A stretch of 47,511 bases of DNA from Paludibacteraceae bacterium (GTDB taxonomy: Bacteria; Bacteroidota; Bacteroidia; Bacteroidales; Paludibacteraceae): the NCBI GenBank assembly GCA_017439235.1, contig JAFSJN010000021.1:1-47511 (forward strand). Direction: 5' to 3'. Below the pieces are notes generated by a model that saw nothing but the letters and a program-made list of their open reading frames with translations, searched no databases and was not told the origin of the DNA. The translations under genes were made by a program, and so were the position numbers. Below, in pieces: positions 1 to 47,511 of the stretch. How positions within the stretch are numbered: the first letter of the stretch is position 1; each line of letters begins with the position of its first letter.

Positions 1-2
1 AA

Positions 3-124
3 AAGGAACAAGCCGGACTAACAGAAGGAGAAATAAAAGTAATAGAAGAAAACATAATAAGAAAAACGACCGACCCTTACAGGCCGGCCGTTTTAGTTAT
101 TGACGTGTTTGTCGACGTGCTTTA
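3..124 (+). CDS. Possible C-terminal tail of a gene entering from the left (uncertain)
   Basis: The frame starting at base 3 is open from the window edge to a TAG at 122-124 and would encode about 40 residues beginning KEQAGLTEGEIKVIEENIIR. The first 25 codons look coding-like (purine-rich first positions, many Glu/Lys/Ile). The second half runs straight through a minus-strand terminator hairpin and a repeat that codes on the other strand at 46.5 kb, so the real end of any such gene is doubtful. I do not recognise the family. Confidence 0.25.
58..92 (-). terminator. Rho-independent terminator, minus strand
   Basis: On the minus strand ACGGCCGGCC and GGTCGGTCGT form a 10-bp stem with two G-U pairs around a 6-nt loop, followed by TTTTTCTTATTATG. 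On the plus strand the two G-U pairs become A-C mismatches, so the structure is directional. It lies just after the small-gene remnant at 93-123. Confidence 0.7.
90..122 (-). repeat. Remnant copy of the 3' end of the 41-aa small-protein gene
   Basis: Thirty-three bases match 46542-46574 with two mismatches (113 and 120). On the minus strand both copies read into the same C-terminus: KHVDKHVNN-stop here and KHVNKHVNN-stop at 46.5 kb. Upstream here the frame reaches a TGA after about six more codons with no start codon, so this is a remnant rather than an intact gene. It is followed by a good terminator, as expected of the tail of a once-functional cassette. Confidence 0.6.
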
Positions 125-133
125 GGGTGCATA

Positions 134-177
134 AAGAATCACGCAGTAATCACACAATAATCACGCAATAACCACCC
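134..177. repeat. 11-bp tandem repeat, four imperfect units
   Basis: Consecutive units are AAGAATCACGC, AGTAATCACAC, AATAATCACGC and AATAACCACCC, differing at one to three positions from neighbour to neighbour. They sit directly upstream (minus-strand sense) of the small-gene remnant, in a stretch with no gene. The function is unknown. Confidence 0.7.
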
Positions 178-236
178 AATGCGGCTCTGTTGCAAAGTCG
201 ATTCGTATTGTATTTTCGTGGGTATCAGTGGTTGAT

Positions 237-271
237 AAAAAAGTGAGCGGCACGTGAATGCCGCCCACTTT
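237..271 (-). terminator. Rho-independent terminator of the channel/nuclease pair
   Basis: The minus strand reads AAAGTG, a bulged G, GCGGCA, a 6-nt loop, TGCCGC, a bulged T, then CACTTTTTT: a 12-bp stem with one internal mismatch and a U tract. It lies about 75 bp beyond the stop of the ion-channel gene. Positions 272-347 hold nothing else that I can identify. Confidence 0.75.
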
Positions 272-347
272 ACAGATATCGCCTATGAGCATTACCTTAC
301 ATCTTGGTCGTGAAAGAGGTAAATGCGAGAGGTGGAGCGAGAAATGC

Positions 348-1151
348 TCAAGGGAGGATTATTTTTCCTTTTTCTTCCAATAAATTCTTTACTTCCTCTA
401 CACTAGTTTGCAATGTCTTTAATTGTTTCTCAAGATCATCGTTGTTGTCAGCAACCATTGCATCAACAAAAATTGAATTGATGAAAGACATTCCAATAAT
501 TCCCCCCATTATGAGAAGCATGGTAAAGTAAACACGAATAACGTGCGGCAGAAGGGTTGAATTTCCATAATATTCTGCTACAGCATTGGGAATATCATAC
601 CATCCTTCTACAGTACAAATTTGGAAAACTGAATATATGGAGCAGAGTGGGGTATTAAAATGTTCAGGATCTGCTTCTTGGAAAAGGCTGCAATTTAGCA
701 GACCGAATACGACAATGATAACAAAGAAACTTAATAATACGCCGTATGACTGCCGCATAGCCACCTTAAATCCTTTTACTACCTTCGCAAAATTTGGGAA
801 GAAATGCATTACGCGGAAGAATCTCAGCACACGAAGAACTCTCAATATTAGTAAGACGGAAAGGCTACTTGCTATCGTAGGGATGAATATGTTGATGAGT
901 GACGGAATGGATAGTATTACCAAGATGCCGTCCATTCTATTCCATCCGTTACTCCAATAGCCGCGCACACCGTATTCACGATGCTTAACTGCCATTTCAA
1001 AGATAAAAATTATCGTACATGCGGCATCTACGATATCCAATGTCGTATTTTCGAATCCGCTTACTTGGCAATAGATAATAATGGCATTCAGCAAAATGAA
1101 CGCCATTATTATTTTATCATTTAGGAAAAATCTCCTTAAGATATTGTTCAT
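348..1151 (-). CDS. Voltage-gated-type ion channel, single six-TM domain
   Basis: The 267-aa product belongs to the Ion_trans superfamily and resembles single-domain bacterial channels of the NaChBac type, which form tetramers in the inner membrane. Membrane segments fall at about 14-30 (S1), 40-56 (S2), 74-92 (S3), 96-117 (S4), 137-157 (S5) and 207-232 (S6). S4 carries Arg at 104, 107, 110 and 113 at three-residue spacing, the voltage-sensor signature. The pore loop reads TVEGW at 180-184, compared with TLESW in NaChBac. Residues 236-262 look like a C-terminal coiled coil. I use the ATG at 1151, not the longer frame, because it lies 4 nt after the upstream nuclease stop, so the two genes are translationally coupled. 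Ion selectivity cannot be read with confidence. Confidence 0.85.
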   Translation of the reverse strand: MNNILRRFFLNDKIIMAFILLNAIIIYCQVSGFENTTLDIVDAACTIIFIFEMAVKHREYGVRGYWSNGWNRMDGILVILSIPSLINIFIPTIASSLSVLLILRVLRVLRFFRVMHFFPNFAKVVKGFKVAMRQSYGVLLSFFVIIVVFGLLNCSLFQEADPEHFNTPLCSIYSVFQICTVEGWYDIPNAVAEYYGNSTLLPHVIRVYFTMLLIMGGIIGMSFINSIFVDAMVADNNDDLEKQLKTLQTSVEEVKNLLEEKGKIILP

Positions 1152-1155
1152 CTTC

Positions 1156-2223
1156 TTAAATATATCGTTTTGCAGCCTCAATCAGTTGGTCTGCATAATT
1201 GAAGATTTCGTCTAACGACTCGATTTTATACTTTTCGCCCTTTCCATCAGCACCCATAGGTTCTAAGCGCAAGTTACTTTCATTATTGAAATGTAAGCGG
1301 CAGATAGGTTTGCGATTATTGTCATCGATGAAGATTGAGCAGTACGTAATTGCATCGCGCATGGTTACTCGATTGCCGGGGATAACTTCTCGAAGAATGC
1401 TTTTAACAATGTAATAGGCTTCTATCTCATTTTGTGTTGTCACAATTTCACTCTCTTTTTTAGTTCCCGGAATCTCTACTTGTTTGTCGTCTACTTTTTG
1501 CTGTTCTTCTTCATTGGTTTTGACAACAATATTTAAACGATCGGAGATTTTATCGTTTACATAACTGGCACAGGCCTTCTTAACTAGTTCAGTAAATTGT
1601 TCTAACACATTACCGGTAATCTTTCCTGTATACACTTGTTTGGCCAATGACTTAACGAATTCTGGATTAGGATTCTCTATTAACTCCTTTATAATTTTTT
1701 TTAACTCACTCATGAATTTCAACTCATTAGCAGAATTCATAATAGAGTCAATATCAAAATTTTCTTTAGTGAACTTTTCCAAGGCCTTCAATTGTACATC
1801 CTTCAACTCTTCAATATTAAAAGATAAGAACGGAATTTCATCCATTAAATTCTCCTTTGCCAAATCGGTGTAGAAACGATATTCCAAACCGTTGGTAAGT
1901 AATCCGAATTTAGCTTTTGATGCGACAAAATACCGAGCCAACTGCATTTTGTGCGAATCTAGGTTCTGTTGCCAATGTTTACATTCAATAACAAGAATCG
2001 TTTCCCCATCCTTAACGATGGCATAGTCTATCTTCTCGCCTTTTTTCTTGGTTAGGTCGCAGTCCATTTCGGGCACAACTTCCATTGGGTTAAACACATC
2101 ATAGCCTAATGCTTGAATAAAAGGCATAATAAGGGCATTTTTTGTTGCCTCTTCGGTTTGCAGGTTGTTTTTCAACTCACCGGCACGCTTTGCCAATTGC
2201 TTAATAGCTTCCTTGAAATCCAT
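1156..2223 (-). CDS. Solo HsdR N-terminal-like PD-(D/E)XK nuclease protein
   Basis: The 355-aa product begins with a region like the N-terminal nuclease of type I restriction HsdR subunits (HSDR_N-type family). Glu25 lies in TEEATKNALIMPFI, and the PD-(D/E)XK core is visible as KIDYAIV (Asp66) and LVIECKHW (Glu80, Lys82). No helicase/translocase domain follows. The remainder is Lys/Glu-rich helix and a C-terminal region (about 265-355) that I do not recognise. The ATG at 2223 is chosen because the family's start MDFKEAIKQL aligns there; a longer frame to 2367 would run through the palindromic element. It is the first gene of a two-gene unit with the ion channel and is more A+T-rich than the core genes. 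Proteins of this kind are often annotated only as HsdR N-terminal domain proteins; the substrate is unknown. Confidence 0.75.
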   Translation of the reverse strand: MDFKEAIKQLAKRAGELKNNLQTEEATKNALIMPFIQALGYDVFNPMEVVPEMDCDLTKKKGEKIDYAIVKDGETILVIECKHWQQNLDSHKMQLARYFVASKAKFGLLTNGLEYRFYTDLAKENLMDEIPFLSFNIEELKDVQLKALEKFTKENFDIDSIMNSANELKFMSELKKIIKELIENPNPEFVKSLAKQVYTGKITGNVLEQFTELVKKACASYVNDKISDRLNIVVKTNEEEQQKVDDKQVEIPGTKKESEIVTTQNEIEAYYIVKSILREVIPGNRVTMRDAITYCSIFIDDNNRKPICRLHFNNESNLRLEPMGADGKGEKYKIESLDEIFNYADQLIEAAKRYI

Positions 2224-2330
2224 AATATTTCGATTTTGGAGCCTACTCTTTAAGGGATTTTCGGCACACTCCACTATATAATTAAGTCTGTATTTGCGCA
2301 CAAAAAACGTGAGACTTGTTCGCTTCAATC

Positions 2331-2461
2331 TGGGTTCTTTAGGTTCTGGACAACCTCTTTTATCCAAATATCCGAAACAAGGCTCACGTCAAAACGTGAG
2401 CATAAAAGCCTTGTTCTTGGATAAAAGATTCTTAAAAATTGTCCAGATTTAGAAGAACCCA
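2331..2461. repeat. 131-bp imperfect palindrome, MITE-like
   Basis: Two arms meet at CTCACGT-caaa-ACGTGAG (2383-2400). Matching blocks in order are TGGGTTCTT / AAGAACCCA at the tips, TCTGGACAA / TTGTCCAGA, CTTTTATCCAA / TTGGATAAAAG and AACAAGGC / GCCTTGTT, separated by unequal bulges. No reading frame of its own is evident. Size, structure and position between the nuclease gene and a toxin-antitoxin pair suggest a non-autonomous element or a long structured RNA. Positions 2224-2330 are the nuclease gene's upstream region, where I see no perfect promoter box. Positions 2462-2568 hold only a short hairpin (AGCGCA / TGCGCT, 2491-2506). Confidence 0.7.
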
Positions 2462-2568
2462 AGTTCTTAGCTATAATGCTTTATCTATATAGCGCACACT
2501 TGCGCTTGTCCTCCTGTTTAACGTCGGTGAGCGACGACCGCTTTTTACGCCCGCGGTGCGGCGATAAC

Positions 2569-2835
2569 TTATTCGTAATGACCAAAAGAGGATATTACCA
2601 AAACCAATATTTGATCATCGTGGATTTCATATACAAGTCTATGCTCGCGGTTGATACGGCGCGACCATGTCTCATTCTTAAAATGCCGTAAACGCTCCAC
2701 TTGTCCTGTTCCCGTACGAGGGTGTTCCTCCAATTCCCCGACTAACTTGAGAAATTTCTTGAACGCAAGAGGTGCATTTTTGCGCAAAAGTACAACATCG
2801 CGTTGAGCCTCTTCGGAGAACCGGATTATATACAT
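2569..2835 (-). CDS. yoeB: Txe/YoeB-family mRNA-interferase toxin
   Basis: The 88-aa protein matches the RelE/YoeB fold family, whose members cleave mRNA in the ribosomal A site. Diagnostic features are the TGTGQVERLRH segment (Glu47), WSRRINREHRLVYEI (Arg66) and the C-terminal FGHYE (His86, Tyr87), corresponding to the family's catalytic Glu, Arg and His. Length is normal. The start overlaps the upstream antitoxin stop by 10 nt, the usual antitoxin-first order, so the toxin is translated by coupling. It lies between a palindromic element and a truncated aminotransferase gene, consistent with an accessory region. Expected regulation is autorepression by the toxin-antitoxin complex at the promoter near 3114-3145. 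Confidence 0.9.
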   Translation of the reverse strand: MYIIRFSEEAQRDVVLLRKNAPLAFKKFLKLVGELEEHPRTGTGQVERLRHFKNETWSRRINREHRLVYEIHDDQILVLVISSFGHYE

Positions 2836-3086
2836 AATAATCTGTCTATAAATTGTTCAACCGTCTCTTCCGGTTTTTTCTCAATGTAGTGTCCGGCCTC
2901 TGCTTGGGCACTGGAGTATGCTAACTTAGCGCGAAACTCCTCCTCGGTCATCTTTACCTTGGGAGTTACTGCACGTTTCGGACGAATAGTGGTAACATGC
3001 CAACCCATATTACGCGATTGACGACGCAGAAATGCTGCATCTACCACGGGCAGAGTTACCTGTAATGTTCTCATCTGAGCCTCCAT
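2826..3086 (-). CDS. Antitoxin partner of the YoeB-like toxin
   Basis: A small basic/acidic protein of 86 aa (82 aa if the ATG at 3074 is used) directly precedes and overlaps the toxin gene. The N-terminal half (about 5-45) contains TLPVVDAAFLRRQSRNMGW and is probably the DNA-binding part. The C-terminal half, with EEEFRAKLAYSSAQAEAG and TVEQFIDRLLCI, looks helical and would wrap the toxin. I take ATG 3086 because AAAGGA lies 7 nt upstream, but GGAGG also precedes ATG 3074 at good spacing, so the start is not settled. It does not look like a classical Phd/YefM; the identification rests mainly on operon position. Confidence 0.75.
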   Translation of the reverse strand: MEAQMRTLQVTLPVVDAAFLRRQSRNMGWHVTTIRPKRAVTPKVKMTEEEFRAKLAYSSAQAEAGHYIEKKPEETVEQFIDRLLCI

Positions 3087-3113
3087 AAATCGTTCCTTTA
3101 AGATTTTGCGCCG

Positions 3114-3145
3114 CAAAATTACACAAAAAAAATGACATACGCAAA
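3114..3145 (-). promoter_or_regulatory. Promoter of the toxin-antitoxin operon
   Basis: On the minus strand the -7 box is TAATTTTG (3121-3114) and the -33 TTTG is at 3145-3142 with exactly 20 bp between them. The -33 element is in the loop of the terminator at 3124-3160. Confidence 0.75.
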
Positions 3146-3160
3146 TTTGTATGCCATTTT
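3124..3160 (-). terminator. Terminator after the aminotransferase remnant
   Basis: The minus strand reads AAAATGGCATAC, loop AAATTTGC, GTATGTCATTTT and then further Ts: a 12-bp stem with one G-U pair and a long U tract. The plus strand also ends in a short T run, so it may work both ways. It overlaps the antitoxin promoter. Confidence 0.85.
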
Positions 3161-3191
3161 TATGCAGATTTGTTGAAAAGGGAGCATCGTA

Positions 3192-3815
3192 TCATACGAA
3201 GTTATTGACGCACTCAACGACGTAGGCTATCTGTTCCGGTGTCATGCAGGGACTGATAGGCAACGACAGCTCGGCATTGGCGAGGAACTCAGTGATGGGC
3301 AACGAGAGTTGCGGCAGGTTCCAAGCTTCACGCGCATAGCACTCCTGCTGATGCGGAGCGATGGGATAGTGGATGACCGTACCAATCTCGCGTTCAGCAA
3401 GATAGTCGTGTAAAGCGTCGCGTAACGAGCCTACCCCGTCCCTCCCTGAAGGGAAGGAGTTCTTCACCAGCACGGGGAAGAGGTGATAAACGTTGTTCTC
3501 GTCCGGCAGTCGTTCAGGCAGCTCAACTAAAGGATTATCAATCCTCTCATAGTAGTATTTAGCTACTTCTTGACGCTTCGCGATGTCTGCGTCTAAATAC
3601 TTCAGCTTCACGTCCAAAATCGCAGCCTGGATTTCATCCAAACGGCTGTTCCGTCCCGCATATTTGAACACATACTTGCGCTGCGAGCCATAGTTAGCCA
3701 ACGCACGCACAGCAGACGCCAGCGCCGCATCATGAGTAGTCACCGCTCCTGCATCGCCTAAGGCTCCGAGGTTCTTACCCGGGTAGAAAGAGTGTCCGAC
3801 CGCATCGCCGTGACG
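3192..3815 (-). pseudogene. 5'-truncated DegT/DnrJ/EryC1 PLP aminotransferase
   Basis: The frame encodes only the C-terminal half (about 207 residues) of a sugar-nucleotide aminotransferase of the DegT/DnrJ/EryC1/StrS family, normally about 360-400 residues. Homology begins abruptly at [19 protein letters not shown], which includes the PLP-binding Lys of the PGKNLG motif. Upstream there is a TGA (3818-3816) and no family sequence, so the substrate-binding N-terminal half is gone. Family-typical [18 protein letters not shown] and HYPIAPHQQ follow. An in-frame insert at about 3432-3466 ([11 protein letters not shown]) looks foreign (see findings). Translation could begin at GTG or ATG codons inside, but the product could not fold as a normal enzyme. 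Confidence 0.85.
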
Positions 3816-3866
3816 TCATGTAAACTCAAAAAAGGAACTGTCATATCAACACTTATTGGCTGAAGG

Positions 3867-4877
3867 TTAATGTAGAATCTTGTAGATTAACTCCTTCCAC
3901 AGGTCATCGTCTTTGGCGGAAGGGTTGTTGATACCCTTGAGACGGGCATCGGTATCACGGAACCAGCCGATGATAGCAAAGGTCTTACCGGCATTGAAAC
4001 GACGCGCAGCAGCGGCATAATCGCGTGCAAAATAAGGATTGATACCCAACGCGGCGGCTACGGCACGGTCCGACTTATCGGGCAGGTAATGGTAAATCAT
4101 CAGGTTAGCAAAGAAAGCATACAAGATACCCAACTCCTTAACCATAGGATGGTCCTTAGACGAAGCAAAATAACGCGTGATACGGTTGGCCTTAACAACA
4201 TCACCCTTGATAAGCGCATCCTGGAGTTCAAAGATATTATAGTCCTTACTGATACCCACATTGCGTTCCACCAGCGTCTCATCAATAAGCGACACACCTT
4301 CGGGACGACCGTCTACCAACTTATCCAACGCGCCCACGATAGCCGTCAGGTCGTTGCCTATATAGTCGGCTAACATCTGCGGCACACGCGGCGTGACCTG
4401 CAACTGACGGGCGATGAGGTAATTGGTTATCCAACCCGCCACCTGGTTATCGCGTAACTTATCCGACTGCATGAGGTCGCCGCCTTTCTTCTCGAAATTC
4501 TTCCACAGCGTCAGACGCTTATCCGGCAGACCATACTTATAGCATAGTATGAGCAGCGACGAGGGTTGGGGATTATCCATATACAGCGACAGGGCATCCC
4601 ATTTCTTAATCGTCTGCGCCTCGCGTACGATGACGACCTTATGGCCACCCATCATAGCAAAACCACGAGCCTGGTCCACCGCAGGCGCTATATCTAAGCC
4701 CGGCAGGTCCTTACCATAGATAACGACCTGGTCAAACTCACGCGACATAGCGTCCAAGATGTGCTCCTCAGCGTACGCACTCGCGCAATCGATATAATAA
4801 CTCTCCTCGCCGCATAGCAAGGTGACGGGAGCAAATTGCTCCTGTTTCCAACGGGTTATGAGGGCATCGTACGTCAT
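3867..4877 (-). CDS. holA: DNA polymerase III subunit delta
   Basis: The 336-aa product is the clamp-loader delta subunit, which opens the beta clamp during replication. The N-terminal AAA+-like region contains VTLLCGEESYYIDCASAY and a family-typical PSSLLILCYKYG without a functional Walker A. The middle carries AGWITNYLIARQL and NDLTAIVGALDKL, and the C-terminal helical domain carries DYNIFELQDALIKGD and YAAAARRF. I chose ATG 4877 rather than the longer frame to 4916 because a strong promoter lies at 4886-4917, so the longer start would be outside the transcript; the leader is only a few bases. It is transcribed divergently from the amidase gene. No terminator is evident before the truncated aminotransferase. 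Confidence 0.9.
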   Translation of the reverse strand: MTYDALITRWKQEQFAPVTLLCGEESYYIDCASAYAEEHILDAMSREFDQVVIYGKDLPGLDIAPAVDQARGFAMMGGHKVVIVREAQTIKKWDALSLYMDNPQPSSLLILCYKYGLPDKRLTLWKNFEKKGGDLMQSDKLRDNQVAGWITNYLIARQLQVTPRVPQMLADYIGNDLTAIVGALDKLVDGRPEGVSLIDETLVERNVGISKDYNIFELQDALIKGDVVKANRITRYFASSKDHPMVKELGILYAFFANLMIYHYLPDKSDRAVAAALGINPYFARDYAAAARRFNAGKTFAIIGWFRDTDARLKGINNPSAKDDDLWKELIYKILH

Positions 4878-4885
4878 TGCGACTG

Positions 4886-4917
4886 CAAAAGTACAAAAAT
4901 ATTCGTAGATGTGCAAA
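4886..4917 (-). promoter_or_regulatory. holA promoter
   Basis: On the minus strand the -7 box is TACTTTTG (4893-4886) and the -33 TTTG is at 4917-4914, 20 bp apart. It fixes the holA start at 4877 with a very short leader. Confidence 0.8.
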
Positions 4918-4951
4918 TATTTGAATTAAAAATTAAAAATTAAGAATTAAA

Positions 4952-4983
4952 TTTGCATAATCGCCGAAAAAGTTGTACCTTTG
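4952..4983 (+). promoter_or_regulatory. Promoter of the amidase-mlaD operon
   Basis: The -33 TTTG (4952-4955) and -7 TACCTTTG (4976-4983) are 20 bp apart. The block just upstream (4922-4950) is the AT spacer repeat AATTAAAAATTAAG. The promoter is back to back with that of holA, with about 34 bp between the two -33 elements. Confidence 0.85.
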
Positions 4984-5001
4984 CAACCAAATTGCGTTGT
5001 T

Positions 5002-6087
5002 ATGCGTTGGAGAAGAACGATAGGAATGCTGATGCTATGCCTGGCGATGATGTGTCAGGCAGCACCGTTCGTAGTAGTCATCGATGCCGGACACGGCGGA
5101 AAAGATGCCGGAGCCGTAGGACGCAAAGTGCAAGAGAAAGACCTGAACTTAGACGTCAGCCTGCGCCTCGCCTCTAAGATACGCACCGCCTATCCCGAGG
5201 TAAAAGTAATCCTCACACGCTCCAGCGATGTCTTCCTGCAGTTGCAAGAACGCGCTAATATCGTTAATAAGAACAAAGCTGACCTGTTCATCTGCATCCA
5301 TACCAACGCCGCCGAGAATAAAGCCTCACACGGAGCAGAAGTGTTTATCTTGGGTTCGGACGACACCGGCAAGAATCTCGACGTTGCGATGCGCGAGAAT
5401 GCCGTGATGAAACTGGAGGCCGACTATAAGACCCGTTACCAGGGATTTGACCCCAACTCCGTCGAGTCGTATATCATGTTCGACCTGATGCAAAATATGT
5501 ACCTCGACCAATCGCTGCAGTTCGCCAGCCTCGTACAAGACCAGTTCACCAAAGGTCTCAAACGCGAGGATAGGGGAGTACGGCAAGCCGCTTTCTGGGT
5601 GCTGCTCAAGAGTGCCTGCCCCAGCGTGCTTGTCGAGATGGGATTCGTGTCCAACGTAGACGAAGAGAAATACTTGGCCTCCGACCAAGGTAAACGCGAG
5701 ATAACGGAAGCCCTGTTTACTGCCTTTGCACAGTACTATAAGCCGCAGAGCAAAGAGAAAGGAGCTAAGAGCGAAGAGCCGAGAGCAGAGAGTCAAGAGC
5801 CGAGAGTTAAGAGTCAAGAGCCGAGAGTAGAGAGTGTAGCAGAACCTGCTGCAACACCGACAGCCTCTACGGCCTCGACGTGGCGCGTGCAGTTGTTCGT
5901 ATCGAAGACTATTCTGCCCGAAGGCGACCGTAACTTCAAAGGACTAAAAGGCTATACCTACCGCGAGGTAAACGGCATATATAAATATATGTACGGCAAC
6001 TGCGCCACCCGCAGCGAGGCCGTAACACTGAAGAAAAGCCTGGAGGAACAGTTCCCCGGATGCTTTGTCGTTGAAATTAAGAATTAA
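5002..6087 (+). CDS. N-acetylmuramoyl-L-alanine amidase with C-terminal SPOR-like domain
   Basis: The 361-aa protein is a periplasmic zinc amidase (Amidase_3/AmiC type) that cuts the bond between MurNAc and the stem peptide during cell separation. A signal peptide spans about 1-21 (MRWRRTIGMLMLCLAMMCQA). Zinc ligands are His31 in IDAGHGGKD, Glu46 and His100 in FICIHTNAA, and the catalytic Glu212 lies in VLVEMGFVSN. A low-complexity linker at about 252-277 is built from a repeated EPR(A/V)(E/K)SQ unit. Residues 290-361 (WRVQLFVSKT onward) resemble a SPOR peptidoglycan-binding domain. I use ATG 5002, as the apparent earlier TTG overlaps the promoter. The last codons and stop lie in an AT spacer repeat. 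mlaD follows 23 bp later. Confidence 0.92.
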   Translation: MRWRRTIGMLMLCLAMMCQAAPFVVVIDAGHGGKDAGAVGRKVQEKDLNLDVSLRLASKIRTAYPEVKVILTRSSDVFLQLQERANIVNKNKADLFICIHTNAAENKASHGAEVFILGSDDTGKNLDVAMRENAVMKLEADYKTRYQGFDPNSVESYIMFDLMQNMYLDQSLQFASLVQDQFTKGLKREDRGVRQAAFWVLLKSACPSVLVEMGFVSNVDEEKYLASDQGKREITEALFTAFAQYYKPQSKEKGAKSEEPRAESQEPRVKSQEPRVESVAEPAATPTASTASTWRVQLFVSKTILPEGDRNFKGLKGYTYREVNGIYKYMYGNCATRSEAVTLKKSLEEQFPGCFVVEIKN

Positions 6088-6110
6088 AAATTAAGAATTA
6101 TAATCATCTC

Positions 6111-7016
6111 ATGAAACACGCCAGAGAGATTAAAGTGGCCATACTGGCTATCGTATGTGCTTTTTTATTGTTTTTCGGACTCCACTTCCTTAAGGGAGTC
6201 AACATCTTCTCACCCGTTCACCGCTATGTGGGCGTCTATGAGAACGTAGGCGGACTGACTGAACAAGCTCCCGTATATATCCGCGGATACAAAGTAGGAC
6301 AAGTAGAACATATCTACTACGACTTCACCCAAGAGCAAGCCTTCCGCGTAACCGTCTCTATCGACCGAGACATCGACTTGCCTGAAGGCTCGTCTATGCT
6401 CCTCATCTCTGACGGAATGCTCGGCGGTAAGGCTATCTCCATAGAAGTACCTGTAACGGCTAATCCCGTCTATATAGCCTCCGGCGACGAGATACCTGCC
6501 GCCGTACAGCAGGGACTGATGGACAAGATAGAGAACGAACTGTTGGCTAAGGTTGACAGCCTGGTGGCCAGCGTAGATGAGTTGGTAGGAACGGTCCAGA
6601 GTCAGATAGCCGGCGGACACCTCCAGAAAGCCTTGGCTAACGTAGAACGCATCTCCGACGACCTGAGCGTCAGCGCCAACGACATACGTCACATCACCCA
6701 CGACAAACTGCCCACCATCATCACCAATGCCGATACGTTGATGGCTGATGCCAAGATAGTAGTGCAAGACGTCAAATCCGCTGATATACAGGGCATCGCA
6801 CAACGTGTAGACAACGTATTGGATACCGTACAAACGATACTCACTACCAAAGAAGGCACCCTCGGACTGTTGCTTAACGACAAGAGCCTGTATACCCATA
6901 TCGACTCCACCGTTGTCTCTGTAGACAGTCTGGTTACCGACCTCAAAGCTAACCCCAAACGCTATGTCCACTTCTCATTGTTCGGAGCTAAGGACAAGAA
7001 GAAAAAGAAGAAATAG
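6111..7016 (+). CDS. mlaD: MlaD/MCE-family lipid-transport protein
   Basis: The 301-aa protein has one N-terminal membrane anchor (about 8-28, VAILAIVCAFLLFFGLHFLK) and an MCE domain from about 37 to 115 (YVGVYENVGGLTEQAPVYIRG, VGQVEHIYY, MLGGKAISIEVP). The C-terminal half is helical, with periodic Val/Ile/Ala spacing, and ends in a run of lysines. MCE proteins form the periplasmic hexameric ring of ABC-type phospholipid carriers between inner and outer membranes. The ABC ATPase and permease subunits are not adjacent here, so the partner genes must be elsewhere. It probably shares the amidase promoter. Confidence 0.88.
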   Translation: MKHAREIKVAILAIVCAFLLFFGLHFLKGVNIFSPVHRYVGVYENVGGLTEQAPVYIRGYKVGQVEHIYYDFTQEQAFRVTVSIDRDIDLPEGSSMLLISDGMLGGKAISIEVPVTANPVYIASGDEIPAAVQQGLMDKIENELLAKVDSLVASVDELVGTVQSQIAGGHLQKALANVERISDDLSVSANDIRHITHDKLPTIITNADTLMADAKIVVQDVKSADIQGIAQRVDNVLDTVQTILTTKEGTLGLLLNDKSLYTHIDSTVVSVDSLVTDLKANPKRYVHFSLFGAKDKKKKKK

Positions 7017-7084
7017 CATTTAAAAAGATTCTAAATGATGGTTTGAGTGCATTTTTTTAGTAATTGCACCACTATCAGTCATTT

Positions 7085-7125
7085 ACAAAAAATGTTCCAC
7101 GAAAAGGCCGTGAAACATTTTTTTG
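7085..7125 (+). terminator. Terminator after mlaD
   Basis: AATGTT-c-CACG (7091-7101) pairs with CGTG-a-AACATT around a 7-nt loop, followed by a T tract. An A tract precedes the stem, so it may be bidirectional. The rest of 7017-7255 is non-coding: a short GTGCA/TGCAC hairpin near 7048-7068 and a CGCTGAT motif repeated about 30 bp apart near 7174 and 7204. Confidence 0.8.
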
Positions 7126-7227
7126 ACGGGGGTGTGAAAATCAAGCGTTTAGGTGTTTATAACTTTTGCAAGGCGCTGATATTCAGTTACATAATCATAA
7201 GTCGCTGATTATCTATATACCTTTTCG

Positions 7228-7247
7228 TTTGTGTAAAATTTCACAAA
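7228..7247. promoter_or_regulatory. Near-palindrome upstream of the dnaA promoter
   Basis: TTTGTG-taaaattt-CACAAA forms a 20-bp dyad, 8 bp upstream of the dnaA -33 element. Size and position suit a dimeric regulator's operator; no regulator can be assigned. It is not a DnaA box: I find no TTATCCACA-like site in this intergenic region. Confidence 0.45.
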
Positions 7248-7255
7248 TGAAAGAT

Positions 7256-7286
7256 TTGGTGGTTTGCTAAAAAAAGTATACCTTTG
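7256..7286 (+). promoter_or_regulatory. dnaA promoter
   Basis: The -33 TTTG (7256-7259) and -7 TACCTTTG (7279-7286) are 19 bp apart. The start codon follows 26 bp after the -7 box. Confidence 0.8.
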
Positions 7287-7312
7287 CACTCGATTTCGCT
7301 AAAACGACAAAT

Positions 7313-8686
7313 TTGAACCAAGAAGTAAACATAGTATGGCGTAAGTGCGTGGAGGTACTAAAAGACAACCTCACGCCTACCGTGTTCAATACATGGTTTG
7401 CGGCGCTGGAGGCTCATGACTTCCACGACAATACACTCGTGCTGCGCGTGAAGAGTCAGTTCGTAGCTCAATATATTGAGGAGAACTACATCGACCTGCT
7501 CAGCCGCGTCATCCGTCGTTTCTTCGGTTCTGATACCCAACTCGAATACCGTGTATTGGTGGACTCAACTTCCGGAACAGCTACTACGTACCCCTCGGAG
7601 AGTACCGCTATGCCTGCCGTCCTTCCCGTGCACACGTACACGAATAATAAGGTAACGAATTGGGATACCCAATTGAACGAAAACTATACCTTTGCCAATT
7701 TTGTAGCAGGCGAGACTAATAAGTTGGCCCGTACTGCTGCTGTTGCAATAGCCAAAGAGCCCGGCAAGACCGTCTTCAATCCTCTCTTTATCTATGGCGG
7801 AAGCGGAGTAGGCAAAACGCATCTGGCGAATGCCATCGGCAACCAGATAGCCCGTATGATGAATACGCAACGCGTACTATACGTGAGTGCCAACACTTTC
7901 AAACTCCAGTTCCAAGACGCACACAATCAAAACAAGATACCTGAATTCTTGTTATTCTATCAGGGGGTAGATGTGCTGATCATAGATGATATCCAATTCT
8001 TTGCCGGGCTCAAAGGCACGCAGGATACCTTCTTCCACATCTTCAACTACCTGCACCAGATGCGCAAGCAGCTGATCCTGACCAGCGACCGCTCGCCGCT
8101 GCAGTTGCACGATGTTGAGGAGCGTCTGCTTACCCGATTCAAATGGGGATTGTCAGTAGAGATCAAGCGTCCTGACAGAGAGTTGCGCCGCAACATCTTG
8201 ATTGACAAGATGCGTCGCGACGGTATCGAACTGAGCGACGAGATCATCGACTACATCACCGATAACGCCTGCCAAAACGTACGCGACATAGAGGGTATCT
8301 TGGCTTCGCTTATGGCCTACGCTACGCTTATGGAGTCGGAGATAACGATGGACTTGGCTAAGCAGGTAGTAAGTCGTCTGGTGCCCGTATACTCTAAGGA
8401 GATAGCAATAGAAGATATCGTAGGTGCCGTATGTGAGCATACCAATATACCGGAGAAGAGCATCAAGTCGCGCACCCGTGAGAAGAGTGTCGTGCAGGCT
8501 CGGCAGATGATTGTGTATTTGAGTAAAGAACTGACCGACCGCTCGTACCTGGATATATCCGCCAAAGTGGGTAAACGCTCACACGCGACCCTTATCTATG
8601 CTTACAATACCATCAAAGAGCAGATGACCTACGACAAGGTATTGAGGCACGATATCCAATTGTTGGAGTACGAACTCAAGAAATAA
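7313..8686 (+). CDS. dnaA: Chromosomal replication initiator DnaA
   Basis: The 457-aa protein binds origin DnaA boxes as the ATP form and melts oriC. Domain I is at about 1-80 (WRKCVEVLKDNLTPTVFNTW). The AAA+ core follows, with FNPLFIYGGSGVGKTHL (Walker A, about 155-175), VLIIDDIQFF (Walker B) and LTSDRSP (sensor 1). C-terminal domain IV has the DnaA signature region KVGKRSHATLIYAYNTI. The start is TTG at 7313: no ATG or GTG lies in frame upstream after the promoter, and MNQEVNIVWRKC aligns with family N-termini. It ends 1 bp from the convergent usp-like gene. No DnaA boxes were seen nearby, so the origin is probably elsewhere. Confidence 0.96.
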   Translation: MNQEVNIVWRKCVEVLKDNLTPTVFNTWFAALEAHDFHDNTLVLRVKSQFVAQYIEENYIDLLSRVIRRFFGSDTQLEYRVLVDSTSGTATTYPSESTAMPAVLPVHTYTNNKVTNWDTQLNENYTFANFVAGETNKLARTAAVAIAKEPGKTVFNPLFIYGGSGVGKTHLANAIGNQIARMMNTQRVLYVSANTFKLQFQDAHNQNKIPEFLLFYQGVDVLIIDDIQFFAGLKGTQDTFFHIFNYLHQMRKQLILTSDRSPLQLHDVEERLLTRFKWGLSVEIKRPDRELRRNILIDKMRRDGIELSDEIIDYITDNACQNVRDIEGILASLMAYATLMESEITMDLAKQVVSRLVPVYSKEIAIEDIVGAVCEHTNIPEKSIKSRTREKSVVQARQMIVYLSKELTDRSYLDISAKVGKRSHATLIYAYNTIKEQMTYDKVLRHDIQLLEYELKK

Positions 8687-8687
8687 C

Positions 8688-9284
8688 TCAATCGCAGAGC
8701 GAGAAGAGGTCTTCACGCGGATTGAGTAAGAACACCGGCGTCAGGCTTCGCCGAATAGCATGGTATTCTGCCGGACCAAAGAGCCAATCATCTAAACCGT
8801 ATTCCCTGCTGGCCGTTAAGATAAGCGCCCCATAAGGCGTTGCTGTATTCGCGTGCGTAAGTTCGGCCGCCTCGCGATAGAGCGAGAACGAGTCCTTCAG
8901 TCCTTCCTCTACACGGTAATGAATATCCACTTCCGTCCGCTCCGCAACCGACCGGATATGGGTGACGATACGTTGGATATTGGTCTTAGCCTTAGAGCCG
9001 ACATCGTTAGGCACTAAGAGCACGATTTCCGCACCCGTCTTGCGCGCCAAGTAGGTACACAGTTCAGCCTTATACACCTCTTCCTCAAGCATAGTCACCG
9101 GCACCAGGAGAGGCAGGGGCGTAGCGACAGGCTCAGCGTGCTCCACAAAACCCACCAGGGGCGACGGACGCATCGTATCTGTAACAAAGACATACGGACG
9201 GCGCTCCTCACGCGCCTCACGCAGATGATGCCGAATAGCCCGCGAGGCATTGGCACAGCGAAAGATAAGAAAATCGTTATCCAA
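8688..9284 (-). CDS. Universal-stress-protein-like hypothetical protein
   Basis: The 198-aa protein is not firmly assigned. Its middle and end resemble a UspA-like alpha/beta nucleotide-binding fold: [20 protein letters not shown] starts a strand-helix unit, [10 protein letters not shown] follows, and [20 protein letters not shown] with [10 protein letters not shown] sits where Usp proteins carry their C-terminal ATP-binding segment, although the exact GxxGxxxxxxxG(S/T) motif is not met. The first 45 residues ([20 protein letters not shown]) are Arg-rich and unlike Usp. It is the last gene of the dxs operon and overlaps engB by 8 nt, so it is coupled to a ribosome-assembly GTPase gene. Its 3' end converges on dnaA with one base between the stops. 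Confidence 0.6.
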
Positions 9285-9879
9285 GGTCAGCGTGGTTTAG
9301 TTGGTCAATATATTCCAATAGTTCGTCGCGTCCCAGACCCGACTCCGCAGAGGTAACAAAGATAGGCGGCAACTCTTCCCAGCTCTCCAATAGCTGCTGC
9401 TTATACGCCTCTATATTCTCTGCCAGGCGAACACGGCCCAACTTATCAGCTTTGGTAAACACCAGCGAGAAGGGTATCTCATTCTCACCCAACCATTGGA
9501 TAAACTCCAGGTCGACGGTCTGCGGCGCCAGACGGCAGTCGATGAGCACAAACAGGCTGACGAGCGCTTCACGCAACAGACAATAACGCTCAATCATCTT
9601 GCGCAGCCGTTCGCGTTGTGCCTTGCCTGCCTGGGCATATCCATAACCCGGCAAGTCGACTAAATGCCATGTACCATCGATGATAAAATGGTTGATAAGA
9701 AGTGTCTTACCGGGTTTCTGACCCGTCTTAGCCAACTGCGGCTGACGGCATAACATATTGATGAGTGATGACTTACCCACATTGGATCGCCCGATAAAAG
9801 CATACTCCGGCAATCGCGACTGCGGACACTGCATCACGTCCGGCGAGGAGATTACAAATTGTGCACTATGTATCTGCAT
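9277..9879 (-). CDS. engB: Ribosome-biogenesis GTP-binding protein EngB/YsxC/YihA
   Basis: The 200-aa GTPase is needed for late assembly of the large ribosomal subunit. G motifs in order are [10 protein letters not shown] (G1, about residues 31-40), a KTLLINHF segment with the switch-I Thr (G2), DLPGYGYA (G3), FTKADK (G4) and VTSAESG (G5). Length is typical. The start ATG at 9879 overlaps the 3' end of coaE by 28 nt, and its own 3' end overlaps the usp-like gene, so translation of the three is coupled. Confidence 0.95.
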
Positions 9880-10409
9880 AACTGTTCTTGTGTTGAAGTT
9901 CCGTCATTAAGGACTATTATATCTGCTTGCGCCGCCCAATCCTGTTCGGCTTCCTGTGCGTGTATACGTGTGCGAACCTGCTCGGCATCCGTCTTATCGC
10001 GCTGCACGACACGCTGTATGCGCACTTCTTCGGGCGCGGTAACCAGTATCGTCTTGTCGCATAGTTCAGCGATGCCGCTGGAGAAGAGCAGGGCAGACTC
10101 AATCACCCAATCGCCCTGCTGTGTGCGTAGCTGTATATCACGTATGACGGCAGGGTGCACTATAGCGTTTAACGCCTGCAGCAGGGCCGCATCGGCAAAG
10201 ACGCGTGAGGCTACATACGCCGTCTGATATACGCCATCGGCATACGCCTCAGATCCCAGCAAGGCAATAATAGCCTGTCGGACAGACGCATCGCTAAGGA
10301 TGAGGCGCTTGGCTTCACGGTCGGTGTCGTAGAGTTGAAACCCCAACAGCACTAAGCCCTGAGCGACAAAACTCTTGCCGCTGCCGATGCCACCTGTGAG
10401 GCCGATAAT
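9852..10409 (-). CDS. coaE: Dephospho-CoA kinase, apparent non-AUG start
   Basis: The product phosphorylates dephospho-CoA in the last step of CoA synthesis. The P-loop segment [13 protein letters not shown] is encoded in frame from ATT 10409, followed by [14 protein letters not shown] (substrate Asp), [23 protein letters not shown] and [18 protein letters not shown]. There is no ATG, GTG, TTG or CTG between the in-frame TAA (10439-10437) and the P-loop. The first conventional start, GTG 10352, would delete the P-loop and kill the enzyme. ATT 10409, where CoaE proteins normally begin M-I-I-G-L-T, is my best guess, giving 185 aa. The 5' region is a short AT-rich repeat. It lies 43 bp after the MBOAT stop. 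Confidence 0.85.
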
Positions 10410-10452
10410 ATGGGATATTCGATTAGCGATGTTCGATTAGGAATTAGGGATT

Positions 10453-12054
10453 TTAGAATTGGAAGTAGATGAAGGGCTGGAGGTCAGCGGTGACAAATTG
10501 GTACACTATCATCACTACAGCCACTACTATCAACATAATCACCCACCAGGGCAAAAGAGCAAAGTTAAGACGATACCAGCGTTTGAAATGCGTCGGCAGC
10601 CAATGGATGGACATGCCGATAATAAAGAGCAGTACGACACTGCGGTATTGCCATAGGAACGAGGGGATAATAGCACTGTCCCACGCTCCGCTGATCTGCT
10701 GCATCATCATCACTGCCGTCTCCCACGCTACGCGGTTGGCTGTTGCCGGGTCGAGGTTGCTGCCCGAACGGAAGAACAGGCGCGTGAAGGTAATAAACGT
10801 AAAGGTGAGCAGGATGCAGATGAGGTTATCTACCCGCAGTAGATGAATCTTCAACGCCTGTATACGCGGTCCCGAAGGCAAGGTCCATCGGCGTGTAACA
10901 GCTCCCCATACGGCATCTTTCAACGCCTTCCAGCATTTAGCCACAATCATTCCGATACCATTCAAGCCGCCCCAGATAACGAAGTTCCACGACGCTCCGT
11001 GCCATAGACCGCCTATCAGCATTGTCAGGAAAGAGTTGACATTCGAGGCCCATAACTTATTCACCTTGCGTCCCAACAACGTACGATTGCCGCCTAAGGG
11101 AATATAGACATACGATTTGAGCCAACGACTGAGCGACTGGTGCCAACGACGCCAAAACTCTTGCGGGTTGCGCGACTTATAAGGCGAGTCGAAGTTCTGC
11201 GGCAGATAGAAGCCCAACAGCAACGCTACGCCCGTAGCGATATCCGTATAACCGGAGAAGTCGGCATAGACCTGAAGCGAGTAGGCAAAGAGGGCAAAGA
11301 GGTTCTCAAAACCCGTAAAGAGCAGCGGGTTATCAAAGACTCGGTCAATAAGGTTGACTGCCAGATAATCACTTAGCAGCACCTTCTTGGTCAGTCCGTT
11401 GAGTATCCAAAATACAGCCAAACCAAACATGCGATGGCTCAGCGAGAAAGGCTTATACAGTTGCGGAATAAACTCCGATGCCCGCACGATAGGACCTGCC
11501 ACCAGTTGCGGGAAGAAAGAGACATAAAAACCGAAATCCAGGATGTTACGCACCGGCTGTACTGTACGACGATACACGTCCACGATATACGAGGTAACCT
11601 GGAAGACATAGAACGAGATACCTACCGGCAGGATAATCTTATCCACTATCGAATAATGTGTCCCAAAAACGGAATTGAAGACGTCGACACCGAAATAGGC
11701 ATACTTATAATAGAACAGGAAACCTAAGTTGATAAGTATACTAAGCGTCATCCACATGCGTGCCCGCATATCAGCCTGCCTGTCTCGCGCCCGACGGACA
11801 GCAAACGCCAACAGCCAGTTGCTAAGCGTCAGGGTTGCTAAGATAAAGAGGAAGATGCCGCTGGTCTTATAGTAGAAGAACCAACTGACGAGCATCAGGT
11901 AGACATTCCTAAGGTGCAGACGTCGGCGCGTCTGACGCATCATAATCAGTGCGAAACCACCGTACACAATAGCCAGAAAGACCCAAAAATACAACTGGGT
12001 AAAGAGCAGCGGACTATGACTGTCGAAGGCAAATATGTGACGCAGGAATCCCAT
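10453..12054 (-). CDS. MBOAT-family membrane O-acyltransferase
   Basis: The 533-aa polytopic membrane protein is of the AlgI/DltB/PatA type, moving acyl (usually acetyl) groups across the inner membrane for attachment to an envelope polymer. Recognisable segments are LPVGISFYVFQVTSYIVDVY (about 142-161), FFPQLVAGPIVRA (180-192), YADFSGYTDIATGVALLLGF (263-282), NPQEFWRRWHQSLSRWLKSY (His305) and LIGGLWHGASWNFVIWGG with the MBOAT catalytic His352. Its ATG directly abuts the stop of the SGNH gene upstream, so the two form a pair like PatA/PatB or AlgI/AlgJ. Which polymer is modified cannot be read from the sequence. Confidence 0.92.
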   Translation of the reverse strand: MGFLRHIFAFDSHSPLLFTQLYFWVFLAIVYGGFALIMMRQTRRRLHLRNVYLMLVSWFFYYKTSGIFLFILATLTLSNWLLAFAVRRARDRQADMRARMWMTLSILINLGFLFYYKYAYFGVDVFNSVFGTHYSIVDKIILPVGISFYVFQVTSYIVDVYRRTVQPVRNILDFGFYVSFFPQLVAGPIVRASEFIPQLYKPFSLSHRMFGLAVFWILNGLTKKVLLSDYLAVNLIDRVFDNPLLFTGFENLFALFAYSLQVYADFSGYTDIATGVALLLGFYLPQNFDSPYKSRNPQEFWRRWHQSLSRWLKSYVYIPLGGNRTLLGRKVNKLWASNVNSFLTMLIGGLWHGASWNFVIWGGLNGIGMIVAKCWKALKDAVWGAVTRRWTLPSGPRIQALKIHLLRVDNLICILLTFTFITFTRLFFRSGSNLDPATANRVAWETAVMMMQQISGAWDSAIIPSFLWQYRSVVLLFIIGMSIHWLPTHFKRWYRLNFALLPWWVIMLIVVAVVMIVYQFVTADLQPFIYFQF

Positions 12055-13449
12055 CTACTCGTTCATCAACCACTTGGCTAACTGTTCGCCGGCCTTATCG
12101 GCTCCGCGACGGGTAAAGTGAATATAATCGCTACCGGCTAACCCGGCCTCGCGCCAACGCTGCATCCCCCCACGACCGCCCATGGCACGGAAGAGACTGT
12201 AATAACCAATCTGTTCGTCTACGGCTAAACGCTGAAGCATCGTATCCATCACAGGCACCATAGGGTAGGTCTGTATGTTTCCTCCGTCACGCTGCACCAT
12301 GTCCGATGGCCCGATAAATAAGATATCCGCCTCCGGCGCACAACGTTTGAGGTATTGTACCTGGCGACGAATGCGCTCGATGTACTTGCGCACATCCATC
12401 TTCGTCTTGGTATACGGCACCACATTACCTCCGTACTGCAGGATGATGAGGCGCGTTTGGGTAGCGTCAAAGAAAGTTTGCAATTGTTCAGCCGCTATGC
12501 CGGTAAAGATAGTGCCAGCACAGCCGCGCATGGGAATATTGTCTACTACGACCCCTTTGTCGCTCTCCATCGAGATGCCGTACACATCGCCTTGGCCACA
12601 TAACTGAAGAGTGACCTTAGACGTACTGTCCGGCAGGGTGAGTGTGCCGTTGAGAGGCACCTGATGTTGACCCACTTTAGCCTGCACACCGGCACTACGC
12701 AAGACGCGTAAGCGGTTGTAATAGCGTTCGCCGATGGACTCCTTAGTAGTAGATAAGTGCAATGTGAGACTGTCGCTTCCCTTGACCAGCGCCGTATTCA
12801 TCACTGCAACCTGACCCATCGGTCCGTAGAGGTTGCCCTCGCGGCGGTTAGACTTAGGACCATAGACGAGGTATCGCTTGGGGCCTTGTCCGGCACTCTG
12901 CGTAGCACCATTCATAGTAAGCGTATGGGTGACGGTACGCATGTGGATAGTCTGATGCAGCGGCACCAGGCCAGCACCTCCTCCGCCATAACGCCCCTGC
13001 AAAGCACGGCGCACCATCATCGTGATGCGGTCGCCTTCGACCTGCGAGTCACCATAGTGCACGACACGCACTACAGCAGTATCAGCACCTTGCAGCGCCG
13101 CATAGAAACGAGTGAGATAAATATGTGTGTCAATAGTATCTGCTGCTGTATCCTCCTCTTCTTCAACAACCGGCACCACACGCTTTGGCCGCGGTTGGGG
13201 CTTAGGCTTAGCCACCACGGTATCGCGAACGATGGTGTCCCGCAGCACAGGCTCTGCCGCTATTGTATCAACCGACTCTGCCGCTACGGTATCTGTCGGC
13301 AGCGCGTCCTCAATCTCCAAGACTTCACGCAGTTGTGGACTACGTAACTCGTTGCCGGCAATATAGCTCTTGGTTGGCAAAAGCCAACATACTACTGCTA
13401 ATACTGCCAGCGTGAGCAGGATAAAGAGAAAGATGCGAATGGGTTTCAT
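12055..13449 (-). CDS. SGNH/GDSL-family protein paired with the MBOAT acyltransferase
   Basis: The 464-aa protein has an N-terminal anchor (about 5-24), a Thr/Asp/Pro/Glu-rich linker at 45-110 with repeated DTI(V/A) units and a KPKPQPRPKR stretch, then a periplasmic SGNH domain. Block I is VHYGDSQVEGDR (Ser135), block III is ILQYGGN near 350, and the catalytic Asp441-His444 lie in GSDYIHFTRRG. Such proteins either transfer the acyl group delivered by the MBOAT partner to the polysaccharide or remove it; the pairing favours transfer. I use ATG 13449 (MKPIRIFLFI); the longer frame lies inside trkH. The gap to the trkH stop is one base. Confidence 0.88.
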   Translation of the reverse strand: MKPIRIFLFILLTLAVLAVVCWLLPTKSYIAGNELRSPQLREVLEIEDALPTDTVAAESVDTIAAEPVLRDTIVRDTVVAKPKPQPRPKRVVPVVEEEEDTAADTIDTHIYLTRFYAALQGADTAVVRVVHYGDSQVEGDRITMMVRRALQGRYGGGGAGLVPLHQTIHMRTVTHTLTMNGATQSAGQGPKRYLVYGPKSNRREGNLYGPMGQVAVMNTALVKGSDSLTLHLSTTKESIGERYYNRLRVLRSAGVQAKVGQHQVPLNGTLTLPDSTSKVTLQLCGQGDVYGISMESDKGVVVDNIPMRGCAGTIFTGIAAEQLQTFFDATQTRLIILQYGGNVVPYTKTKMDVRKYIERIRRQVQYLKRCAPEADILFIGPSDMVQRDGGNIQTYPMVPVMDTMLQRLAVDEQIGYYSLFRAMGGRGGMQRWREAGLAGSDYIHFTRRGADKAGEQLAKWLMNE

Positions 13450-13450
13450 A

Positions 13451-14950
13451 CTATTTCTTCCAGAGGGTTTTGGAGAACAAGAGCAACACAGTAAATATCT
13501 CCAGGCGACCAATAAGCATGACAAAGGTCATAAACCACTTAGCAGCCATCGGGAACTCGGCATAAGTGCCGCTGGGTCCGAAACTGCCTATACTGGCGCC
13601 GACATTACCAATGGCGGAGATAGAAGTGCCTATCGCCTCATCAAAAGGAATACCTGTGGCACAGAAGACTAAAATAGACATAACAATAATAGCGATATAG
13701 AAGAACATAAACGCCATTACATTACTTGTCGTCTGCTGTGTGAGCGCCTGTCCGTTGAAACGTACGGGTATAACGGCATTAGGATGGATACGACGGTCCA
13801 ATTCCGTCAGGGCCGATTTGGCAAATATACCGATACGCACCCATTTAATACCTCCGGATGTTGAACCGCTGGCTCCTCCGGTGAACATCATAAAGAAGAC
13901 GATAGCCCACAACAACGGTGGCCACAACATATAATCGTCAACGGCGAAGCCTGTACCGGTAATGGCACTAACAGCCATAAACGAACCTTTGCTCAAAGTA
14001 CGTACGAAGACGGACCACAAAGTATGGAGCGAAGTAAGATGCTGCAGATAAGGTATCAAACCGTAGTAAACAAACAATCCTATAGCTAAAGCTAACGAAC
14101 CTAAGACAACAGCACCCGAATACCAACGTGTCTCTTCATCCTTGAACAGGCGCGAAGGACGACCGCGGAATAGGTAGATAAGTTGTGTAAAGTTGATGGC
14201 CGATAGGAACATAAAACCAGTGACGGTCCATTGTATGGCCGGTCCGTACTCCATCAACGAGAGGTTACGAGTAGAGAATCCCCCGGTAGAGATAGTAGCA
14301 AACGAGTGACAGATAGCATCAAAGGGACGCATGCCAAAATGATACAGCAAGACGCTCTCGCCCACCGTGAGCAGGACGTAGGTCAGCCACATATGTTGCG
14401 CCGTGGCGGCAATACGAGGACTGAGTTTTTCGTAACTCACACCCGTCACCTCAGCCGCATACAACTGCATGCCCCCCAAGCCGAACATGGGCAGGATGGC
14501 TATACTAAGAACGATGATGCCCATACCACCAAGCCATTGGATCAAGGCGCGCCAAAAGAGGATACTATGAGTGGACGACTGCACATCGGGTAGGATAGTG
14601 GCACCCGTAGTAGTGAAGCCGGACATGGTCTCAAACCATGCATCGGTAATCGTACTTACGCAGCCCGATAGGTAGAACGGCAGGAGACCAAAGATAGACA
14701 TCACCACCCACACGCAGGCTACGATAAAATAGCCCTCGCGTTCGCCTACGCGCCCCGGCGCCTGACGACCGGCTATCAGGCCTAATACACCCGCTAAGCA
14801 CGTTAAGACCGTCGAAACCTCAAAAGCCCAACTATCCGGCTCGTCGTACCACCAACTGACGCCCAATGCCAAGAGCATAAAGACGGCCTCGATAAGCAAT
14901 AATGCGCCCATCGTCCTGTAAACCAGTCTGGTGTTAAATACACGTGTCAT
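13451..14950 (-). CDS. trkH: TrkH-family potassium uptake channel subunit
   Basis: The 499-aa inner-membrane protein is the K+-conducting subunit of the Trk system. The four pore-loop repeats are seen as GFTTTGATIL (about 110), TISTGGFSTRN (about 220), AITGTGFAVDDY (about 318) and SAIGNVGASIG (about 435), each with the Gly that lines the filter. About ten hydrophobic segments are present. It follows trkA by 11 bp, so channel and regulator are made together. The C-terminus (KTLWKK) is short, as usual. Confidence 0.95.
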   Translation of the reverse strand: MTRVFNTRLVYRTMGALLLIEAVFMLLALGVSWWYDEPDSWAFEVSTVLTCLAGVLGLIAGRQAPGRVGEREGYFIVACVWVVMSIFGLLPFYLSGCVSTITDAWFETMSGFTTTGATILPDVQSSTHSILFWRALIQWLGGMGIIVLSIAILPMFGLGGMQLYAAEVTGVSYEKLSPRIAATAQHMWLTYVLLTVGESVLLYHFGMRPFDAICHSFATISTGGFSTRNLSLMEYGPAIQWTVTGFMFLSAINFTQLIYLFRGRPSRLFKDEETRWYSGAVVLGSLALAIGLFVYYGLIPYLQHLTSLHTLWSVFVRTLSKGSFMAVSAITGTGFAVDDYMLWPPLLWAIVFFMMFTGGASGSTSGGIKWVRIGIFAKSALTELDRRIHPNAVIPVRFNGQALTQQTTSNVMAFMFFYIAIIVMSILVFCATGIPFDEAIGTSISAIGNVGASIGSFGPSGTYAEFPMAAKWFMTFVMLIGRLEIFTVLLLFSKTLWKK

Positions 14951-14961
14951 AAATGATGCAC

Positions 14962-16299
14962 TCAGTTTTTAAAATACTTTTCCATCAGTCTGAGACTATC
15001 ATTCTTGCACAAAACGACTACGCGGTCGCCCGGCAAAATCTCTGTCTCACCATTCACCAATATACCTTCATCAGCCCGAACGATGGCACCTATAGTAGCG
15101 TCATAGGGCAGGTTAATATCGCGTACACGACCGCGCGTTACGCGACTGCCTTCCAGAGCCATAAATTCCACAATCTCTGCATCGGCAGAAGTGAGGTTGC
15201 GCACATTTAATACACTGGCATTGAGGAGCATTTGATAAATATAACTAGCGGTAATTGTCTTCTTATTCAGCACGGTGCCGATATCCAAACCTTCGGCCAT
15301 TGAGATATAATCGATATTCTCAACGTCAGCAATCGTCTTATGTACACCAAAGCGTTTAGCAGCCAAGCAGGCAAAGATATTCGCTTCGCTGGAATCCGTT
15401 ACGGCCACAAATGCATCTGCATCCTGTATGCCCTCTTCTTGCAGAGCCTGCATGTCGCTACCATCAGCATGGATAATGAGGGCATTGTCTACCTTTTCGC
15501 TCAAGCGGGTACAGAGGTCTCGGTCTGCTTCCAGAATCTTGATGTTCAATTCATGAGGAAGGTTCTGTACAGCCTTTTGAGCCATGCGTGTGCCGCCAAA
15601 GAAGATGATATTTTGAATCTCACGCTTAACCTTACCGGTCTGTTCGCGCAAGAATTCCATATTGTCCTTGGTGCAGATCGCATAGATCATGTCCCCAAGT
15701 TCTACTTCATCAGTGCCGCGAGGAATAATCGTCTCTGTGCCTCGTTTGATAGCTACAATACGGTAACGTCCGTCCGCAAAATAGCCGGACATAAACTTGT
15801 GACCAATGATATCCGCATTCTCGCGAATCTTGACTACGCATAGTTCCAAAGCATTGTCGCATAGGCTAATATGATAGCGCAGCCATGAGTTCTTAAGCGA
15901 CTCTACTATCTCGTGCGCCGCTAACACCTCCGGATAGATAAGGTGATGCAATCCCATATCCTCGAAGAATGCACGGTTCTCGGGCAGCAGATACTCGTAG
16001 TTGTCAATACGCGCCAAGGTGCGGCGGGCACCTAATTGTTTGGCAATCATACAGGCTGTCATATTCTCCGTCTCGTGGGGCGTAACGGAGATAAACAGAT
16101 CTGCCCCTTTGACACCAATATCCCGCAAATCGTGGATAGAGGTGGGGTTGCCTACCTTAGTGATGATGTCATAGTTAGCAGCCAGATCTCCCAAACGCTC
16201 TGGGAATTCGTCCATAAGGCTGATGTCCATGTTTTCGCGCGAGAGCAATTTGGCTAGGTGAGTGCCTACCTCCCCAGCGCCTGCAATAATGATTCGCAT
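14962..16299 (-). CDS. trkA: Trk system regulatory subunit TrkA
   Basis: The 445-aa cytoplasmic protein gates TrkH in response to bound nucleotides. It has two RCK units: an N-terminal Rossmann motif MRIIIAGAGEVGTHLA followed by a TrkA-C domain (about 140-215, ELCVVKIRENADIIG), and a second, less perfect Rossmann region IIFFGGTRMAQKAV at about 230 followed by a second TrkA-C domain (about 365-445). The second glycine motif (GGTRMA) departs from GxGxxG, as in many two-domain TrkAs. The start overlaps the dxs 3' end by 34 nt. Confidence 0.95.
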   Translation of the reverse strand: MRIIIAGAGEVGTHLAKLLSRENMDISLMDEFPERLGDLAANYDIITKVGNPTSIHDLRDIGVKGADLFISVTPHETENMTACMIAKQLGARRTLARIDNYEYLLPENRAFFEDMGLHHLIYPEVLAAHEIVESLKNSWLRYHISLCDNALELCVVKIRENADIIGHKFMSGYFADGRYRIVAIKRGTETIIPRGTDEVELGDMIYAICTKDNMEFLREQTGKVKREIQNIIFFGGTRMAQKAVQNLPHELNIKILEADRDLCTRLSEKVDNALIIHADGSDMQALQEEGIQDADAFVAVTDSSEANIFACLAAKRFGVHKTIADVENIDYISMAEGLDIGTVLNKKTITASYIYQMLLNASVLNVRNLTSADAEIVEFMALEGSRVTRGRVRDINLPYDATIGAIVRADEGILVNGETEILPGDRVVVLCKNDSLRLMEKYFKN

Positions 16300-18155
16300 A
16301 ATCCTTGTTTATCTAAATGCAGCAATTGGTACAGTTCCTTCGTGCTGCCATGTTCTACAAATTGATCGTTAATACCTAATCGGGTAACGGAAGCCGTGTA
16401 ACCTTTGTCGGCAAAATACTCGACGACGGCGCTTCCCAAACCTCCGGCTATCACTCCGTCTTCGATAGTTACCACCCGTTTGAAGTGTGTTCCCACCTCA
16501 TCTAACAGTTTAGTATCTATCGGTTTAAGCCAACGAATATCATAATGTGCAATCTTGTATCCTTGTTCGTACAACTGTGCTATTGCATCGGCTGCTGTGT
16601 TGCCAATAGCGCCTAAGGTGAGAACAGCCAAATCTGTACCTTGTCGTAGGCATGCTCCTTGTCCTACTACAACGGGGATATGAGGCTCGTCGGGTGAGAG
16701 TTGCGATGTGCGACCACGTGGGTAACGGATGGCTATAGGAGCGTCAAAAGAGGCTGCTAAGTGCATCATAGCACGCAAGTCGTCAGCCGTACGCGGCGCA
16801 CCGATGGTCATGTTGGGGACAGGACGCAGGTAGGCTAAGTCAAGTAATCCGTGATGAGTGGCACCATCATTACCTACTATGCCTGCCCGGTCGATACATA
16901 GTACTACAGGCAAGCGCTGCAGAGCTACATCGTGAATGATGTTGTCATACGCACGCTGCATAAAACTGGAGTAGATGTTGCAGAATGGCTTCATCCCTTG
17001 TTTGGCCAGGCCGGCTGAGAACGTAACAGCGTGTCCTTCGGCGATTCCCACATCGAAGACACGTTCGGGAAACTCTTTCTGCATGATGGTCATAGAGCAT
17101 CCTGAAGGCATAGCCGGCGTAATACCGACAATGGTCTCGTCTTGTCGTGCCAACTCAAGTAGTGTCTGACCAAAGACCTCTTGCCATAGGGGATTAACAT
17201 CCGTACCGGAAGAGGCATTGCGTATGCCAGACTCGACATTAAATTCACCCGGAGCATGCCAAACGGTCTGGTCATTCTCAGCAGGTTCGTAGCCTTTGCC
17301 TTTCTTTGTAATAATATGCAGGACCTTAGGTCCACGATGGTGCTTGATTTCAGTAAGGATACGCACCAGGTCGTCTACATTGTGTCCATCGGCTGGCCCA
17401 AAGTAACGCAGATTCAACCCCTGGAAGATGTTAGCCGGCTGACGCGTCAAAATAGTCTTGAGGTTATTATTAAAGCGGCGCATCTTATCTGTTCGGCGTG
17501 CATCTATCAAGTGCAGTTTAAGAGCCATCTTGTACAGATTCCAACGCAGTTTGTTGTAGCTTTCGCTGGTAGTCATGTCGACCAAATACTGTGTGAAACC
17601 ACCTTTGATAGGGTCGATGGCCATATTGTTGTCGTTGAGGATGATGAGCAAGTTGTTCTTGTCCATCGAGGTGTTGTTGATGCCCTCAAAAGCCAAGCCT
17701 CCCGTCATAGCTCCGTCACCGATAATAGCTACGACATTGCGATTCTCATGACGCATCTCCGAACCTATTTCTATCCCCAAGGCAGCAGAAATACTATTAG
17801 AAGCGTGTCCGGCAATAAAGGCATCGTATTCGCTCTCTGCAGGAGTGGGGAAGGGAGCTAAGCCCCGGAATTGACGATTAGTAGAGAAACGGTCACGTCG
17901 GCCGGTTAGAATCTTATGAGCATAAGCCTGGTGACCAACGTCCCAGACCAGTTTATCATCGGGTGTATTGAAGACATAATGTAATGCCACCGTCAATTCT
18001 ATCGTCCCCAACGAGGAGGCCAAGTGACCGGGATTATGACTCAATTCCCGAATAATAAAGTCCCGCAATTCGCTACAAACCTCAGGCAAAACGGAGCGAT
18101 CCAATTGCTTCAAATCCGCAGGACTGTCGATATGGTTTAAGTACTTATAATCCAT
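16266..18155 (-). CDS. dxs: 1-deoxy-D-xylulose-5-phosphate synthase
   Basis: The 629-aa thiamine-diphosphate enzyme condenses pyruvate with glyceraldehyde 3-phosphate, the first step of the MEP isoprenoid pathway. Visible are HNPGHLASSLGTIELTVAL (active-site His), GHQAYAHKILTGR, the TPP motif GDGAMTGGLAFEGINN, the family insert with DGHNVDDLV, the transketolase-like pyrimidine domain (IVGITPAMPSG, FPERVFDVGIAEGHAV) and a C-terminal domain (TIEDGVIAGGLGSAV). ATG 18155 is chosen because the promoter at 18189-18220 would be internal to the longer frame. It is the first gene of an eight-gene minus-strand run. Confidence 0.96.
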   Translation of the reverse strand: MDYKYLNHIDSPADLKQLDRSVLPEVCSELRDFIIRELSHNPGHLASSLGTIELTVALHYVFNTPDDKLVWDVGHQAYAHKILTGRRDRFSTNRQFRGLAPFPTPAESEYDAFIAGHASNSISAALGIEIGSEMRHENRNVVAIIGDGAMTGGLAFEGINNTSMDKNNLLIILNDNNMAIDPIKGGFTQYLVDMTTSESYNKLRWNLYKMALKLHLIDARRTDKMRRFNNNLKTILTRQPANIFQGLNLRYFGPADGHNVDDLVRILTEIKHHRGPKVLHIITKKGKGYEPAENDQTVWHAPGEFNVESGIRNASSGTDVNPLWQEVFGQTLLELARQDETIVGITPAMPSGCSMTIMQKEFPERVFDVGIAEGHAVTFSAGLAKQGMKPFCNIYSSFMQRAYDNIIHDVALQRLPVVLCIDRAGIVGNDGATHHGLLDLAYLRPVPNMTIGAPRTADDLRAMMHLAASFDAPIAIRYPRGRTSQLSPDEPHIPVVVGQGACLRQGTDLAVLTLGAIGNTAADAIAQLYEQGYKIAHYDIRWLKPIDTKLLDEVGTHFKRVVTIEDGVIAGGLGSAVVEYFADKGYTASVTRLGINDQFVEHGSTKELYQLLHLDKQGLCESLLQALGR

Positions 18156-18188
18156 ACATACGCGCGCATATTCGCGCAATTTAGCCTG

Positions 18189-18220
18189 CAAAGATACGAA
18201 GATTTTTGCAAATACACAAA
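18189..18220 (-). promoter_or_regulatory. Promoter of the dxs-trkAH-coaE-engB run
   Basis: On the minus strand the -7 box is TATCTTTG (18196-18189) and the -33 TTTG is at 18220-18217, spacing 20. It is the only convincing promoter I find for the run down to 8688. Confidence 0.75.
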
Positions 18221-18264
18221 TTTTTTGTAATTTTTTATCGAAATAGAGGCAGATTATGCCACAA

Positions 18265-19602
18265 TTAGAAGCGCAGACCTAATCCGGCGTCTATAAATTC
18301 TGCCCGCACACCGTGGGTCTTCAACCCCAATTGTACGAACAGGTGGTCGGTACATAAGTACTTAAGAACGAAGCGGGTGTACAACCAGCCGTCTTGCTTT
18401 GTGCTGGCATTGGCCAGGTCGTAAGAGTAGAAAATAGAGCGGTGAAGACTTTTGTTGTTATCGTCAGCCTTCTTAGCCTCGTTGTAAGGCTCTAAATTTT
18501 TGATAGGATCGAAGAAATAAAAACCAATGTGTAGTCCGGCAGTAAGACGTCCGATGACGAACTCCGGTTGGAGGCTGAAACCAACGCGGAAGCAGTTCTT
18601 AATGTCGCTCTTAGCAAGATAGGTTTTTTTGAACCAAGTTGTATGTTTCGGTTGGTCACTTCCTGATGGTATCAGGTCTGCACTTACGGCCGAATAATAG
18701 CCATCATAGAAGGCATCTATACCTGCGCCTAACTTAAAGATACTGAGCGGAATCCAATGGGCTGCAATACCAATAGAAGCGACACCGTAAAATTGCATTT
18801 TATCCTGGTTGTCGCGGTAGTAGTTCTGCTTGATTCCTCCCGTTGCGAATACCTCAACATCCCATTTCTTGTCCACATCTTCGTATAGACGTTTTGGCAC
18901 CCGCGGTTGAGGCGCTTGGTACAGCGGTTTGGTGTGGTGTTTATCGTCCAATCCGGGAGTATAGCGCAGGCCCAATTGACCATTTAGCATGTTGTAGCCC
19001 CCGTTAGGGTGCAAGATGCTACCATTGGATACGTGATGCCATCCTCCGGAAAGAGTAATGTCGAAGCCATTGACGATAGGAAAAGCCATGAATAACTCCA
19101 GCGCCAAATAGGCATTAACAACGCTACCGATAGATTGGTTCGCTATGGGCTTTCCGTTGTCGTCTGCAATACGCGAATAGCGTTGGTATTGCGAAGGAAG
19201 AGTATTGCTGTAAGTCTTTGTGGCAAAGGCCAATCCGACACTCGGACGAATACCAAAAATAAAATGCGGGAGACGCACAAAAGGAGTATTTAGATGGCCG
19301 TGCACCGCGATAACCTGACCGAGCATACGGTCGTTGCCCATATTAAGAAACGTCGCCCCTACGCCGATAGAAGCATTATTCCATTGCTGCAAGCTTTTCA
19401 AACGTCCGGTTGGCAGAAACTCGACGGCAAACGAACCTCCTACGACAGGACGATCAATAAAGGCGTCAACCTTGTCGTCTCGAATGAGCGAACCGGCCAT
19501 ACCGCTCACACGGTAGGCCAGTTCGTATGGAATACTGTCATGCTTAGCCCACGAACAAATACTAAGTAGGCAGCATAAAATAACTATTAGTCTTCGTGGC
19601 AT
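18265..19602 (-). CDS. PagL-like acyloxyacyl hydrolase, outer membrane
   Basis: The 445-aa protein has a signal peptide (about 1-19, MPRRLIVILCCLLSICSWA) and alternating beta-barrel-like segments to a C-terminal aromatic residue (GLGLRF), typical of outer-membrane barrels. The motif WHHVSNGS (His190, Ser192, Asn193) matches the His-Ser/Asn core of lipid A 3-O-deacylases (PagL, acyloxyacyl hydrolase family), and a Bacteroidota-type extension follows. It probably trims an acyl chain from lipid A. It lies 9 bp after the FadL-like gene and shares that promoter. It is longer than Pseudomonas PagL, as is common in Bacteroidales versions. Confidence 0.8.
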   Translation of the reverse strand: MPRRLIVILCCLLSICSWAKHDSIPYELAYRVSGMAGSLIRDDKVDAFIDRPVVGGSFAVEFLPTGRLKSLQQWNNASIGVGATFLNMGNDRMLGQVIAVHGHLNTPFVRLPHFIFGIRPSVGLAFATKTYSNTLPSQYQRYSRIADDNGKPIANQSIGSVVNAYLALELFMAFPIVNGFDITLSGGWHHVSNGSILHPNGGYNMLNGQLGLRYTPGLDDKHHTKPLYQAPQPRVPKRLYEDVDKKWDVEVFATGGIKQNYYRDNQDKMQFYGVASIGIAAHWIPLSIFKLGAGIDAFYDGYYSAVSADLIPSGSDQPKHTTWFKKTYLAKSDIKNCFRVGFSLQPEFVIGRLTAGLHIGFYFFDPIKNLEPYNEAKKADDNNKSLHRSIFYSYDLANASTKQDGWLYTRFVLKYLCTDHLFVQLGLKTHGVRAEFIDAGLGLRF

Positions 19603-19611
19603 TTAGACGAA

Positions 19612-21060
19612 TTAATAGCACATGTTAACAGCAATACCCACTACATCATTCTTACGCGAGAAGTCTACGAGATAGGGCAGACTGGCAGTCTCGGTAATAG
19701 GAACTTGTGTGGTCACCTTGCGGGTGTCGTAGAAAGAGTGCATGTAACCTAAGTCGAGGTTCCAGTGCTCGTTGATGTTCACACGGAAACCCATCAAAAT
19801 AGAGTTACTATTCACCTGGAAGTCCAAATCCGACATCTCTTTGTCTCTTAACTGATAGATACCGCCTTGGTAACCGCAAGAGAAGGTGAGGTATTTGAAG
19901 ATATCCCATTCTAAGCCGAAGCATACCTCGTGCGTACCCGGGTTGTCCTTGTTATTTTTAAGACCGGAAATATTCTCACGCTCAGCGTGTTTCTCGTCAA
20001 AGTAACGATAGGAAACAGCCAGACGCAAGGGCTTAATGGGAGCATACTGAATACCGGTCATCAAATATCCCGGAATATCGCTACGGAAACTCTCTCCGTC
20101 TTGTGCGTTCTTCAGTTGAGCGGCCACCTCTCCCTGTTTAGCGGCAGGACTGTTACTGGCCTTCGTTTTCATTTTTAGATAGGTTTGGAACTGCCAACGG
20201 GCACTAATGTTGAGTTTCTCGTTCAAGCGATAGTCAATACCGATAACCGGAGTGGCGCCAAAGCCTTTCTGCGTGCAATCCAACAGCACATCCGGGATTT
20301 CCTTAACGCTCTCAGCAGTTGCTTGTAAGACGGCTTGTGTGTTGGGATCTGGAACTTGTTGAGCCATACCTAATAAATAATTATAGGCAGGAACATCATA
20401 GTTGTTACCCATCCACATCTTCATGCCGCTCAACCCGCCTTCATAGCTATTGGTAGCATATACGGTTTGCAGACCTAAGCTAACGGCCAAATGGTCCTTG
20501 ATAATCTCATAACTGGTTCCTACATAAACGCCGAACTGATACGATTCGCCGACGATATCGGAATACAAGCTATATGCTACAGGTTGACCTGTGCCGGCCT
20601 GCAGTTGGTAGGCTTTGGCTGCCAACACACGCTCCAGCAGACCTATACCGTCTTGGAATTTACATTTTCCGCCGCCACCGACAACATTAAACGAAGCTTG
20701 GATATTCCATCTATCCCAGTTGTATGCGAGACGAGCAAACGGAATAACCGGAGCAAAGGCTTTGCCTTTGTACTTAAAGGTTGGGTTACCGATATGGTCT
20801 TTGTTCAAAGCAAACGGTTCAAAGGTCACTTTCGTGTTTCGTTCTTGAATTGCTGTTTGCATTCCTACCGAAGCATGGATGCCATTCGGCAAAAAAGCCG
20901 TTCCTGCAGGATTGTAATAAATGCCATCAATGTCAATAGCGCCCTCGCGCGCAGGATTACGAAGGTAAGCTGCAGACATGTTCGTGTTAGTTACTGTTCC
21001 ACCGGCCAACATAACCAGACTCCCCATCAATAATGCCCCAGAGATAAAAATCTTCTTCAT
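19612..21060 (-). CDS. OmpP1/FadL/TodX-family outer-membrane transporter
   Basis: The 482-aa barrel protein imports hydrophobic compounds such as long-chain fatty acids. The signal peptide spans about 1-20. The mature N-terminus has family features: NTNMSAAYLRNPAREG and IDIDGIYYNPAGTAFLPNG (the YNPAG motif). Amphipathic beta-strands run throughout, including WDRWNIQASFNVVGGGG, LRLAVSYRYFDEKHAE and the final VVGIAVNMCY. It has its own strong promoter and lies upstream of the PagL-like gene, making a two-gene outer-membrane unit. The substrate cannot be stated. Confidence 0.9.
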   Translation of the reverse strand: MKKIFISGALLMGSLVMLAGGTVTNTNMSAAYLRNPAREGAIDIDGIYYNPAGTAFLPNGIHASVGMQTAIQERNTKVTFEPFALNKDHIGNPTFKYKGKAFAPVIPFARLAYNWDRWNIQASFNVVGGGGKCKFQDGIGLLERVLAAKAYQLQAGTGQPVAYSLYSDIVGESYQFGVYVGTSYEIIKDHLAVSLGLQTVYATNSYEGGLSGMKMWMGNNYDVPAYNYLLGMAQQVPDPNTQAVLQATAESVKEIPDVLLDCTQKGFGATPVIGIDYRLNEKLNISARWQFQTYLKMKTKASNSPAAKQGEVAAQLKNAQDGESFRSDIPGYLMTGIQYAPIKPLRLAVSYRYFDEKHAERENISGLKNNKDNPGTHEVCFGLEWDIFKYLTFSCGYQGGIYQLRDKEMSDLDFQVNSNSILMGFRVNINEHWNLDLGYMHSFYDTRKVTTQVPITETASLPYLVDFSRKNDVVGIAVNMCY

Positions 21061-21123
21061 CTTTTTTGTTGTTTTAGTTAATAAATAATGTTATCTCCTC
21101 CCAAAAATCCGCAAAAAACGGCG

Positions 21124-21154
21124 CAAAAGTATAAAAAATATTTGATACACCAAA
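21124..21154 (-). promoter_or_regulatory. Promoter of the FadL/PagL unit
   Basis: On the minus strand the -7 box is TACTTTTG (21131-21124) and the -33 TTTG is at 21154-21151, spacing 19. It is back to back with the ffh promoter; the two -33 elements are 5 bp apart. Confidence 0.8.
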
Positions 21155-21159
21155 ATAAA

Positions 21160-21191
21160 TTTGTAGAAATGTGTTTTTTTTTGTACCTTTG
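21160..21191 (+). promoter_or_regulatory. Promoter of the ffh operon
   Basis: The -33 TTTG (21160-21163) and -7 TACCTTTG (21184-21191) are 20 bp apart. A five-codon frame ATG...TGA at 21208-21225 overlaps the ffh start codon out of frame. Confidence 0.85.
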
Positions 21192-21217
21192 CACGCAAAT
21201 TTATAGAATGGATAACT

Positions 21218-22516
21218 ATGTTTGACAATTTAAGCGAACGTTTAGAACGAAGTTTTAAGATTTTAAAGGGTGAGGGTCGTATCACCGAGATTAATATTGC
21301 GGAGACGGTTAAGGATATCCGTAAGGCTTTATTGGAAGCTGACGTCAATTATAAGACGGCAAAGCAGTTTACCGATGAGGTTAAGCAAAAGGCATTAGGA
21401 CAGAATGTGATGACGAGTGTCCGTCCAGGGCAACTGATGGTCAAGATTACCCACGATGAATTGGCCGCTTTGATGGGGGGTGAGGCTACAGAGCTGAACC
21501 TGAAGGGTTCTCCCGCCATCATCTTGATGGCTGGTTTACAAGGCTCCGGTAAAACAACGCATGCAGCCAAATTGGCTCATTTTCTCCAGACCAAGAAGAA
21601 CAAGAAAGTGATGCTCGTAGCGTGCGACGTATATCGTCCGGCCGCAATAGAGCAATTACGAGTATTAGGAGAGCAGGTGGGCTCAAAAGTATATACAGGT
21701 GAGGAAGAACCGAATCCCGTACGTAAGGCCGAAAAAGCTATCCGCGAAGCGCGTACGTACGGCTATGATGTGGTGATTGTCGATACAGCCGGTCGTCTGG
21801 CTATTGATGAGCAGATGATGCAGGAGATTGCCGCCATCAAACAAGCTATTGAGCCGTCTGAGACCCTGTTCGTAGTAGATGCTATGACGGGTCAAGATGC
21901 CGTAAATACCGCTAAAGAGTTCAATGATCGCCTGGATTTTGACGGCGTTATATTAACTAAGTTGGATGGTGATGCTCGTGGTGGTGCGGCACTTAGTATC
22001 CGTTCGGTCGTAGAGAAACCCATTAAGTTTATCGGAACAGGCGAGAAGATGGATGCCTTAGATGTCTTCCATCCAAGTCGTATGGCGGATCGAATCTTAG
22101 GAATGGGAGACGTTGTCAGCTTGGTCGAGCGCGCTCAAGAGCAGTATGACGAAGCTGAAGCGCGCCGTATAAGTAAGCGTATTGCTAAGAACCAATTCGA
22201 CTTTAACGACTTCCTCTCGCAAGTGCAGCAACTCAAGAAAATGGGTAGCATCAAAGATTTGATGGGCATGATTCCCGGCATGAGTAAGGCAATGAAGGAT
22301 GTGGAGGTGAGTGATGATGCCTTCAAACCCATCGAGGCTATGATCAATAGTATGACCCCTGAAGAACGCGCCAATCCGGCATTGCTAAACGGCTCACGCA
22401 AGGAGCGTATAGCTCGTGGAAGCGGTACGACGATTATTGAACTCAATCGCTTCATTAAGCAATTTGAACAGACTAGTAAGATGATGAAGAAGGTGCAACA
22501 AATGCATCGTCGTTAA
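21218..22516 (+). CDS. ffh: Signal recognition particle protein Ffh (SRP54)
   Basis: The 432-aa GTPase binds 4.5S RNA and signal sequences and delivers ribosomes to FtsY. The N domain is at about 1-85 (RKALLEADVNYKTAKQF). The G domain carries GLQGSGKTTHAAKLA (G1), DVYRPAAIEQLRVLG, DTAGRLAIDEQMM (G3), TKLDGDARGGAALS (G4) and FIGTGEKMDALDVFHP. The M domain (about 300-432) is Met-rich, with GSIKDLMGMIPGMSKAM and RIARGSGTTIIELNRFIKQF. It leads a plus-strand run; the lytic transglycosylase begins 8 bp after its stop. Confidence 0.97.
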   Translation: MFDNLSERLERSFKILKGEGRITEINIAETVKDIRKALLEADVNYKTAKQFTDEVKQKALGQNVMTSVRPGQLMVKITHDELAALMGGEATELNLKGSPAIILMAGLQGSGKTTHAAKLAHFLQTKKNKKVMLVACDVYRPAAIEQLRVLGEQVGSKVYTGEEEPNPVRKAEKAIREARTYGYDVVIVDTAGRLAIDEQMMQEIAAIKQAIEPSETLFVVDAMTGQDAVNTAKEFNDRLDFDGVILTKLDGDARGGAALSIRSVVEKPIKFIGTGEKMDALDVFHPSRMADRILGMGDVVSLVERAQEQYDEAEARRISKRIAKNQFDFNDFLSQVQQLKKMGSIKDLMGMIPGMSKAMKDVEVSDDAFKPIEAMINSMTPEERANPALLNGSRKERIARGSGTTIIELNRFIKQFEQTSKMMKKVQQMHRR

Positions 22517-22524
22517 ATAGAACG

Positions 22525-23175
22525 TTGAAAATCAAAGCATTCATAGTATTGTTGATAGTATCGGCCTGCGCATTTATCGCGGGTTGGCAGAATGCATACG
22601 ACGATACTCTGTTAGAGGAAGTAGAAGAAGAGACCGGTATTGTTCCTTATGCCCGTTGGTTTCGTCAATATGCGCCTCAGATAGGTTGGGATTGGGAGAC
22701 CTTGGCTGCCGTAGCGTATCACGAGAGCCGATTCAATCCTCAGGCCTGTTCGCCGCAAGGAGCCAAGGGACTGATGCAGATTATGCCTCGTACTGCGGTA
22801 CGTTACGGATTAAACGATAGTACGATAATGGTGCCGAAGGACAATATAGAAGCTTCCGCCAAGTTCTTCTCGTTTCTGCAGCGTCAATTTGCTTTTGTCG
22901 GCGATAGTACGGAGCAGACTAAGTTTGTGTTAGCCGCATATAATGCCGGTCCTGCGCACATCCATGATGCGCGACGTTTAGCGCGTAAATATGGTGCCAA
23001 TCCATATAGGTGGGAAGATGTGGAGGTCTATATGATGAAGTTGAGCGAGGAAGAATATTATACAGATTCGGTGGTATTGTTCGGAGCATTTAATGCATGG
23101 GAGACCCAACGTTATGTGCGTGGTGTTATGCACACGCGCGCGAGATTAATAAAAGAGTCAAAGCAAGCACAATGA
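22525..23175 (+). CDS. Lytic transglycosylase (SLT/MltF-type catalytic domain)
   Basis: The 216-aa envelope protein cleaves glycan strands, forming 1,6-anhydro-MurNAc. An N-terminal hydrophobic segment (about 3-21, IKAFIVLLIVSACAFIAGW) serves as signal or anchor. The SLT domain shows AVAYHESRFNPQA with catalytic Glu67, GAKGLMQIMPRTA (80-92) and LAAYNAGPAHIHDA, the order typical of MltE/MltF/Slt proteins. The start is TTG 22525, 8 bp after ffh; no ATG fits. The stop overlaps the folD start as ATGA. Confidence 0.9.
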   Translation: MKIKAFIVLLIVSACAFIAGWQNAYDDTLLEEVEEETGIVPYARWFRQYAPQIGWDWETLAAVAYHESRFNPQACSPQGAKGLMQIMPRTAVRYGLNDSTIMVPKDNIEASAKFFSFLQRQFAFVGDSTEQTKFVLAAYNAGPAHIHDARRLARKYGANPYRWEDVEVYMMKLSEEEYYTDSVVLFGAFNAWETQRYVRGVMHTRARLIKESKQAQ

Positions 23176-24101
23176 TGATATTAGATGGAAAAATGGTAGC
23201 CCAAGAGGAGCGCAAGAAATTGTGTACTCTGATAACTAGTTATCAAGAAATGGGTTTAAGAGCGCCTAAGTTGGCGATTGTTCTAGTGGGCCATAATCCT
23301 GCCTCAGAAACCTATGTTAGCAACAAGATGAAGGCTTGTCATGAGGTGGGAATAGAAGTCGACAAACTGGCATTTGAAGAGGATATTACAGAGCAAGAGT
23401 TGCTGAACGTTATTCATCAACTCAATACGGATTCATCGGTTGATGGATTTATTGTCCAGCTGCCCCTGCCGGAGCACATCCGCGAATCCATGGTGTTGAC
23501 CGAGATCGATTACCGCAAGGACGTAGATGGTCTGACGCCGATGAGTATGGGGCGTTCGATACAAGGACTGCGTGCAATTCCGAGTGCTACACCTGCCGGT
23601 ATACGAACCTTACTAGAGTACTATCATATCCAGACGGCAGGTAAACACGTGGTGGTAATAGGGCGCTCAAATATTGTAGGCAAACCGATGGCTATCATGC
23701 TAATGCAACGTCCATATCTGAGTTTGCCAAGTATGAGCGCCTCAACATTAGGAGACGCTACGGTAACTGTCTGCCATAGTAAGACAGACCATCTGGAGGC
23801 TATTTGTCGTACGGCAGATATCATTATCGTAGCAGCCGGATGCCCTGGCTTAGTTAAGGCCAATATGGTCCAACCGGGCGCCACAGTTATCGATGTGGGT
23901 ATCAATCGTATAGAAGACCCGTCAACTCCTCGCGGCTATCGCTTGGTCGGAGATGTCGACTTCGAACATGTTGCTCCAATAGCCGGAGCGATATCGCCGG
24001 TACCAGGTGGAGTAGGGCCGATGACTATTGTGAGTCTGCTAAAGAATGTTGTGGTCGTGTATGGCGGAAAATTGTTGGGTGCAAAGGTTGGAGAAGAATG
24101 A
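23172..24101 (+). CDS. folD: Methylenetetrahydrofolate dehydrogenase / cyclohydrolase
   Basis: The 309-aa bifunctional enzyme interconverts 5,10-methylene-THF, 5,10-methenyl-THF and 10-formyl-THF. Motifs are ASETYVSNKMKACHEVGIE with the catalytic Lys, DGFIVQLPLPEH, KDVDGLTPMSMGR, IPSATPAGIRTLLEYY, VVIGRSNIVGKPMAIML (NADP-binding) and PVPGGVGPMTIVSLLKN. A stretch after YLSLPSMSASTLGDA is slightly longer than in E. coli FolD. The first of two adjacent ATGs (23172, 23175) is taken, overlapping the previous TGA. The stop overlaps the prfA start (ATGA). Confidence 0.96.
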   Translation: MMILDGKMVAQEERKKLCTLITSYQEMGLRAPKLAIVLVGHNPASETYVSNKMKACHEVGIEVDKLAFEEDITEQELLNVIHQLNTDSSVDGFIVQLPLPEHIRESMVLTEIDYRKDVDGLTPMSMGRSIQGLRAIPSATPAGIRTLLEYYHIQTAGKHVVVIGRSNIVGKPMAIMLMQRPYLSLPSMSASTLGDATVTVCHSKTDHLEAICRTADIIIVAAGCPGLVKANMVQPGATVIDVGINRIEDPSTPRGYRLVGDVDFEHVAPIAGAISPVPGGVGPMTIVSLLKNVVVVYGGKLLGAKVGEE

Positions 24102-25198
24102 ATATACTGGATAAGATAGAAGGATTAGAGGCTAAGTTTCATGAAGTCTCGTTGCTCATTACGGACCCTGCCGTGATAGCAGACCAGGCACGTTTTGTGC
24201 GACTGAATAGAGACTACCACGACTTGGAAAGTGTGTTACAAGCTACAGAGCGCTACAAAAAAGTTCTGCACGACGTAGAAGATGCCAAACAGGTCATCTA
24301 TAACGAGCAGGATCCGGAACTCAAGGAAATGGCGCGTATGGAGCTGGAGGAATTGGGACCTCAATTACCTCAGTTGGAAGAAGAGGTAAAGTTGATGTTG
24401 CTGCCCAAAGATCCGGAAGACGGTAAGAATGTGGTGATGGAGATACGCGGAGGAACCGGAGGTGATGAGGCTGCTTTATTTGCCGGCGACTTATTCCGTA
24501 TGTACACCAAGTACTTCGAAATGAAGGGATTCAAATACTCTGTATCTTCATTTTCGGAAGGTGCTGTAGGCGGATACAAGGAAATCATCTTCAATGTGAC
24601 CGGGCAAAATGTATATGGCACGTTAAAATACGAGTCAGGCGTTCATCGTGTACAACGGGTGCCTGTAACCGAGACACAAGGTCGTGTGCACACCTCTGCC
24701 GCTACGGTAGCTGTCCTGCCCGAAGCCGATGAGTTTGAAGTGCATATTAATGAGGGTGAGATACGTTGGGATTATTTCCGCAGCGGAGGAGCCGGTGGAC
24801 AGAATGTAAATAAGGTCGAGTCGGGTGTACGTCTGCGCTATAATTGGAAAAATCCCAATACAGGAGAAGTACAGGAAATACTGATTGAATGTACTGAGAC
24901 ACGCGATCAGCCTAAGAATAAAGAACGTGCCCTCGCACGTCTGCGTACCCAAATTTACGACAAGGAGCACCAGAAATATATTGACGATATTGCCGCTCGG
25001 CGTAAAACGATGGTTTCGACAGGTGACCGTTCGGCTAAGATCCGGACCTACAACTATCCACAAGGACGCATAACGGATCATCGTATAGGATATACCATTT
25101 ATAACCTGGCGGCCTTTATGGACGGAGATATACAAGGTGTTATTGATGCACTGACGGTAGCGGAAAATGCAGAACGATTAAAAGAATCCGAATTGTAA
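24098..25198 (+). CDS. prfA: Peptide chain release factor 1
   Basis: The 366-aa protein terminates translation at UAG and UAA. The GGQ motif that triggers peptidyl-tRNA hydrolysis is at 233-235 in SGGAGGQNVNKV. The codon-recognition tripeptide corresponds to RVPVTETQGR (Pro189-Val190-Thr191), the PxT form of RF1, not the SPF form of RF2. Domain 1 (about 1-105) is helical. Length is normal and no frameshift site is present. The start is in a 4-nt ATGA overlap with folD. Window genes end in all three stop codons. Confidence 0.96.
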   Translation: MNILDKIEGLEAKFHEVSLLITDPAVIADQARFVRLNRDYHDLESVLQATERYKKVLHDVEDAKQVIYNEQDPELKEMARMELEELGPQLPQLEEEVKLMLLPKDPEDGKNVVMEIRGGTGGDEAALFAGDLFRMYTKYFEMKGFKYSVSSFSEGAVGGYKEIIFNVTGQNVYGTLKYESGVHRVQRVPVTETQGRVHTSAATVAVLPEADEFEVHINEGEIRWDYFRSGGAGGQNVNKVESGVRLRYNWKNPNTGEVQEILIECTETRDQPKNKERALARLRTQIYDKEHQKYIDDIAARRKTMVSTGDRSAKIRTYNYPQGRITDHRIGYTIYNLAAFMDGDIQGVIDALTVAENAERLKESEL

Positions 25199-25201
25199 GG
25201 T

Positions 25202-25906
25202 ATGTATTTATTTTATACTCCCTATATAGATACTATTCATTGCTTAAGCGAAGAAGAAAGTGCACATTGCGTACGTGTACTGCGGTATTCATTAGGTGAT
25301 GAGATTTTACTAACCGACGGGCGCGGAACCACTTATACTGCGCGCATTACTAACCCTCATCCTAAGCATTGTGAATTTGAGATACTTACGGAGGAGAAGC
25401 AGGCGAAGGGACACAACTTCCATCTGCACATAGCAATCGCTCCCACCAAGAACGTGGAGCGATTAGAATGGATGATTGAGAAATGTACGGAGATTGGTGT
25501 AGACGAGATAACACCTCTGCTGTGTCGGTTCTCAGAACGCAAGCAATTACGTACAGATCGGCTGCAGAAGATAATACTGTCTGCAGCTAAGCAAAGTCTG
25601 ACTCCTTATCTGCCCGTATTGCACGAATTGACGCCCTACGATGCCTTTGTTAGAGACCAGGCCGCCAAGGAGCAGCAGAACTTTATCGCCCATTGTTACA
25701 AAGAAGACAAGAGGGTGTTGCAACATGAGATTGTCCCCGGCCGTGATGTATTGGTATTAATTGGTCCGGAAGGCGATTTTAGTGAACAAGAAGTAAAAGA
25801 GGCCTTGGATTTAGGTTTTGTGCCTGTCAGCTTGGGCAACTCACGTTTACGTACAGAGACGGCAGGTGTTGTAGCCTGTCATACAGCGATATTGAAGAAT
25901 GAATAG
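25202..25906 (+). CDS. rsmE: 16S rRNA m3U1498 methyltransferase
   Basis: The 234-aa SPOUT-family enzyme methylates N3 of U1498 in 16S rRNA. An N-terminal PUA-like domain (about 1-70, SAHCVRVLRYSLGDEI) is followed by the knotted SPOUT domain with IAPTKNVERLEWMIEKCTEI, ITPLLCRFSERK, LVLIGPEGDFSEQEVKEALD and VSLGNSRLRTETAGV, the AdoMet-binding trefoil. It starts 3 bp after prfA and overlaps the PAP2 gene start by 8 nt, so prfA, rsmE and pap2 are coupled. Confidence 0.95.
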   Translation: MYLFYTPYIDTIHCLSEEESAHCVRVLRYSLGDEILLTDGRGTTYTARITNPHPKHCEFEILTEEKQAKGHNFHLHIAIAPTKNVERLEWMIEKCTEIGVDEITPLLCRFSERKQLRTDRLQKIILSAAKQSLTPYLPVLHELTPYDAFVRDQAAKEQQNFIAHCYKEDKRVLQHEIVPGRDVLVLIGPEGDFSEQEVKEALDLGFVPVSLGNSRLRTETAGVVACHTAILKNE

Positions 25907-26591
25907 ATTGAATGAAATAGACCATCAATGGCTCGTGGCCATCAACTCATGGCATAGCGAATGGGCCGACACCTTGATGTGGATAGTTAGTGGCAAGTTG
26001 ACTTGGCTCCCCCTGTATGTGCTGTTGGTAGGCCTGATAGTGTGGAAATTCCGCTATCCTACAGCTGTTGCTACCAATTGGCTGTCGCGTATACCTGCAT
26101 GTATATGGATATTTTTGGCTTTTGGTCTGGCAGTAGGATTGAGTGATTATATCTCGTCCGGCATTATAAAACATTGGGTGTGTCGTCCACGCCCCACGCA
26201 TGAACCTATGTTGGAGGGCTTATTGCATATTGTTCGTGATTATCGCGGAGGGCATTACGGTTTTGTCAGTTCCCACGCAGCAAATACTATCTCCTGTGCT
26301 TTGCTCTTCGGGCTGGTGTGGCGCCGTCGGCCGGGTGTGGAGAAAAAGAAAAACCACCTGGTGTGGTGGCTTTTGATGCTGTGGGTAGTCCTTAACTGCT
26401 ACTCGCGCATGTACTTAGGAGTGCATTACCCTGGAGATATAGTGGGTGGCCTTATTGTTGGGGCTGTGATGGCATTGGTTGCCTATACTCTCTTGCATCG
26501 GCTGGGGGCATTGGACCCGCGGGGCGAGCAGCTTTCTTCGCCTGTGGCATCCTACCGTAAGGCTGTTGCGGACGACGAGGATCAGGATTGA
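25899..26591 (+). CDS. PAP2-family membrane phosphatase
   Basis: The 230-aa polytopic inner-membrane protein has the three-part PAP2 phosphatase signature: KHWVCRPRP, GFVSSHAANTIS (catalytic His; PSGH is here SSHA) and SRMYLGVHYPGDIVGG. Five or so membrane segments are evident. Candidate substrates are undecaprenyl diphosphate or phosphatidylglycerol phosphate; the sequence does not decide. The final 45 codons (after LLHRLGALDPRG) are hydrophilic and overlap, on the opposite strand, the end of a convergent secreted-protein gene (26452-26901). Confidence 0.88.
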   Translation: MNRLNEIDHQWLVAINSWHSEWADTLMWIVSGKLTWLPLYVLLVGLIVWKFRYPTAVATNWLSRIPACIWIFLAFGLAVGLSDYISSGIIKHWVCRPRPTHEPMLEGLLHIVRDYRGGHYGFVSSHAANTISCALLFGLVWRRRPGVEKKKNHLVWWLLMLWVVLNCYSRMYLGVHYPGDIVGGLIVGAVMALVAYTLLHRLGALDPRGEQLSSPVASYRKAVADDEDQD

Positions 26592-26901
26592 CTTGGCGAT
26601 TGATAAACTGATGGAATTGCTTCTCCGTTAAGATGCCGCGCAACTCATCGATGGTAGCTTGCATACGCTGGAGATTCTCCAGGCGAGTATTGCTCACAAA
26701 GCGTTGACGGGCATATTTGAGATGCATACGATAAATGGTATCGCGCTGAAGACTATCGTTAATACTTAATTCACGGCATAACCTCTCGGTCTGCGTTAAT
26801 GCTACTTCCTCCGGCGTACGTTGCGGAGAAGAATCGGGAACTTGCGACCAAGCTGCACAATAGACAATCAAACCAATAACCGATACAACAAAACGATTCA
26901 T
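26452..26901 (-). CDS. Small secreted Spy/CpxP-like or DUF4890-like protein
   Basis: The 149-aa protein has a signal peptide (about 1-19, MNRFVVSVIGLIVYCAAWS), a helical middle (TQTERLCRELSINDSLQRDT, LENLQRMQATIDELRGILTE, KQFHQFINRQ) and a Pro/Gln/Arg-rich tail. The helical part with its LTE-K-QF spacing recalls periplasmic Spy/CpxP/DUF4890-type proteins, but the match is loose. ATG 26901 is chosen for the signal peptide. The gene lies antisense inside an otherwise plus-strand run: its last 140 bp overlap the PAP2 gene 3' end and its start is 28 bp from the divergent FtsX-like gene. Confidence 0.6.
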   Translation of the reverse strand: MNRFVVSVIGLIVYCAAWSQVPDSSPQRTPEEVALTQTERLCRELSINDSLQRDTIYRMHLKYARQRFVSNTRLENLQRMQATIDELRGILTEKQFHQFINRQVNPDPRRPQQPYGRMPQAKKAARPAGPMPPADAREYRQPMPSQPQQ

Positions 26902-26929
26902 AGTATAACAATTTGATATATACACAATA

Positions 26930-28156
26930 ATGTTTACAAAAATCGTGCCATATATTGCGAGCCGATTGTATTTTACGGAAAATGACACTCATCGTGTCTC
27001 GCGGCCGGCTATCCGCCTCTCTGTGGCCGGAGTCGCAATTGGTATTGCGGTAATGATTATTACTTTGTGTATAGTCATCGGATTTAAACATACTATTACC
27101 AACAAAATTGCAGGTTTTGGCGCGCATGTACAGGTCGTCAACTTTGACAATAATAACACCTATGAATACCTACCCATAGAGGTACCGGATTCGTTACTGG
27201 ATGTGTTGCGCGCCTTGCCGCATGTGACAAATGCCGAACCGTTTGTTACTAAGCCCGCCATACTGAAGACTGCTAAATCGTTCCAAGGAGTGGTGCTGAA
27301 GGGTACCGAATCGTGGACGTATTTCGAACACAATCTGGTTCGAGGGACATTGCCGCAAAGTGCTGAGCAGGTGCTGATATCAAATGATATCAGTCGTATG
27401 ATGCAAATCGATTGTGACGATGTGGTGTATTGCTACTTTGTGGGCGAACAACTTCGCGTGCGCAAGATGGTGGTCTCGGGTGTATATGCAACAGGATTAG
27501 CCGAATGGGACCTGCTCTTTATTATCGGACTACCGAAAGTGGTTCGGCAACTTAATAATTGGAGCCCTACACAGGCCTCCGGTATTGAAATCGCAGCAGA
27601 TAAATTGTCTAATATAGAATTGGTGGCTGATGAAGTATATTTCGCTACCGCCAATCGATTGGATAATGAGGGAAATGCGTACTATACGCAGACGATGGAA
27701 CAATTGAATCCGCAGATTTTCTCATGGCTGGATTTATTGGATATGAATGTCGTGATAATCATCTTGTTAATGTTGGCTGTTTCCGGCTTTAATATTATCT
27801 CAGGTCTGATTATCCTTATCTTAGACAGCATCCAAATGATCGGTACTCTCAAGGCTTTGGGAGCAGATAATCGTTTTGTGCGTCGTATCTTTATATGGCA
27901 ATCGGCGTGGTTGATAGGTAGAGGCTTGCTATGGGGCAATATAGTAGGCTTAGCGTTGGTGGCCATCCAATATTTTACGCATCTTATGCCGTTGGAAGCG
28001 GCTACCTATTATGTCAATTATGTACCCGTCGCTTTCCCATGGGTGGCTTTGATTGCACTCAACATAGGTACCTTACTGGTTTCGCTCTTGGTGCTCTTGG
28101 CGCCCTCTGCTATTGTTACACATATATCACCCGCTAAGGTGATGCATTTTGAATAG
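26930..28156 (+). CDS. FtsX-like / LolC-LolE-type ABC transporter permease
   Basis: The 408-aa inner-membrane protein has an N-terminal segment (about 30-58, RLSVAGVAIGIAVMIITLCIV), a large periplasmic domain (60-265) and three C-terminal membrane segments (about 270-300, 320-345 and 365-390), the MacB-PCD/FtsX arrangement. Motifs such as MIGTLKALGADNRFVRRIF (coupling helix) and PSAIVTHISPAKVMHFE match lipoprotein-release permeases of the LolC/E type. The ATPase partner is not adjacent. The gene is followed 4 bp later by the GSCFA gene. Confidence 0.85.
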   Translation: MFTKIVPYIASRLYFTENDTHRVSRPAIRLSVAGVAIGIAVMIITLCIVIGFKHTITNKIAGFGAHVQVVNFDNNNTYEYLPIEVPDSLLDVLRALPHVTNAEPFVTKPAILKTAKSFQGVVLKGTESWTYFEHNLVRGTLPQSAEQVLISNDISRMMQIDCDDVVYCYFVGEQLRVRKMVVSGVYATGLAEWDLLFIIGLPKVVRQLNNWSPTQASGIEIAADKLSNIELVADEVYFATANRLDNEGNAYYTQTMEQLNPQIFSWLDLLDMNVVIIILLMLAVSGFNIISGLIILILDSIQMIGTLKALGADNRFVRRIFIWQSAWLIGRGLLWGNIVGLALVAIQYFTHLMPLEAATYYVNYVPVAFPWVALIALNIGTLLVSLLVLLAPSAIVTHISPAKVMHFE

Positions 28157-28160
28157 GCTT

Positions 28161-28946
28161 ATGGAATTGATGACCAAAATAGATATCCCTGTCTCGAATT
28201 GGGAAATTGATTACCGAGACCACATATTACTGCTGGGATCGTGCTTCGCGAATAATATGAATGCGAAACTGGAGGAGTATTTCTTCCAAACGAAAGCCAA
28301 TCCAACGGGAACGTTATATAATCCTATCTCCATCGCGCACCACATGCATGACGACGAGGTGCTCACAGCCGATGTGATTATCGTTACCTTCGGAACGGCG
28401 TGGGTATACGAACTCAACGGGCAGGTAGTAGATAATTGCCAAAAACGCCCGGCCTCTATATTTGTGCGCAGGCGATTGACAGTAGACGATATCGTAAGCG
28501 CGTGGAGACCAATCTTGGAGCGTTATCGCGAGAAACGTTTTATCTTTACGATCTCGCCCATACGGCATATTAAAGACGGCCTACACGAGAATCAAATCAG
28601 CAAGGGAATCCTCCTGCAGGCTGTAGACCAAATCGTTCGCGGATCGATAGCTCCGGCAGCCTATTTCCCGTCTTATGAGATACTGATGGACGAATTGCGC
28701 GACTACCGATTCTACGCATCGGATATGTTGCATCCGTCTGAGACAGCTATCGATTATCTATGGGAGAAATTTCGCCACACCTATATATATTCCCCGCGCA
28801 CGCGCGAGAGTATGCATGAATTGCATCAATTATGGCTGAACGAACAACATCGTTCTTTGCATCCCGATAGCGAGGAGGATCGTGAATTTAGACGCAAGGT
28901 AGAGGTGCAACGTACGACCTTAAAACGCAAATATACTTGGTTATGA
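28161..28946 (+). CDS. GSCFA-domain protein
   Basis: The 261-aa protein carries the name-giving motif LLLGSCFANNMNAKLEEYFF at about 22-41, then NPTGTLYNPISIAH, VTFGTAWVYEL and FIFTISPIRHIKDG, and the C-terminal YFPSYEILMDELRDYRFYA and DMLHPSE. The GSCFA family belongs to the SGNH-hydrolase superfamily (Gly-Ser in the first motif, Asp-x-x-His near the end) and its substrates are unknown. I use ATG 28161, not the TTG 12 bp upstream. The stop overlaps the next start (ATGA). Confidence 0.88.
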   Translation: MELMTKIDIPVSNWEIDYRDHILLLGSCFANNMNAKLEEYFFQTKANPTGTLYNPISIAHHMHDDEVLTADVIIVTFGTAWVYELNGQVVDNCQKRPASIFVRRRLTVDDIVSAWRPILERYREKRFIFTISPIRHIKDGLHENQISKGILLQAVDQIVRGSIAPAAYFPSYEILMDELRDYRFYASDMLHPSETAIDYLWEKFRHTYIYSPRTRESMHELHQLWLNEQHRSLHPDSEEDREFRRKVEVQRTTLKRKYTWL

Positions 28947-29641
28947 CCGTATTATACGAAGATAATCATATTATAGCCGTCAATAAGACCTGCAACGAGA
29001 TTGTACAAGGTGACAAGACCGGCGACCGTCCTTTGAGTGAAATCGTTAAGGACTATATCAAGGTCAAATACAATAAGCCCGGTGCAGTTTTTTTAGGCGT
29101 AACACATCGTATTGATCGTCCTACCAGCGGAGTAGTGCTCTTTGCCCGCACCAGCAAGGCGTTGGCGCGGCTAAACGAAATGTTCCGAGACAAGTCAGAG
29201 GGGGAGAAAACTGCTATCCGCAAGACCTATTGGGCTATTGTGCAAGGGCGTCCTGCTATGCCAGAAGCACGATTGGAGAATTGGCTTAAGAAGAATGAAG
29301 CGCAAAATAAATCGTATATAGCCAAGCCGACGGATGAGGAAGCTAAACATGCTGTATTGACCTATCGTACATTGGCTTATGGAGACCATTATACCTTGCT
29401 GGAAGTGAACCTGGAGACCGGACGGCATCACCAGATAAGGTGCCAATTGGCAGCAATAGGATGCCCGGTAAAAGGCGACTTAAAATACGGAGCTCGGCGC
29501 TCAAATCCGGATGGAGGTATATGTCTGCATGCACGGCAGATTGAATTGGAGCATCCCGTAAGTCACGTGCAACTATCTATCACGGCTCCCACGCCGAACG
29601 ATATCCTCTGGAATGACCTAACTGAAAATATAAAATCATAA
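28943..29641 (+). CDS. RluA-family RNA pseudouridine synthase
   Basis: The 232-aa enzyme isomerises uridine to pseudouridine in rRNA or tRNA. The catalytic Asp is in VTHRIDRPTSGVVLFARTSK, followed by RKTYWAIVQGRP, LLEVNLETGRHHQIRCQLA and CPVKGDLKYGA, all typical of RluA/RluC/RluD. No N-terminal S4 domain is present, so it is a short single-domain member; the target base cannot be given. The ATG overlaps the GSCFA stop. Confidence 0.93.
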   Translation: MTVLYEDNHIIAVNKTCNEIVQGDKTGDRPLSEIVKDYIKVKYNKPGAVFLGVTHRIDRPTSGVVLFARTSKALARLNEMFRDKSEGEKTAIRKTYWAIVQGRPAMPEARLENWLKKNEAQNKSYIAKPTDEEAKHAVLTYRTLAYGDHYTLLEVNLETGRHHQIRCQLAAIGCPVKGDLKYGARRSNPDGGICLHARQIELEHPVSHVQLSITAPTPNDILWNDLTENIKS

Positions 29642-29655
29642 ATCAATAATCAAAA

Positions 29656-30840
29656 ATGATACCTAATATTCCTGTTCTTCTACTGACCGGCTACCTGGGT
29701 AGCGGTAAGACGACACTCTTAAATCGTATTCTCGCCAATCGTTCCGGGATTCGTTTTGCGGTAATAGTCAACGATATAGGCGAAGTCAATATAGACGCAT
29801 CCTTGATTCAACAAGGTGGAGTTGTCAGTCAAAAAGACGATAATCTGCTCTCGCTTACCAACGGCTGTATCTGCTGTACGCTAAAGATGGACTTAGTGCA
29901 ACAACTCCATGACTTATGCGTAGCCGATCGTTTTGACTATATCGTTATTGAGGCCAGCGGCATTTGTGAGCCGGCTCCAATAGCTCAGACTATTTGTTCG
30001 TATCGCCGTATGGTGCCCTTTACCGAAGACCCGGCTCCTCAGTTGGATTGCCTGGTAAGTGTAGTGGATGCCCTGCGTCTGCGTGATGAGTTTGCAGAAG
30101 GACGTGATTTGCAACGTACAGATTTAGAGGAAGATGATTTGGCATCTCTGGTTATCCAGCAGATAGAGTTCTGTAATATTATTCTGCTTAATAAAGCCTC
30201 AGAGATTGCTCTGGATGAATTGGAACGTGTGACGGCTATCATCAGAGCTATCCAGCCTAATGCCGAGATTATACCGACTGACTATTGTGATGTGCCGTTT
30301 GATAAGATTCTCTTTACCCATCGCTTCAACTTTGATGCTGTTGCCGGTTCTGCAGCTTGGATAGAAGGTGTCGAAGGCGCTGTAGATGAAAAGGATGAAC
30401 ATCAGCATGCGCACGAACATGAACATCATCACGAGCATGAACATGATCATAACGAGGAGCATGGTGAGGCGTATGAATATGGTATCGATACCTTCGTCTA
30501 CTATCGCAGACGTCCGTTCAACTTGGGACGTTTTGATGATTTTGTGGCACGTCTCTGGCCGAAGAATGTTATTCGTTGTAAGGGAATGTGCTATTTCTCT
30601 GACGAGTATGACCTGTGCTACCTGTTCGAACAAGCCGGCAGACAGTTCAACCTCAAACCCTGCGGAGAGTTCTATGCTACCATGCCCAAGGAAGAACTGA
30701 TGCAGATGATGGCTTCGGATCCTATTCTCCAACGCGACTGGGACGAAGAGTATGGCGACAGAATGCAGAAACTGGTCTTTATCGGCCAACATCTTGATAA
30801 GGAGGCTATCACGACGGCCTTAGACAACTGTTTAGACTAA
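29656..30840 (+). CDS. CobW/COG0523 GTPase metallochaperone with His-rich tract
   Basis: The 394-aa G3E GTPase has Walker A TGYLGSGKTTLLNRIL (about 11-26), VNDIGEVNIDASL, the zinc-binding NGCICCTL (Cys71, Cys73, Cys74), IEASGICEPAPI and a NKAS guanine motif (ILLNKASE). Residues about 246-270 are an insert of roughly a dozen His alternating with Glu, a likely metal store. The CobW C-terminal domain follows. COG0523 proteins with CxCC and His-rich inserts usually deliver zinc to target enzymes (ZNG1/YeiR/ZigA type). No Zur-like operator is recognised. It starts 14 bp after the pseudouridine synthase. Confidence 0.92.
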   Translation: MIPNIPVLLLTGYLGSGKTTLLNRILANRSGIRFAVIVNDIGEVNIDASLIQQGGVVSQKDDNLLSLTNGCICCTLKMDLVQQLHDLCVADRFDYIVIEASGICEPAPIAQTICSYRRMVPFTEDPAPQLDCLVSVVDALRLRDEFAEGRDLQRTDLEEDDLASLVIQQIEFCNIILLNKASEIALDELERVTAIIRAIQPNAEIIPTDYCDVPFDKILFTHRFNFDAVAGSAAWIEGVEGAVDEKDEHQHAHEHEHHHEHEHDHNEEHGEAYEYGIDTFVYYRRRPFNLGRFDDFVARLWPKNVIRCKGMCYFSDEYDLCYLFEQAGRQFNLKPCGEFYATMPKEELMQMMASDPILQRDWDEEYGDRMQKLVFIGQHLDKEAITTALDNCLD

Positions 30841-30852
30841 TGGATTAGCTAT

Positions 30853-32025
30853 ATGGAAACGACTTTGATTATTTTATCATGCATCGTGGTAGTCGTGATT
30901 GCGGCTCTGGTGACTTATGTCTTGGTGCAACAATCTGCGCGGGCTAACGAACGTGCACTTGCTGCCCAGAAAGAGTTATTCGAGAAGACCATTGCCGAAA
31001 TGAAAGCTTCTATGAATGCCCAAACGGCTCAGATGCTGCAAGAGCGGCAGAAAGACTTTGCCGAGAGTAGTACCCGTCAGTTGGGAGACATACTCAATCC
31101 GCTTAAGGAGAATATCCGCGAGATGAAGAGCGCTATGAGTGAGGCTCGTAATGCCCAGACGGCTATGACTACCGAGATGCGGGCTAAGATAGAGGAATTG
31201 GTGCGCCAGACGAGTCTGACCAAACAATCGGCCGACGAATTGACCAATGCCCTTAAACATGGTAGTAAGGTACAAGGTGATTGGGGGGAGCAGATATTGG
31301 ATGAATTACTTCAGGCACAAGGACTTATACCCGGTGTACATTATGATGTACAGGCTGTTATCAAGGACGAGCAAGGTAAGCCTGTACACGGCGAGAACGG
31401 ACGTATTATGCGGCCTGATATAATCTTGCATCTTGATAAACAGCGTGATGTGATTATCGACTCTAAAGTCAGTCTGACGGCCTTTATCGATTTCGCGAAT
31501 GCCGAGACGGAGACAGAACGTCAGATGTACCTCAAGCAGCATATGGAGAGTCTGCAACAGCATGTGCGCGAATTGAGCGAGAAAGACTATGCTTCTTATG
31601 TGCAGCCGCCTAAGATAAGGATGAATTACGTCATCATGTTTGTGCCGCATACGGGTGCCCTATGGACAGCTCTAAATGCCCAACCGGATTTGTGGCGCAA
31701 GGCCATGGATAAAAATGTATTCATAGCCGACGAGCAGACCCTCTTCGCAGCCTTGCGGATTATTCACCTAACCTGGACGCAAATACAACAGGCTGAGAAT
31801 CACGAGCGTGTATACGAATTGGCAGATCAGATGATTGAGCGGGTAGGGATGTTCTTGAAGCATTATGAACGTGTAGGAGATGCCTTGGATAGGGCACAGG
31901 CAGCCTATGATGAGGCCAAGAAGAAATTGGATCCACAGGGACAAAGTATACTAACAACAGCCAATAACCTCAAAAAACTCGGAGCAAAACAAAATGCCAA
32001 CTATCCGGTCCTTGACAGTATGTAG
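30853..32025 (+). CDS. rmuC: RmuC-family DNA recombination protein
   Basis: The 390-aa protein has an N-terminal membrane anchor (about 4-24, TLIILSCIVVVVIAALVTYV), a long coiled-coil region (28-140) and a C-terminal RmuC domain (PD-(D/E)XK-like fold): GDWGEQILDELLQAQGL, RPDIILHLDKQRDVIIDSKV (the Asp-x-Lys core), YVIMFVPHTGALWTAL and ADEQTLFAALRIIHLTW. RmuC limits inversions and acts at stalled forks in E. coli. The gene precedes and overlaps addA by 32 nt, forming a DNA-repair unit with addA and addB. Confidence 0.95.
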   Translation: METTLIILSCIVVVVIAALVTYVLVQQSARANERALAAQKELFEKTIAEMKASMNAQTAQMLQERQKDFAESSTRQLGDILNPLKENIREMKSAMSEARNAQTAMTTEMRAKIEELVRQTSLTKQSADELTNALKHGSKVQGDWGEQILDELLQAQGLIPGVHYDVQAVIKDEQGKPVHGENGRIMRPDIILHLDKQRDVIIDSKVSLTAFIDFANAETETERQMYLKQHMESLQQHVRELSEKDYASYVQPPKIRMNYVIMFVPHTGALWTALNAQPDLWRKAMDKNVFIADEQTLFAALRIIHLTWTQIQQAENHERVYELADQMIERVGMFLKHYERVGDALDRAQAAYDEAKKKLDPQGQSILTTANNLKKLGAKQNANYPVLDSM

Positions 32026-34933
32026 AGCTTCGGCAGGAAGCGGTAAGACCTACACACTTGCTGCCCATTATGTGGCTTTACTGATGCGGGGGATACCCTT
32101 CCGCAACATCCTTGCTGTAACCTTTACCAACAAGGCTACGGAGGAAATGAAACAGCGTATCCTGACCTATTTATATGCTATTGCGCAGGGGAAGGGCGGC
32201 TCGTTTGTGGAGAAAGTGTGCGAGTTAATGCAACCATTTGGTGAGGTACCATCGGATGAGGAACTTAGACTGAGAGCGGACAAGATCTTCCATGCTATCT
32301 TGGCCGAATATGATGATATGCGGATTACCACCATCGACTCGTTCCTTCAGCAACTCCTATCGGGCTTGGCACGAATGTTAGGGTGTGCGGCCGGATACAC
32401 AGTCGACTTGGATTCCGATCATGCTATTACGGAGGCTGTTGACCAGATTATGTCGACGCATATCGACGAGCAATCCGGTCTGTTGGAGGACATATCCGGC
32501 TATTTGAATCAGCAAATGGATGACGAGCGTTCGTGGGACATACGCCAACGACTGATTGCAGCCGCTAAAGAGTTGTACCACGAGTCCGTACAAAAACTCT
32601 CCGACCAAATCGTACTGGACCCGCATATTATACAGGCTTTCCGCACAGAACTATTGAATTCGTCCGATCCTTCTAAAGAGGCCACCATGGAGTATCTGAA
32701 CGACCTGAAGTTGCTCTCTTATATCTTCTATCGTATCCAGGCTAATCAGACCGAGAATAATACGATTCTCTTGGCCCGTACCGCTCATATACTTCGCCAG
32801 GCTTTACGCCCTGGGGATGCGGACTTTATATTGGAGAAGGCCGGTATTCGATACCATCATATTATGTTGGATGAATTCCAGGATACCAGTACTTTACAAT
32901 GGGAAAACTTCCTGCCGCTTATTCGCGAGATATTGGCGGGAGGGGGAACCACGCTTATCGTAGGTGATGTCAAACAGAGTATCTACCGTTGGCGTAACGG
33001 CGATTGGCATATTATGGCTTCGTTAGGCGAGGATACGCCATATCTGGGTGCTTACTTTGCAGAACAACCTCTCTCACGCAACTATCGTTCGTGCCGCGAG
33101 ATAGTGCGCTTTAATATGAATCTGTTTGCGCCTTTATACGCAGAGCTGTATGATGCTGACAGACTGCAGGACTACTATGTGGCCGGAGTACACGAGGGTG
33201 GGGCTGTTCAGGTAAGTTTCTATCCTTACTCGCGTACCTCTACTAAGCCTACTAAATCGGGTAAGATGCCCTCGGATGCCGTGCTGTATCTTAGGAGTGA
33301 TGTCCAACGCAAGGCTATCCTGAAGGATATGTTTACTACTATCGAAGAATTATTGTCTGCCGGGTGTCCTCCGGAAGACATCTTGATACTCATCCGCGTC
33401 AAGAGCGAGGTTCGCGATATATTGGAGGTATATAACGAACTGATTGCCGATACTTCCCGTTATCCTCATCTGGCTCAGCATAGACCTGTCTCGCCGGATA
33501 GTTATGCTCTGTCCGCTTCGCCGGCTGTTCGATTGGTTATTGCGGCTCTTAAGAGTCGTATATTGGAGGACAAGACGGCAGCACATTATATCTCGTTAGT
33601 ATGTCAACCACAAGTGAGTGAGGCGTTGGAACACTTGTCTGCCGAGATGCCTCTAACCTTCTTAATAGAAGATATCATACGTCTATGTCTCTGTCCGTCA
33701 GGCGAGTACAAGGGCGAAGATATTGCATATCTCAATTGCTTCAAGGACAAGGTGCGCGACTATGTGGGACGCTTCGGCTCGAATGCCAAGGCTTTCCTGC
33801 AGTATTGGGAAGATAAGATGCGTTCGGAAGCTATCCCTGCCGACGAGGCTGGAAATATTCGCATCATGACTATCCATTCGGCCAAGGGCTTGGAGGCTGC
33901 TAATGTCTTTATTCCAGGGTGCAAGTGGGACATGGAGGAGAATAATAATTCCAACACCAAACTATGGTGCCAAGTGCCAGACAGTCTGCAACCTGCCGAT
34001 CCGTCTATGCGCATGGGGTATATACCTGTATCGAATAATAACAGCTTACTTAAGACGGCATATAAGGATGCGTTTATAGCCGAACATGCAGACGAACGGC
34101 AAGACAACCTCAACCTCCTCTATGTGGCTTTGACGCGTGCAGCCGAGCGCTTGTATGTCTATTGTCCTATAACGTGGTCCACGACGGCAACTAAGACTAC
34201 GTATACTATTGCCAACTGTTCGAGTGTCGCGCATCTACTTTTGGCTCATCTGGGTACACAAAAGGCTATTAATGACTTGTGGGAAAACTATCACCCGGGC
34301 GCCAATCAAGTGGTCTCTTATCGGGTAGGGCAGATAGAGGCGAAACCTACTGCTAAAGCTGCCTCCGCCTCGGACGAGATAAAACCCTTTGCTTTTGACA
34401 AGGCTGAGGTATTGCCGGCACATTACTATAGTGACAACACCCATATCCGCTTCCGCCAATCGCAACAGGCACAGCGTTATTGGGCAGGTGATGAGCCTAT
34501 CGGATCGCGCGACTTTGGTAATCTATGTCACGATATTTTGTCGCAGATGACTACCTTAGACGATGCCTCTCGCGTGATAGACGACTTCTGGGCACGCGGA
34601 CTGATTGATTCGAACGCTACCCTTCGGCGCATTAAAGAGGCTATAGCGGATATCGCAGCTGATACGCAGATGGCCGATTTCTTCTCCCCCCGTTGGCAAC
34701 TGCTGAACGAATCGACTATCCTTTGTCCTACGCCTCCGTACCAATTGCGTCCTGACCGCGTGATGATAAACGGCAATACGGCTATCGTGCTGGACTATAA
34801 GTTCGGCGACATGAAAGCACACTATACTCAACAAGTACGCCAATATATGCAACTCTTCCGCCAATTGGGTTACCAAGAGGTAAAAGGATGTATTTGGCTT
34901 GCACAAACTCGTACGCTCCAATGGATTTCCTAA
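31994..34933 (+). CDS. addA: UvrD/RecB-type helicase-nuclease, AddA-like
   Basis: The 979-aa protein is the helicase-nuclease subunit of a Bacteroidota AddAB-type complex that resects double-strand breaks. SF1 motifs in order: CRASAGSGKTYTLAAHYVAL (Walker A, 10-29), LAVTFTNKATEEMKQRIL, IMLDEFQDTS (Walker B), LIVGDVKQSIYRWR, LSRNYRS, IMTIHSAKGLEAANVF and LLYVALTRAAERLYV. The C-terminal RecB-type nuclease shows GNLCHDILS (His), LRPDRVMINGN (Asp) and IVLDYKFGD (Asp-Tyr-Lys). It is shorter than Bacillus AddA (about 1,230 aa), as expected of the Bacteroidota form. The 3' end overlaps addB by 13 nt. Confidence 0.93.
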   Translation: MPTIRSLTVCRASAGSGKTYTLAAHYVALLMRGIPFRNILAVTFTNKATEEMKQRILTYLYAIAQGKGGSFVEKVCELMQPFGEVPSDEELRLRADKIFHAILAEYDDMRITTIDSFLQQLLSGLARMLGCAAGYTVDLDSDHAITEAVDQIMSTHIDEQSGLLEDISGYLNQQMDDERSWDIRQRLIAAAKELYHESVQKLSDQIVLDPHIIQAFRTELLNSSDPSKEATMEYLNDLKLLSYIFYRIQANQTENNTILLARTAHILRQALRPGDADFILEKAGIRYHHIMLDEFQDTSTLQWENFLPLIREILAGGGTTLIVGDVKQSIYRWRNGDWHIMASLGEDTPYLGAYFAEQPLSRNYRSCREIVRFNMNLFAPLYAELYDADRLQDYYVAGVHEGGAVQVSFYPYSRTSTKPTKSGKMPSDAVLYLRSDVQRKAILKDMFTTIEELLSAGCPPEDILILIRVKSEVRDILEVYNELIADTSRYPHLAQHRPVSPDSYALSASPAVRLVIAALKSRILEDKTAAHYISLVCQPQVSEALEHLSAEMPLTFLIEDIIRLCLCPSGEYKGEDIAYLNCFKDKVRDYVGRFGSNAKAFLQYWEDKMRSEAIPADEAGNIRIMTIHSAKGLEAANVFIPGCKWDMEENNNSNTKLWCQVPDSLQPADPSMRMGYIPVSNNNSLLKTAYKDAFIAEHADERQDNLNLLYVALTRAAERLYVYCPITWSTTATKTTYTIANCSSVAHLLLAHLGTQKAINDLWENYHPGANQVVSYRVGQIEAKPTAKAASASDEIKPFAFDKAEVLPAHYYSDNTHIRFRQSQQAQRYWAGDEPIGSRDFGNLCHDILSQMTTLDDASRVIDDFWARGLIDSNATLRRIKEAIADIAADTQMADFFSPRWQLLNESTILCPTPPYQLRPDRVMINGNTAIVLDYKFGDMKAHYTQQVRQYMQLFRQLGYQEVKGCIWLAQTRTLQWIS

Positions 34934-37656
34934 CTCTTGTTACACAGGACCTGATACGCCGCTTTGGCATAGATAATCTGCAATCGCTCACGGTCGTCTT
35001 TCCTATGCATCGTGCAGGACTATTTATGCGCGAATGTCTTCAAAGAGAAGTGCTTGCGCGCTCTTCGAGGCCCATTGTGGCGCCGCAGATGCAAACGATA
35101 GACGACTTGATAGCCTCGCTGTCGAGCTTACATGCCGAGGATGAGATACTGTCTGTATGCCGCCTATACGACATCTATAAACGCCATACGGGGAGCGACA
35201 TGACGCTCGATATTTTCTATGGCTGGGGAAGACAACTGCTGCAGGATTTCAGTAGTATCGATATGTCCTTGGCAGATGCCGATTCGCTCTTTAGTAATGC
35301 TGTCGCAGCACAACAGTTAGACCAGATAGAATTATCGAACGAGTTGAAGGAGCGTCTGCTATCGCTCTTTGGTAATAATGAACATGAGGCTGATGACGAG
35401 GCTTACCGGGCGCGATTCCAACAACTATGGGATGCCCTGCCGGCTATCTGGAGCGAGTTCCGTCAATTGCAGATGGAGGACCGAGTGGGGAGTAGCGGAG
35501 CCAGACTGAGGTGGCTGATAGAACATTGGGACGAGGTGCAACCGCGTCTGAAAGGACGCCAATTTGCTTTTGTAGGCTTCAACTACCTCTTGCGTAGCGA
35601 GAAACAACTGCTGCAACTGTTGCGTGGTCAATCACTCTTCTATTGGGATTATGACCCGGATTTTCAGACCAATCCGGATGCATATCGTTTTATTCGTAAG
35701 CATATAGAAGACGGACTGACGAATGCCCTACCTGCCGAGCAAGAAGCATCTTCCGGTCCTAAGCCGATACAGATTATCTCTACTTCCGGCGCTCATGTAC
35801 AGGCACAATATGTGCACGATTGGCTGCTGAATTGTAAGGGCAAGACAGGTATCATCATAGCGGATGAGGCTCAATTGGAGGCGGTTATCTATGCTCTGCC
35901 GGATACCGTATCCGAGCATGTGAATATCACCAAAGGATACCCGCTGAAGAATACCAAGATATTTACCGATATCGTCACATGGCTCACGGATCATCATCAT
36001 GACAAACTGCCTTCCGAAGCCGATTATGCGGGTGTGTTGGCGCGACTGTTAGAATATTGTCTGCCTCTGCCCACGGCTAAGGATGCAGAGCAGGACGAGG
36101 AACCCCAACCGATGTCGTGGCAGGAGTTGTTGACAGCCGAGAGTCAGTTCCAAGCTCGATTGGTAATAGAGCGTTTCCGTCATCTGATACAGACGGGACG
36201 CCTGATACAAATCGATTCGCTCAAGACGCTTCGTAACCTGCTGCGTAGACACTTGGAGACAGCCTCATTGCCTTTCCACGGCGAACCGGTAACCGACATA
36301 CAGGTGATAGGCGTGTTGGAGACACGTCTGCTGGACTTTGATAATCTGCTGATACTAAATGCCGAAGAGGGTGTCGTTCCGCGTGTGGTGGCCGATCATA
36401 GTTTTATACCGTACTACTTGCGCAAGTATTATGCCATAGAGACGCCCGACGAGTCGGCTGCTGCGTATGCGTATAACTTCTTCCGTCTATTGCGGCGAGC
36501 CAAGAACATTACTATGCTCTTCTCGGAAGCGGCTACGGCTATGGGACGCAAGACGATGTCGCGCTTTGTGATGCAGATTCTGACCTCGCCCGAGTATGCC
36601 GTTACTAAGGCGCGAATAGGGCAGAGCATGACTTGTGTACAGCCCACCTATTCCTTGCTCGATCCTGCACGGCCGTCGTTGGCTTCCATATGGAAAGATA
36701 AACGCTATGCACAACTGTCAGCATCGGCTATATCGACCTATCTGAATTGCAAACGGCGCTTCTACCTACAATATATCCTGATGTTGACGCCTCCGGAGAC
36801 TATCTCTCCGCTCCTACAGGCTAACGAAATGGGTTCCCTTATCCATGGAACGATTCGTGCCGCCTATTCCCGTATTGCACCTGTCCTGCCGGCCACTATA
36901 CCCGCAGAGCAGATACGCGATTTTCTGGCTTCGGACGAACTTCAGGAGCGGGCTTTGGATTGGGCGTATCAGGATATGAATACTACCTACGAACGGCATA
37001 CGGGCATAGCCAACAGATATAATAAGGAGGAGCATAAGGCCGAGAATGTCGTCGTGCGGGCGAATGTGCGTAAGGTCTTGGAGAACGATGCTCAGTTAGA
37101 AGACTGGCAACTCCTGGAGGTGGAAAAGGAACATCGTGTATCGATACCTGTTATTATGGAGGACGGTAATATATTACCCGTTAAGGTAGGAGGTATTATC
37201 GACCGTTTGGATTGCGTGATGCGAAACGGGCGCAAAGTAGTACGTGTATTAGACTATAAGACAGGTGCTTATAATGTGAAGAAGATGATTGCGCCTAAGA
37301 TAGAGACTGTATTCGCTCAGGAGACAGACGACTATAAATATATCCTGCAAACGCTTATCTACAGTCTGGCCGTAGCCTCAGACCAGACGTTAGAGGAACC
37401 CTATAAGTCTTTGCCTCTGATGCCGGGATTGTTGTTTACGCGCATGGATGTATCGCGTTTCGATTCGTCTTTGAAGGTCGAAGAGGAGACGATAACCGAT
37501 TTCGGTTGCCAGATACAGGATGCTTTCCGCCCTATGCTGCAGGAGTTGGTACAGGAGATTTGCGTAACAAAAGACTTCCCACAATGCTCCGAAGAACACT
37601 GTGGGAAATCGCGCTGTCCGTTTATGGCGCTGTGTAATCCCTTACTTCTTAGGTAA
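34921..37656 (+). CDS. addB: PD-(D/E)XK nuclease, AddB-like
   Basis: The 911-aa partner of AddA has a helicase-like N-terminal half without a functional Walker A (SLTVVFPMHRAGLFMRECL) and a C-terminal nuclease domain: LSASAISTYLNCKRRFYLQY, MGSLIHGTIRAAY (His), GIIDRLDCVM and VRVLDYKTGAY (Asp and Lys). The Cys of LNCKRRF plus the end-cluster PQCSEEHCGKSRCPFMALC match the cysteine arrangement of the AddB iron-sulfur staple. ATG 34921 is inside the end of addA. The 3' end overlaps convergent corC by 15 bp. The hairpin TTCCCACA/TGTGGGAA at 37576-37607 lies in its Cys cluster coding region. Confidence 0.9.
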   Translation: MDFLTLVTQDLIRRFGIDNLQSLTVVFPMHRAGLFMRECLQREVLARSSRPIVAPQMQTIDDLIASLSSLHAEDEILSVCRLYDIYKRHTGSDMTLDIFYGWGRQLLQDFSSIDMSLADADSLFSNAVAAQQLDQIELSNELKERLLSLFGNNEHEADDEAYRARFQQLWDALPAIWSEFRQLQMEDRVGSSGARLRWLIEHWDEVQPRLKGRQFAFVGFNYLLRSEKQLLQLLRGQSLFYWDYDPDFQTNPDAYRFIRKHIEDGLTNALPAEQEASSGPKPIQIISTSGAHVQAQYVHDWLLNCKGKTGIIIADEAQLEAVIYALPDTVSEHVNITKGYPLKNTKIFTDIVTWLTDHHHDKLPSEADYAGVLARLLEYCLPLPTAKDAEQDEEPQPMSWQELLTAESQFQARLVIERFRHLIQTGRLIQIDSLKTLRNLLRRHLETASLPFHGEPVTDIQVIGVLETRLLDFDNLLILNAEEGVVPRVVADHSFIPYYLRKYYAIETPDESAAAYAYNFFRLLRRAKNITMLFSEAATAMGRKTMSRFVMQILTSPEYAVTKARIGQSMTCVQPTYSLLDPARPSLASIWKDKRYAQLSASAISTYLNCKRRFYLQYILMLTPPETISPLLQANEMGSLIHGTIRAAYSRIAPVLPATIPAEQIRDFLASDELQERALDWAYQDMNTTYERHTGIANRYNKEEHKAENVVVRANVRKVLENDAQLEDWQLLEVEKEHRVSIPVIMEDGNILPVKVGGIIDRLDCVMRNGRKVVRVLDYKTGAYNVKKMIAPKIETVFAQETDDYKYILQTLIYSLAVASDQTLEEPYKSLPLMPGLLFTRMDVSRFDSSLKVEEETITDFGCQIQDAFRPMLQELVQEICVTKDFPQCSEEHCGKSRCPFMALCNPLLLR
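37576..37612 (-). terminator. Possible terminator of corC inside addB
   Basis: An 8-bp perfect stem TTCCCACA / TGTGGGAA with a 16-nt loop lies in the last codons of addB. On the minus strand it is followed by GTCTTTTGTT, a weak U-rich tail. It is the only hairpin near this convergent, overlapping junction. It could also be coincidence, since the arms encode the Phe-Pro-Gln and Cys-Gly-Lys part of the Cys cluster. Confidence 0.35.
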
Positions 37657-38688
37657 TGGTTTGAAGCGTTTCTGACGCTGTTGCCAACGTTCGCGGGCAT
37701 ACTGTTGCATGTCGGCAAACTCGTCGTTCTCGTCGATAATCTCCAATCCGAAGATGGTCTCGATAACGTCCTCCAGGGTGAGAATACCTTGGAAACAACC
37801 GTATTCGTCGATGACAATACCTATCTGGGACTTCTGTTTAAGCATCTTATCAAAGATATCGCCGATGGACATCTCCTCATTAAATTGGGGTAGCGGACGT
37901 TTGATATCACCTAAGGTCTTGGAAAAATGATCTTCCGTCAGGTCCTCCAAGGCATCGCTACGCAGAATATATCCGGTAATGTACTCGGGTGAGTCGCTAT
38001 AGACGGGTATACGCGAGAAGTGGTCGTATTGGTCATCGTTGTAATAGTCTTTGAGAGTCATCTTCTCCGAGGCGATAGCGGCTACTACGCGAGGTGTCAT
38101 CACATCATAGGCTTTGACGTCGTCCAGACGCATGACATTACGGATAATCTTGTTCTCATCCTGTTCGATGACGCCCTCTTCTTCACCTACGGACGCCATA
38201 GCAATAACCTCTTCACGACTCACGACAGCATCCTCGTTCTCAGGGAAGAGTCGAGCGATACCGCGGATGAGCAGTACAAAGGGGTACATGACGAAGATAA
38301 GCAGATGGATAGTTGTGGCGGTAAAGCCCATCAGGTTCTTCCAATAGGTGGTGCCGAGCGTCTTAGGAATAATCTCCGCAAAAATCAGGATAAGCAAGGT
38401 CATGATAGCACTTACCAATCCGAACCACATCGAACCGAAGACTAACTCAGCCTGTCGTCCTACGCCAGCAGCACCTATAGTGTTGGCAATCGTATTAAGC
38501 GAGAGGATAGCCGCTAAGGCTTGTTCGGGCTCAGTCTTGTAATGCTTCATGCGGATAGCGGGCTTATAGCCTTCCTCCTCACGAAGCGTGATATAGGATA
38601 GGGTAGTGGTCATCAATACCGATTCCAGTGTAGAACACAGGAACGAGATACCCATAGCCAAGAATAAGAATAGAAATAATAAGCCCAT
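37642..38688 (-). CDS. CNNM/CorC-type membrane protein with CBS pair
   Basis: The 348-aa protein combines a DUF21/CNNM membrane domain (hydrophobic segments at about 3-22, 57-75, 86-107 and 120-142; includes SLNTIANTIGAAGVGRQAE and LILIFAEIIPKTLG) with a cytoplasmic CBS pair (about 195-315; NVMRLDDVKAYDVMTPR, FSRIPVYSD, QIGIVIDEYGCFQGILTLED). Family members export Mg2+ or sense Mg-ATP and are often called hemolysin-like. No C-terminal CorC_HlyC domain follows; the protein ends in a Gln/Arg/Lys-rich tail. It lies 2 bp after lon. Confidence 0.9.
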   Translation of the reverse strand: MGLLFLFLFLAMGISFLCSTLESVLMTTTLSYITLREEEGYKPAIRMKHYKTEPEQALAAILSLNTIANTIGAAGVGRQAELVFGSMWFGLVSAIMTLLILIFAEIIPKTLGTTYWKNLMGFTATTIHLLIFVMYPFVLLIRGIARLFPENEDAVVSREEVIAMASVGEEEGVIEQDENKIIRNVMRLDDVKAYDVMTPRVVAAIASEKMTLKDYYNDDQYDHFSRIPVYSDSPEYITGYILRSDALEDLTEDHFSKTLGDIKRPLPQFNEEMSIGDIFDKMLKQKSQIGIVIDEYGCFQGILTLEDVIETIFGLEIIDENDEFADMQQYARERWQQRQKRFKPLPKK

Positions 38689-38690
38689 AA

Positions 38691-41159
38691 CTACATTAAT
38701 GCAAAATCAATTACTTCCTGAATATCACGCACATAGTGGAATGTCAGTCCCTTGAGATATACTTCCGGTATCTCGGCTACGTCCTTGCGGTTGTTCTCGC
38801 ATAGTACGAGGTCGGTAATACCGGCCCGTTTGGCAGCTAAGATTTTTTCTTTGACTCCTCCGATAGGCAGTACCTTACCGCGTAAGGTCATTTCCCCGGT
38901 CATAGCTATACGAGGACGAACGCGACGTTTGGTAAAGGCAGAAACCAAGGCTGTCGTCATAGTAATACCGGCCGAAGGACCGTCTTTTGGGATAGCTCCT
39001 TCGGGTACATGGATATGTACGGCGTGGGTATCTATGTCCTTCTTACTGATACCAAATTGGTCTGCATGCGCTTTGATATAACCTAAGGCTATGGTTGCGC
39101 TCTCTTTCATTACGTCGCCTAAGTTACCGGTCATCGTCAGGGTAGGTTGTTTAGCCGGCGATAGCGAGGTCTCGATAAACAATATCTCGCCGCCCACTTG
39201 TGTCCATGCTAAGCCGGTTACTACACCTATATACTTATTGGTCTCGTACGCATCACGCGTGTATTTGGCCTGACCGAGGTAGTCAATCAGGTCCTTGGGA
39301 GTAACAGAGATATTGTACGGCTCGTCTAAGGCTATGTGTGTCACTATCTTACGGCATACCGAAGCTATCTGACGCTCTAATGAACGCACACCCGATTCGC
39401 GGGTATAATCGTCTATCAGGTGGTCTATAACCTCTTTATTGAACTTAATCTGCTTACTCGTCAGGCCGTGATTTTCAAGCACTTTAGGTATCAGATGCCG
39501 TTTGGCTATCTCTTCCTTTTCCTCTATCGAATAGCCGGTCATCTCAATCAATTCCATACGGTCGAGTAGGGGACGAGGTATCGTCTCTAAGGTGTTGGCC
39601 GTAGCTATAAAGAGCACCTTGGACAGGTCGTAATCGATATCCAGATAGTTATCGTGGAAGGTGGCGTTTTGTTCAGGATCCAATACTTCCAGTAGGGCAG
39701 AAGTCGGGTCTCCTTTGTAGTCGGCACCTATCTTGTCTATCTCGTCCAATACAAAGACGGGATTCGACGACTTGACCTTCATGATGTTCTCTATGATGCG
39801 ACCGGGCATAGCTCCTATATAGGTCTTGCGATGACCACGTATCTCGGCTTCATCGTGCAAACCGCCTAACGAAATACGCGCATATTTGCGTCCCAAGGCT
39901 TCGGCAACCGATTTACCCAGACTTGTCTTACCTACACCCGGAGGACCGTACAAGCATAGGATAGGGGACTTAATACGCTTAGTATCAGTCTTTTTCTTCT
40001 TACTATCCTCTGCGGCAGCCATGTGCAACTGACGTTGTACGGCCAGGTATTCCACGATACGCTCTTTGACCTTGTCCATACCGTAATGGTCGTTGTCCAG
40101 GACTTGTTGAGCATGCTTGATATCGTAGTTATCGTCCGTATATTCATTCCACGGCAGGTTGAGCAGGGTGTCGAGGAAGTTCTGCTGAATCGTATAATCG
40201 GGCGAGTGGGTAGGGGTGCGCTGGAGCTTCTTGAGCTCCTGCTCAAAGGTGTGCGACACGCTTTCGGGCCAATGTTTGGTCTTGGCGCGTTTGGTCATTT
40301 CTTTGATGACTTCCTGACCGGTGTCACCCAATTCTTTTTGGATGGTCTCCAACTGATGATGCAGATAATACTCACGTTGGTCTTTGTCAATCTCCTCCTT
40401 GGTCTTGCTCTGTATCTCAGCCTTCATCTCGAGCATCTGCACCTCTTTATTGAGTATCTCGAGTAGGCGCAAAGCACGTTCAGCAATAGTGTTGGTAGCC
40501 AATAATTTCTGCTTCTCAGCTATCTGAATTCCGAAGTTGACGCAGATATAGTTGACTAAGGTGGGCGGGTTACTGATACTGCGAAGGGTCATCGCGGCGT
40601 CTAATGACTGTGATTCGCCTTGCTGAACCACGCGCAGACCTTGTTCCTTAATAGTGCTGACTACGGCCAGGAATTCTTTGTCACCCCGGCTGGGGAACAC
40701 CTCATTCTTGACGTGCACACGAGCCTTAATCATGTTTTGTTTGGTGACGCTGAATTCGTCCACTTCTACGCGGTCTATACCTTCCAGGATAATCATCAGA
40801 CTATTGTCCGGCATCTGTAGCGCACGTATCACGCGGGCTGCAGTTCCTAATGTATAAAGGTCTGTATCCTTAGGTTCTTTGATGTCGCGTTTCTTTTGGC
40901 ATAATACGGCCAGCAGTTTATCGTGGTTGTAAGCTGTGACCACCATGCGTTGTGATAGCGGCCGTGTTACCGTTACGTTGAGTAGCACGCCGGGGAAGAG
41001 CACCATATTCTTGAGCGGGAGAACACCTAACCAGTCTCCGTCGTTCAATTCTATGGTCTTCTCCACATCATTGCCACCCAAAATAGGGATTAACTCATTC
41101 CCATCTACGTCTTCCTCGTATATATCCTCTATGTTATCTTCTCCTAATCTAAATACCAT
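38691..41159 (-). CDS. lon: ATP-dependent protease Lon
   Basis: The 822-aa cytoplasmic protease degrades misfolded and regulatory proteins, often including antitoxins. The N-terminal LON domain (about 43-240) starts at [21 protein letters not shown] coiled-coil region (about 245-310, [17 protein letters not shown]) is followed by AAA+ with [20 protein letters not shown] (Walker A), [13 protein letters not shown] (Walker B) and a protease domain with [15 protein letters not shown] (catalytic Ser) and the Lys in [18 protein letters not shown]. The order with aspS, fabD and ettA suggests a single transcript. Confidence 0.97.
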
Positions 41160-41177
41160 AATTTAACATAATCGCAA

Positions 41178-42962
41178 TTAGAGTTGCGTTTGGGATTGCT
41201 TTCTAATGTCTATTTGTAATTCGTCTAATTGTATTTGGTCTACAGGACCGGGAGCGCCGAGCATGACGTCTTTACCTTGGTTATTCTTGGGGAATGCGAT
41301 GCAGTCGCGGATGCTGTCGAGTCCGGCAAACAGACTCACGAAGCGATCCAGACCGTATGCTAAGCCACCATGAGGCGGAGCTCCGTATTTGAAGGCGTTC
41401 ATCAGGAAGCCGAACTTAGCCTGAGCCTGTTCGGGTGTGAAGCCTAAGATTTCGAAAATCTTCTCCTGCAGTTTGGCGTCATGGATACGAATCGAACCGC
41501 CACCTACTTCTACGCCGTTGATAACCATGTCATAAGCGTTGGCGCGTACGGCTGCCGGATTGGTATCCAATAAGGGGATATCTTCGGGCTTGGGAGAAGT
41601 AAACGGATGGTGCATGGCCATGAGACGATTCTCCTCGTCCGACCATTCATACATCGGGAAGTCGATAACCCACAAGCACGAGAATTTTTTGGGGTCGCGT
41701 AAGCCTAACTGACGGCCCATTTCAAGACGTAACTCGCTGAGTTGCTTGCGAGTACGCATGGCGTCGTCGCCGCTGAGGATGAGGATTAAATCGCCCTTCT
41801 CGGCCTGCATAGCCTTAGCTATGGATTGCAGTACGTCTTGGGTATAGAACTTATCTACGCTCGATTTGACAGTACCTTCCTCCTCCACCCTGGCGTATAC
41901 CAAGCCTTTGGCGCCAATCTGCGGACGACGTACAAACTCGGTCAAGGCATCTAATTGCTTACGGGTGTATGTGGCGCAACCTTTGGCGCATATACCACCT
42001 ATATAAGCTGCATTAGCAAATACGCTAAAGCGCTCTTCTTCAGCCTTTTGTGCTTCGGCTGCGTGGAAGATATCCTGCAATTCCACAAAGGTCATCCCGA
42101 AGCGTGTATCGGGCTTATCCGAACCGTAATACTTCATGGCGTCGGCCCAAGTCATACGCGGGAGCGCAGGCAGGTCGATATTAAGGATAGCCTTAAACAG
42201 ATGTCGCGACATACCTTCGAACATCTGCAATATATCCTCTTGCTCGACGAACGACATTTCGCAGTCTATCTGGGTGAACTCGGGTTGACGGTCAGCACGC
42301 AGGTCTTCGTCGCGGAAGCACTTAACTATCTGGAAATAACGGTCAAATCCGCTGACCATGAGCAACTGTTTGAGCGTCTGAGGCGACTGCGGCAAGGCGT
42401 AGAACATACCGGGATTCATACGGGAAGGCACTACGAAATCGCGTGCTCCTTCGGGCGTCGAATTAACCAATACGGGTGTCTCTACCTCCAAGAATCCTTG
42501 TTCGTCCAAGTATCTACGCACCTCAAAGGCCATCTTGTGGCGCAACTCGAGGTTCTTGCGCACGCACGATCGACGCAGGTCTAAATAACGGTATTTCATG
42601 CGCAGGTCGTCACCTCCGTCACTCTCATCTTCGATGGTGAATGGCGGCGTGAGTGCGGGATTGAGGATGGTCAGTTGGTTGACTTCTATCTCTATCTCGC
42701 CTGTCGGCAGTTGTGGATTCTTACTCTGACGTTCGATAACCTTACCTACTACCTGCAGTACATATTCGCGTCCCAGGTTATTGGCTTGTTCAAAAGCCTC
42801 AGTACCCTGATTAAAAGCTAATTGTGTGATGCCATATCTATCGCGCAGGTCGATAAATGTCATGCCTCCCATTTTGCGGATACGTTGTACCCAGCCGGCC
42901 AGGGTGACCGTTTTGGCGACATCGGCGAGGCGTAACTCGCCACATGTAACTGTTCTGTACAT
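41178..42962 (-). CDS. aspS: Aspartyl-tRNA synthetase
   Basis: The 594-aa class IIb synthetase charges tRNA-Asp. The N-terminal OB domain (about 1-110) includes [20 protein letters not shown]. Class II motif 2 is [20 protein letters not shown] and motif 3 is [16 protein letters not shown]. The bacterial-type insertion (GAD) domain lies at about 300-410. Length fits the bacterial (about 590 aa) rather than archaeal form. It follows fabD after a 33-bp AT-rich spacer and precedes lon by 18 bp. Confidence 0.97.
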
Positions 42963-42995
42963 ATCTAATTTTTATTTTTTAATTCTTAAATTCTC

Positions 42996-43865
42996 TCACC
43001 CTATCGTAACATTGGGGTCTATTTTGCGTATCAGGCCTTTGAGCACGTCCCCCGGTCCGTACTCATAGAACTCGTTAGCGCCGTCTACGATCATATTCTT
43101 GATGGTCTGTGTCCAGCGTACGGGTGTCGTGAGTTGCAGGAGCAGGTTTTGGCGAATCTGTTCCGGGTCACATTGCGGATAGGCGTTCACGTTCTGGTAG
43201 ATAGGACAAGTCGGGGTGAAGAACTCGGTCGACAGGATAGCCTCGCGCAATTCGTCAGATGCCGGTTGCATAAGCGGCGAATGGAAAGCCCCACCCACTT
43301 GCAGACGGATAGCTCGTTTAGCTCCGGCTTCTTTAAGTTTCTCACAGGCTGTATCCACTCCTTCTATTGTGCCGCTGATGACTACTTGTCCCGGGCAGTT
43401 GAAGTTAGCAGCTACTACTACATGTCCGGCTACTTGCTGACAAATCTCGTCTACTTTCTCGTCGGGCAACCCCAATACGGCAGCCATCGTCGAGGGTTGC
43501 AACTCGCATGCTTTCTGCATAGCCTGGGCGCGTTTGCTGACCAACACGAGCGCATCGGCGAAGCGAAGAGCACCACAAGCCACAAGCGCAGAGTATTCGC
43601 CCAGACTGTGCCCCGCAACCATATCCGGCTGGAGAGTCGTCATTATCTTACTCATCGCCACCGAATGGAGGAAGACGGCAGGCTGTGTGACGCGCGTCTG
43701 CTTGAGGTCGTCAGCAGTTCCGTTAAACATGATATCCGTAATGCGGAAGCCAAGGATATCGTTGGCTTGTTCAAACATTTCTTTGGCCGAGGGGTACGCT
43801 TCGTACAGGTCTTTACCCATTCCTACGAATTGGGCTCCTTGACCGGGAAAAACAAATGCTTTCAT
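42996..43865 (-). CDS. fabD: Malonyl-CoA:ACP transacylase
   Basis: The 289-aa enzyme loads malonyl groups onto acyl carrier protein for fatty-acid synthesis. FPGQGAQFVGMG is at 6-17, the nucleophile Ser87 in VAGHSLGEYSAL, the carboxylate-binding Arg in VSKRAQAMQ, and the catalytic His in VGGAFHSPLM (about 197). It ends YEYGPGDVLKGLIRKI, family-typical. It starts 1 bp after the ettA stop. Confidence 0.96.
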   Translation of the reverse strand: MKAFVFPGQGAQFVGMGKDLYEAYPSAKEMFEQANDILGFRITDIMFNGTADDLKQTRVTQPAVFLHSVAMSKIMTTLQPDMVAGHSLGEYSALVACGALRFADALVLVSKRAQAMQKACELQPSTMAAVLGLPDEKVDEICQQVAGHVVVAANFNCPGQVVISGTIEGVDTACEKLKEAGAKRAIRLQVGGAFHSPLMQPASDELREAILSTEFFTPTCPIYQNVNAYPQCDPEQIRQNLLLQLTTPVRWTQTIKNMIVDGANEFYEYGPGDVLKGLIRKIDPNVTIG

Positions 43866-43866
43866 A

Positions 43867-45543
43867 TCAATCTATTAGTTTTTTATATCGTATTCGTTTT
43901 GGTTGCAGGGCATCTTCGCCTAAGCGAATCTTCTTGTTTTGTTCGTATTCGCTATACGACCCTTCAAACCAATATACCTTACTATTGCCTTCGTACGCCA
44001 GTATATGCGTGCAGATACGGTCTAAGAACCATCGGTCGTGACTGATGACTACAGCACATCCGGCAAAGTTCTCCAGGCCTTCTTCCAAGGCTCGTAAGGT
44101 ATTGACATCTATATCGTTAGTGGGCTCATCGAGGAGCAGCACATTGGCTTCGGATTTGAGTGTAAGAGCCAGATGCAGGCGATTGCGTTCGCCTCCGGAG
44201 AGTACGCCGCACTTCTTCTCTTGGTCCGAGCCCGCAAAGTTGAAGCGACTCAGATAAGCACGGGCGTTGACTTCACGGCCGCCTACGCGGATGAACTCGG
44301 TACCGTTGGAGATAGTCTCGTAGACGGTTTTCTCGGGATCGATATTCGAGTGCACCTGGTCGACATAGCCTACTTTAACGGTCTCTCCTACGGAGAAAGT
44401 GCCCTTGTCGGCCTGCTCCATGCCCATGATCATGCGGAAGAGCGTTGTCTTACCGGCTCCGTTAGGACCGATGACGCCTACTATGCCGTTGGGCGGGAGC
44501 ATGAAGTTGAGGTCATCAAAGAGGACACGGTCGCCAAAGGCTTTAGCCACATGTTCGGCGTTGATAACTTTATTACCCAATCGTGGTCCGTTGGGGATAA
44601 AGATCTCCAACTTCTCCTCGCGTTCTTTCTGTTCCTCGTTGAGCATGCGGTCATAGGCTGCCAGACGGGCTTTACCCTTAGCCTGACGGGCTTTGGGAGC
44701 CATTCTCACCCACTCCAACTCGCGTTCCAAGGTCTTGCGGCGTTTGGAGGCTTGCTTCTCCTCCATAGCCATACGGGCAGTCTTTTGCTCCAGCCATGAT
44801 GAGTAATTACCATTCCATGGTATACCTTCTCCGCGGTCGAGTTCGAGTATCCAGCCGGCTACATTATCCAGGAAATAACGGTCGTGGGTGATGCAGATGA
44901 CGGTACCGGCATACTGATGGAGGTGTTGCTCGAGCCAATCGATAGACTCGGCATCCAAGTGGTTAGTCGGCTCGTCCAGGAGCAGTATATCAGGCTGTTG
45001 GAGCAGCAGACGACAGAGCGCTACGCGACGGCGTTCGCCACCACACAGGTGACTGACCACCTCATCGTCGGGTGGACAACGCAGGGCATCCATGGCGCGG
45101 TCGAGTTTTTGGTCTATATTCCACGCATCAGCGGCGTCTAACTTATCCTGCAACTCGGCCTGACGGGCTAAGAGCTTGTCGTAATCGGCTTCCGGGTCGG
45201 CAAAAGCGTTGTTGACTTCGTCGTATTCGCGCAGCATATCCATAATAGGTTGCACGCCCTCCTGCACGCATTCGCGAACGGTCTTGTTGGGGTCTAACTT
45301 AGGGTCTTGCTCCAGGTAGCCGACGCTGTAGCCGGGCGAGAAGACCACTTGGCCTTCGTAGTTAGTCTCTATACCGGCAATAATCTTCAGCAAGGTGGAT
45401 TTACCGGCACCGTTGAGACCGATGATACCGATCTTAGCGCCGTAGAAGAAGCTCAGGTAGATATTGTTGAGTACTCGTTTTTGGGGCGAGAAAGCCTTGC
45501 TTACACCCACCATAGAGAAGATTATTTTCTTGTCGTCTGCCAT
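43867..45543 (-). CDS. ettA: Energy-dependent translational throttle ABC-F protein EttA
   Basis: The 558-aa soluble ABC-F protein binds the ribosomal E site and gates the first elongation cycle according to the ATP/ADP ratio. Two ABC cassettes are present: GIIGLNGAGKSTLLKIIAGI (Walker A 1), LCGGERRRVALCRLLL and ILLLDEPTNHLD (signature and Walker B 1); and GVIGPNGAGKTTLFRMIMG, LSGGERNRLHLALTL and VLLLDEPTNDID (site 2). The arm and linker regions (YNEV-like arm; AKGKARLAAYDRML linker) fit EttA rather than Uup. ATG 45543 is used because the longer frame overlaps the promoter at 45564-45595. It heads the ettA-fabD-aspS-lon-corC run. Confidence 0.93.
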   Translation of the reverse strand: MADDKKIIFSMVGVSKAFSPQKRVLNNIYLSFFYGAKIGIIGLNGAGKSTLLKIIAGIETNYEGQVVFSPGYSVGYLEQDPKLDPNKTVRECVQEGVQPIMDMLREYDEVNNAFADPEADYDKLLARQAELQDKLDAADAWNIDQKLDRAMDALRCPPDDEVVSHLCGGERRRVALCRLLLQQPDILLLDEPTNHLDAESIDWLEQHLHQYAGTVICITHDRYFLDNVAGWILELDRGEGIPWNGNYSSWLEQKTARMAMEEKQASKRRKTLERELEWVRMAPKARQAKGKARLAAYDRMLNEEQKEREEKLEIFIPNGPRLGNKVINAEHVAKAFGDRVLFDDLNFMLPPNGIVGVIGPNGAGKTTLFRMIMGMEQADKGTFSVGETVKVGYVDQVHSNIDPEKTVYETISNGTEFIRVGGREVNARAYLSRFNFAGSDQEKKCGVLSGGERNRLHLALTLKSEANVLLLDEPTNDIDVNTLRALEEGLENFAGCAVVISHDRWFLDRICTHILAYEGNSKVYWFEGSYSEYEQNKKIRLGEDALQPKRIRYKKLID

Positions 45544-45563
45544 ATATAAAACAAAAATTTGCG

Positions 45564-45595
45564 CAAAGGTACGACTTTTTGCGCAAATTTCCAAA
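45564..45595 (-). promoter_or_regulatory. Promoter of the ettA operon with paired TTTGCGCAAA sites
   Basis: On the minus strand the -7 box is TACCTTTG (45571-45564) and the -33 TTTG is at 45595-45592, spacing 20. The palindrome TTTGCGCAAA occurs twice, at 45558-45567 (touching the -7 box) and 45578-45587 (in the spacer), exactly 20 bp apart on one face of the helix. Confidence 0.75.
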
Positions 45596-45610
45596 TAATT
45601 TTTAAAAAAA

Positions 45611-46003
45611 TTATCTTTCTTCGAACGAGCCGTCGGTGTAGAAGATAATAATCTTAGCTACCTGTTTGCCGGCATTATCCGTCTTATCGGCAGCATTAAT
45701 CTCGCCTGCAGGTATCCATTCCTGCTGATTCTTAGGCTCTTGGATGGGTGGTATATCGAATAACGCCGTCTGCGGTCCGTCGCCGTTCATGCGGTACATG
45801 GAGCCGATACCTAAGATGAGCCAATCGGAGTTGATGGTGCGGAAGCGGTTGAGGATGGCACGCATGACGTCGAGGCTGGGATTGTTACGCCCACCCATGA
45901 TATTAGATATCGTACCTACGCTCACGCCAATCTCTTCAGCGAACTGTTTGGCGTTGAGCTTCTGAGATTCCATTATTTGCTGCAATCTGTCACGTTCGTT
46001 CAT
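45611..46003 (-). CDS. XRE-family helix-turn-helix transcriptional regulator
   Basis: The 130-aa protein has an N-terminal Cro/CI-type HTH (about 4-65): RLQQIMESQKLNAKQFAEEI, VSVGTISNIMGGRNNPSLDV, then a short hydrophobic stretch SDWLILGIGSMYR. The rest is a Pro/Glu/Asn-rich linker and a C-terminal segment VAKIIIFYTDGSFEER, which looks like a beta-hairpin. This HTH plus DWLxxGxGxMxR layout is common among Bacteroidales XRE proteins. It is transcribed from its own promoter, 67 bp before ettA. It may repress itself through the CACATGTG site in its promoter. Confidence 0.85.
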   Translation of the reverse strand: MNERDRLQQIMESQKLNAKQFAEEIGVSVGTISNIMGGRNNPSLDVMRAILNRFRTINSDWLILGIGSMYRMNGDGPQTALFDIPPIQEPKNQQEWIPAGEINAADKTDNAGKQVAKIIIFYTDGSFEER

Positions 46004-46036
46004 ATTATGCGAGTATTAGAGTTTCAAAATCGGCTG

Positions 46037-46068
46037 CAAAATTATGAAAAATTTTTCACATGTGCAAA
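46037..46068 (-). promoter_or_regulatory. Promoter of the XRE gene with internal CACATGTG
   Basis: On the minus strand the -7 box is TAATTTTG (46044-46037) and the -33 TTTG is at 46068-46065, spacing 20. The palindrome CACATGTG (46057-46064) abuts the -33 element inside the spacer, a fitting site for autorepression. Confidence 0.75.
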
Positions 46069-46541
46069 TTTTTGCAACAAAAAATTTATTTCACCTGTAT
46101 TTTTCTTTTGTGAACACTTGAAAAGATAGCCGATTTTGAGGCTATTGGGTAAATACCTGCTAATCAGGAGGCATGTGCTATATATGTACTCTTTAAGTAA
46201 AACACATAATTACAACAATTACAAAAAATTACAAAAAATTCAATGTGCATATATACCCAAAAATGAAGGTATACAGAGTAGAGTGCATAAATGTTGTATA
46301 CGATAGTTGAGGTAAAATGTATAAGTAATTAGTATATAATGTTTTCACTCCTTATTATACATATTGTTCTGCTCAATAAAAAGAGGTGATGCAACCTGCG
46401 TATACACATTTCACAGATTGCATCACTATGTTGTAGGGATGGTTACGCTTTTGTAAAATCTCAACCTCTCACAAATCTAAATTTCACAAATCCGCACCTC
46501 GATTTTGTTTCACCTTTCTATTACTCCCCTACTCTATTTTT
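46069..46541. other. AT-rich gap without a recognisable gene
   Basis: About 470 bp hold no convincing coding frame on either strand. Visible features are repeated AATTACAA runs near 46206-46240, a hairpin-forming pair TGATGCAA (46387-46394) and TTGCATCA (46418-46425) with a 23-nt loop, and two GATTTGTGA-type motifs on the minus strand near 46466-46495. No T tract follows the hairpin, so I do not call it a terminator. No promoter box of the TAnnTTTG type with a good -33 was found. Confidence 0.5.
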
Positions 46542-46544
46542 GTT

Positions 46545-46670
46545 TTAGTTATTGACGTGTTTGTTGACGTGTTTCTTACCGATGGAGAAGATTAGTTCGA
46601 ACAAACCGATGAGGAAGCTCCAGAGAGACTTCTTGCCCTCAGGAGAGAGGGAGGTTGCTTTATTACTCAT
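46545..46670 (-). CDS. 41-aa small protein with amphipathic/membrane helix
   Basis: The frame MSNKATSLSPEGKKSLWSFL...KKHVNKHVNN starts at ATG 46670, 5 nt after the stop of the 67-aa gene. Its middle LWSFLIGLFELIFSIG is a single hydrophobic helix flanked by Lys. In size, position and helix it recalls the very short proteins called smalltalk in Bacteroidales, which often precede an amidase gene, but the sequence match from memory is weak and no amidase follows here. Its last 11 codons are duplicated at the left end of the window (90-122), which supports it as a real unit. Confidence 0.6.
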   Translation of the reverse strand: MSNKATSLSPEGKKSLWSFLIGLFELIFSIGKKHVNKHVNN

Positions 46671-46675
46671 AGTGC

Positions 46676-46879
46676 TTACTTATCTTGATGATTACCTTGC
46701 TTGCTACGATAGTTGTAGTCGATGCCGATGACAGAGCCGACGAAGGTGAGTGTCTCGCCATACGCCACGAGGACGGAGGGAGAGATTTCCCCTTGTGGAG
46801 GGAGGAGGAGGCCCGTAAAGAGCATCCCCACTCCCATCACAATGAGAAACACAGCCATATAAAACTGCTTGAGCGACAT
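46676..46879 (-). CDS. 67-aa two-helix membrane protein, holin-like
   Basis: The small protein has two hydrophobic segments, about 6-27 (FYMAVFLIVMGVGMLFTGLLLP) and 37-56 (VLVAYGETLTFVGSVIGIDY), joined by a short PPQGEISPS turn, and a charged tail (RSKQGNHQDK). This is the general plan of class II holins, and small proteins of this type occur in Bacteroidales cassettes, but no function is established here. It lies between the 124-aa and 41-aa genes, 14 and 5 nt away, so the three are one operon. Confidence 0.65.
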   Translation of the reverse strand: MSLKQFYMAVFLIVMGVGMLFTGLLLPPQGEISPSVLVAYGETLTFVGSVIGIDYNYRSKQGNHQDK

Positions 46880-46893
46880 CGTTCCTCAGACGA

Positions 46894-47268
46894 TTAGCCG
46901 TTCTGCTGGTCGTAGGTGGCTTTCTCGAGTGCCCACAGGTACGACTTCATCGTCTTGTAGGTCGACTGCGCGTTGAAGGACGCTTGGTCGGTGATCATCT
47001 TAGCCGGGTCTTTCATACGAGCAGCGACAGCTGCCGAGACGGTCTTGAAGCGCAACTGGCGAGCCAGGTCTTCCTGCGTGAAGGGTTTGGTGCGTTCGTA
47101 GGTGTCAACCTTGCGGATGTACAGACGAGTACAATCGTTCGACGTGGTCGGCGCCTCGCGGTGAGTGCCGATCAGATAGTCGCCATGCTTGTGACCATCC
47201 ACTTTCTTAGGCTTAGCCAACGAACCTTTTACATACTGAATACCGGGTGCATAACTTACTTTTCCCAT
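46894..47268 (-). CDS. Uncharacterised 124-aa Bacteroidales protein, first gene of small cassette
   Basis: The protein starts MGKVSYAPGIQYVKGSLAKP and contains HKHGDYLIGTHREAPTTSND, CTRLYIRKVDTYERTKPFT, LARQLRFKTVSAAVAARMKD and a C-terminal TYKTMKSYLWALEKATYDQ. It is basic and hydrophilic, without signal peptide or membrane segment. I do not recognise a named domain; position in the cassette resembles that of HU-like proteins in other Bacteroidales clusters, but no HU signature is visible. ATG 47268 is preferred over the frame start at 47325, because AAGAAAAGA precedes it and the upstream sequence is a structured leader. Confidence 0.7.
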   Translation of the reverse strand: MGKVSYAPGIQYVKGSLAKPKKVDGHKHGDYLIGTHREAPTTSNDCTRLYIRKVDTYERTKPFTQEDLARQLRFKTVSAAVAARMKDPAKMITDQASFNAQSTYKTMKSYLWALEKATYDQQNG

Positions 47269-47278
47269 TCTTTTCTTG

Positions 47279-47357
47279 CGCCTAATGATTACCCCTAAGG
47301 CGCGGGAGGGGTTTAAGTAAAACATAGATCGCTTGGTTTCAGACGGCCGTTCTGAAA
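47279..47357 (-). promoter_or_regulatory. Structured 5' leader of the small-protein cassette
   Basis: The leader of about 90 nt holds two hairpins. One is at its very 5' end: arms TTTCAGA (47337-47343) and TCTGAAA (47351-47357) around CGGCCGT, placed within a base or so of the predicted transcription start. The other has arms GCGCCT / AGGCGC (47279-47304) and lies just before the ribosome-binding region. They may stabilise the mRNA or gate translation. Confidence 0.55.
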
Positions 47358-47365
47358 TCCGAGTG

Positions 47366-47397
47366 CAAAGGTATAGATAAAAAACGAGACCGCCAAA
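47366..47397 (-). promoter_or_regulatory. Promoter of the small-protein cassette
   Basis: On the minus strand the -7 box is TACCTTTG (47373-47366) and the -33 TTTG is at 47397-47394, spacing 20. The -33 element lies in the loop of the terminator at 47377-47411. Confidence 0.85.
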
Positions 47398-47411
47398 TCT
47401 GCAGCCTCGTT
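47377..47411 (-). terminator. Terminator of the gene entering from the right
   Basis: On the minus strand AACGAGGCTGC and GCGGTCTCGTT pair over 11 positions (two G-U) around loop AGATTTG, followed by a T tract. It begins 7 bp after the stop codon at 47419 and overlaps the next promoter. Confidence 0.85.
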
Positions 47412-47418
47412 CTCCGAA

Positions 47419-47511
47419 TTACGCTTCGGAAATGCTCAAATCATACCCTGCATACTCCGATAAATCCTGCACTTCGGTAATATATAGCCATTTCCGGTGC
47501 CAAATCACTTC
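47419..47511 (-). CDS. C-terminal fragment of an unidentified gene
   Basis: The frame is open from the window edge to TAA (47421-47419) and encodes 30 residues, including VIWHRKWLYITEVQDLSEYA. It is cut by the window, and too short to assign. The terminator directly after the stop supports it as a real gene end. Confidence 0.55.
   Translation of the reverse strand, partial: EVIWHRKWLYITEVQDLSEYAGYDLSISEA

Follow-up and report, generated by a model that had tools for sequence, protein, structure and literature searches.

A solo HSDR_N-type nuclease and a voltage-gated-type cation channel, encoded next to each other in a Paludibacteraceae genome, are judged to be a co-functional and co-expressed mobile module. 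The two genes are linked in relatives with operon-like spacing, their catalytic and channel motifs are conserved, and the pair moves as a cassette. Most likely the module is anti-phage and would work, by analogy, like lambda RexAB, through a DNA-acting cytosolic protein and a membrane channel. No paper on such a nuclease-channel pair was found among open-licence papers. The window, i.e. the whole stretch of DNA analysed (47,511 bases), is an entire contig of an assembly that is 77% complete. Its features in and around the pair are the following.

348-1151, minus strand: six-helix voltage-gated-type cation channel of 267 aa with a Cav-like TVEGW filter, the second gene (Pfam PF00520, PDB, alignment)
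1156-2223, minus strand: solo HSDR_N-type PD-(D/E)XK nuclease of 355 aa, the first gene of the operon (Pfam, PHROG 4225)
2240-2274, minus strand: DUF805b-like RNA leader (RF02914), 16 nt before the nuclease ATG
387-2283, minus strand: conserved cassette of nuclease, channel minus its last 39-70 nt and a leader of ~60 nt (blastn)
94-63, minus strand: terminator-like hairpin of 14 pairs with a T-rich tail, 253 nt beyond the channel stop
2331-2461, no strand: long imperfect hairpin upstream of the cassette, outside its conserved part (fold z -7.1 for 2321-2470)
2569-2835: Txe/YoeB toxin, in a toxin-antitoxin pair near the nuclease-channel pair
3192-3743: remnant of a DegT/DnrJ aminotransferase, C-terminal half, matching profile positions 185-359 of 360 alone

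The two genes and their surroundings

The nuclease matches HSDR_N (PF04313, E 7.8e-15) and HSDR_N_2 (PF13588, 7.1e-10) and no further Pfam domain, and the PHROG 4225 'endonuclease' profile covers its residues 1-354 (E 1.9e-123). Asp66, Glu80, Lys82, Gln94 and Tyr98 (numbering of the window protein) are invariant in an alignment of 34 sequences; we take these residues to be the motif set of RecB-like PD-(D/E)XK nucleases. Unlike HsdR of type I restriction, the 355-aa protein has no helicase-like translocase after its nuclease domain, HSDR_N models alone matching in Pfam. HsdM or HsdS partners were not recognised in the ORF lists of the window, which were read by eye without a profile search.

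The channel belongs to Ion_trans (PF00520, E 1.7e-33), with six hydrophobic stretches in a simple hydropathy count. Its S4 (LLILRVLRVLRFFRVMHFF) carries Arg at 104, 107, 110 and 113, its filter (CTVEGWYDIP) contains Glu182 and has Gly at filter position 4, and a charged C-terminal helix resembles a coiled coil when judged by eye. In the PDB, T- and L-type calcium channels score best (7.5e-32), ahead of the single-repeat 'Ion transport protein' entries (6.7e-21); for the long channels the score is a sum over several repeats. By alignment, the window channel belongs to a Bacteroidales subfamily with 38-74% identity to it and a conserved NSIFVDAM-x-x-DNN stretch. Channels with an EGW filter are here termed class A, and R104, R107 and filter residues E183, G184 and W185 are invariant in 16 class A rows (numbering of the alignment's first row). 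Between the window and other sequences, dN is 0.058-0.098 for the nuclease (four comparisons) and 0.176-0.302 for the channel (four comparisons, the paired relatives giving 0.176 and 0.185), values that are compatible with purifying selection; dS is saturated and yields no dN/dS.

Upstream of the nuclease, the DUF805b-like leader scores 30.2 bits in a permissive Rfam search, under the gathering score of 35.6; at the gathering threshold, positions 1-4000 of the window have no Rfam match. In the corresponding position of five relatives (L053, L081, L055, L219 and L082) the leader exceeds the gathering score; coordinates for four of them are listed here.

L053, 5950-5984: DUF805b leader
L055, 4438-4472: DUF805b leader
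L219, 1310-1344: DUF805b leader
L082, 3621-3655: DUF805b leader

Elements of this type also stand ~20 nt before lipoprotein genes and many unrelated genes in the window's family, and the sole other copy reported in the window's own assembly precedes a LEM-3-type GIY-YIG gene (L400). DUF805b was rejected as a marker of the nuclease-channel module alone, since it precedes many genes; it points to regulation of the module and not to its identity.

Both genes lie on the minus strand, 4 nt apart (1152-1155). Measured kilobase by kilobase, GC content is 0.40, 0.35 and 0.43 over positions 1-3000 and 0.43-0.55 elsewhere, save 0.40 at 46001-47000. The long hairpin separates the pair from the YoeB toxin gene. 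As a repeat family it is unsupported, with one copy in its own assembly, and its match to MIR7533, at 23.5 bits where gathering requires 230, is rejected as fortuitous. No phage genes were recognised by eye in the ORF lists of the window. The first-pass annotation had described a PD-(D/E)XK core (Asp66, Glu80-x-Lys82) without translocase, followed after 4 nt by a six-TM channel with an S4 Arg series, a TVEGW filter and a coiled coil, and then by a terminator, in an A+T-rich setting with a toxin-antitoxin pair, a palindrome and a gene remnant. All of these are present at or near the pair, the core being invariant in the 34 aligned sequences, the coiled coil seen by eye and the terminator in the form of the terminator-like hairpin.

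Recurrence and mobility of the pair

Among 102 nuclease loci read from three genome samples, 14 have a channel on the same strand and no more than 1 kb away, to which one convergent case (L235) is added. By sample, the counts are 6/19 in the window's own family, 2/50 in the phylum and 6/33 in the order. Strong nuclease matches (E <=1.6e-90) occur in 19 of the 200 family genomes and channel matches (<=5.4e-59) in 35; both genes occur in nine (3.3 expected), six of which hold them within 13 nt and one of the family's genomes with both (G179) holds them 1,014 nt apart. In the phylum sample the nuclease is present at E <=1e-30 in 54 of 395 genomes, the window's own included, and 50 loci were read of 55 matches. 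Four genomes (G259, G279, G301 and G337) were judged by contig and position alone, with two cut at contig ends. In the order sample, 35 of 393 genomes have the nuclease, and the 33 loci that had not been read already provide the six same-strand channels and L235. The channels of L244 and L152, both Ion_trans, were entered by hand in the pair count. Against these 15 neighbours, L235 included, ~0.11 are expected by chance in 103 genomes from channel counts and genome sizes, with the counts transcribed by hand and kinship ignored. Beyond the samples, a same-strand channel stands within 1 kb of the nuclease in four of nine additional genome contigs, where L058 has a 119-aa channel half only, and in 4 of 80 IMG/VR contigs, the best 80 of 447 matching stretches. 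All neighbours but the convergent L235 share the strand of the nuclease (22/23), and 17 of these 22 overlap it or are <=16 nt away. Pairs span nine family-level groups (f1, f2, f34, f61, f95, f129 with the convergent case only, f143, f147 and f172). Two gene orders are found.

Nuclease first: window, L053, L055, L081, L244, L247, L163; IMG/VR contigs L258, L259, L262
Channel first: L056, L058 (half channel), L068, L070, L071, L074, L152, L234, L236, L238, L245, L318

The channel partner is not always of class A. K+-type channels take its place in L163, L244 and L247, with TVGYG filters, and in L152 and L235, with degenerate ones; in L163 an Endonuclease_NS protein sits between nuclease and channel. 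Because adjacency is far above chance, in nine family-level groups, in both orders and with two channel classes, a coincidental association is dismissed for the module in general, and the coupling proposed by the first-pass annotation is supported.

Unpaired copies are in the majority for both genes: they make up 181 of 203 rows for the nuclease and 49 of 67 for class A channels. Of 52 genomes outside the order that carry the nuclease, a single one has a channel next to it. When an order sample of the same kind is searched by channel, class A channels occur in 31 of 393 genomes, five beside the nuclease and 26 not, and nine of these 31 genomes carry the nuclease anywhere (2.8 expected). In genera g27 (G054, G159, G143 and G155, with loci L090, L091, L093 and L096) and g15 (L104, L106, L107 and L108), the channel stands among neighbours that recur from locus to locus, with no nuclease there. 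The earlier annotation had set two observations against its own proposal, namely rare adjacency of homologues and conservation of the channel at a shared locus without the nuclease; the former does not hold, and the latter is seen in these two genera.

In the channel tree, the window channel groups in a clade whose members are mostly solo and lies outside the main channel-first clade, and the starred branches force at least five changes for the channel-first and at least two for the nuclease-first state. In this tree and in the count of nuclease rows, 'solo' includes L110, whose contig ends just past the channel, and 'channel-first' includes L082, with its spacing of 1,014 nt. The tree gained 19 channels from 21 loci, no channel of >=210 aa being called in L373 and L382. 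Of the 203 nuclease rows, 149 entered the nuclease tree, where a random draw of 20 represents the unpaired IMG/VR rows and the convergent L235 is labelled nuclease-first; rows of <330 aa were excluded from the trees, so that the nuclease of L238, as called, was dropped. Paired members are scattered on it, with 8 (channel-first) and 6 (nuclease-first) changes forced, by a quick method with SH-aLRT only. The letters X were stripped from a few rows before the trees were built. As the paired state is scattered on both trees, the two genes have become linked or separated on several occasions.

The pair travels as a cassette whose flanks differ between relatives. In blastn comparisons with L053, L055 and the single contig that carries L052 and L081, DNA similarity starts at 387 or 418 and stops at 2282 or 2283; the flanks beyond are unrelated, save a piece of 44-55 bases near 3100 in two of these relatives. 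Such a 55-base piece (window 3098-3151, L052 4274-4327) is 95% identical amid otherwise unrelated flanks. Two further relatives share the nuclease and the leader: L219 (nuclease 89% identical) is without the channel, and in L082 (90% identical) a PIN-domain gene separates the nuclease from a channel that lies 1,014 nt upstream. The L082 channel was considered as a broken gene and this was rejected, the 261-aa frame being intact and ending at its own stop.

Viral relatives and defence neighbours

The nuclease family is present in 18 phage records, in 60 records of a plasmid collection (some chromosome-sized) and in the 447 IMG/VR stretches. Six of the nine phage records opened (L210, L211, L212, L214, L217 and L218) have a repressor or regulator before the nuclease and an integrase after it, with an ImmA-like 'metallo-protease' in two of the six. 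The other three differ: L216 has a repressor and a metallo-protease and no integrase within reach, L215 has hypothetical genes only around the nuclease, and in L209 the nuclease lies among HicAB and neck or tail genes. Among viral loci, upstream neighbours match HTH_3 in 18/90 cases and Peptidase_S24 in 11/90, and downstream neighbours match Phage_integrase in 6/74, the scans having covered 90 of 100 upstream and 74 of 84 downstream neighbours. A 1,044-base HsdR-N gene is described in the available part of PMC8713573 for Campylobacter jejuni, in the phage-resistant one of two strains and with no clear role assigned there. The channel is absent from all 17 named phage or plasmid nuclease loci opened, and a search with the channel returned no phage record and two weak plasmid matches. 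Class A channels occur in seven viral contigs, beside the nuclease in four; in the three others (L335, L336 and L337 of IMG/VR, of 47, 154 and 5.6 kb) the nuclease is absent from the stretch read. In one genome (G437, locus L152), an S24-type repressor, the channel and the nuclease stand in a row, an arrangement that resembles the position of rexAB behind CI (PMC12894663).

PADLOC 2.0.0 assigns the window pair to no system; the nuclease has weak Cas4-type matches only, and the channel has none. Around 18 pairs, 85 of 86 neighbours were scanned, for pairs only and without a control set. Among the matches listed are 25 families, each matched by 1-3 proteins, and 48 of the 75 model matches come from one OLD-like ATPase near the pair of L235. 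Known defence genes, for which the first-pass annotation had suggested looking near the pair, are thus sparse in this control-free scan, and beside the window pair only the toxin-antitoxin genes were seen. Among 20 order-level loci of solo channels, three adjoin restriction or abortive-infection genes, and a fourth class A solo channel has other neighbours.

L384, 1667-4681: solo class A channel beside an MmeI-type RM enzyme (99 nt)
L379, 3312-5075: solo class A channel beside GmrSD (180 nt)
L374, 4138-5025: solo class A channel beside AbiEii (16 nt)
L368: solo class A channel near a KAP NTPase with GIY-YIG genes

In L376, L377, L380 and L385 a solo channel follows members of one gene family, the member in L376 being a secreted PKD/CHU_C protein. 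Endonuclease_NS genes, encoding a second nuclease fold, adjoin voltage-gated-type channels in L086 (8389-9962), L100 (5396-6232) and L163 (5936-6706). A regular association of Endonuclease_NS (PF01223) with class A channels was nonetheless rejected, since such a gene lies within 1 kb of one only in G181 and G169 among the 200 family genomes, and in G169 a second channel stands between the two. In L087 (2448-5946), proteins of 568 and 595 aa follow a 261-aa channel in tandem, the 595-aa one being Ion_trans (Pfam).

Possible function and relation to known systems

A mobile module that guards the cell or a prophage, with the nuclease as sensor and the channel as effector, is the explanation preferred as a whole, and it is advanced tentatively, at somewhat less than an even chance. 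The module would shield the cell, or a prophage residing in it, against incoming phage. In this scheme, the HSDR_N protein would act on invading or replicating DNA, which it would bind and probably cut; once engaged, it would open the membrane channel, either directly or through a product. The ensuing cation flux (Ca2+ as predicted from the filter of the window channel, K+ elsewhere) would upset the membrane potential and abort the infection. The membrane potential is the more plausible target than one particular ion because Ca2+-type and K+-type filters both fill the place. That the module serves defence, and that in it the nuclease acts before the channel, is suggested by the RexAB-like layout, by the prophage home of many relatives and by the restriction or AbiE genes beside three of 20 solo channels. 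Paired linkage, two channel classes, the scattered trees, the repressor-integrase setting and the row in L152 count for this explanation. Against it count the unpaired majority, the g27 and g15 channels without nuclease, the 17 phage and plasmid loci without channel, the single pair in 52 genomes outside the order, the settings of L209, L215 and L216 and the few PADLOC matches per protein. Of the defence module envisaged by the first-pass annotation, the coupling therefore stands, and defence itself is indicated only indirectly, by prophage lysogeny modules, the restriction or AbiE neighbours of three solo channels, and mobility.

Other readings distribute the roles differently. The two genes may form a stress or ion-homeostasis operon, in which the channel would answer osmotic or voltage stress and the nuclease would be a co-regulated partner outside defence. 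The presence of DUF805b-type leaders before lipoprotein and other genes agrees with this, as do the TerB-like, kinase-like and small repeated proteins seen by eye near solo channels of several family genomes; the abundance of the nuclease family in phages and viral contigs, and cassette flanks that differ in each relative, make it unlikely, if worth keeping in mind. Nuclease and channel cassettes might also enter the same insertion places and meet often as cargo without joint function. Such hitch-hiking would account for both genes being alone more often than together, for L219 without its channel and for the displaced channel of L082. It fits poorly with the tight spacing (17 of 22 pairs), the single strand (22 of 23) and repeated linkage with different channel classes, and is rated as quite improbable. 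As to an orphan nuclease and a housekeeping channel having come together by chance, which the earlier annotation had offered as its alternative, a single window alone cannot exclude it; with ~0.11 expected and 15 observed, it is scarcely credible.

The roles of the two proteins could finally be reversed. Phage DNA injection would depolarise the inner membrane, the channel would sense this and open, and an ion signal or the cytosolic tail would activate the nuclease or recruit it to the entry site. The invariance of R104, R107, E183, G184 and W185 in the 16 class A rows is in line with such a sensor. So is Gly at filter position 4, which helps to determine Ca2+ selectivity in CavMr (TLEGWVD filter) according to the part of PMC7041947 available, and the available part of PMC13190303 describes SNIPE, a membrane-bound nuclease that cuts phage DNA during injection. 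A specific Ca2+ signal leaves unexplained why K+-type channels, two with degenerate filters, take the same place, and the reading is held to be doubtful, more so than hitch-hiking. A broader version would see a Bacteroidales voltage-sensing immune module, whose channel reads injection depolarisation and licenses a membrane-near nuclease via ions or the cytosolic tail, with channels shuffled among nuclease-, restriction- and Abi-type partners; this is a speculation of lower probability still.

Under the preferred explanation of a nuclease sensor and a channel effector, the module works most like RexAB-type exclusion (lambda RexA/RexB, RexABpp, Sbash gp30/gp31), a comparison of function drawn by analogy. 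In the parts of PMC12894663 and PMC6426596 available, RexAB is encoded by adjacent genes, one for a cytosolic protein that binds DNA in the case of RexA and RexApp, the other for a membrane protein of ion-channel type, and lambda rexAB and RexABpp lie near a CI-type repressor, rexAB after CI. The likeness lies in two adjacent genes for a cytosolic protein and a membrane channel. Yet the module falls outside RexAB by its parts, as its soluble component is a PD-(D/E)XK nuclease (Pfam HSDR_N only) and not RexA-like, and its channel is of the six-helix voltage-gated type (Ion_trans) and not of the four-helix RexB type. A repressor is absent from the ORF list beside the window pair; the S24-type one was identified at L152. 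With the solo HSDR_N proteins of PHROG 4225, named 'type I restriction endonuclease', the nuclease shares a full-length profile match and the PD-(D/E)XK residues; it differs in being channel-paired here, whereas the 17 named phage and plasmid loci are without channel. CavMr and related single-repeat bacterial channels resemble the window channel in their single-repeat voltage-gated type and Gly at filter position 4, as far as PMC7041947 is available; the window channel differs as a member of a nuclease-linked Bacteroidales subfamily, and its Ca2+ selectivity is predicted from the filter Gly alone. SNIPE, as described in the available part of its source, is possibly similar in coupling a nuclease to the membrane, with the difference that two separate genes are present here and a channel is the membrane part.

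The pair recurs in rumen bacteria and their relatives, with a nuclease of the kind carried by many prophages. To our knowledge, little is settled about what bacteria use voltage-gated Ca2+- or K+-type channels for, and a recurrent operon with a prophage-type nuclease provides a concrete, testable role for them. The module could extend abortive immunity by a new class of effector and, if the preferred explanation is true, parts resembling the repeats of animal calcium channels would serve in a two-gene bacterial module.
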